This document shows, piece after piece, positions 1 through 34,509 of a stretch of DNA of 34,509 nt (positions are counted from its first letter, which is position 1; the number at the start of each line of letters is the position of its first letter). The stretch lies in contig BEHT01000036.1 of the NCBI GenBank assembly GCA_002898575.1, forward strand, positions 1 to 34,509, given 5' to 3'. Made by a program: the position numbers and the translations under genes. The stretch is from a bacterium HR17 (GTDB lineage: Bacteria > Armatimonadota > Fervidibacteria > Fervidibacterales > Fervidibacteraceae). The notes under the pieces were generated by a model that was not told the DNA's origin, searched no databases, and saw only the letters and a program-made list of their open reading frames with translations.

Positions 1-879
1 AGTTTGCACTGTTTCTGCCGTGAGCGCGGTTCCCAAAGTCGCGACCGTGTTTGTGAACCCGGCTTGATGCAACGCGATGGCGTCCATGTAGCCTTCTACA
101 AGGAGCGCGTAGCCTTTTTCGCGCAGTGCGGGGATGGCTAAGTGCAACGCGTAAAGGCATTTGCGTTTTTGAAACAAGGGCGTTTCGGGCGTGTTGAGAT
201 ACTTGGCGCCCTCACCTTCGCCTAACGCCCGCCCGCCAAACCCGATGACATCACCCTGCGCGTTGCAGATCGGGAACATCAACCGGTCACGAAAACGGTC
301 TATGTAGTGGTCACCGCTGCGGGTGCGTTGGACTAAACCGGCGCGCAACAGTTCAGGGACGGAGAGGCTGGCTTCCGTCGCAGTGCGCAGCAAAGCGTCC
401 CACGCCGGCAAGGCGTAACCCAGACGAAAGCGTCGGGCGGTTGCGTGGCTGATTTGCCGCTGGAACAAATACTGGCGGGCTTTTTCGCCGGCGTCCGATA
501 CCCACAAGGCTCGCTCGAAAAACTCCGTCGCCCATTGATTGACTTGCAGCAGTCGCTCCCGTGCCCATTCCTCGCGGCGCATCGCCGAGGAGGTTTCCCA
601 TCGGATACCCAGCTGGCGTGCCAACCGCACGACCGCTTCAGGGAAAGTGATGCCTTCAATGCGTTGCAAGAAGTCAATGACATCACCACCTGCACCGCAT
701 CCAAAGCAGTGCCAAACCCCTTTCTCTGGGTTGACATAAAACGACGGCGTTTTTTCAGAATGGAACGGACAGAGCGCCTTGTAACTTTTGCCCGCCGGTA
801 TCAGGCGCACATACGCTTCCACCACTTCCACGATATTAGCCCGTTCGCGAATTAAACGCACAATCTCTGGCGAAAGCAT
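1..879 (-). CDS. dnaG: DNA primase DnaG (3' part cut by window edge)
   Basis: This is the primase that makes RNA primers at the replication fork. The 293 visible residues start at an ATG at 879 and run off the left edge. The N-terminal CHC2 zinc finger is complete (C37, H40, C58, C61, in CPFH and CFGCG contexts). The central catalytic core follows, and the TOPRIM start is visible near the edge (VEGYMDAIALHQAG). The C-terminal DnaB-binding domain lies outside the window. It follows the two Gly/Pro/Met-rich secreted-protein genes by 23 bases on the same strand, so it is probably the third gene of that operon. This differs from the well-known rpsU-dnaG-rpoD arrangement, although what follows dnaG cannot be seen. 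Confidence 0.96.
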   Translation of the reverse strand, partial: MLSPEIVRLIRERANIVEVVEAYVRLIPAGKSYKALCPFHSEKTPSFYVNPEKGVWHCFGCGAGGDVIDFLQRIEGITFPEAVVRLARQLGIRWETSSAMRREEWARERLLQVNQWATEFFERALWVSDAGEKARQYLFQRQISHATARRFRLGYALPAWDALLRTATEASLSVPELLRAGLVQRTRSGDHYIDRFRDRLMFPICNAQGDVIGFGGRALGEGEGAKYLNTPETPLFQKRKCLYALHLAIPALREKGYALLVEGYMDAIALHQAGFTNTVATLGTALTAETVQT

Positions 880-902
880 AGCCGTAAAAACCGTCCTTTG
901 TG

Positions 903-1874
903 TTATCGGGCAAAAGTCACGCGTCCAGGCAGGAAAATGAAGATGCGCACCACGCGGTCGTTCAGGACGGTGAACTCAATGTTGCTGCTCTTATGGTAGC
1001 GCAGAATCATGTTGCCAGTCGCCGTCGGCACAAGTTGCAAGTTGACGGGGTTGTAGTAAACGAGTTCATCCGGTTGCCCATAGCGCAAAAAGACCCGCCG
1101 AAGGTCATCGCCCAGTTTGACGCTTTTGAACGGGTCGCCCAGCGCGGTGCGCGCCGCGTCAAACCGTTGTCCGGCGACAGAGATGGCGACGACCTCCATC
1201 CGCTCCCCTCGCGCTTCCACCAAAAAGCAAAGGTTGGCGGTGCCGCGCCGATAGACGAAGTAGATCTCATTGGTGTCCAACTGCACGAAAGGCGGAAAGA
1301 CCCATGCCAGTTCCCACAATCGGGGCGGTGCACCCGTCACCCCAGCGGCACCAGGCATCCCCATTGCGCCGGGCATCCCAGGGGCACCAGGCACCGTCGC
1401 CTCACCACCCGGCAAACCGCCGTAAGGCACGCCACCGTAGCCGGGAGCGCCAGGCATCATGCCAGGTATTCCAGGACGCGCCATCGGTGTGCCTGCCAAT
1501 TGCCCCATTACGCCGACGCCCGCCATCACGCCAGGCAAAGTCGGCTGTCCGCCAAAGGCTGACCCCATGCCCGGTGCCCCCAGCGGTGGCGCCCCGTAAG
1601 GACCAGGCATGCCCGGCATCGGCCCGCTAGGTGCGCCAGGCACCCCAGGCTGTTGAGGTGTAGTGGGCGGTCCTGCCAAGTAGTCGGGCATACCCCAGAT
1701 TGCCAGCAAGCAATCGCGCCTTAGGCGCCCGGTCGCATCGTAGTCAATCACCGCTGAACCCAAGCGCACGCCTGCCAACTGGCTTTCTAAAACGCGCTGT
1801 CCTGACCCCAAAGTAGCGAGGAAAACAGCTGTCACGGCAACACCGAGCCCCATTTTGCGCATGGTCACCGTCAC
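903..1874 (-). CDS. Secreted Gly/Pro/Met-rich protein with split BamE-like halves (paralogue 1)
   Basis: The function is not recognised. The 323-residue protein has a short hydrophobic N-terminal segment (about residues 7-24) that looks like a signal peptide or anchor. A conserved block follows (LAGVRLGSAVID...IWGMPD), then about 120 residues of low-complexity PGMPG/PGAPG-type sequence. The C-terminal domain carries LGDPFKSVKLGDDLRRVFL, RYGQPDE and a final IEFTV...VVRIFIFLP. The LG-x-x-VfxryGxPD pattern recalls the small BamE/OmlA fold, but this is a visual similarity only. It is a clear paralogue of the upstream gene and overlaps that gene's stop by four bases (ATGA), so the two are translationally coupled. 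dnaG follows 23 bases downstream. Export to the envelope is inferred from the N-terminus. Confidence 0.85.
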   Translation of the reverse strand: MTVTMRKMGLGVAVTAVFLATLGSGQRVLESQLAGVRLGSAVIDYDATGRLRRDCLLAIWGMPDYLAGPPTTPQQPGVPGAPSGPMPGMPGPYGAPPLGAPGMGSAFGGQPTLPGVMAGVGVMGQLAGTPMARPGIPGMMPGAPGYGGVPYGGLPGGEATVPGAPGMPGAMGMPGAAGVTGAPPRLWELAWVFPPFVQLDTNEIYFVYRRGTANLCFLVEARGERMEVVAISVAGQRFDAARTALGDPFKSVKLGDDLRRVFLRYGQPDELVYYNPVNLQLVPTATGNMILRYHKSSNIEFTVLNDRVVRIFIFLPGRVTFAR

Positions 1875-2833
1875 CTCCCAGGGGGTCCTGCCGATGGCAC
1901 TAAGGTTGCTGCGCGGCGCTCCGTTAACTCAGCGGGCAAAAAGATGAAGATGCGCACGACTTTGTAATCCACGACGGTAAACTCCACATTGCTGCGTTCA
2001 TGATAGCGCAACAAGACAGTGCGTCCGACACCGACGGTGGTCATTGGCACAGGCTCCGTAATCACCCGGGCGTGATCAGGAGGCCCGTAGCGCAACAACA
2101 CCCGCTGCAAGTCGTCTCCTAAACGAATGGAGCGGAACGGGTCGCCCAACGCGGTGGCAGCGATGTAGCGCCGTCCATCCGGTGCAACGATGGGGTCGGG
2201 GCGCGTCCCGTAAATGGCGATGGCGACGACGATACCGCGGTCTTCCAAAAACCCCATAGACGCTGCGCCTCGGCGGTAGAGCCACAACCGCTGGTGTGCC
2301 TGCGGCGGGATCAATACAGGCTGTGCCCATGTCAGGTCTACGCCGGCGGGCGCACCGCTTACCGTTCCCCCACCGAGCACGCCCGGCATTCCCGCACCAA
2401 CTTCTTCACCAGAAACACCTCCGTAAGGTGCGCCCCCGTAGGGCATGCCGCCTCCGTAAGGACCACCACCATACGGCATCGCGCCAGGTGCACCGGGCAT
2501 CGCTCCCGGCGCCGAAGGCGGGCCGGCGAAAGGCATCGCAGGTGTTCCTGGCATCATCGGTCCTGTGCCCGGTTGACCTACCATGCCGGGTGCCCCCAAT
2601 GTAGGGGTTTGTGGGCCGGTTGCGGTGACGATCAAATCGGGCATGCCCCAGACCCGCACCAGACAGTAGGGGCGCAAGTTGCCTTCAGGATCGCGGTCAA
2701 TCACAGGGGAACCTAAGCGGATGCCCGCCAACTGCACTTCTATGTGTCGGCGTTGCTGTGCCTCAACCCACAGACCGATGGCACAAATTCCGAGCAACAA
2801 GACAATGGTGGACGGCGGTCGCGCTGTTGACAT
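1871..2833 (-). CDS. Secreted Gly/Pro/Met/Tyr-rich protein with split BamE-like halves (paralogue 2)
   Basis: This is the first gene of the operon with its paralogue and dnaG; its function is unknown. The 320-residue protein has an N-terminal hydrophobic stretch (about residues 9-24) ending in VEAQQ, which would suit signal-peptidase cleavage. The same N-terminal block as in paralogue 1 follows (LAGIRLGSPVIDRDPEG...VWGMPD). A Gly/Pro/Met/Tyr-rich insert comes next, including several YGG units. The C-terminal domain contains ALGDPFRSIRLGDDLQRVLL, RYGPPD and VVRIFIFLP. The conserved halves flank an insert of similar length but different repeat sequence, which suggests an old duplication with fast drift of the insert. 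The start codon is 62 bases downstream of a candidate minus-strand -10 box. Confidence 0.85.
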   Translation of the reverse strand: MSTARPPSTIVLLLGICAIGLWVEAQQRRHIEVQLAGIRLGSPVIDRDPEGNLRPYCLVRVWGMPDLIVTATGPQTPTLGAPGMVGQPGTGPMMPGTPAMPFAGPPSAPGAMPGAPGAMPYGGGPYGGGMPYGGAPYGGVSGEEVGAGMPGVLGGGTVSGAPAGVDLTWAQPVLIPPQAHQRLWLYRRGAASMGFLEDRGIVVAIAIYGTRPDPIVAPDGRRYIAATALGDPFRSIRLGDDLQRVLLRYGPPDHARVITEPVPMTTVGVGRTVLLRYHERSNVEFTVVDYKVVRIFIFLPAELTERRAATLVPSAGPPGR

Positions 2834-2895
2834 CGTTCAACTCGCCTCCGCCACAAGCGTTGCGCGCCGCTTCAAGTTTAGGCGAATGACAGGCG

Positions 2896-2924
2896 ATTGT
2901 AAACAACGGTGCGGTGTGACACAA
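2896..2924 (-). promoter_or_regulatory. Candidate sigma-70-type promoter for the paralogue-dnaG operon
   Basis: Read on the minus strand, TTGTGT (2924-2919) and TACAAT (2901-2896) are separated by exactly 17 bases. The -10 matches five of six consensus bases and the -35 only three. The position upstream of the gene starting at 2833 is sensible. It overlaps the oppositely directed greA promoter candidate, so the two could compete for polymerase. Confidence 0.4.
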
Positions 2925-2932
2925 TTGTTTAC
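2899..2932. promoter_or_regulatory. Inverted repeat GTAAACAA / TTGTTTAC across divergent promoters
   Basis: A perfect 8-base inverted repeat has arms at 2899-2906 and 2925-2932 and an 18-base centre. One arm overlaps the minus-strand -10 box and the other lies in the spacer of the greA promoter candidate. A dimeric regulator bound here could act on both directions. An 8-base dyad could also arise by chance, so this is only a candidate operator. Confidence 0.25.
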
Positions 2933-2944
2933 CGCATTTATGAG
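2916..2944 (+). promoter_or_regulatory. Candidate sigma-70-type promoter for greA
   Basis: GTGACA (2916-2921) and TATGAG (2939-2944) are separated by 17 bases. The -35 matches five of six consensus bases and the -10 four. It would give a 5' leader of about 40 bases before the greA Shine-Dalgarno. It interleaves with the divergent minus-strand promoter candidate. Confidence 0.4.
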
Positions 2945-2991
2945 CGCCCAACGCCCACGACTCTGCACCCCGTCCGCAAAGGAGGGAGCAT

Positions 2992-3480
2992 GTGCTCATG
3001 CCTGTGCGTTTGACACGCAGCGGCTACGAACGCTTGCGTAAAGAGTTGGAACAACTTTATCAGCAACGCGCCCAATTGATTGACGAAGTGCGCGAAACGG
3101 CTGCAGAAGGCGATTTGAGCGAAAACGCCGGCTTGGATGCGGCAAAGCGGAAACTGGGGATTGTAGACGCTCAAATCCGTTACTTGGAGCAGCGCCTCGC
3201 CGATGTGGAAATCGTAGAGCAAGACGGTCAACCCGAACGCGTGGATGTCGGCGTCATCGTCACTTTGCGCGACAAAGACACGGACACCCTCTTGCGCTAC
3301 CGTATCGCCGAGAGTATGGAAATGGATTTGTCTGCGCCGGTCAAAACGGCGACGCCTGAATCCCCGATCGGCAAGGCGTTAATGGGCAAAACGATCGGCG
3401 ACGAAGTGACGCTGCAATTGCGCACCCGCACCCAGCGCCTTGAAGTCGTCACCTTAGAGTGGGACGGGCAGCGTGGGTAG
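2992..3480 (+). CDS. greA: Transcription elongation factor GreA
   Basis: GreA rescues backtracked RNA polymerase by stimulating cleavage of the extruded RNA 3' end in the secondary channel. The 162-residue product has the N-terminal coiled coil (LTRSGYERLRKELEQL) and the tip motif GDLSENAGLDAAK. That motif keeps the Asp and Glu that position catalytic Mg2+. The C-terminal FKBP-like domain ends with SPIGKALMGKTIGDEV, as expected. The Shine-Dalgarno GGAGGG at 2981-2986 favours GTG at 2992; an in-frame ATG at 2998 would remove two residues. The gene is monocistronic by layout, with a divergent operon upstream and a convergent reductase five bases downstream. Confidence 0.95.
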   Translation: MLMPVRLTRSGYERLRKELEQLYQQRAQLIDEVRETAAEGDLSENAGLDAAKRKLGIVDAQIRYLEQRLADVEIVEQDGQPERVDVGVIVTLRDKDTDTLLRYRIAESMEMDLSAPVKTATPESPIGKALMGKTIGDEVTLQLRTRTQRLEVVTLEWDGQRG

Positions 3481-3485
3481 CGGGA

Positions 3486-4421
3486 CTAAGCTTTGCTCAC
3501 TTCGTCCAATTCTGCTACGGCTTCGTCGCTTAACCGCCATCCCGATGCGCCGATGACTTCGTTCAATTGCTCCGTATTGGAGGCGCCGATGATAGCGGCG
3601 CTCACAGCGGGGCAATGCAACACCCACGCCAACGCGATGTGGCTGGGCGGCCGACCGTATTTGTGCGCCCACGCGTTGACCGTTTGCCAAATGCGCCGTT
3701 CACGGTCGGTGAAATTGTCACTATGGCGGTCACGGGGCGCCCGCGCCCATGGCGGTGGCGGCGATGAGGGCAACTCCCGTTTCGCTAACAGCCCGCCGCC
3801 CATTGGGCTGTAAGCGAGAAGCCCTTTTTGCTCGCTCACACAAAAGGGCACCAGATCCGCTTCAACGCTGCGGTCTAAAAGGCTGTAACGCACTTGGTCC
3901 GTCTCAAAACGCGCCCAGCCATGTTTGTCCGCCAACCCCAAGGCTTTGCACCATTGCCACGCGTTGAAATTGGAGCAACCGACATAGAGGACCTTTCCTT
4001 GCCGCACCACATCGTCCAGCGCCTGCAAAGTTTCGTCCAGCGGCGTGTTCTCGTCCCACCAGTGAACTTGGTAGAGGTCAATATAGTCGGTTTGCAGGCG
4101 CCGCAAACTGGCGTCCACTTGCCGGATGATGTGGTAGCGGCTAAGCCCTTCGTCGTTTTTGCCCTCGCCGACCCGCCCTCGCACTTTCGTCGCCAGCACG
4201 ACTTGGTCCCGCACACCTTTCAGCGCCTTGCCTAAGATCTCCTCGCTGCGTCCTCCGGCGTAGATGTTGGCGGTGTCAAAGAAGTTGATGCCCAAGTCTA
4301 ACGCGCGGTGCACCAGTTCAACGGCGTCACCTTCGTCGGCAGGTTTAACGCCCAAATGGGCGCAACCGAAGGCGATCTCGCTGACCCAAACGCCGGTCCG
4401 TCCCAACTTACGAAACTGCAT
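3486..4421 (-). CDS. Aldo/keto reductase
   Basis: This is an NAD(P)H-dependent reductase of the aldo/keto reductase superfamily, a cytosolic TIM barrel; its substrate cannot be told from sequence. The 311-residue protein opens with the typical FRKLGRTGVWVSEIAFGC. It carries the full catalytic tetrad D49, Y54 (DTANIYAGGRSEE), K79 (ATKVRG) and H120 (YQVHWWDE). C-terminal cofactor-binding features include IALAWVLHCPAVSAAIIGAS. The ATG at 4421 has an AAAGGAG Shine-Dalgarno. It converges on greA with only five bases between the stops. Upstream on the same strand is the truncated glycosidase-like gene, and the two may be cotranscribed. The layout resembles sugar or general stress aldo/keto reductases rather than a pathway-specific enzyme. 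Confidence 0.93.
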   Translation of the reverse strand: MQFRKLGRTGVWVSEIAFGCAHLGVKPADEGDAVELVHRALDLGINFFDTANIYAGGRSEEILGKALKGVRDQVVLATKVRGRVGEGKNDEGLSRYHIIRQVDASLRRLQTDYIDLYQVHWWDENTPLDETLQALDDVVRQGKVLYVGCSNFNAWQWCKALGLADKHGWARFETDQVRYSLLDRSVEADLVPFCVSEQKGLLAYSPMGGGLLAKRELPSSPPPPWARAPRDRHSDNFTDRERRIWQTVNAWAHKYGRPPSHIALAWVLHCPAVSAAIIGASNTEQLNEVIGASGWRLSDEAVAELDEVSKA

Positions 4422-4493
4422 GCGGCTATCGCTCCTTTCCGTCGTGCATTTAACGGCGGCTCAAAACCCGCTGACCTCGGTGCCCTTGCCAAT

Positions 4494-5057
4494 TTATGAG
4501 GGTGATCGGTCCGCTTGCCCGTAGCCTAACCGGCACCTCCAACCCGTTCTCCGAAGGTAACCGCCGCCATCGGGCTCGTTAGCAATTTGCCAAGTGTCGC
4601 GGTAAGCGCCGTAGCGGCGGACAACTTGCTGAACGACCCGTTGCCATTTGGCTTTTTCACGGGGTGGCGTTAGGTTCAGCGTGGCATCCCAATCGGCGTG
4701 GGCGCTGTGAGGGGCGCGAGAAATCCCGTCGGCTTGTCCCAGAAACTTGAGGGCAATGCGAAAACCCGCTGCCTTTAAGGCGTGCAGCGTCGCCTCAAAG
4801 TCGCTGTAGTCCCACAGATAAACGCCGTCGTCAGGATCAACGCGGCTCAGCGGGATGTCCAACCCGATCCATCGCACCCTTGACTTTTTGAGGGCTTGGA
4901 CATGCCGAGGCAATCCAGCGCCGGGTGGCACCTGCATCAGCACACCAAATGTGACAGCGTGCCCTTGGGTCGGCAGCGCCAGCGGGTCCTGAGGTTTTGG
5001 GCTGCATGCCCACAGCCACGAAGCAAACGATGCGGCAAGGGAGCCAAGCCAGCGCAT
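4494..5057 (-). CDS. Truncated glycoside-hydrolase-like lipoprotein, possibly a pseudogene
   Basis: The 187-residue product begins with a hydrophobic leader ending in LWAC (Cys18), a plausible lipobox. What follows reads like the first half of a clan-A glycosidase TIM barrel: GVYLWDYSDFEATLHALKAA, then WQIANEPDGG. The NEP would carry the acid/base Glu of that clan. The reading frame ends about 20 residues later with basic, unnatural-looking sequence, so the second half of the barrel and the nucleophile Glu are missing. Reading on in the -1 frame from the NEP region gives NGLEVPVRLRASGPITLINW and stops at 4450. A one-base deletion is therefore possible, though even the extended product is too short. 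The family (GH5, GH39 or GH42-like) is not resolved. A catalytically dead remnant is most likely. Confidence 0.6.
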   Translation of the reverse strand: MRWLGSLAASFASWLWACSPKPQDPLALPTQGHAVTFGVLMQVPPGAGLPRHVQALKKSRVRWIGLDIPLSRVDPDDGVYLWDYSDFEATLHALKAAGFRIALKFLGQADGISRAPHSAHADWDATLNLTPPREKAKWQRVVQQVVRRYGAYRDTWQIANEPDGGGYLRRTGWRCRLGYGQADRSPS

Positions 5058-5116
5058 CGCCCTCCGCTCCTTGTTCGGGGCAAATCCTTCGCCCTTGCGT
5101 CACTAACGGTCCCCGC

Positions 5117-6193
5117 TCACAGCGCCTCAATGGCTTCCGGATAAGAGCCAAGCACTTTCAAAAACAAGCACTCTTTGCCCAACTCGCTCAGTGCCGCTTG
5201 CACGGGATCATCCTGCACGTGCCCTTGGAAGTCGGCGAAGAAGACATACTCCCACGGGGCGTGGCGGGCGGGACGGGAGGCAATCATCGTCAAGTTGATG
5301 TGGTGCCGCGCGAAAGCGCTGAGCGCCCGATACAGCGTGCCCGGACGATGCTGAACGGAGAACGCAATCGTCGTCTTGTCCACACCCGACGGCGCCGTCA
5401 TGCGCTTGCCCAGCACCCAAAAGCGGGTCAAGTTAAACGGGACATCTTGAATGCGTTCGGCGAGCACCTGCAAGCCGTAGGCATCGGCGGCGCGCCTTGG
5501 ACCAATGGCTGCCCCTTCCGCGTCGGTGGCGGCGCGTTCTGCACCTTCTGCGGTGCTGGCGACCGCTATCAACTCTACCTGCGGCAAATAGTTTTGTAAC
5601 CACTGCCGGCACTGCGCCAGCGCGATGTCCCGCGAGTAAACGCGCCGCACCGCGGCAAGGTCAGCGGCTTTAGAGAGCAAGCAATGGTTAACTTCCAGCA
5701 AAACTTCGGCGACGATCTTCAGCGGCGTTTGCAACAAAGCGTCTAAAGTGTCGCCGACGGGACCTTCAGCGACATTCTCGGCGGGAACGATGCCGAAGTC
5801 CGCGTTGCCCCGCTCCACCTCGCGAAAGACATCGTGGATGGTTCGCTGCGGCAACGGCTCAACGAAAGTGCCAAAATGTTCCTCACACGCCAGATGCGAA
5901 AACGAATGGAACGGACCGAGAAACGCAACGCGCGGTGGGCGCATCACGGCGCGACATGCCGAAACGATCTCCCGAAAGATGGCTTTGACCGCGTCATCGG
6001 TCAAGGGTTCATGGGGAAGGGCAATCAACCGCGCTAACAGACTGCCTTCCCGTTCGGGATGGTAAAGAGGCAAGTCGTTTTGCTGTTTGAGCAGGGCGAT
6101 GTGCTGCGCCAAGCGCGCCCGTTCCACCAACAACTGCAAAATTTGCTCATCAATGGCGTCAATTTGCCGCCGCCACTCGTCCAGCGCCGCCAT
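5117..6193 (-). CDS. pheA: Bifunctional chorismate mutase / prephenate dehydratase (P-protein)
   Basis: The enzyme converts chorismate to prephenate and on to phenylpyruvate in phenylalanine synthesis. The 358 residues comprise an AroQ chorismate mutase (about 1-85, RRQIDAIDEQILQLL), a prephenate dehydratase (about 87-265) and an ACT domain (about 275-350). Dehydratase residues expected from the E. coli enzyme are present: E139-N140, S187, Q194 and the TRF motif T256-R257-F258. In the ACT domain the usual Phe-binding ESRP reads ASRP (305-308) and GALV reads GTLY. I chose ATG 6193 because GAAGGG lies just upstream; GTG 6208 would add five residues without a clear Shine-Dalgarno. It is divergent from accD. 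Confidence 0.94.
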   Translation of the reverse strand: MAALDEWRRQIDAIDEQILQLLVERARLAQHIALLKQQNDLPLYHPEREGSLLARLIALPHEPLTDDAVKAIFREIVSACRAVMRPPRVAFLGPFHSFSHLACEEHFGTFVEPLPQRTIHDVFREVERGNADFGIVPAENVAEGPVGDTLDALLQTPLKIVAEVLLEVNHCLLSKAADLAAVRRVYSRDIALAQCRQWLQNYLPQVELIAVASTAEGAERAATDAEGAAIGPRRAADAYGLQVLAERIQDVPFNLTRFWVLGKRMTAPSGVDKTTIAFSVQHRPGTLYRALSAFARHHINLTMIASRPARHAPWEYVFFADFQGHVQDDPVQAALSELGKECLFLKVLGSYPEAIEAL

Positions 6194-6342
6194 GTTGCCC
6201 TTCACCACCGAAGCGGTTAAAATCGGGTTGCGTCAGTTGGCTGAAAATCGGCAAAAGTTTTCGGCGTTTACCGTCAAAGAATAGCACACACCGCGCCGCA
6301 GACGGAAGTCTGCAATGACACGGTGACATGGAGGTGTCGGCG

Positions 6343-7173
6343 ATGGAAGCCGAAAGGACACAACCGACCCCAACCCCTGGAGTGTCGCTGGCGGAGTTAC
6401 CGCAAGATGTGTGGCACAAGTGTAGCCAGTGCGAGGCGCTCGTTTACCGCAAAGAGTTTGAGGCGAATTTGAAGGTATGTCCGCGCTGCGGCTACCACGA
6501 ACGCATCGGCGCGTGGGAACGCCTCGCGATCACCGTGGACGAAAACTCGTTTGTGGAATGGGACAGGCACCTTTGCCCCGCTGACCCATTGAACTTCCCT
6601 GACTACGCAGACAAAATGCGGCGCGACCAACAACGCACGGGTCTGAAAGACGCCGCCCTGACGGGCGAGGCGACCATTGACGGCATGCCCGTCGCTATCG
6701 GTATCACCGACTTCCAATTCATGGGCGGGAGCATGGGCAGCGTCGTCGGCGAAAAAATCGCGCGTTTGATGGAACGCGCGATTGACAAGCGCCTCCCCGT
6801 CTTTATCGTCATCGGCAGTGGCGGCGGTGCCCGCATGCAGGAAGGGCTGCTCAGTCTGATGCAAATGGCGAAAACGAGCGCCGCCTGCGGGCGCTTGAAA
6901 GAAGCCCAATTGCCTTACATCGCTTTGCTGACGGACAGCATGGCAGGTGTCCATGCGTCCTTCGGGTCGTTAGCGGACATCACTCTCGCCGAGCCGGGCG
7001 CATTGGTCGGTTTCACCGGTCCCCGCGTCATTGAGTTGTCGCTGAAGATCAAAGTGCCTAAAGAGCACCGCCAAGCTGAGTTCCAGTTTCAGCACGGGCA
7101 CATTGACCTCATCGTCTCGCGCAAGCAGGTGCGCCCCACCGTCGCCAAACTGTTGCGGTTTTGGTACGGCTGA
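6343..7173 (+). CDS. accD: Acetyl-CoA carboxylase carboxyltransferase subunit beta
   Basis: AccD forms the carboxyltransferase with AccA and makes malonyl-CoA for fatty acid synthesis. The 276-residue protein carries the N-terminal four-Cys zinc finger (C27, C30, C46, C49) and the crotonase core signature GGGARMQEGLLSLMQMAKTS. It also has EPGALVGFTGPRVIE and the C-terminal HGHIDLIVSRKQVRPTVAKL. The segment read as TDPTxGGVxASF in familiar AccD proteins is TDSMAGVHASF here, one residue shorter and with only one of the two Gly. The ATG at 6343 has a strong GGAGGT at 6330-6335, seven bases away; the upstream in-frame ATG at 6328 overlaps that Shine-Dalgarno and is rejected. No accA is in the window. 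The gene is convergent with the downstream peptidase. Confidence 0.95.
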   Translation: MEAERTQPTPTPGVSLAELPQDVWHKCSQCEALVYRKEFEANLKVCPRCGYHERIGAWERLAITVDENSFVEWDRHLCPADPLNFPDYADKMRRDQQRTGLKDAALTGEATIDGMPVAIGITDFQFMGGSMGSVVGEKIARLMERAIDKRLPVFIVIGSGGGARMQEGLLSLMQMAKTSAACGRLKEAQLPYIALLTDSMAGVHASFGSLADITLAEPGALVGFTGPRVIELSLKIKVPKEHRQAEFQFQHGHIDLIVSRKQVRPTVAKLLRFWYG

Positions 7174-7183
7174 CGGCGCACCT

Positions 7184-8320
7184 TTAAGCAACTGCCAAGC
7201 AGGCGAACGCGGCGACGAGGTGCTTTGCCAGTTCCACACTTTGCAGCGCCGACGGGATATCCAGCCGTTCATTTTCGGGGGAATGGGGGTTCTCTTGTCC
7301 GCAGCAGAGGATGACCGTTTGGATGCCGTGTGCGTTGAAAACATTGGCGTCGCTGCCGCCGCCGGTCGTTTCCCATACGGGCGACAAGCCCATGCGCGCT
7401 AACGCAGCAGCGACAGCACGGGCGATCAAATCGCTTTCGGCGATGCGAAACGCCCGGTAGGCTTCCCACACTTCCACCTCGGCGCGACCGCCGCCCCGCT
7501 GGGCTTCGGTTTCCAGCAGCGTCACCATGTGGGCGATTTGTTCGTCCAACTTGCGCGGGTCGTGGCTGCGGGCTTCGCCGTGAACCTCCACCAATTCGGG
7601 CACGATGTTCGTCGCCAACCCGCCTTTGATAACACCGATGTTGGCGGTCGTTTCGGGATCAATGCGTCCCAGCCGCATGGCGGCGATGGCGCGAGCCGCC
7701 AGTTGGATGGCGTTGACGCCCTTTTCAGGCGCTACACCGGCATGTGCCGCTTTGCCGTAGATTTTCGCCCGCAAACTCTTCTGCGACGGGGCTCGCACGA
7801 TAACCTCGTTGACAGGCGGACCGCTGTCAAAAACGACGCCGACTTTGGCGCTGATGCGGCTGTAGTCCAAATGCTTGGCGCCGTGCAGTCCCGTCTCTTC
7901 GCTGACGGTAAAAACGATTTCCAGCGGACCGTGTTGAACGCTCTCTTCCTGCAACACCCGCAACAGTTCCAGCACAACGCAGACACCCGCTTTGTTGTCG
8001 GCGCCCAAGATCGTCGTCCCGTCCGACCGCACCTTGTCGCCTTCCACGATGGGCACGACCCCTTCGCACGGGACGACGGTGTCCAAGTGGGCGTTGAGCA
8101 GCAAGGGTGGGACATGGGACAGGGTGCCTGGCACCTTGACAATCAGGTTACCCTGCTCGCCGCCGAATTTGGCGCCCGCGTCGTCTTCTTCAACGGATAA
8201 GCCCAGCGCCCTCAGTTTGTCTTTGACGGTAGCGGCGACTTTGCCTTCATGCCCCGACGGGCTGGGTAGGCGCACCAACTCCAAAAAATCCGCCAAAAAG
8301 CGCTCACGGTTGATAGGCAT
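7184..8320 (-). CDS. M20-family metallopeptidase (PepT-like)
   Basis: This is a cytosolic dinuclear-zinc exopeptidase resembling peptidase T. The 378-residue product shows the M20 ligand order: H78 and D80 (NAHLDTV), D108 (ILGADNKAG), E141-E142 (VSEETG, catalytic base and ligand), D165 (VFDSG) and a C-terminal His in ENPHSPEN. The lid/dimerisation domain lies in the middle (KAAHAGVAPEKGVNAIQ). ATG 8320 has an ideal AAAGGAGG seven bases away; the 14 extra codons upstream to 8362 would lie across that Shine-Dalgarno and are rejected. The gene is divergent from the small membrane protein gene and convergent with accD. The exact substrate (tripeptides or another amide) is not determinable. Confidence 0.92.
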   Translation of the reverse strand: MPINRERFLADFLELVRLPSPSGHEGKVAATVKDKLRALGLSVEEDDAGAKFGGEQGNLIVKVPGTLSHVPPLLLNAHLDTVVPCEGVVPIVEGDKVRSDGTTILGADNKAGVCVVLELLRVLQEESVQHGPLEIVFTVSEETGLHGAKHLDYSRISAKVGVVFDSGPPVNEVIVRAPSQKSLRAKIYGKAAHAGVAPEKGVNAIQLAARAIAAMRLGRIDPETTANIGVIKGGLATNIVPELVEVHGEARSHDPRKLDEQIAHMVTLLETEAQRGGGRAEVEVWEAYRAFRIAESDLIARAVAAALARMGLSPVWETTGGGSDANVFNAHGIQTVILCCGQENPHSPENERLDIPSALQSVELAKHLVAAFACLAVA

Positions 8321-8391
8321 CACATTGCCTCCTTTCACCGCACAGTTGACATCCCCAAGCAAATCTTAGCGCACCCTCCTTTTCACACCCT

Positions 8392-8405
8392 TGCGTCGCG
8401 ACGCA
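8392..8405. promoter_or_regulatory. 14-base perfect palindrome in a divergent intergenic region
   Basis: TGCGTCGCGACGCA is its own reverse complement. It lies between the divergent peptidase and small membrane protein genes and touches a possible plus-strand -10 hexamer, CATAAT at 8404-8409. No convincing -35 was found. It may be an operator for a dimeric repressor. In GC-rich DNA a 14-base palindrome is uncommon but not decisive. Confidence 0.3.
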
Positions 8406-8467
8406 TAATCAAAGAGGTCGCGTATCATTGCCGACGCAAAAGACGGTGGAACGGAGGGCGATGGCAC

Positions 8468-8755
8468 ATGTCCAAAGGCACAACTGCTGCGATGGTCGCC
8501 GGTGGCGTGTTGATCATCGTCGGCGTGATTTTGACGCTGGCGTTGATCCGCGATGTCTGGCAACTGGTCAAAGGTGTGATCGGTCCGCTCTTGCTCCTCA
8601 GCGGTGGGCTGATTGTCGCTATCGCTTACAGTGAATATCAGGCAGCGAAAGAAATGGAGCGGTTGACAGCACAAGCCCAAGTAAGCACCCCGTCGTCAAG
8701 TTCAACCCAACCGACGGAACCGCCAGCCCCACCGCCGCCGTCCCCGATGTCATAG
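8468..8755 (+). CDS. Small membrane protein with a Ser/Pro-rich tail
   Basis: The function is not recognised. The 95-residue protein has two hydrophobic helices separated by a short charged loop: about residues 7-27 (AAMVAGGVLIIVGVILTLAL) and about 38-54. A short amphipathic stretch follows (EYQAAKEMERL), then a low-complexity tail of Ser, Thr and Pro. ATG 8468 follows a GGAGGG about nine bases upstream. rsmB begins 32 bases downstream on the same strand, so they may be cotranscribed. The two-helix hairpin topology suggests an inner-membrane protein with both termini on one side. Confidence 0.75.
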   Translation: MSKGTTAAMVAGGVLIIVGVILTLALIRDVWQLVKGVIGPLLLLSGGLIVAIAYSEYQAAKEMERLTAQAQVSTPSSSSTQPTEPPAPPPPSPMS

Positions 8756-8787
8756 CGGGCGCCGCCTTCAGCGCGAGGGAGTAAGCG

Positions 8788-10167
8788 ATGCGTCAGCACC
8801 CCGTCCACTCAGCGACGGACATTTGTCCCGCGCGCAAGTTGGGTCTGCTAGCGCTGGTGGAAGTGGAGAAAAAGGCAGCGTATGTCAACCTTGCGCTGCG
8901 GGAACTGCTGCGGCAAAAGCGATTGAAAGCGCAGGAGCGGGCGATGGCGACCGCGCTGGCGTTGGGCGTGACCAAAATGCGCCTCTACTTGGACTATCTG
9001 CTGGAGCATGTCTGCGACCACCCCTTAGACGAATTGCCCATCTTCATCCGCAACATCTTACGAATGGCGGCTTACGAATTGGTCTTCTTCCATCACCCCG
9101 CTCCCATCGTCGGGAACGAGTATGTGAAACTGGCGAAACGCTTCGGACATGCCGGCACGGCGGCGCTGACCAATGCGGTCGTCCGGCGGCTCGCTGGAGA
9201 GTGGCGCAGGGTGCCCATCCCGTCACTGGATGACGACCCCGTCGCCCACATCAGCATCGTCACCTCGCACCCGCAGTGGCTGGTGGCGCGCTGGGTCGCC
9301 TTCTGGGGTGCCGAAGAGACGCTGGCGCTCTGCCGCGCCAACAACGAACCGCCACCGTTGTGCCTGCGGGTCAACTTGAAATACACCGACCGCGAGCTGG
9401 TCGCCCGCATGCTGGAGTTGCGTTGCCGCCGCATAGAGCCCAGCCCTTGGTTGCCCGAATGCCTGCGGGTGGAGATCACCCGCGATGTTACCAAGTTGCC
9501 CGGCTACGCCGAAGGGTTGTTTACCGTGCAGGACGAAGGAGCGATGGTGGTGACTCATCTTGTTGCCCCGCAGCCGGGCGAGTTGATCGTGGACGCTTGC
9601 GCCGCCCCCGGCGGCAAAACGACCCATTTAGCGGAACAGGCGCGCGATGAGGCGGAAATCGTCGCTATTGATGTCCATCCGTCCCGGCTCAAGTTAGTGG
9701 AAGCGAACGCTATCCGATTGAAACTGCGGTCTATCACGACCTTGCTGGGCGATTGGACCCAACTGGCAGAGCAGTTCGCCAACAAGGCGGACAAGGTGTT
9801 GCTAGATGTCCCGTGTTCGGGCACAGGAACGCTGCGGCGCAAAGTGGACGCCCGTTGGCACAAGCGCCCCGAACACATCACCGAACTGGCGGACCTGCAG
9901 AGGCGGTTGTTGGACGCTGCCGCCCAGGCGGTCCGCCCCGGCGGCGCCGTCGTTTACGCCACCTGTAGTCTGGAACCCGAAGAAGACGAGCAGGTCGTCA
10001 AGTCTTTTTTGGAGCGGCACCCCGAGTTCGTCGTGGACGACCCACGCCCTTATTTGCCCGTTGCGATCCCGCAGAGCATCACCGCCGACCACTTTTTGCG
10101 CCTGTTCCCTCACAAGCACGGGACCGACGGCGTGTTTGCCGCGCGGCTGCGCAAGGTCGGCACATGA
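8788..10167 (+). CDS. rsmB: 16S rRNA (cytosine-967-C5)-methyltransferase RsmB
   Basis: RsmB methylates C967 of 16S rRNA with S-adenosylmethionine. The 459-residue protein has the N-terminal NusB-like RNA-binding domain (about 15-145, with VEVEKKAAYVNLALRELL) and a C-terminal Rossmann methyltransferase. The SAM-binding motif is DACAAPGGKTTHLAE (about 269-283). Both motif cysteines are present: C343 in DVPCSGTGTLRRK and the catalytic C393 in YATCSLEPEE. The C-terminal DGVFAARL is typical. A GGGAG lies just upstream of ATG 8788. The length is normal for the family. The NusB domain separates it from other m5C methyltransferases such as RsmF. Confidence 0.95.
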   Translation: MRQHPVHSATDICPARKLGLLALVEVEKKAAYVNLALRELLRQKRLKAQERAMATALALGVTKMRLYLDYLLEHVCDHPLDELPIFIRNILRMAAYELVFFHHPAPIVGNEYVKLAKRFGHAGTAALTNAVVRRLAGEWRRVPIPSLDDDPVAHISIVTSHPQWLVARWVAFWGAEETLALCRANNEPPPLCLRVNLKYTDRELVARMLELRCRRIEPSPWLPECLRVEITRDVTKLPGYAEGLFTVQDEGAMVVTHLVAPQPGELIVDACAAPGGKTTHLAEQARDEAEIVAIDVHPSRLKLVEANAIRLKLRSITTLLGDWTQLAEQFANKADKVLLDVPCSGTGTLRRKVDARWHKRPEHITELADLQRRLLDAAAQAVRPGGAVVYATCSLEPEEDEQVVKSFLERHPEFVVDDPRPYLPVAIPQSITADHFLRLFPHKHGTDGVFAARLRKVGT

Positions 10168-10185
10168 GGCGCGCCGGTATACCGT

Positions 10186-11025
10186 TCACCGGTCGCGGCG
10201 CACCCCCAAGTTATCCAACCACCGCAACAGCGCCACCCGCTCTATGTCCGCTGTCAGCGACCGACGCTCCGCGTAGAGGTGGAAGGCGACCAAAATCCCG
10301 ACCAAAACGGCTTGGGCGGGCAAATCCCAATGGGCGCTGAGCCACAGCCCCAAGCATGCCCCCAGCGGGTTGGCTCCGGCGTCACCTAGCATCGCGTGGC
10401 GCCGAAAGTCCGCCGGCGCGTAAGCCAGCGTCCCTGCCCACAGCGGCACCAGCGCCACCCATCCACTTCCGCCAGCGACCGCCACGCCAACCGCTGACAA
10501 CAGCCAAAAGCCTTTCAGCGCTCGCGCCGGACGGACATCCAGCAAATTGAGGGCATTGGCGCTCAGGGCGATGAGGGTCGCATCAACCAACCATTGCAAC
10601 AACGCGTTGGCACCTTCTACGGGTGCGATGGCAGTTCGGCACGCCGCTGCGACGAGGGCGCCCAATCCGCCGCCCAGCGCCTTGACCATGCCGGTCGTCA
10701 GCCGGCGTTCGCGCCACAAGGTGCGCCAATGTCCTCCCAACCCTTTCACCTGCGGGTCGCCTGCGATGTCGTCCAGCAACCCGAGCGCCCCAAACCACAG
10801 TGCCACCGCGCTGAGGGCGCCACTTTCGTGCCAGACCAGTTCGCCCCCTACACTCAGCAGCAGCCAACCGACCACCGCTGCGCCGACGAATGCCAACCCG
10901 GCGCTGCCGATGACTTCTTCACCGAGGTAGTTGCGGCGGCGCAACAGCGGCTGGCGGGCGACATTGGCGAGGCTCAAGCGCGTCCATACGGCGACCAGCG
11001 CCGCGACGGCTGCGACCGTCCACAC
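10186..11025 (-). CDS. MraY/WecA-like membrane phospho-sugar transferase (GT4-type)
   Basis: This is a polytopic membrane protein of 279 residues, with about eight hydrophobic segments, in the polyprenyl-phosphate sugar-phosphate transferase superfamily. It keeps the Asp pair (GALGLLDDIAGD) and an Asn/Asp motif (NALNLLDVRPARALKG). In classical MraY/WecA that second motif continues DGxDGLA; here DVRPARALKG replaces it. A late MLGDAGANPLGACLG matches the conserved GDxGxxxLG segment. It probably moves a sugar phosphate onto a lipid carrier or is a divergent relative; the donor is unknown. The start is GTG 11025, which follows the dcd stop closely with GGAG upstream. It is the last gene of the Rrf2-rqcH-hemG-dcd run. 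Confidence 0.8.
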   Translation of the reverse strand: MWTVAAVAALVAVWTRLSLANVARQPLLRRRNYLGEEVIGSAGLAFVGAAVVGWLLLSVGGELVWHESGALSAVALWFGALGLLDDIAGDPQVKGLGGHWRTLWRERRLTTGMVKALGGGLGALVAAACRTAIAPVEGANALLQWLVDATLIALSANALNLLDVRPARALKGFWLLSAVGVAVAGGSGWVALVPLWAGTLAYAPADFRRHAMLGDAGANPLGACLGLWLSAHWDLPAQAVLVGILVAFHLYAERRSLTADIERVALLRWLDNLGVRRDR

Positions 11026-11031
11026 TGCCCG

Positions 11032-11595
11032 TCACTCCACTTTAGGCGGGACGATCCCCCGTTGCCCCTGATACTTGCCTTGCCGGTCGGCGTAGGAGAC
11101 CTCGCACACTTCGTCGGCGCTCAAAAAGAGGACCTGCGCAATGCCTTCGTTGGCGTAGACCTTGGCAGGCAGCGGCGTCGTGTTGGAAATCTCAATGGTC
11201 ACATGCCCTTCCCAATCGGGTTCCAAAGGCGTCACATTCACGACGATCCCGCACCGCGCATACGACGATTTGCCGACGACGATGCAAAGGACTTCGCGGG
11301 GGATACGGAAATACTCCACGCTGCGCCCCAGCACGAACGAGTTGGGAGGGATGATGCAAAAGTCGCCTTTGTGCCGCATGAACGCCCGTTCGTCAAAGGC
11401 TTTGGGGTCCACGATGGCGCCCCACACATTGGTGAAAATCAGAAACTCGTCCGCCAAGCGCATGTCGTAGCCGTAAGAACTGAGCCCGTAACTGATGACA
11501 CCCTTGCGCACCAGCCGCTCTTCAAACGGTTCAATCATGCCGAACCTGAGCGCCATCTCCCGAATCCACCGGTCGTTTTTGACGCCCACTGTCAC
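11032..11595 (-). CDS. dcd: dCTP deaminase
   Basis: The enzyme deaminates dCTP to dUTP, feeding dTMP synthesis. The 187-residue protein contains [14 protein letters not shown], the nucleotide-binding [18 protein letters not shown] and the active-site block [20 protein letters not shown], in which the Glu of TIE is the catalytic residue. Length and motifs match the ordinary trimeric dCTP deaminase rather than a dUTPase. The start is GTG 11595, with AAAGGAG very close upstream; GTG two codons later would have better spacing. The gene sits between hemG and the MraY-like gene in a tightly packed minus-strand run. Confidence 0.94.
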
Positions 11596-11637
11596 CCACT
11601 CCTTTGCTTTTTTTTCGCATGGGGCTGTTTTCCGAAA

Positions 11638-13050
11638 TTACCGCACCCTTTGCCACACGCGCTCCGCTGCTTCCGTGCCGGTGCGGATGCAGTCGGGAAT
11701 GCCGATGCCCGTCAGGTAGTTGCCCGCCAGTGCCAAGTGTTGCCAACGCTGGAGCCCCTGTCGGATGCGGGCGAGGACGCCGTCGTGTCCGACAGTGTAT
11801 TGGGGCATTGCCTGCCGCCAGCGGAAGACCCACGCCCGCTCAGGCGCCCCGTCAATACCCAACAGCGGCACCAACTCCGCTACAATCACCCGCACCAGCG
11901 CCTCGTCATCCATCGCCACCCACCGGTTGACGAACACCCGCAGCAGCACCTTGCCCTGCGGGGCGCGGGGCGGAAACTTGCTGGATGTCCAGGTGCACGC
12001 CAGCAGCAACCGGTCGCGCCCGTTCGGGGCAACGAGAAAACCTGACCCGTTCAACGGGTGCCGCACTTTGGAACGGTCAAACGCCAGCGAAAGGGTGATG
12101 GCGTCGGTGTGGGGCACAGACGCCACAGCGTCCGCCAACACGGCGTCTAACGGGCGCAGTAGGTCCGCCGCAGCGTGTGCCGGCGTCGCCACCACGACGG
12201 CGTCGGCAGTCAACCGCTCCCCGTCGTCCAACACGACGACGAACCCGCTACGCGACGCCATGCCCGTCGGTTGCAGGGCAACAGCTGTTCGCCCCACGAG
12301 CAGCCGGGAGCCCTTGAGCCGTTCCACGACAGATGCCACGAGTTCGCCTAACCCCTCTTGCAGCGTCAGGAAAAAGGCTGTCGGGCGCGTTGGGTCAGGT
12401 GGGGCTAACCGTCGGCGCCATGCCCGCACCAGCGACGCCCAGACTAAGTTGCGGTGTCGGTGCGCCAGTTGCCACAGCGTCGGCAAAACCCAACGGGCGC
12501 TGAGGCGGTTGATGTCGCCCCCGTAAACACCTGCCAGCAGCGGCGCGACGATGCGGTCTGTCACTTCTGCACCAAAGTAGTAGCGTAAAAACGCCCCCAC
12601 GCTCACATCACCGTCCCAACGCGGCTTAGGGAGGGCGACGCCCAACGCCATTCGCGCCTTGCCCCACCACGAGAGCAACCCCGTCGCCCAAACGCCACGC
12701 CAGTCAGGTGTGAAGGTCAGAAACCCTTGCGGCAACGGGTGCAATCGGTCGCGCCACAACACGAAGACTTGCCGCGCCTGCGGGTTAGTCGGGAGCAACC
12801 GCTCTGCCAAGCCCAGTTCACGGCACAACTGCACCGCCCACGGTTTACTGGTGACGAAGGCGTCGGGACCGCCTTCCACGACGAAGCCAGCCTCGCGCAC
12901 CGTGCGGATTTTCCCGCCCCAATCCCGCTCGCGTTCTATAAGGGTCACTTGCACCGGAACGCCCTCTCGTTCCGCCCACTGGCGGAGCCGCAGCGCTGCC
13001 GTCAAGCCAGCGATGCCGCCGCCGATAACGACGATGTGTCGCCCTTGCAA
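11638..13050 (-). CDS. hemG: Protoporphyrinogen / coproporphyrinogen oxidase (HemG/HemY type)
   Basis: This FAD enzyme oxidises the tetrapyrrole intermediate late in haem synthesis. The 470 residues begin with the dinucleotide-binding motif VVIGGGIAGLTAALRL. They continue with the family signature GGPDAFVTSKPWAVQLCREL and a substrate-domain segment APLLAGVYGGDINRLSA. The C-terminal FAD contact region ALAGNYLTGIGIPDCI is present. The subfamily (HemY, also called CgoX when it uses coproporphyrinogen) cannot be settled from motifs. The best in-frame start is TTG 13050, overlapping the rqcH stop region with GGTGA upstream; the nearby ATG at 13064 is out of frame. No other haem gene is in the window. 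Confidence 0.92.
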   Translation of the reverse strand: MQGRHIVVIGGGIAGLTAALRLRQWAEREGVPVQVTLIERERDWGGKIRTVREAGFVVEGGPDAFVTSKPWAVQLCRELGLAERLLPTNPQARQVFVLWRDRLHPLPQGFLTFTPDWRGVWATGLLSWWGKARMALGVALPKPRWDGDVSVGAFLRYYFGAEVTDRIVAPLLAGVYGGDINRLSARWVLPTLWQLAHRHRNLVWASLVRAWRRRLAPPDPTRPTAFFLTLQEGLGELVASVVERLKGSRLLVGRTAVALQPTGMASRSGFVVVLDDGERLTADAVVVATPAHAAADLLRPLDAVLADAVASVPHTDAITLSLAFDRSKVRHPLNGSGFLVAPNGRDRLLLACTWTSSKFPPRAPQGKVLLRVFVNRWVAMDDEALVRVIVAELVPLLGIDGAPERAWVFRWRQAMPQYTVGHDGVLARIRQGLQRWQHLALAGNYLTGIGIPDCIRTGTEAAERVWQRVR

Positions 13051-13056
13051 GGTCGG

Positions 13057-14808
13057 TCACCCATGTCGGTGTTGTGGGGGCAATTGTGGTTCAACGACAA
13101 GGGTTTTGAAATGGGTGTAAAGGGCTAATCCCTTCTGCCCTTTAACAGGGCGCACATAGCGGGCGCGCGTGTAGTCCACCTCCACCCATGCCGCAGTGCG
13201 GCGTGGGCTGAAGTAAGCGGCGATTTGGGCTGCTTGTTCTAACGCCGTATGGGGCACCTCTTCGCCCCGCTTTTTCACCCGTAACAGCGCGTGGCTACCG
13301 GGCGCCCCCTTGACATGCAGCCACACATCGTCTGGACGCGCCAACCGTAGCAGACGCATGTTCACCTCGGCGTTGCGCCCGACCCACACTTCGTAGCCAT
13401 TAGCCACCACAAAGCGCCAAAAGTCGCCATCGCGTTGCACCGGTGCGTCGGCAGGCGTCGCTGAAGATGACGCAGGCGTAGTCTGTGAACGCCAACTTTG
13501 CACCGCTGCATCCGGTGCTGCCTTTAAGCGCTCTATCTGCTGCTGCAGTTCAAAAACGCGTTGGCGCAACCGGTCCATCACCGACGGCAAAGTGGCAGCG
13601 GCGTTTTTGAGTTTGCGGTAAAGGGCGAAATAGTGTTGCGCCGCCTCTACAGGCGTTTTGCCGTCCGGCAGCGGCACCCGCACCGTTTGCGGTGGGTCAG
13701 TGTCGTAATCGGTGAGCACCGCCTCCGTGGCGCCTTCGGGCACAGCGTGGGCGTAAGTGAGCAACAATTCTCCCCACTTGCGGTAACGCTCGGCGTCTTG
13801 GGCTTCGTCCCAGCGCCGTTGCAATTCTTGCAACTGCTGCTCCACGCCCGCTTGTTGTCGCTGCAGTTCACTCAACAAACTGCGGCGCCGTTGTTCCACG
13901 GCTTCCCGCTGCATCAACGCATTCAGCCATGCTGCCAACGCAGGACCAAATGCCTCCACGCGTTCCGCGATAAGGTCTGGTGGACAGTCACTGAACGGCG
14001 GTTGACCGTCCTGTTTCGGCAACGGATAGCACGCAAACACCGTCCCATCCGCTCGGCGCCAAACAGTCAGTGCAAACGCACCGTGGGTGAGAACCACACG
14101 CAACCATTGCAAAGCCTGCCAGAAAGCGGTCGGTTGCGTCAACGGCGCTGCCACCTGCTCCTGCATCAGCGCCAGCAACGGCTCGCTCACACCGAACAAC
14201 CACTTCGCCCAATCGCTGGCGTCAGCCATCGGTTGGCGGGCGGCGATTTGTTCCAATTCGGCGTGAGAAACGCTCAGTGGGTTGCGCCGTTCGCCGGTCG
14301 GCGGGCGGATGTAGGGGCAACCTGGTCTGACCTCACGGTAACGGTTCTGCGTCGTTGAAAGCCGTTTCAGCGCATCCACGACCACTTGCCGCTCCTCGTC
14401 CACCAACACGAGGTTGCTGTGTTTGCCCATAATTTCGCACCAGAGGGTCAACGACCGACGCTCGCCCAACGGCGTGACGGCAACGAACCGCAGGGCAATC
14501 AAGCGGTCAAAATCCACTTGCTCTGCACCGAGCAACCGTGCCCGCTGCAGGGTGCGTTCCAGTGTTTCTGCGAACCGCAAAGTGTCGGCGTGGTCCGTTG
14601 CGGCGTTCGGTAAGGGCGTTTCTTGCCAGCTGACATGGGCGTAGCGAGTGTGCGCCGACAGCGTCAGCCAACGGCGCTGGCGGTCGCGCCCGCGAAGCGC
14701 CAACGCTACCTGGAACGGCGCTACTGGGCGCACCTGCTGCACAACGCTGCCCTTGAACGCTGCCAGTTCACGGGTCACTGCGGCTAACATAAAACTGTCC
14801 ACGAACAT
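13057..14808 (-). CDS. rqcH: RqcH/NFACT family ribosome quality-control protein
   Basis: RqcH-type proteins bind stalled 50S subunits with peptidyl-tRNA and add C-terminal alanine tails that mark the chain for degradation. The 583-residue protein has NFACT-N with the Asp-Arg pair needed for tailing (D101-R102 in VDFDRLIAL). The region VRPGCPYIRPP follows, then a central coiled coil rich in Gln and Glu (about 300-345). The C-terminal NFACT-R domain contains DVWLHVKGAPGSHALLR. Family members were once called fibronectin-binding proteins. The start ATG 14808 lies 24 bases after the Rrf2 stop. The intact Asp-Arg pair suggests an active tailing factor rather than a degenerate homologue. Confidence 0.93.
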   Translation of the reverse strand: MFVDSFMLAAVTRELAAFKGSVVQQVRPVAPFQVALALRGRDRQRRWLTLSAHTRYAHVSWQETPLPNAATDHADTLRFAETLERTLQRARLLGAEQVDFDRLIALRFVAVTPLGERRSLTLWCEIMGKHSNLVLVDEERQVVVDALKRLSTTQNRYREVRPGCPYIRPPTGERRNPLSVSHAELEQIAARQPMADASDWAKWLFGVSEPLLALMQEQVAAPLTQPTAFWQALQWLRVVLTHGAFALTVWRRADGTVFACYPLPKQDGQPPFSDCPPDLIAERVEAFGPALAAWLNALMQREAVEQRRRSLLSELQRQQAGVEQQLQELQRRWDEAQDAERYRKWGELLLTYAHAVPEGATEAVLTDYDTDPPQTVRVPLPDGKTPVEAAQHYFALYRKLKNAAATLPSVMDRLRQRVFELQQQIERLKAAPDAAVQSWRSQTTPASSSATPADAPVQRDGDFWRFVVANGYEVWVGRNAEVNMRLLRLARPDDVWLHVKGAPGSHALLRVKKRGEEVPHTALEQAAQIAAYFSPRRTAAWVEVDYTRARYVRPVKGQKGLALYTHFKTLVVEPQLPPQHRHG

Positions 14809-14832
14809 CTCTCGGTCACCCTGCGGTGCGGC

Positions 14833-15276
14833 TCAGATGTAAAACATTAGCGGCTGTTTACTGCGCCGTTCTTGCTCCCACGCGCAAACTTGGGCTAAAG
14901 TAATGCCACGCAAGGTGCTTTCCATCGCTTGGCGCAAGCGGTTCCACACTTCGGTGACCCCCGAGGTTTGCGCGCGCTCGCGCAGCGCGGGTTCCGTCGG
15001 CTCAGCGTCCAAAATCGGACCTTCTAAGGCTTCCAAGATCTCCAACACCGTGATCTCGTTGGCAGGGCGGGCAAGGGTGTAACCGCCCCGGACGCCCCGC
15101 TGACTGCGCACCAAGCCTGCGCGTTTGAGCGGCATCATCAACTGCTCCAAATACTCTTCAGGGATGCCTTGACTTTCAGAAATCTCGCGCACTTGCACCC
15201 GCCCTTGTCGTTCGCGCAACCCCAGTTCCACCATTGCCATCAGACCATACCAAGCCCGCGTGGATACCCGCACCAT
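14833..15276 (-). CDS. Rrf2-family transcriptional regulator without the Fe-S cysteines (CymR-like)
   Basis: This winged-helix regulator of 147 residues starts at ATG 15276, which has AAGGAGG in ideal position. The N-terminal MVRVSTRAWYGLMAMVELGL and QGIPEEYLEQLMMPLKRAGLV are classical Rrf2. So is SQRGVRGGYTLARP, the wing. IscR and NsrR bind an iron-sulfur cluster through three cysteines in the loop after the dimer helix; here that loop (DAEPTEPALRERAQTSG) has none. The protein ends in MFYI, like the MYYI tail I recall for CymR. It probably responds to a protein or metabolite partner and not to a cluster. It heads the run rqcH-hemG-dcd and is divergent from the SPOR gene. Confidence 0.9.
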   Translation of the reverse strand: MVRVSTRAWYGLMAMVELGLRERQGRVQVREISESQGIPEEYLEQLMMPLKRAGLVRSQRGVRGGYTLARPANEITVLEILEALEGPILDAEPTEPALRERAQTSGVTEVWNRLRQAMESTLRGITLAQVCAWEQERRSKQPLMFYI

Positions 15277-15315
15277 CGTCGCCTCCTTGTGGCGGTCCGC
15301 GACGGCAAGCGAAGT

Positions 15316-15344
15316 ATGGCAGCGACGGTCAACGGCGTTACAAT
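15316..15344 (+). promoter_or_regulatory. Candidate sigma-70-type promoter for SPOR-yajC-nnr
   Basis: ATGGCA (15316-15321) and TACAAT (15339-15344) are separated by 17 bases, matching four and five of six consensus positions. It lies about 30 bases upstream of the TTG start at 15377, inside the divergent gap shared with the Rrf2 gene. That makes control by the Rrf2 protein possible. Confidence 0.4.
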
Positions 15345-15376
15345 CTTGGCAGTCCCGTGCTTTGGAGGGATACACC

Positions 15377-16054
15377 TTGCGTAACAGCAACGAAATCAAA
15401 ATGGCATTGGCGTTTGTCATCGGCGCGGTCGTCAGTTTTCTCGTCGGGTTGTATGTGCTGGGTCCACTGTTTTCCGGCAACAAACAGCCCCAGACCGCGT
15501 CGGCGCCGACGGCGAAAGCGGCTCAAGCGCCCAGCGGCGCCGACATGCATACGCTCGTGCGCCGCGATGTCGACAGCGTCCCCGAACACACCACAGTCAT
15601 CGTGGAGCCCATCACCCGTCCGCCTGAAGCGACACCACCTACCCCACCAGACACACGCAGCGATGTGGTGCAGCCCCCCACGCACCAACCTCAGGTTCAA
15701 CCCACTATACCGTCCCCACCGTCGCCGACGGCTGAACCGACGCCGGCGCCCTCACCTCCCCCCCCGACACCTGAACGCACAGCACCTCCCGAACCGCCGA
15801 CGACGGGCGAGCGGCAATTTCGGGTGCGCGCCGGAGTTTTTGAAAAACCCGAAAACGCTGACCAACTGATGGCACTCCTCACTCAGCAAGGCTACCATCC
15901 ATTCCAGCAGGAGGAAACGCTGCCGTCAGGGGCAAAGCGTTACCGTGTCTATGTCGGCGCATTTGACGACCGCGAAAGCGCTGAGCGGTTGAAAAAAGAA
16001 CTTGCCGATAAGGGGTTCGCCGCGTTCATTGAGGAGGGGTCATCGGGACGATGA
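15377..16054 (+). CDS. SPOR-domain membrane protein
   Basis: The 225-residue protein has one N-terminal membrane helix (about 9-31). A long Pro/Thr/Ala-rich linker follows (about 35-150), then a C-terminal SPOR domain with two repeats: QFRVRAGVFEKPENADQLMA and RYRVYVGAFDDRESAERLKK. SPOR domains bind denuded peptidoglycan glycan strands at division septa, so this is probably an envelope or division protein of the FtsN-like topology. The start is taken as TTG 15377 because GGAGGG (15364-15369) is seven bases upstream. An upstream in-frame ATG at 15260 lies across the Rrf2 start and is unlikely, and ATG 15401 is the alternative. It overlaps yajC by four bases. Confidence 0.88.
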   Translation: MRNSNEIKMALAFVIGAVVSFLVGLYVLGPLFSGNKQPQTASAPTAKAAQAPSGADMHTLVRRDVDSVPEHTTVIVEPITRPPEATPPTPPDTRSDVVQPPTHQPQVQPTIPSPPSPTAEPTPAPSPPPPTPERTAPPEPPTTGERQFRVRAGVFEKPENADQLMALLTQQGYHPFQQEETLPSGAKRYRVYVGAFDDRESAERLKKELADKGFAAFIEEGSSGR

Positions 16055-16368
16055 GTAACATGGAGCAACTGGCACCCATGCTCTTCTGGATTGTGCTGTG
16101 GCTGGTGATTTTGTGGTTGTTCATCGTCCTGCCCCAGCAACGCCGCCAAAAAGAGCGTGACCGGTTCCTCAACTCCCTCAAGCCGGGCGACGAAGTGGCG
16201 ACGACCGGCGGCATTTGCGGGCGCATCTTGTCCGTTGACGGCGACACCGTCACTTTGCGCATCGCTGACGGCGTGGACATCAAAATCCTCAAGTCCGGCG
16301 TCGCCCGTCGCTTAGACAAAGAAGAAGCTGAAAAATTGCGCGCTGTCCTGCGGAAAGGAGGACGGTAA
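16051..16368 (+). CDS. yajC: Preprotein translocase accessory subunit YajC
   Basis: YajC associates with SecDF and the Sec translocon in the inner membrane. The 105-residue protein has one membrane helix (about 8-28) followed by the conserved VLPQQRRQKERDRFLNSLKP. It continues with GDEVATTGGICGRILSVD and a C-terminal helix. The ATG overlaps the SPOR stop (ATGA), so translation is coupled. No secD or secF is nearby. The size and motif are standard for the family. Confidence 0.95.
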   Translation: MSNMEQLAPMLFWIVLWLVILWLFIVLPQQRRQKERDRFLNSLKPGDEVATTGGICGRILSVDGDTVTLRIADGVDIKILKSGVARRLDKEEAEKLRAVLRKGGR

Positions 16369-16374
16369 GGCAGC

Positions 16375-18006
16375 GTGGTCCCGTTGGTCACCGCCGCTGA
16401 AAGTCGCCAGTTAGACCAACTTGCTGAGCAATCCGGTTTGCCCTCGCTGGTGCTGATGGAAAACGCCGCCTTGCGCCTCGCCGAAGTTGTCCAGCAGCAT
16501 TTTGAATTGGACCCACCCAAACGCATCGTGGTCGTCTGTGGCAAGGGGAACAACGGTGGCGACGGTCTGGCGTTGGCGCGCCATTTGCACAACATCGGTT
16601 TTCAAGTGCGAGTCTTTTTGCTCGCCGCTCCCAACGACCTGAAAGGCGACGCTGCGGTCAACTACCGCGCTGCAGTGCAGTTTGGCGTGCCGGTTCAACC
16701 TGTCACTACGGCGACGGAACTGACGCGCCTCGCTGAGCCGTTGTGCCGCGCCGATTTAGTCGTTGACGCCCTGCTGGGCACGGGGATCACCGGCGAAGTG
16801 CGGGGGCTTTATGCCGACGCCATCCCGCTCATCAACGAACATGCCCCTCGCGTCCTCGCCGTTGACATCCCGTCGGGCATCAACAGCGATACTGGCGAGG
16901 TTTGCGGCGTCGCTGTCGCCGCCCACGCAACGGTCGCGATGGGCGCTGTCAAACTTGGCTTGGTGTTGTTCCCTGGCGCCGAACATGCGGGCGATTTGTT
17001 TGTCGGTTCGTTGGGTGTCCCCCCAACCCTTTTGAGCCGGTTAGGTGTTCGTCGCTTCGTCACGACACACGCTCTCGTCACCCGAGCAATGCCGCCTCGT
17101 CATCCCAACACCCACAAGGGCGATTACGGGCGCGTTCTGGTTATCGGCGGAGCGCCGGGCATGACGGGCGCCGCGCTCATGGCGGGGAAAGCCGCCTTAC
17201 GAGCGGGCGCCGGGTTAGTGCAAGTGGCGTTACCGAAGAGTTTGAACCTCGCCGCCGAGACGGCGACTCTGGAAGTGATGAGTTTGCCTTTGCCCGAAAC
17301 AGAGAGCGGCACGATCGCCCCCGATGCCCTTGCAGCCTTGGCACCCCGCCTTGCGTGGGCAGATGTCATCGCCGTCGGCTGCGGGATTGCACGGCACGAA
17401 CAAACGCAAACTTTCGTCCGTCAACTCATTGCCCAAACCGACAAACCGTTGGTCATAGATGCCGACGGTCTGGTGGCGTTGGCGGGGCAAACGGCGTTAC
17501 TGCGGCGCCGCAACGGGGTGACGGTTCTGACGCCTCATCCGGGCGAAATGGCGGCGCTGCTGCAAACGACGACGGAAACGGTGCAACGCGACCGCGTGGG
17601 CATAGCGGTGCATGCAGCCCGCGAGTGCAACGCCATCGTCGTTTTGAAAGGTGCCCGCACGATCACCGCTGCACCCGATGGAACGCTGTTTGTCAACCCG
17701 ACAGGCAACGCCGGAATGGCGACGGGCGGTTGCGGTGATGTGCTGACGGGTATCATTGCGGCATTTCTGGCACAACGCCTTCGCCGCCCGGTGCCTATAT
17801 CGCTGGCGGAAACGGTTGCCGCTGCCGTGTTCGTGCACGGGTTAGCCGGCGACATCGCCAGTTGGGACAAAGGGGAAACGGCGCTGATCGCCGGCGATTT
17901 GCTTCACCATTTACCCCGTGCCCTTTTAGAACCCGAACTGGCACAACCGTTGACACTGCGCCCTCTCAGCCCTTTCACGCAGTTTGTGTTGCGCTACCGT
18001 CGTTAA
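16375..18006 (+). CDS. nnr: Bifunctional NAD(P)H-hydrate epimerase / ADP-dependent NAD(P)H-hydrate dehydratase
   Basis: The enzyme repairs hydrated NADH and NADPH. The 543 residues contain an N-terminal YjeF-type epimerase (about 1-215; GKGNNGGDGLALARHL, DALLGTGITGEVRG, VDIPSGINSDTG). The C-terminal ribokinase-like dehydratase (about 230-530) has HKGDYGRVLVIGGAPGMTGA, DADGLVAL, TPHPGEMAALL and GGCGDVLTGIIAAFL. The last motif keeps the catalytic Asp but shows GCGD where GTGD is common. The start is GTG 16375, six bases after yajC. The downstream neighbour is convergent, with 15 bases between stops. Confidence 0.95.
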   Translation: MVPLVTAAESRQLDQLAEQSGLPSLVLMENAALRLAEVVQQHFELDPPKRIVVVCGKGNNGGDGLALARHLHNIGFQVRVFLLAAPNDLKGDAAVNYRAAVQFGVPVQPVTTATELTRLAEPLCRADLVVDALLGTGITGEVRGLYADAIPLINEHAPRVLAVDIPSGINSDTGEVCGVAVAAHATVAMGAVKLGLVLFPGAEHAGDLFVGSLGVPPTLLSRLGVRRFVTTHALVTRAMPPRHPNTHKGDYGRVLVIGGAPGMTGAALMAGKAALRAGAGLVQVALPKSLNLAAETATLEVMSLPLPETESGTIAPDALAALAPRLAWADVIAVGCGIARHEQTQTFVRQLIAQTDKPLVIDADGLVALAGQTALLRRRNGVTVLTPHPGEMAALLQTTTETVQRDRVGIAVHAARECNAIVVLKGARTITAAPDGTLFVNPTGNAGMATGGCGDVLTGIIAAFLAQRLRRPVPISLAETVAAAVFVHGLAGDIASWDKGETALIAGDLLHHLPRALLEPELAQPLTLRPLSPFTQFVLRYRR

Positions 18007-18021
18007 AAGGCACAGGGTCGC

Positions 18022-19503
18022 TCACCTGCCGTCAGCGCCGAAGGGTGTCAATGGGGAGCGGGCGCCTGTCGGCATCACTTGAACGACGATGCGGTTACCT
18101 TTGCGGAACGGCTTGCCCGTACCGATCACACGGTTGTCGTGCCACAACACCAACGGATGGTGTAACGGCAGAAGGTCTCCGACCTTCAATTGGGCTAATT
18201 GCCGCAGCGGTATTGGGTCGCTCTGCCAACCGCAACGGAGTGTCACCACGACGCTGCGTGCCAGAGGTGTTGCAGAAGGGCGTGATGCCGTGCGCCGATG
18301 GCGTTCGGAAAAGCCCAGCAATGTATCAGCGGGTAACAACCATTGCAACACACCTACCTCCTCGCCGATGTGTATGCGGTGGGACAGCAAGAGCGCCCCG
18401 CTCCCTTCGTTCAACATCGTTGACGCTTGTGCCGTCCAGTCGCCCGTAAGAACATGCGTCAGCCGTAGGGTGACTTGCTCAGTGACTTGCGTCCACGCGA
18501 TGGCGTAAGCGTCGCCGACTGTCGCCATCACGGCTTGCAACACTGCTTGCTCCAGCGGTGTCCACGCCGTCGCAATGCGTTCGCCCATTTGCCCTGGTCC
18601 ACCCAGCCATCGGTCAATCAGTAACAGAGCGATGGATCGGCTTAGCGCCAACACCCACACCCCATGCCCGACGACTTGAAAAAAAGCGGCAACGCTCCAG
18701 TCGTATTCACGCCGCAAAAAATGGGCGCACGAATCCTTTTCCAACCGCAACGGCGACAATCGCGCCCCGACGCGCCCCCGCACCGTCATCAACTGGTTCA
18801 AGGTGAGTGGGAAGCGGTCGTGGACCTGTTGCAGCAGTGCGTAAACGGATCGTCCCAAACGATCCGGATTGGCAAAATCGTAGCGGGCGATGAACTGCTG
18901 GGGTCGGACGATATGCTGCGCCACAAAAAAGTCGCGACAGCCCCCGTTGCCCTGGGTGTCGCCGGGCATCAACGCAATTTCCAGCCGCAGCGTTCCCACC
19001 GGTGTCTCTAACGGGATGACCAACCGCTGGAAGTCACGGTGCGACAAGAGAATGCCTCGCCGCATCGTCAACTGGGGCGGTGAAATCATGCACACTTTGC
19101 CCGCCGCCTCCAAGTGCATTGCAGCCCGTCCCGCCAGCGTGTTCGCCAGTTCCTGCAGGGCGCTGCGGGCTAATTCGCTCTCTTGCAAAAAGTCGCTGAT
19201 CGGTAAGTTGCTGTCCAACTCTTCTCCCAGCATATGTTGCAAGAGCCGAAAGGCTGTGCGGTAACTCAAGCCCAGTAACACTAAACCGTTGAGGGCTCCA
19301 TCTACGCTGATGGCAACGGTGATGTCGGATTCTGTGTAGGCGGAACGAATGAACCTCAGGGCGCCCCGCGCCGCTCGCAATTCCGCCAATCCCTCCAGCG
19401 TTTCCATCGCCGCTACCAAAAATAGTTGGGCAACTTCCGCATACCACACCGCCACATCGTTCAAGTCTTGCGCCGACGACAGTTTGTCCTGAAATTCCGC
19501 CAT
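18022..19503 (-). CDS. Flagellar switch protein with fused CheX-like, FliM and FliN/SpoA domains
   Basis: The 493-residue protein reads as three domains. Residues about 10-185 resemble CheX/CheC phosphatases, with the motif S114-A-L-Q-E118-L-A-N121 followed by P142-P143 at the expected distance. Residues about 200-395 match the FliM middle domain (YDFANPDRLGRSVYALLQQV, LLIDRWLGGPGQ with the FliM GGxG, TPLEQAVLQAV). Residues about 415-477 match the SpoA/FliN domain (LRQLAQLKVGDLLPL, VIGTGKPFRKGNRI). The normal FliM N-terminal CheY-binding peptide is not seen. It is probably a C-ring component that binds and dephosphorylates CheY-P. B. subtilis FliY joins CheC and FliN domains; here a FliM core is also included. 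It ends the chemotaxis cluster, 255 bases after cheR. Confidence 0.85.
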   Translation of the reverse strand: MAEFQDKLSSAQDLNDVAVWYAEVAQLFLVAAMETLEGLAELRAARGALRFIRSAYTESDITVAISVDGALNGLVLLGLSYRTAFRLLQHMLGEELDSNLPISDFLQESELARSALQELANTLAGRAAMHLEAAGKVCMISPPQLTMRRGILLSHRDFQRLVIPLETPVGTLRLEIALMPGDTQGNGGCRDFFVAQHIVRPQQFIARYDFANPDRLGRSVYALLQQVHDRFPLTLNQLMTVRGRVGARLSPLRLEKDSCAHFLRREYDWSVAAFFQVVGHGVWVLALSRSIALLLIDRWLGGPGQMGERIATAWTPLEQAVLQAVMATVGDAYAIAWTQVTEQVTLRLTHVLTGDWTAQASTMLNEGSGALLLSHRIHIGEEVGVLQWLLPADTLLGFSERHRRTASRPSATPLARSVVVTLRCGWQSDPIPLRQLAQLKVGDLLPLHHPLVLWHDNRVIGTGKPFRKGNRIVVQVMPTGARSPLTPFGADGR

Positions 19504-19758
19504 GTCCGCTCACCTTACACATCGCCGTTGCAACAGGCGCGTCTGCCGACATACCCGGCGGGCTTACATCTTTTTGCACCGCAATGTGGCGAGCGAGCCG
19601 GACGCCGTGCCACATGTCAGTGGGGCGAGAGCCTTGCCTTCCCAAGCGCTGCGTCGCCATTGAACGGGCGCCCCAAACATTTTCGTCCAAACGGGCTTTT
19701 GGCTCTCACACCTCTTGCCGGCGGAAAAGCGAACACCTCTCGCGAGCAGGACCCACCG
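19504..19758 (-). other. 255-base intergenic region, cheR to fliM-like gene, with possible RNA structure
   Basis: This is the longest gene-free stretch in the window. On the minus strand GTGAGAGCC (starting near 19709) can pair with GGCTCTCGC (ending near 19625). That would be a nine-base stem with one G-U, closing about 65-70 bases. Smaller hairpins are possible inside. I compared it by eye with the cyclic-di-GMP riboswitch core and found no match. There is no clear promoter or terminator. AAGGTGAG just before ATG 19503 is the Shine-Dalgarno of the switch gene. It may be a leader, an attenuator or an eroded gene. Confidence 0.3.
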
Positions 19759-20520
19759 TCACATTCGCCGGTAAAACCCAAACCGCAGCGGGGCGAAACC
19801 GTAATCCGCTGGGTTGAGCAACACTTCCGATGCGCCCAAAAACAACACACCGTCTTTGACCAACGCTTGAGCGAACCTGTGGAAGATTTCCGGTTTCACT
19901 TCGGGACGAAAGTAAATCAGCAAGTTGCGGCAAAGGAGCAGGTGGACGCCCTGCAAGTAAGGGTCACTCAGCAAATTCAGCCGCTGAAAGCGCACCATCC
20001 GCCGCAACTTGTCGGGCACGACCAACTGTCCATCCCGCGTCTCAAAGAACGAGCGATAGGCAGGCGGGATGTCCCGCAGGTCGCCGACAGGGTAAATGGC
20101 TTGGCGGGCTTGTTGCAACGCCGCTTCGTCAATGTCGGTCGCAATGATGGTGTGAGCGCCCTGCGGGTCTATCCGGTGCAGCACGGCAGCCAGCGAATAG
20201 GGTTCTTTGCCGATAGAGCAACCTGCGCTCCACGCCCGTAGGGCTTTAAATCGGCGGAGCAATTCAGGCACCACCTCCGCCGCCAGCACTTCCCACATCG
20301 GTGGGTCACGGAAAAATTGGGTGACATTGATGCCTAAACTGTCCAGCAACTGTTGCCGCACCTGCGCGTCCTTTTGCAAGGCAGCCGTCAGTTGGTCCAC
20401 ATCGGCATAACCGTTGCGCTGCATGAAGGCAGCGATGAGACGCCGCAGTTGCGGCAGATGATAAGCGCTCAAGTCCAGTTTGAGCCAACGGCTCAACTGT
20501 TGAATTTGTTGCTCTGTCAC
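19759..20520 (-). CDS. cheR: Chemoreceptor methyltransferase CheR
   Basis: CheR methylates glutamates on chemoreceptors using S-adenosylmethionine. The 253-residue protein has the N-terminal helical domain (QLRRLIAAFMQRNGY) and the NVTQFFRDP segment. The SAM motif is WSAGCSIGKEPYSLA, and the beta-subdomain and CRNLLIYFRPE are present. The C-terminus GFAPLRFGFYRRM is typical. GTG 20520 has GAGG eight bases upstream; an in-frame GTG at 20529 overlaps that Shine-Dalgarno. The receptor in this cluster has no C-terminal pentapeptide for CheR docking, so methylation would occur through direct recognition of the helical bundle. Confidence 0.95.
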   Translation of the reverse strand: MTEQQIQQLSRWLKLDLSAYHLPQLRRLIAAFMQRNGYADVDQLTAALQKDAQVRQQLLDSLGINVTQFFRDPPMWEVLAAEVVPELLRRFKALRAWSAGCSIGKEPYSLAAVLHRIDPQGAHTIIATDIDEAALQQARQAIYPVGDLRDIPPAYRSFFETRDGQLVVPDKLRRMVRFQRLNLLSDPYLQGVHLLLCRNLLIYFRPEVKPEIFHRFAQALVKDGVLFLGASEVLLNPADYGFAPLRFGFYRRM

Positions 20521-20599
20521 CCGCAACACCTCGGAGCGGAACGCTTCACCCTTCGGCGGCGTTTAGCGCGCAGCCGCCTTTGTTCCATCCGTTCAAAGG

Positions 20600-21667
20600 T
20601 CACTTGGGCACCGCGTGCGTCGCTGTCAACGCCCCGATGACTTCCTGCACGACTTCCGCGATGCGTTGGGGCAACCGCTCCAGTGCCACGCCCTCTTGCG
20701 CCGCACCTAACTTCAGCGCCGATTCGGGCATGCTGGGGATGACGCAGGTTTCGGGTGCTTGCACCAGCGTTCGTCCGCCCCTCTCTTTCACCGTGAGCAA
20801 CCCGACGGCGCCATCGTTGCCCATGCCCGTCATCACGACGCCGACGCAACGGGTGCGGAAAACATGCGCCGCACTGTCCAGCGTTTTGTCGGCAGCGGGA
20901 CGAACGCCGTGCAACGGCGGCGAAGTGTCCAAGCGCAACCGACCGCCCCGATCCACGAGCAGATGAAACCCTGACGGCGCCAAGTAAACTTGCTGCGGTC
21001 GCACCGCCTCTCCGTCTTGCGCTTCGTGCACGGGCAACGCAGAAACTTGGTTCAAGTTGTTGGCAAAAAATTTCGTGAATCCGATGGGCATGTGTTGCAC
21101 CAACAAGATGGCGGCGGGCAAGTGGGGCGGCAGTTGGGAAAGGACATAACGGACCGCCGCCGGTCCACCCGTTGACGCTGCAATGACGACGACCGCCCAC
21201 TCCGTCGGTGACGCCACGACGGACGGTGCAGTCCGCCGAGCCGGCGTCAACAACACCCGCAGTTTCGCCCGCGCCGCCGCCTTGACCTTTGCCACCAGTT
21301 CGTCCCGCACCTTGTGGAAGTCCAGCGAGATAGACCCCGACGGTTTGGCGATGAAGTCCACTGCCCCCAACTGCAACGCCCTTAGCGTTACTTCAGCCCC
21401 TTCCTTCGTCAACGCGCTGACCATCACGACAGGGGTCGGGCACTCGCGCATCACGCGGTCCAGCACCGTTAACCCGTCCATAACGGGCATCTCCACATCC
21501 AGCGTCACGACGGACGGGCGCACCGTTTTGATGACCTCCAGCGCCTCTGCCCCGTTACTGGCGGTAGCGACAACTTCAATCTCAGCGTCTTCGCTCAGCA
21601 GCCGCGAGATCGCCATCCGCATGAACGCCGAATCGTCCACGACGACGACTTTGCACCAACGCTCCAT
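20600..21667 (-). CDS. cheB: Protein-glutamate methylesterase CheB
   Basis: CheB removes methyl groups from chemoreceptors and may also deamidate them; it is activated by phosphorylation from CheA. The 355-residue protein has an N-terminal receiver with D11-D12 and phosphoacceptor D57 (TLDVEMPVMDGL). A linker follows, then the methylesterase domain with the full triad S165 (IAASTGGPAAV), H192 (LVQHMP) and D285 (MTGMGNDGA). ATG 21667 has GGGAG five to six bases upstream; the in-frame GTG at 21679 would overlap it. It lies 16 bases after cheY. Confidence 0.95.
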   Translation of the reverse strand: MERWCKVVVVDDSAFMRMAISRLLSEDAEIEVVATASNGAEALEVIKTVRPSVVTLDVEMPVMDGLTVLDRVMRECPTPVVMVSALTKEGAEVTLRALQLGAVDFIAKPSGSISLDFHKVRDELVAKVKAAARAKLRVLLTPARRTAPSVVASPTEWAVVVIAASTGGPAAVRYVLSQLPPHLPAAILLVQHMPIGFTKFFANNLNQVSALPVHEAQDGEAVRPQQVYLAPSGFHLLVDRGGRLRLDTSPPLHGVRPAADKTLDSAAHVFRTRCVGVVMTGMGNDGAVGLLTVKERGGRTLVQAPETCVIPSMPESALKLGAAQEGVALERLPQRIAEVVQEVIGALTATHAVPK

Positions 21668-21683
21668 TTGCTCTCCCACCTTT

Positions 21684-22043
21684 TCATTGGCTCAGCCAGC
21701 GTTGGACGACCTGCTTGATTTGTTCAGGTTGAAACGGCTTGACGACGAAGTCTTTGGCACCCGCTTGCAACGCTTGCATGACGACGCTCTCTTGCCCGAG
21801 GGCGCTGACCATGACGACCCGCGCTGTGGTGTCCAGTTGCATGACCGATTTCAACGCGCTCAACCCGTCCATTTCGGGCATCGTGATGTCTAAGAGCACA
21901 AGGTCGGGGCGATGTTCTTGAAACTGCCGAACGGCTTCCGCTCCGTTAGCCGCTTCCACGACTTCTAAGCCCAACTCTTCCAGCACTTTGCGCAACTTCA
22001 TGCGAATAAATGCCGCATCGTCTGCGACAAGCACTTTCGGCAT
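21684..22043 (-). CDS. cheY: Chemotaxis response regulator CheY
   Basis: This single-domain receiver of 119 residues carries the chemotaxis signal from CheA to the flagellar switch. The acidic pair D8-D9, phosphoacceptor D52 (VLLDITMPEMDG), S80 and K102 (FVVKPF) are all present. The position equivalent to E. coli Tyr106 is Phe99. ATG 22043 has GGGAGG seven bases upstream, so the longer reading frame to 22082 is rejected. Its probable partner is the FliM-like fusion protein encoded in the same cluster, in which a CheX-like domain replaces the usual CheY-binding peptide. CheC and that fusion are the expected phosphatases. Confidence 0.95.
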   Translation of the reverse strand: MPKVLVADDAAFIRMKLRKVLEELGLEVVEAANGAEAVRQFQEHRPDLVLLDITMPEMDGLSALKSVMQLDTTARVVMVSALGQESVVMQALQAGAKDFVVKPFQPEQIKQVVQRWLSQ

Positions 22044-22078
22044 AGACCAGCCTCCCATTGTCGGGCTCTCCATTGCCG

Positions 22079-22576
22079 TCACAAAGCGATGCGGTGGACT
22101 TCACCTTGCCCACTGCGCACCGTTACCGTGCCGTCGGCGACGCGCAGCCGCACGACCCAGCCGGCGGCGCCGCCGACGAACTGCGCTACGATCTCCGCCT
22201 TTAAGTGCAATGCGCCCAGCACCGCTGCCACATTCATCGCCCCAATGTTCCTCCACGCCGTTCTGCTGGCACGCTGCATGGTCTGCAACATATTCGCTCC
22301 GCCGATGACGGCGCAACGGGGGCGCACCGCACCCCGTTGCGCCATTTGCGTTAAAAGGTGCGGGACGGCGATGTCAGCGAACCACAACGGTTTTGCCGCT
22401 GCGGTATGAAATTGCTGGCTGGACGGCAACACGATATGCGCCATGCCTGCCACCTTCGCTCGGCGGTGATACGCCACGACGATGACGCACGACCCGACAC
22501 CCGGCACGACCAGCGTCAGGCGGGGGTCATCGGTGACGACCACTTCGCCCAAACCGACAACGCGTTCTGTTTCCAT
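22079..22576 (-). CDS. cheD: Chemoreceptor glutamine deamidase CheD
   Basis: CheD deamidates receptor glutamines and, in Bacillus and Thermotoga, binds CheC and boosts its phosphatase activity. The 165-residue protein contains GVGSCVIVVAYHRR with catalytic Cys30 and AHIVLPSS with His47. The Cys-to-His spacing is 17, as I recall for the Thermotoga enzyme. The Thr that completes that enzyme's triad appears to be Val24 here, from memory of the family. VIGGANML is also typical. The start is ATG 22576, or GTG one codon earlier. It lies directly after cheC, as expected for a CheC-CheD pair. Confidence 0.92.
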   Translation of the reverse strand: METERVVGLGEVVVTDDPRLTLVVPGVGSCVIVVAYHRRAKVAGMAHIVLPSSQQFHTAAAKPLWFADIAVPHLLTQMAQRGAVRPRCAVIGGANMLQTMQRASRTAWRNIGAMNVAAVLGALHLKAEIVAQFVGGAAGWVVRLRVADGTVTVRSGQGEVHRIAL

Positions 22577-22594
22577 CACCTTCTGCCCCTTGCG

Positions 22595-23161
22595 CTATGG
22601 GCTCTGAAGGGGCAAGAAAAAGTGCGCCGTTCCGCCAGCGGGTTTGCCCTCGGGCAAATGGATTTGCAATCGCCAGACGGCATGCACAAGGCGGTCGCAC
22701 CCTTGCGCCGCCATCAGCGCCACCAAACTTTCCAGCAACGCGCCCGAAAAATCGGTGTGGGTTTCAGGCGGTGTCGGCAGCGCTTCACTGACCAGCTGCA
22801 ACTCTTTGCTCAACCCCATCAACAGCCGCGCCGTCACCAAATTGCCCACTTCCGCCAACACGGACTCGCGCAATTTCGGGTCATCGGCGCCGTCCAAGAC
22901 CCAGTCCGCGATGCGCTCGGCGTCCTGCGGCGCCAGCATCAAGACCAAGTAACCTTGCACGCACCCGTAAACGCCGACGACGATAGTGCGGCGGGTTTCC
23001 TGCGCTACATCCATCTGCGCCACCGCTTCCACCAACTCGTCCATGCCCCGCTCCACCCATTGTTGCGGCACAAACGCCACCGCCGTCCCGAGAAACTGCG
23101 CCAGCGCCTCCTCGCACTCTTGCCCTGCCGCTTGGATTGCCGTCGCAGTCATTTCCGCCAC
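22595..23161 (-). CDS. cheC: CheC-like CheY-P phosphatase
   Basis: CheC-family proteins dephosphorylate CheY-P and pair with CheD to adapt receptors. The 188-residue protein has an active-site motif S100-V-L-A-E104-V-G-N107 within RESVLAEVGNLVTARLL. Prolines at 129, 131 and 132 lie at the expected distance. A second S-x3-E-x2-N site, present in two-site CheC proteins, is not evident in the C-terminal half, so only one phosphatase site is predicted. The start is GTG 23161, nine bases after AGGAGG. It lies between cheA (6 bases) and cheD. CheX is the alternative name, but the adjacent cheD favours CheC. Confidence 0.85.
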   Translation of the reverse strand: MAEMTATAIQAAGQECEEALAQFLGTAVAFVPQQWVERGMDELVEAVAQMDVAQETRRTIVVGVYGCVQGYLVLMLAPQDAERIADWVLDGADDPKLRESVLAEVGNLVTARLLMGLSKELQLVSEALPTPPETHTDFSGALLESLVALMAAQGCDRLVHAVWRLQIHLPEGKPAGGTAHFFLPLQSP

Positions 23162-23167
23162 CGTCCG

Positions 23168-25093
23168 TCACCTCCTTGCAACGACACCGTTCAAGTCAAC
23201 GATGAGGGCGATGCTGCCATCGCCCAAGATGGTCGCGCCGATGAACGACTGTAGGGTGTGCAGCGGGTAGCCCAATGGCTTGATGACGATTTCGTCCTTG
23301 CCTTCCACGCTTTCCACGCCCATCGCCACCAAGCGCTCCCGCTGCCGCACAATCACGGCTGTCCGTTCGCCTTCGCCATCGTGGATGCCTAAAAGGTGCG
23401 CCAACGAACAGAGGGGCAAGGGGTTACCCCGCAGCATCAGCACCCTTTCGCTTTGTCCGATTACTTGAATGTCCGCCCGCTGCAAATCCAGCACTTCCGT
23501 GATGCTGTGCATCGGCAACGCGAACAACCGCCCACCAATGCGCACCAACAATGCGGGAATGATCGCAAGGGTCAAGGGTAACCGCAGCGTCACTGTCGTG
23601 CCCGCACCGACTTGGGAGTGGACATCCACTGTCCCGCCGATTTGCTCCATCGCCGCTTTCACCGCATCCATCCCGACGCCCCGCCCTGACACCTCACTGA
23701 CTTGCTCTTTTGTGCTGAAGCCTGAACGGAAAACGAGTTGTAGCGCCTCTTCGTCGCTGAGTGCGCCGGCTTGCTCATCCGTCAGCCACCCGCGTTCAAC
23801 GGCTTTGCGCCGCAATTTATTCGGGTCAATGCCCCGCCCATCGTCGCGCACGACGACGATCACGCTGCCTTCCGATTGCGACGCTGCGATTTCCAATGTG
23901 CCGTCGGGGGGTTTGCCCGCTGCGGCGCGCTCATCGGGCGGCTCAATGCCGTGGTCAAGGGCGTTGCGGACGAGATGGACGAGGCACTCGTTCAGTTTTT
24001 CCACCAACGCGCGGTCAATTTCTGTGTCTTCGCCGGCGATGCGCAACTGGACCCGCTTGCCCATACTGCGAGCCAACTCCCGCACCAGTCGCGGAAACCG
24101 CCCGAACACGACGCTCAGCGGCACCATGCGAGTTCGCGTCAACGCTTCCTGCAACTGACTGACGATGCGGCTCACGCGCTCTGTGACGCCCTGCAACTCC
24201 TCGGCGATGCCGTTGCCGTTCAACTCTGTGACTTTTTTGACGCCCCGTTCCAAGCGCGCCCGCTCAATGACTAACTCGCCGACCAAGTTCAGCAGTGCGT
24301 CCATCTGCTCAATGGAGACGCGGACGCTTTGCAACTCTGTCGGTGCTGCTGCCGGGCTTTCCGCTGCTTTTTCAGCCGTCACGATCTCGCTGACTTTGCG
24401 CCCTTCCTGCTGTCGCTGCACCTCCACGACCACATCGTCAAAGCGGCTCAACTCCTGCACCAACTCCGCTAACGCTGCGGCGTCGGGCAAAAGCACTTGG
24501 GCGACGACGCGATACTTGGCGCGCCCCACTTGGATTTCGCTGACCGGCGGGTCAAGGTGGACGACATCACCGAAACGGCTCATCGTCAGGTAGGCTTGAA
24601 ACGCCCGCGCTGCAGGCATCGGGCATTCAGGCTTGATGAAGATGTTAAGCGTCGCCGCGATTTCGCCCGTTAACGACGGGGGCTCTGCAGGAGGACTTGC
24701 AGATTGTTCACTTGGCGGTCGTTCTGCCAACGCGCTCAGTTGGCGAATGAGAGCGGACGGGTCAGGCGGCGACGCCTTTTGCCGCACGGCGACGACCATC
24801 GCCCGCAACACATCCACGCCCGCAAGCAATGCGTCCACCAAATCGCTGGTGACGCTGCGTTCGCCCTTGCGCACTTGCTCCAGCAAATTTTCCATCGCAT
24901 GGGCGAGTTGGCTCATCGCTGTCAAACCTGCGGCGCCTGCCGAACCTTTAAGCGTGTGGGCAGAGCGAAACAACTCAGCGATGAGTGCGGCGTCACCTTC
25001 CTGTTCCAGCCGCAGCAACCTGTCTTCCAAGATAGCGATATGTTCTTCCGCCTCAGCGACAAAGAGCGCCAGTTCGTCGGGCGTCAGTTCCAC
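23168..25093 (-). CDS. cheA: Chemotaxis histidine kinase CheA
   Basis: CheA autophosphorylates under receptor control and passes the phosphate to CheY and CheB. The 641 residues begin with P1 (H46 in SAHTLKGSAGAAG). A P2-like region follows (about 140-240), then P3 dimerisation (VRVSIEQMDALLNLVGELVI). The P4 ATPase has the N box (HLVRNALDHGIE), G1 (DDGRGI), F (FRSGFSTKE) and G2 (SGRGVGMDAV) boxes, and the P5 CheW-like domain ends the protein. There is no receiver domain. The start is GTG 25093, following AAAGGGTGA at the end of the preceding 19-codon frame. It is six bases from cheC. All key residues are intact. Confidence 0.96.
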   Translation of the reverse strand: MELTPDELALFVAEAEEHIAILEDRLLRLEQEGDAALIAELFRSAHTLKGSAGAAGLTAMSQLAHAMENLLEQVRKGERSVTSDLVDALLAGVDVLRAMVVAVRQKASPPDPSALIRQLSALAERPPSEQSASPPAEPPSLTGEIAATLNIFIKPECPMPAARAFQAYLTMSRFGDVVHLDPPVSEIQVGRAKYRVVAQVLLPDAAALAELVQELSRFDDVVVEVQRQQEGRKVSEIVTAEKAAESPAAAPTELQSVRVSIEQMDALLNLVGELVIERARLERGVKKVTELNGNGIAEELQGVTERVSRIVSQLQEALTRTRMVPLSVVFGRFPRLVRELARSMGKRVQLRIAGEDTEIDRALVEKLNECLVHLVRNALDHGIEPPDERAAAGKPPDGTLEIAASQSEGSVIVVVRDDGRGIDPNKLRRKAVERGWLTDEQAGALSDEEALQLVFRSGFSTKEQVSEVSGRGVGMDAVKAAMEQIGGTVDVHSQVGAGTTVTLRLPLTLAIIPALLVRIGGRLFALPMHSITEVLDLQRADIQVIGQSERVLMLRGNPLPLCSLAHLLGIHDGEGERTAVIVRQRERLVAMGVESVEGKDEIVIKPLGYPLHTLQSFIGATILGDGSIALIVDLNGVVARR

Positions 25094-25099
25094 GCTCCG

Positions 25100-25159
25100 T
25101 CACCCTTTGCGCAACAGGTCGGTAATGGCGTGGATGCTTTCGTCGTCGGGGCGCAGCAT
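25100..25159 (-). CDS. Possible 19-residue peptide between cheW and cheA
   Basis: This short frame starts with ATG 25159, has GGAG five bases upstream and encodes MLRPDDESIHAITDLLRKG before TGA. Its last codons carry the AAGGG that would serve cheA seven bases downstream. Its translation could therefore open or couple the cheA ribosome site. The composition (charged, with an amphipathic look) is not obviously random. No known family was recognised. It may equally be a chance frame in a 76-base spacer. Confidence 0.3.
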   Translation of the reverse strand: MLRPDDESIHAITDLLRKG

Positions 25160-25169
25160 GCGGCTCCGC

Positions 25170-25637
25170 CTACGATGCCATCGCCGCGACAACCGTCTCT
25201 TCATCTATCAGCCGCGTCGCGTCCAGCAGCAACACCAACCTGCCGTCCAATTTCAAAACGCCTTCCAAGCGGCGCGCTTCCTCGGGTGTGACCAAATCGC
25301 CGATCGGCTCCACCATGTCAGGCGTGATGCGGGCTACCTGCTCCACCGCGTCAACGGTGAATCCGACGAGGTGCTCGCCGAGTTGAGTGACCATGACCAA
25401 CGCTTTGTCGGCGGGCGTCGCGCCGATGCCCAGAAGGCGTTTGGTGTCCACGACCGCCATGATGCGTCCGCGCAAATTGACGATGCCCAAGATGAACAGC
25501 GGTGCACCGGGCACCTGGACGATGTCGCTCTGCTGAACGATCTCTTGCACATTGCGGATGTCCAATGCAAACAGCGTCCCATTGAGCCGAAAGACAACGA
25601 TGTGGCGCTCCTGCTGCTTGGCTTCCGCTGTTTGCAT
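25170..25637 (-). CDS. cheW: Chemotaxis coupling protein CheW
   Basis: CheW links chemoreceptors to CheA in the signalling array. The 155-residue protein is one CheW/SH3-like domain: VVFRLNGTLFALDIRNVQEI, the conserved GAPLFILGIVNLRGRIMAVVD and LVGFTVDAVEQVARI. ATG 25637 has AAGGAGG at good distance. It lies 45 bases after the receptor gene and 76 before cheA. Only one CheW is in the window. Confidence 0.95.
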   Translation of the reverse strand: MQTAEAKQQERHIVVFRLNGTLFALDIRNVQEIVQQSDIVQVPGAPLFILGIVNLRGRIMAVVDTKRLLGIGATPADKALVMVTQLGEHLVGFTVDAVEQVARITPDMVEPIGDLVTPEEARRLEGVLKLDGRLVLLLDATRLIDEETVVAAMAS

Positions 25638-25682
25638 CGCCCGTGCCTCCTTAGCCTTTTTAGGGCGTTGAACCTCTTCGGG

Positions 25683-28157
25683 TCACCGGTGCGCCAACGC
25701 TCGGACGGTGTAACCGTCGCCTTCCCGCTTGGCAACAGGCGCTTCTGTCTCTGGTTCGTCGCTGAGTTTGAATTGGCGGACAGCCTTCAACAGGTGTCGG
25801 CTTATCTCTGCCACCTGTTGGGCATTCGCCGCCACTTCCTCCGCTTGTGCGCTGATTTCCTCTGTCGCCGCCGAGACTTCTTCCATCGCCGCCGAAGTTT
25901 GCTCGCTCACCGTCGCCACACTGCGCACCTGCTCGTTCATGTCCGCTGCCGTCGCCGCCAACTCTTCCGTCGCGGCGGCGTTCTGCTCGGCGATCGCCGA
26001 CAACCGCTGCACCGCACCAAACACTTGCTCCAACGCGTGCGTCATTTCTTGCCGCGCTTGTTCCAACTCCGCGCTTTGCGATTGCACTTTGCTCACCGCT
26101 TCCACGATGCTGCCTAACGCTTGTTCTGCTTCGCCGACGGCGGCGGTGCTTTCGGTTACTTGCCGATAAGTCGCTTCCATCGCCTTGACGCTTTCTTCGG
26201 CTCCTTGCTGGACGGTGGCGATCAAATCGGCAATTTCCTTCGTCGCTTGCGCCGAGCGTTCCGCCAACTTCCGCACCTCGTCAGCGACGACCGAGAAGCC
26301 CCGCCCTTGTTCACCCGCTCGCGCCGCTTCTATCGCGGCGTTCAACGCCAACAAGTTCGTCTGCTGGGCGATGTCCGCGATCGTGCTGACAATCTTTCCG
26401 ATGTCCGCCATCAAGCGGTTCATGCTTTCCACGCGTTGCCGTGCCGTCTCCACCGCACCGCGAATAGTCTCCATCGCCGACAGCATCCGCTTGAGCCGTT
26501 GGGCGTTATCGGCAGCCACTCGCTGCGCTTCAGTGGCGGCTGCTACACCTTCGGAGACGACATGCGTGAAGCCCTGCAAAACTTGCTGGATGGTGTCCGT
26601 TGCGCGGGCTAAATCGCTGACGAGTTTGGCTTGCTCTTGCGCGCCGCTGGCGATACTTTCAATGGCACGGTTGAGTTGCTCAAACGCCGATTGCGTGCGG
26701 GCGACCGCTGCCGCTTGCTCCGTTGCACCTTGTGCGCTTTGCTGGACGGAGTTGGCAATTTGCGTGACGGCAGCGCCGACTTGCTGCGTAGCGGTCGCCA
26801 TTTGATCGCTGACATCGCCCAACCTTTGCGCGACTTGGCTGACTTGCAAAACGAGTTGGGCTAACTGCTGCGACGAAGCCGTATAAGCGTCCACCATCTT
26901 TTGGGCGCTGTCGGCGAGTTGGGCGGATGCTTTAAGCAAACGCCCTTCTTCCGTGCCATCGGCACTGTCCAGCGCGACATGGGGGACGACGATGTGAGCG
27001 CGGTAGGCAAGGTCACCGTTTGCCAAGCGTTGAAGTGCGGCGACCAACTCGGGAAACACTTCGTCGCTGAGTTTTCGGGCATTGCCGATGACCTGCTGTA
27101 AGCCGTCGGTCGTGGCGATGTAGAAGCCGATAAAGAGCCCGAAGGCGAGGGCGATAAAGGCAAGAGTGACGGTCAAGATGAGGGCGCGTTGGCGGGCAAG
27201 TTTCTGGACGCGGGCGTTGAGCAGGTTGTCCAGTTCCGCCGAAAGCGTTTTGGTCAGGTCAAACAAAGCGTCAATGGCAGCCGTCGCCGCAGCGAAATAC
27301 TCTTGCGGCGACAGGTTCAGTTGCGCCGCTTGCAAAACCCGCTCGTTAAGCAGGTTCAAAAAGGCGTCGGCTTTCTCCTGCGCCGTGCGCACTGCCTGCT
27401 CAATGCGGCTTTTCAATTGCGGGTTGTAGTTCATCGCCCGCTCCAAGCCCGCCAAAGCGCGCCGCTTTTGCCGCGATGCCAACTCGTAGGCAGCGGTCAA
27501 CTTCGCCCGCTCTTCGGCGTTCAACTTCCTGTCCGCCAGCGCCGCGGTGCCTTCTGACCTTGCCCGTCCCATCTGCTCGGCGGCATCGGGGAAGCGTTGG
27601 ACGACCGCCAGCATCAGGTAGTAGGTGTCCATTTCAGGGTCAAGGGACAGTTCGGATGCGTCGGCGATGTCTTGGCGCAGGGTGAGGATTTTGTCGACCA
27701 ACTCGGTGTGGCGCTGAAAACTCTCGGCACGGGACAGCCGTTCCACTTGGCTTTGCAGCGTTTGCCACTCCTGCTTGACGGCGTCCCACTTGTCCTTGAG
27801 TTTGAACTCGTCGCCATATTTCGCCATCACGGCGTCAACGGCTCTCATGTCATCGGCGATTTCCGACTGCTTTTGTTGCATCGTCGTCCTGAAGGACGCA
27901 TCGCCCGACAGAAACCCATCGGCGGCACCGCGATGTTGTTGGATGTGCTGGATGAGGGGTAAAAGGGGCTTGAGGCACTCGGTGCCTTTGAGTTCCTGAC
28001 GGGCAAAAGCGATGTCCGAACGCCATTGGGCATCCAGTTGGTAGGCGGTGACCAGAATAGGCAAGGTGAACGCACCGCCGATGAGCAAGATGCGGCGTTT
28101 GAAGTCCACGCGACGCATCAACGCGACGGCAGGGCGAAAGAGCGATTGCAACATCAT
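25683..28157 (-). CDS. Transmembrane methyl-accepting chemotaxis protein
   Basis: The 824-residue receptor has two membrane helices, about residues 23-41 and 326-348, enclosing a large (about 285-residue) all-helical sensing domain. That domain contains [14 protein letters not shown] and [20 protein letters not shown], motifs common in helical-bundle and NIT-like sensors; the ligand is unknown. A HAMP-like linker follows, then a long cytoplasmic coiled coil. The hairpin tip reads [20 protein letters not shown]...[16 protein letters not shown], as expected. There is no C-terminal CheR-docking pentapeptide (it ends RALAHR). ATG 28157 has AAAGGAG six bases upstream, so the longer GTG start at 28199 is rejected. 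It is the first gene of the chemotaxis cluster. Confidence 0.93.
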
Positions 28158-28196
28158 CTGCCGCTCCTTTCTGGCAAGCCATTGCGATTGAACCGC

Positions 28197-28217
28197 CACG
28201 CCGTCGCCAACGGCGTG
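28197..28217 (-). promoter_or_regulatory. Stable hairpin in the chemotaxis 5' leader
   Basis: On the minus strand CACGCCGT and ACGGCGTG form a perfect 8-base stem with a 5-base loop, extendable with one bulge to about 11 pairs. It falls between the sigma-28-like promoter and the receptor start codon, so it would be transcribed. There is no following U run, so it is not an intrinsic terminator. It could affect mRNA stability or initiation. Confidence 0.3.
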
Positions 28218-28234
28218 CGGCGCCTACCAGAAAG

Positions 28235-28262
28235 GTATCGGCAAAGGGCACGACGGGGTTTA
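28235..28262 (-). promoter_or_regulatory. Sigma-28/sigma-D (FliA-type) promoter candidate for the chemotaxis cluster
   Basis: Read on the minus strand, TAAA (28262-28259) and GCCGATAC (28242-28235) are separated by 16 bases. The flagellar sigma factor consensus is TAAA, 14 to 16 bases, then GCCGATAA or GCCGATAT, so eleven of twelve defined bases match. It lies 78 bases upstream of the receptor ATG, giving a leader of about 70 bases. This is the only site of this kind I found in the window and it sits where a motility promoter is expected. Confidence 0.6.
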
Positions 28263-28316
28263 AAAGAGCTGTGTCCTCACGACCATCGGCGCTCTGGAGG
28301 CACACCCTCGGACAAA

Positions 28317-29225
28317 TCAGGCATCGTAAGGGATGCCCATGCGTTCCAGTAGCGTTAGCAGGTAATCGCGGGAGCGTCGCACGGCGTCGTCCAAGTCGGG
28401 GATGCGCCCGATGTCCAAGCCGACCATGCCGTTAAAGCCGTGTTTTTTCAGCGCCGCAAATACGCCCTCAAAGTCCACTGTCCCGTGTCCCAAGCCCCGA
28501 TGTTCGTTCGTCTTGCCGTCGTTGTCCGAAAGGTGCACATAAAAGATGCGTTTGCCCAACTTTTCCACCGACAGCGGCAGGATTTCCTTTTGTGCGTGCA
28601 AGTGCCCTGTGTCCAAGACGAAGCCCAAATTGGCGTGCCCCACATGGTCAAACAGGCGCAACGCTGCGTCGGTGTTGCTGATCATCTCGCCGACGCGCGG
28701 CTCCAAACAAAACTTCAGCCCGGCATCGGCAGCCTTTTGCGCCAAAAGGCGGAAACTATCCACCAGCACTTGCCATTGCCGCTCCCACGAAAACTGCGGG
28801 TCCACTTTGACCCGGAACTGGATGCCAAAGTCCACCGTTTGCTTGTAAGGCGCAGTCCCTTCAAACTCCAGCGGCGGTGTGAAGGAGTCCGTTTGGATGG
28901 TCGTGCAGCCGAAAAAGTTTGCCAGTTCACACGCCAAGTCAAAGAGCGCCAAAGCGTGCTGCCGTCGGCGTTCGTCCAAACTGACGACATCGGGCAAGAC
29001 GGGGCAAAAGTTGTCCACGGTGAGCCCCAAATCGTCGCAAAGCGCCTTCAAGTCGTGGCGGTGGGCGTAAACTTCCCGTAGGTTCTCTTCCCGCACACCT
29101 TCCAGTTCCACATACTTGAAGCCCAGCGCCTTCATGTCCCGCAGCGCCTGCAGCGTGTCGGCGATGGACGGCGGGTAGCCGTATTTGCTGATGGCGTAAA
29201 GCCAGCAACAGCCGACTTTAACCAT
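28317..29225 (-). CDS. Sugar phosphate isomerase/epimerase family protein (TIM barrel)
   Basis: This is a xylose-isomerase-like TIM barrel of 302 residues; the sugar substrate is unknown. Typical features are an early KYVELEGVREENLREVYA, the central FCLEPRVGEM with a metal-binding Glu, FVLDTGHLHAQK with Asp and His, FYVHLSDNDGKTNEHRGLGHG and VGLDIGR. Together these make the expected metal site. It has no signal peptide and is cytosolic. ATG 29225 has GGAGG eight bases upstream; the GTG three codons earlier is rejected. It is divergent from the secreted GH127 gene, which suggests a role in using a released sugar, though this is inference from context. Confidence 0.85.
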   Translation of the reverse strand: MVKVGCCWLYAISKYGYPPSIADTLQALRDMKALGFKYVELEGVREENLREVYAHRHDLKALCDDLGLTVDNFCPVLPDVVSLDERRRQHALALFDLACELANFFGCTTIQTDSFTPPLEFEGTAPYKQTVDFGIQFRVKVDPQFSWERQWQVLVDSFRLLAQKAADAGLKFCLEPRVGEMISNTDAALRLFDHVGHANLGFVLDTGHLHAQKEILPLSVEKLGKRIFYVHLSDNDGKTNEHRGLGHGTVDFEGVFAALKKHGFNGMVGLDIGRIPDLDDAVRRSRDYLLTLLERMGIPYDA

Positions 29226-29262
29226 CCCCGTCACCTCCGCCGCAAAATTTGTCGCAGATGTC

Positions 29263-29281
29263 GGCGCACTTGATGTGCACC
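29263..29281. promoter_or_regulatory. Imperfect dyad between divergent sugar genes
   Basis: GGCGCACTTGATGTGCACC has 7-base arms with one mismatch around a 5-base centre. It lies in the 114-base gap between the sugar isomerase and the GH127 gene. Both genes are plausibly sugar-responsive, so this is a candidate operator. No clear -35/-10 pair was found on either strand. Confidence 0.25.
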
Positions 29282-29339
29282 ATACAGAGCGCGCCTTGCA
29301 ACGGTTCCGCTGTCACCGTCATAGCGAGGGGAGAGCGCC

Positions 29340-31196
29340 ATGCCCCGATGGTGGTCGGCAATTTTTGCAACGATGGTGGTGAGTGCGATGGCGACGGCAC
29401 ACGATGTCACGCAATTTGCGCCGCCCCAGCGCGTGCGGCTGGGCGGTTTGTTGGGATATCGGTTCGGCGTCAACGAGCGCAACAGGTTGCTACCGATGAG
29501 CGAAGTGGCGTTGCTCAGCGGTTTTCGGCAACGCCCCGGCGCCCAAGCGTGGATCGGTGAGCATGTCGGCAAATGGTTGCACGCCGCCGTCCTGACTTGG
29601 TTGAACACCGACAACGCCGAACTGAAAGGGAAAATAGACCGCATCGTGCGCGACTTGATCGCGACGCAAGAGCCCGACGGCTACCTGGGCACTTACGACT
29701 CGCCAACGCGTTGGACGATGGAGCGCGAACGCGGTTGGGATGTCTGGGTGCACAAGTATGTGCTCATCGGGTTGCTGAGTTATTTGAACGGGACGCAGGA
29801 TACAGGGCGCGGGACGGACGATGGCGAGTTGGCAAAAAAGGCGTTGGAAGCGGCGCGCAAAGCCGCCGATTTGCTGGCGCGCACCTTCGGGACGGGCGAA
29901 GGGCAATTGGACTTGATGGAGCGCAGCACGCATGTCGGCATGGCGTCGGGCTCGGTGTTGCAGCCGATGGTGTGGCTTTATCGCGCGACAGGCGACCGCC
30001 GCTACTTGGATTTTTGTCGCTACATCGTCTGGGCATGGGAGCACTCACCCCACGGACCAAAGCTGCTCCGCAGTTTGCTAACGCACGGCGATGTCCACAA
30101 AACTGCCAACGCCAAAGCCTACGAGATGATGAGTTGCCTTGTCGGTGGGTTGGAACTGTATCGGGTTTTGCGGGACGCAGGAAAAGGTGACGAAGCCGCA
30201 GCGCTGTTGCTGGCAGCGCAACGGGCGTGGGACGACATCGTGGCGCATCACCTTTACATCACGGGCGGGACGAGTTTGAACGAGCATTTTCAACCCGACT
30301 ACCAGTTGCCCAACGACGGCAATGTCGCCGAAACTTGCACGACGGTGACGCTGCTGCAACTGACGCTAGAACTGTTTCGCCTCAGCGGCGATGCCCGCTA
30401 CATGGACATCGCCGAGCGTCTCGTTTTCAATCACCTGCTTGCCGCTCAACATCCCGACGGTGCCCGTTGGTGCTACTTCACGCCGTTGGAAGGGCGCAAG
30501 CAATATCGCAGCGACATCAACTGCTGTGCGTCCAGCGGACCGCGCGGCATCGCGCTGCTGCCGACTTTCGTTTACACGCTGGACACCGATGGCGCTATTC
30601 GGGTCAATCTTTACACGCCCAGCGAACTGCATCTGCCTGACCGCGGTCTCCGTATCGTGCAAGAGACGGCATATCCCTACGATGGTGCCATCACTTTGCG
30701 CTTTCACCTTGTGCAACCGGCGGAGTTTGCGCTGCGGGTGCGTGTGCCCGATTGGTGCGGGACAGCACGCATCGCGGTCAACGAGGAGACAACGACAGCG
30801 CCGAGCGGTTACCACACCCTACATCGCCGATGGCAAGACGGCGATGTCGTGCGGTTGGAATTGCCGATGCGTTTGCGCATAGTTGAGGGCGCCCACACCA
30901 ACGAGGGTAAAATCGCGCTGATGTTCGGTCCGCTGGTACTGGCAGCCGACGAGCGCTTTTTGCCCACTGGAGCGCTACCCGCTACCGCTGTCACGGTGCC
31001 ATCTCTAAACGCGACAGCACTGCCCGTGCAGATATCACCTGTAACCGACGATGCCCTTTGGGGCGGTGAGAGGGTATTTGAGACCGAAGGGGTCACACCA
31101 GCGGGGCAGCGGTTTCGGTGGCGCCTGACGGATTTCGCCCACGCCGGCGCGCAGGGCACAACCTTTGCCGTTTGGTTGCCCCGTCCCAAAATGTAA
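29340..31196 (+). CDS. GH127-family beta-L-arabinofuranosidase (DUF1680), secreted
   Basis: GH127 enzymes release L-arabinofuranose using a zinc-bound Cys nucleophile. The 618-residue protein has a signal peptide (about 1-20, ending ATA). An alpha/alpha barrel follows, and then a C-terminal beta-rich part. The expected active-site residues are present: E315 (acid/base position), E331 and C333 (AETC) and C395-C396 (NCCASSGPRG). The spacings 315 to 331 and 331 to 333 equal those I recall for Bifidobacterium HypBA1 (322, 338, 340). ATG 29340 has GGGGAG nearby. The downstream ADP-ribosylglycohydrolase-family gene follows in 16 bases. Substrates such as arabinan or glycoprotein side chains are possible. 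Confidence 0.92.
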   Translation: MPRWWSAIFATMVVSAMATAHDVTQFAPPQRVRLGGLLGYRFGVNERNRLLPMSEVALLSGFRQRPGAQAWIGEHVGKWLHAAVLTWLNTDNAELKGKIDRIVRDLIATQEPDGYLGTYDSPTRWTMERERGWDVWVHKYVLIGLLSYLNGTQDTGRGTDDGELAKKALEAARKAADLLARTFGTGEGQLDLMERSTHVGMASGSVLQPMVWLYRATGDRRYLDFCRYIVWAWEHSPHGPKLLRSLLTHGDVHKTANAKAYEMMSCLVGGLELYRVLRDAGKGDEAAALLLAAQRAWDDIVAHHLYITGGTSLNEHFQPDYQLPNDGNVAETCTTVTLLQLTLELFRLSGDARYMDIAERLVFNHLLAAQHPDGARWCYFTPLEGRKQYRSDINCCASSGPRGIALLPTFVYTLDTDGAIRVNLYTPSELHLPDRGLRIVQETAYPYDGAITLRFHLVQPAEFALRVRVPDWCGTARIAVNEETTTAPSGYHTLHRRWQDGDVVRLELPMRLRIVEGAHTNEGKIALMFGPLVLAADERFLPTGALPATAVTVPSLNATALPVQISPVTDDALWGGERVFETEGVTPAGQRFRWRLTDFAHAGAQGTTFAVWLPRPKM

Positions 31197-31212
31197 AAGC
31201 GGGTGACCCGCG

Positions 31213-32127
31213 ATGGACCTCAGCCGCTTGCAACGGTTTCAGGGCTGTTTAGTCGGCGTCGCCGTCGGTGACGCCTTGGGCATGCCCGTTGAAGGATGGA
31301 CGCGAGAGCAAATTCGCCAGCGTTTCGGCGTTTTGCGGGAGATGGTGGACGGTCCCCGCTCGGCAGGCAGCGTCACTGACGACACGATGCAAACGCTGTC
31401 TCTCGCTGAAAGTCTTGCGGAGTTGGGGCATTTTGACGCCGACGATGTGATGCGCCGATTGCTGCGTTGGTATCGCACCGACCCGTTCGGCATCGGCGTT
31501 CACACGGAACGGGTGTTGTCATTGGTTGATAGCGGTGTCCCTTGGCGCGATGCCGTTGAGCAAGTGGAGCGTCAGTACGCGCCTTGGACGGCGGGCAACG
31601 GGTCGCTGATGCGGTGCGCGCCCATCGGTTTGCGCTACTACCGCGACATCGGCGGTTTGCTGGAATACAGCCACGAAGCGTCGCGACTGACGCATCCCAA
31701 CCCGCTATGTCGGGCGGCGTGCGCCTTTTTCAATTGCGTGCTGGCGCGCGTCTTGCGCGGTTGGGACAAAAACGATGCCCTCAGTTTTGCGATGGAAGTC
31801 ATGGCGCATGCGCCTCACGAGTTGTTGGAGCGCGTTCAAGGCATTTGGCAAAAATCCGCCGACGCAGTGCCGTGCAGCGGGTTTGTGCTGGACACCTTGG
31901 AATGTGCTCTTTGGGCGTGGTGGCACCACGACGATGTTGAGGAAGCGTTGGTCACCGTCGTCAACTTGGGCGGCGACACCGATACCAACGCTGCCGTGAC
32001 AGGCGCACTGATGGGCGCCCAGTGCGGGCTGGATGCCATCCCGCAACGGTGGCGGGAAAAAGTCGCCGTCGTGCCCCGTTGCCAAGAGTTGGCGACCTAC
32101 CTTTACGAATGGGCAGAAAAGGAATGA
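31213..32127 (+). CDS. ADP-ribosylglycohydrolase family protein
   Basis: This 304-residue protein is of the DraG/ARH type. Family members cleave ADP-ribose from proteins or related N- and O-glycosidic bonds using two Mg ions. Metal-ligand motifs are present: V54-T55-D56-D57-T58 near the N-terminus and GGDTDTNAAVTGALMGA (D255, D257) near the C-terminus. GNGSLMRCAP is also typical. No signal peptide is seen, so it is cytosolic. It lies 16 bases after GH127 and 15 before the radical SAM gene, so all three are probably one operon. In this setting it could act on a sugar nucleotide or ADP-ribosylated protein; the substrate is unknown. Confidence 0.9.
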   Translation: MDLSRLQRFQGCLVGVAVGDALGMPVEGWTREQIRQRFGVLREMVDGPRSAGSVTDDTMQTLSLAESLAELGHFDADDVMRRLLRWYRTDPFGIGVHTERVLSLVDSGVPWRDAVEQVERQYAPWTAGNGSLMRCAPIGLRYYRDIGGLLEYSHEASRLTHPNPLCRAACAFFNCVLARVLRGWDKNDALSFAMEVMAHAPHELLERVQGIWQKSADAVPCSGFVLDTLECALWAWWHHDDVEEALVTVVNLGGDTDTNAAVTGALMGAQCGLDAIPQRWREKVAVVPRCQELATYLYEWAEKE

Positions 32128-32142
32128 GGGCGGTGACGGTGC

Positions 32143-33396
32143 ATGGATGCCGCTGAGAAGTTGCAAACGCTCGTCAGTGACGCCGCCTTTGAGTGCGAAG
32201 GGGGCAAAAGCGTTTCGGCACGGGCGGTGCACCGACTCAAAGAGCAGCGGCTGCGCGAAAGCATCTACCACGCCAAAGTGCCCGGCGGCACGATGCCTTT
32301 GCTTAAAACGCTGCTGACCAACGCCTGCATCAAAAACTGCCGTTATTGCCCGATCGCTGCCTACTGCGACCACCGCGTCGTTTCCTTCAAGCCCGACGAG
32401 ATGGCGCGGCTGTTCATGGCGATGCACAAAGCGGGCATAGTCAACGGCTTGTTTTTGTCCAGCGGCATCGTGCGCGACCCCGACACGACGCAAGAGTTGC
32501 TCAACGACACGGCGAAACTCTTGCGCACCCACTATGGCTTTCGCGGCTACATCCACCTGAAAATCATGCCCGGCGCTTCCCCTGAAGCCGTCAGGGAAGC
32601 GGCGAGGTGGGCGAACCGCCTCAGCGTCAACGCCGAAGCGCCCAACGCACAAAGGCTCAAAGCCATCGCACCTGATAAAAGTTTCCAGGACGAAATGCTG
32701 CCGACGCTGCAGCACATCGCCCAAGTCATCACGCAAAAGCGGTTGGAATGGTTGGAGCGCAAAGGGCTTGTCCACCGCATCGGTAAAGGGTGGTTGGCAG
32801 ATCTAGACGAACTGGCGGAAGTGTCGCTGCCGCCCGTGCTGTCCAGCACGACGCAATTTGTCGTCGGGGCAGCCGGCGAAAGCGACAAGGAGTTACTTGA
32901 GACGACAGTCAAGTTCTACCGAGAGTTCAACTTGGGACGCGCTTACTTCAGCGCCTTCCGTCCTATCTGCGGAACGAAACTTGAAAATGCGCCAGCAGAA
33001 ACGCCGATCCGTGAACATCGGCTCTATCAGGCTGACTTTTTGTTGCGGCAATACGGCTTTGAACTTGACGAATTGCCTTTTGACGAAAGGGGCAATTTGC
33101 CGCAGGATGTAGACCCGAAATTAGCATGGGCACTGCAACATCCCGACCGTTTTCCCGTTGAAGTGACGAGGGCGGAGCGAGAGGAATTGTTGCGTGTCCC
33201 GGGCATTGGGCCTGCGACGGCTGAGCGAATTTTGAAAGCCCGAAAAGAAGGTGTTTTGCTCACTGCCGACGATTTGCAACGGCTCGGTGTTCACCTGAAA
33301 CGAGCCGCTCCATTCTTGACCCTGTGGGGTAAACCTGTCAACAAAGAAATTCCTGTCAAGGAACCTGAGCCGACAGAACAGTTGCGGCTCCTTTGA
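32143..33396 (+). CDS. Radical SAM protein with C-terminal helix-hairpin-helix (DNA modification/repair type)
   Basis: The 417-residue protein has the radical SAM cluster motif C62-x3-C66-x2-C69 in NACIKNCRYCPIAAYC. It keeps SAM-domain features such as FLSSGIVRDPDTT and HLKIMPGAS. Near the C-terminus is a helix-hairpin-helix, LLRVPGIGPATAERILKARK, which usually binds DNA backbone. This combination matches a family described as putative DNA modification/repair radical SAM proteins, usually found beside a uracil-DNA-glycosylase-like partner. That partner is not adjacent here. The reaction is unknown. It is probably the third gene of the GH127 operon; the DUF5678-like gene follows after 25 bases. 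Confidence 0.87.
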   Translation: MDAAEKLQTLVSDAAFECEGGKSVSARAVHRLKEQRLRESIYHAKVPGGTMPLLKTLLTNACIKNCRYCPIAAYCDHRVVSFKPDEMARLFMAMHKAGIVNGLFLSSGIVRDPDTTQELLNDTAKLLRTHYGFRGYIHLKIMPGASPEAVREAARWANRLSVNAEAPNAQRLKAIAPDKSFQDEMLPTLQHIAQVITQKRLEWLERKGLVHRIGKGWLADLDELAEVSLPPVLSSTTQFVVGAAGESDKELLETTVKFYREFNLGRAYFSAFRPICGTKLENAPAETPIREHRLYQADFLLRQYGFELDELPFDERGNLPQDVDPKLAWALQHPDRFPVEVTRAEREELLRVPGIGPATAERILKARKEGVLLTADDLQRLGVHLKRAAPFLTLWGKPVNKEIPVKEPEPTEQLRLL

Positions 33397-33421
33397 ACTG
33401 AAAAGCAAAGGAGGGATTGAT

Positions 33422-33646
33422 TTGAAACTGCCAACGACCAACGAGGAGATGGAAGCGATTTACAACCGCTATGTGAAACCATTGGAAGGTCAATATTGGG
33501 GCAAATTTGTCGCTGTCTGCCTTGATGGGCGCGTTCTTTTGGGAGACGATGAGTTGCAACTTTTTCAAGAGGCGCTCCATCAATTTGGCAGTGGCAATTT
33601 TGTGATGATGCGTGTTGGGCTCAAAGCGGTGGGGAAAATCCGATGA
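33422..33646 (+). CDS. Small DUF5678-like protein
   Basis: This 74-residue protein starts at TTG 33422, supported by GGAGGG at 33410-33415, six bases upstream. It contains a short N-terminal helix, then YWGKFVAVCLDGRVLLGDDE and LFQEALHQFG. That layout resembles small DUF5678 proteins, in which W-GK-VA is conserved. No signal peptide or membrane segment is present. The function is unknown. It follows the radical SAM gene by 25 bases and may be cotranscribed with it. Confidence 0.7.
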   Translation: MKLPTTNEEMEAIYNRYVKPLEGQYWGKFVAVCLDGRVLLGDDELQLFQEALHQFGSGNFVMMRVGLKAVGKIR

Positions 33647-33714
33647 GGCGAGTGGTGAGTGGATAATTCCCGTTCAGAGTATCACACAGTCTTGACTTGA
33701 AGGGGGATAGCGTA

Positions 33715-34323
33715 ATGACCGTTACCGTCATTGACTGCGGCGTTGGCAACTTGCGAAGTGTGGGGAAAGCGTTGGAGTTTTTGGGTTGTCAAGTGACGCT
33801 GACGAGCGATCCCGACGAAGTGATAAGGGCAAACAAGTTGGTTCTGCCCGGAGTTGGAGCGTTCGGCGCGGGCATGAGAAACTTGACTCAATTGGGTTTG
33901 GTGGATGCTATTCGCGATGCCGTTCAGCGAGGGACACCTCTTTTGGGAATCTGTTTGGGCTTGCAGTTGCTTTTTGACGAAAGTGAGGAAATGGGACGGT
34001 ATGAAGGCTTGAAATTAGTGAGGGGAAAAGTCGTTCACTTTCCCGAAAGGGACGGAATCCGCATTCCGCACATGGGTTGGAACTCGTTACGCATCCGCAA
34101 ACCCGAACCCCTTCTCAAAGGAGTGCCTGATGGTGCAATGGTTTACTTCGTGCACAGTTACTTTCCCGTGCCTGATGACCCTTCCGTCATCGCTGCCACA
34201 ACCGAACATGGAATTGAGTTTGTCTCTGCCATCGCCATTGATAACATTTTTGGCACTCAATTCCACCCTGAAAAGAGCAGCAAATTTGGTTTGCAAATTC
34301 TGCACAACTTCGTCACCCTTTGA
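33715..34323 (+). CDS. hisH: Imidazole glycerol phosphate synthase glutaminase subunit HisH
   Basis: HisH supplies ammonia from glutamine to HisF in histidine synthesis. The 202-residue class I amidotransferase has the triad C80 (LGICLGLQLLF), H184 and E186 (TQFHPEKSS). It also has VIDCGVGNLRSVGKALE at the N-terminus and the family IPHMGWN and FVHSYF segments. ATG 33715 follows a GGGGG-rich Shine-Dalgarno; the TTG at 33697 is rejected. No other his gene is in the window. ruvX begins 42 bases downstream on the same strand. Confidence 0.95.
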   Translation: MTVTVIDCGVGNLRSVGKALEFLGCQVTLTSDPDEVIRANKLVLPGVGAFGAGMRNLTQLGLVDAIRDAVQRGTPLLGICLGLQLLFDESEEMGRYEGLKLVRGKVVHFPERDGIRIPHMGWNSLRIRKPEPLLKGVPDGAMVYFVHSYFPVPDDPSVIAATTEHGIEFVSAIAIDNIFGTQFHPEKSSKFGLQILHNFVTL

Positions 34324-34365
34324 CATGCTCGCACGAACTCCGCACGCGTAAATGAGGTGACGGCT

Positions 34366-34509
34366 GTGGGACGCATCCTTGCAGTTGACTACGGTGAAAA
34401 GTGGGTCGGTTTAGCCATAAGCGACGAACTGCAGATTACTGCTTCGCCCTTGACAACTTTGCTCCGAAGCAGCGACGATGAAATTATCGCTCAAATCATC
34501 CAACTGGCT
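34366..34509 (+). CDS. ruvX: Holliday junction resolvase-like RuvX/YqgF (5' part, cut by window edge)
   Basis: The 48 visible codons start at GTG 34366 with AGGTGA five bases upstream. They read VGRILAVDYGEKWVGLAISD and continue with an ASPLTTL segment. This matches the N-terminus of RuvX/YqgF, an RNase H-fold nuclease involved in 16S rRNA 5' processing and formerly proposed to cut Holliday junctions. The conserved first Asp is in VDYG. The rest lies outside the window. It is probably cotranscribed with hisH. Confidence 0.88.
   Translation, partial: MGRILAVDYGEKWVGLAISDELQITASPLTTLLRSSDDEIIAQIIQLA

Follow-up and report, generated by a model that had tools for sequence, protein, structure and literature searches.

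FliY joins a CheC-type domain to FliN and has an N-terminal CheY-binding peptide of its own. At the rotor of Bacillus subtilis it removes the phosphate of CheY-P, with the CheC-type domain placed on a FliN-type tail. The anatomy of FliY has been described (PMC7355467; PMC6946799). FliM normally binds CheY through an N-terminal EIDAL motif (PMC6946799), and the middle domain of FliM itself has a CheC/CheX-type fold (PMC4832279; PMC6946799).

The window analyzed here, a stretch of 34,509 nucleotides from the armatimonadotal bacterium HR17, harbours a gene that encodes a CheX domain, a FliM middle domain and a SpoA domain. Like FliY of B. subtilis and Thermotoga maritima, the predicted protein unites a CheY-P phosphatase of the CXY family and a C-ring SpoA protein in one chain, and it coexists with a FliM that bears the CheY peptide. 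However, FliY is built from CheC and FliN and has the peptide, whereas the fusion consists of CheX, a FliM middle domain (GGPG) and SpoA, without the peptide. With FliM it shares the GGxG middle domain, its YDF start and the SpoA C-terminus, but the SpoA domain is weak and, in the alignment, a whole CheX domain plus linker occupies the place of the N-terminal peptide and tether. Stand-alone CheX proteins of T. maritima, Borrelia and many Armatimonadota have the same domain, S-x3-E-x2-N motif and chemotaxis operon setting; in the fusion CheX is covalently joined to FliM and shows an insert of ~9 residues ahead of the catalytic helix (alignment). The rings of Campylobacter, Helicobacter and Leptospira likewise combine FliM and FliN with an additional SpoA protein, but FliY there lacks the phosphatase sites (PMC6946799) while the catalytic residues of the fusion are intact. 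The chances are about even that the fusion does the job that FliY does in Bacillus and Thermotoga, from other parts.

Domains of the fusion and the che operon

The first-pass annotation had described a single reading frame holding CheX, FliM_M and SpoA in that order. The frame is indeed open over 493 aa, running uninterrupted from an ATG at 19503 to a stop at 18022-18024 (Table 1). It lies on the minus strand, a detail absent from that annotation; on the plus strand, stops occur all through the matching frame of 18022-19503. The domain order also held, each domain scoring above its Pfam curated cut-off. Pfam CheX matched residues 61-165 with 38.3 bits (cut-off 27), and Pfam CheC matched residues 112-145, over the catalytic helix, with 28.5 bits (cut-off 22). 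A profile of the two known fusions (see below) matched CheX chains of the Protein Data Bank over residues 22-178 with E values down to 4e-11 (solved CheX structures 3h4y, 1xko, 1squ and 3hm4, by sequence). The catalytic motif (S114, E118, N121) proved intact when the residues were checked by script, and E118 and N121 align with E and N in T. maritima CheX.

The FliM middle domain with its GGxG motif was recovered as well: Pfam FliM matched residues 208-394 with 42.4 bits (cut-off 27), and the two-species profile matched the FliM middle domains 4gc8 (E 7e-12) and 4fq0 over residues 199-397. The C-terminal SpoA domain is present but weak, Pfam FliMN_C matching residues 418-476 with 29.8 bits (cut-off 23.8); against a FliM_C profile of relatives the C-terminus aligned in hhalign with a probability of 95.5 % (E 1.5e-8). 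The fusion remained under the cut-off of the NCBIfam FliM equivalog TIGR01397 (64 bits, cut-off 219.6) and far from that of NCBIfam FliY (12.6 bits, cut-off 218), CheX and FliM domains being present instead. AlphaFold, run on the full chain with the two-sequence alignment, gave a pLDDT of 32, too low for the model to serve as evidence.

Table 1 Features of the fusion gene and of the che operon (positions in the window)
Feature	Position	Strand	Remarks
cheX-fliM fusion gene	18022..19503	-	493 aa, ATG start; AAGGTGAG ribosome-binding-like sequence just 5'
SpoA / FliM_C domain, residues 418-476	18076..18252	-	weak, 4-residue deletion
FliM middle domain, residues 207-395	18319..18885	-	Pfam FliM, PDB 4gc8
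GGPG loop, residues 301-304 (FliM GGxG motif for FliG contact)	18592..18603	-	alignment, script
linker, residues 181-206	18886..18963	-	alignment; 40% identity to congener
CheX domain, residues 22-180	18964..19440	-	Pfam CheX, PDB CheX chains, congener identity
CheX catalytic motif S114-x3-E118-x2-N121	19141..19164	-	scripted check; also in congener
cheR	19759..20529	-	
cheB	20600..21679	-	
cheY, probable substrate	21684..22082	-	
cheD	22079..22579	-	
cheC-like gene	22595..23161	-	one S-x3-E-x2-N site
cheA	23168..25093	-	
cheW	25170..25637	-	
chemoreceptor (mcp)	25683..28199	-	NIT + MCPsignal

The fusion is the final gene of a minus-strand che operon with the order mcp, cheW, cheA, cheC-like, cheD, cheY, cheB, cheR, fusion. 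Intergenic gaps in this operon are smaller than 80 bp, save for 255 bp (19504-19758) between cheR and the fusion, which may therefore be driven by a separate promoter. The CheC-like protein, whose gene adjoins cheD, scored far under the Pfam cut-offs and has a single S-x3-E-x2-N site, where a typical CheC has two. It is the only other CheX/CheC-type protein found in the source genome, in which no second CheX domain above the cut-off was present besides that of the fusion.

The first-pass annotation had also noted that the CheY-binding peptide seems to be missing. Scoring with a peptide profile built from eight Armatimonadota FliMs agrees with this: the best scores in the fusion and in the fusion of its congener were at chance level (p 0.29 and 0.33), and chance CheY peptides within the fusion were ruled out by shuffles. 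The alignment explains why peptide and tether are missing: the FliM part of the fusion starts only at YDF, the motif with which the middle domain begins.

Conservation, distribution and origin

A fusion of 505 aa, 55 % identical over residues 3-482, is encoded by the congener SKW126, a metagenome-assembled genome that is 61 % complete; the contig concerned is identical to JANZZQ010000160.1 (Armatimonadetes bacterium isolate SKW126). The gene has the same position, between cheR and a NAD(P)HX-repair gene. Since the congener has the same fusion, a chance or assembly join is excluded. Identity between the two proteins is 69 % in CheX, 54 % in FliM_M, 46 % in SpoA and 40 % and 27 % in the linkers, compared to 73 % for cheR and 75 % for the NAD(P)HX-repair gene. 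The SpoA domain of the congener scored 18.1 bits, under the Pfam cut-off of 23.8. Both fusions kept the catalytic motif, GGPG and, where FliM_M begins, YDF-x-NP-x2-LG, and pN was 0.31 against a pS of 0.75, with synonymous sites saturated. Judged from these comparisons, the fused chain is under constraint, CheX most of all. Both halves have long branches, as might be expected of a decaying remnant or of an assembly or annotation artefact, but a frame that is open in two species from separate assemblies with the same neighbours, a pN well under pS and an intact catalytic motif make either explanation highly improbable.

The fusion protein was searched in 291 Armatimonadota genomes, approximately 106 genomes that do not belong to this phylum, and two additional phyla represented by 393 and 388 genomes. 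Among the matches listed for these approximately 1,180 genomes, which reach only down to weak scores so that very divergent fusions could escape, only the source genome and SKW126 showed a match over both halves. A contig scan with the fusion protein alone gave no match, while a scan with the two-species alignment found SKW126; a plasmid scan revealed only distant stand-alone CheX-like matches. The fusion has thus so far been seen in two species of one genus. The open-licence papers searched contained no description of a CheX-FliM chain; the earlier impression that the architecture is undescribed therefore agrees with the papers, and beyond these two species with the genomes, that were searched. 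No SpoA proteins were found in three further genomes of the same genus, family and order (G002, G003, G004), which suggests that these bacteria are non-motile or the genomes incomplete.

In five relatives (G019, G023, G036, G047 and G049) cheX is directly followed by fliM as a separate, adjoining gene, so that the pair moves together without fusion. Most of the FliMs concerned have the CheY peptide. A candidate 558-aa cheX-fliM fusion in G019 was rejected, two genes being present there. In G049 the row cheX-fliM-fliN ends a che cluster (L079:6816-8817, minus strand), and a second SpoA locus lies on contig C54 of this genome. Another frame of G049 (L067:1468-2484, minus strand) has a FliG-like N-terminus, a low-complexity middle and a SpoA/FliN end; it is possibly a FliG-FliN fusion or a broken gene.

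The order of the genes points to loss of the stop that separated cheX from an adjoining fliM. Fusion of a local Armatimonadota cheX-fliM pair agrees with this order, but the CheX and FliM trees do not back it. The CheX half lay on a long branch outside the Armatimonadota clade, where it clustered with the CheX proteins of another phylum (96/95 support); its best identity was 41 % (E 2e-24) in that other phylum and 38 % (E 2e-18) within Armatimonadota. The FliM half also has a long branch, and its placement is not settled. From the tree, an outside origin is possible for the CheX half.

The remaining flagellar switch

It had been proposed that one protein could build both the inner and the outer C-ring, and the absence of a separate fliM was to be checked. 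This was not supported: on contig C19 of the same genome, a flagellar operon includes a fliM (333 aa, C19:14571-15569) and a fliN (106 aa) of its own. The operon comprises flgBC, fliFGHIJK, flgDE, motAB, fliL, fliM and fliN, followed by an apparent fliO-fliP fusion, fliQ, fliR, flhB and flhA, gene names being assigned by eye except where family searches were done. The apparent fusion of fliO and fliP is one 365-aa frame (G000:C19 15912-17006). Three SpoA proteins were found in the genome, namely this FliM, this FliN and the CheX-FliM fusion; there are two FliM-type proteins, one FliG and one FlhA. CheZ was not found in the genome. The fusion probably does not stand in for the whole switch but adds a second rotor part, one that bears an enzyme. 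With one FlhA, one FliG and three SpoA proteins in the genome, a non-flagellar type III secretion system is unlikely, and an SctQ-type ring protein of such a system was rejected, since the sole FlhA is encoded in the flagellar operon and the fusion gene lies in the che operon.

The two FliMs differ in ways that bear on which of them is the main switch protein. In the FliM of the flagellar operon the CheY-binding peptide GLSPEELQALLV (LSPEELQALL) was found at residue 11 (p 0.002). This FliM has the canonical position fliL-fliM-fliN, a stronger SpoA domain (52 vs 30 bits) and a slightly higher score for NCBIfam FliM (73 vs 64 bits), also under the cut-off. These observations make it unlikely that the fusion is the main FliM, reading CheY-P via CheX, with the short FliM as an accessory or scaffold, although the fusions match Pfam FliM_M better (42-44 vs 25-26 bits). 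A precedent for such an arrangement is offered by G047, which has two FliMs (L060:94-1029 and L078:7488-8543, both plus strand); the che-linked FliM beside cheX is canonical and the copy in the fli operon divergent. Two FliMs thus occur in another part of the phylum too.

The fusion could alternatively be mainly a CheY-P phosphatase, soluble or targeted to the switch, with its FliM half as a docking or dimerisation module that bears no load in the ring. The fall in identity from CheX through FliM_M to SpoA, which is below the cut-off in the congener, and the FliM/FliN pair elsewhere in the genome fit this explanation. However, GGPG and YDF-x-NP-x2-LG were kept in both species and the C-terminus is still recognized as FliM_C by hhalign. 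With a weak SpoA and a faster evolving FliM half, a role of this kind is retained as a minor, rather improbable alternative. Given the weak SpoA, and a FliM half that has changed more quickly than either cheR or the CheX half, FliN pairing or ring assembly of the fusion may be relaxed.

Proposed role at the rotor

The reading adopted here, to which we give about one chance in two, is that the fusion would be a second FliM paralogue with its own CheY-P phosphatase, located on the C-ring beside ordinary FliM. It is based on the intact domains and motifs, the fusion in the congener, the low pN/pS and the position at the end of the che operon, and further on an ordinary FliM with the CheY peptide beside a fusion without it, on the adjoining but unfused cheX and fliM genes of relatives and on the two FliMs of G047. 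The FliM half, with its GGPG loop and SpoA tail, would find its place in the C-ring via FliG and FliN; because the genome has a single FliG and a single FlhA, there is one motor for it to join. Ordinary FliM would bind CheY-P through its N-terminal peptide, and at the rotor the CheX domain (E118, N121) would dephosphorylate CheY-P, resulting in a shorter switching signal. In a genome with no CheZ and no other CheX but the weak CheC-like gene, such a phosphatase would close a gap. Read most economically, ordinary FliM would bind CheY-P in a ring where CheX-FliM would take its phosphate off on the spot; we infer ring incorporation, catalysis and the way in which the two FliMs would share the work from sequence.

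It can be speculated, at a much lower probability, that the switch in this genus partly senses CheY-P by destroying it. Catalytic CheX would then replace the peptide on one class of FliM, and CheX dimers, if formed, would bridge neighbouring FliM subunits. One chain would in that case read the signal, end it and account for cooperativity in the ring.

If the role as a second, phosphatase-bearing FliM is correct, the fusion would represent, after FliY, a second and separately built solution for bringing CheY-P phosphatase activity to the flagellar rotor. Built from other members of the same superfamily, it would suggest repeated selection for signal ending at the motor. The fusion also provides a natural test of what the CheY-binding peptide of FliM is for.
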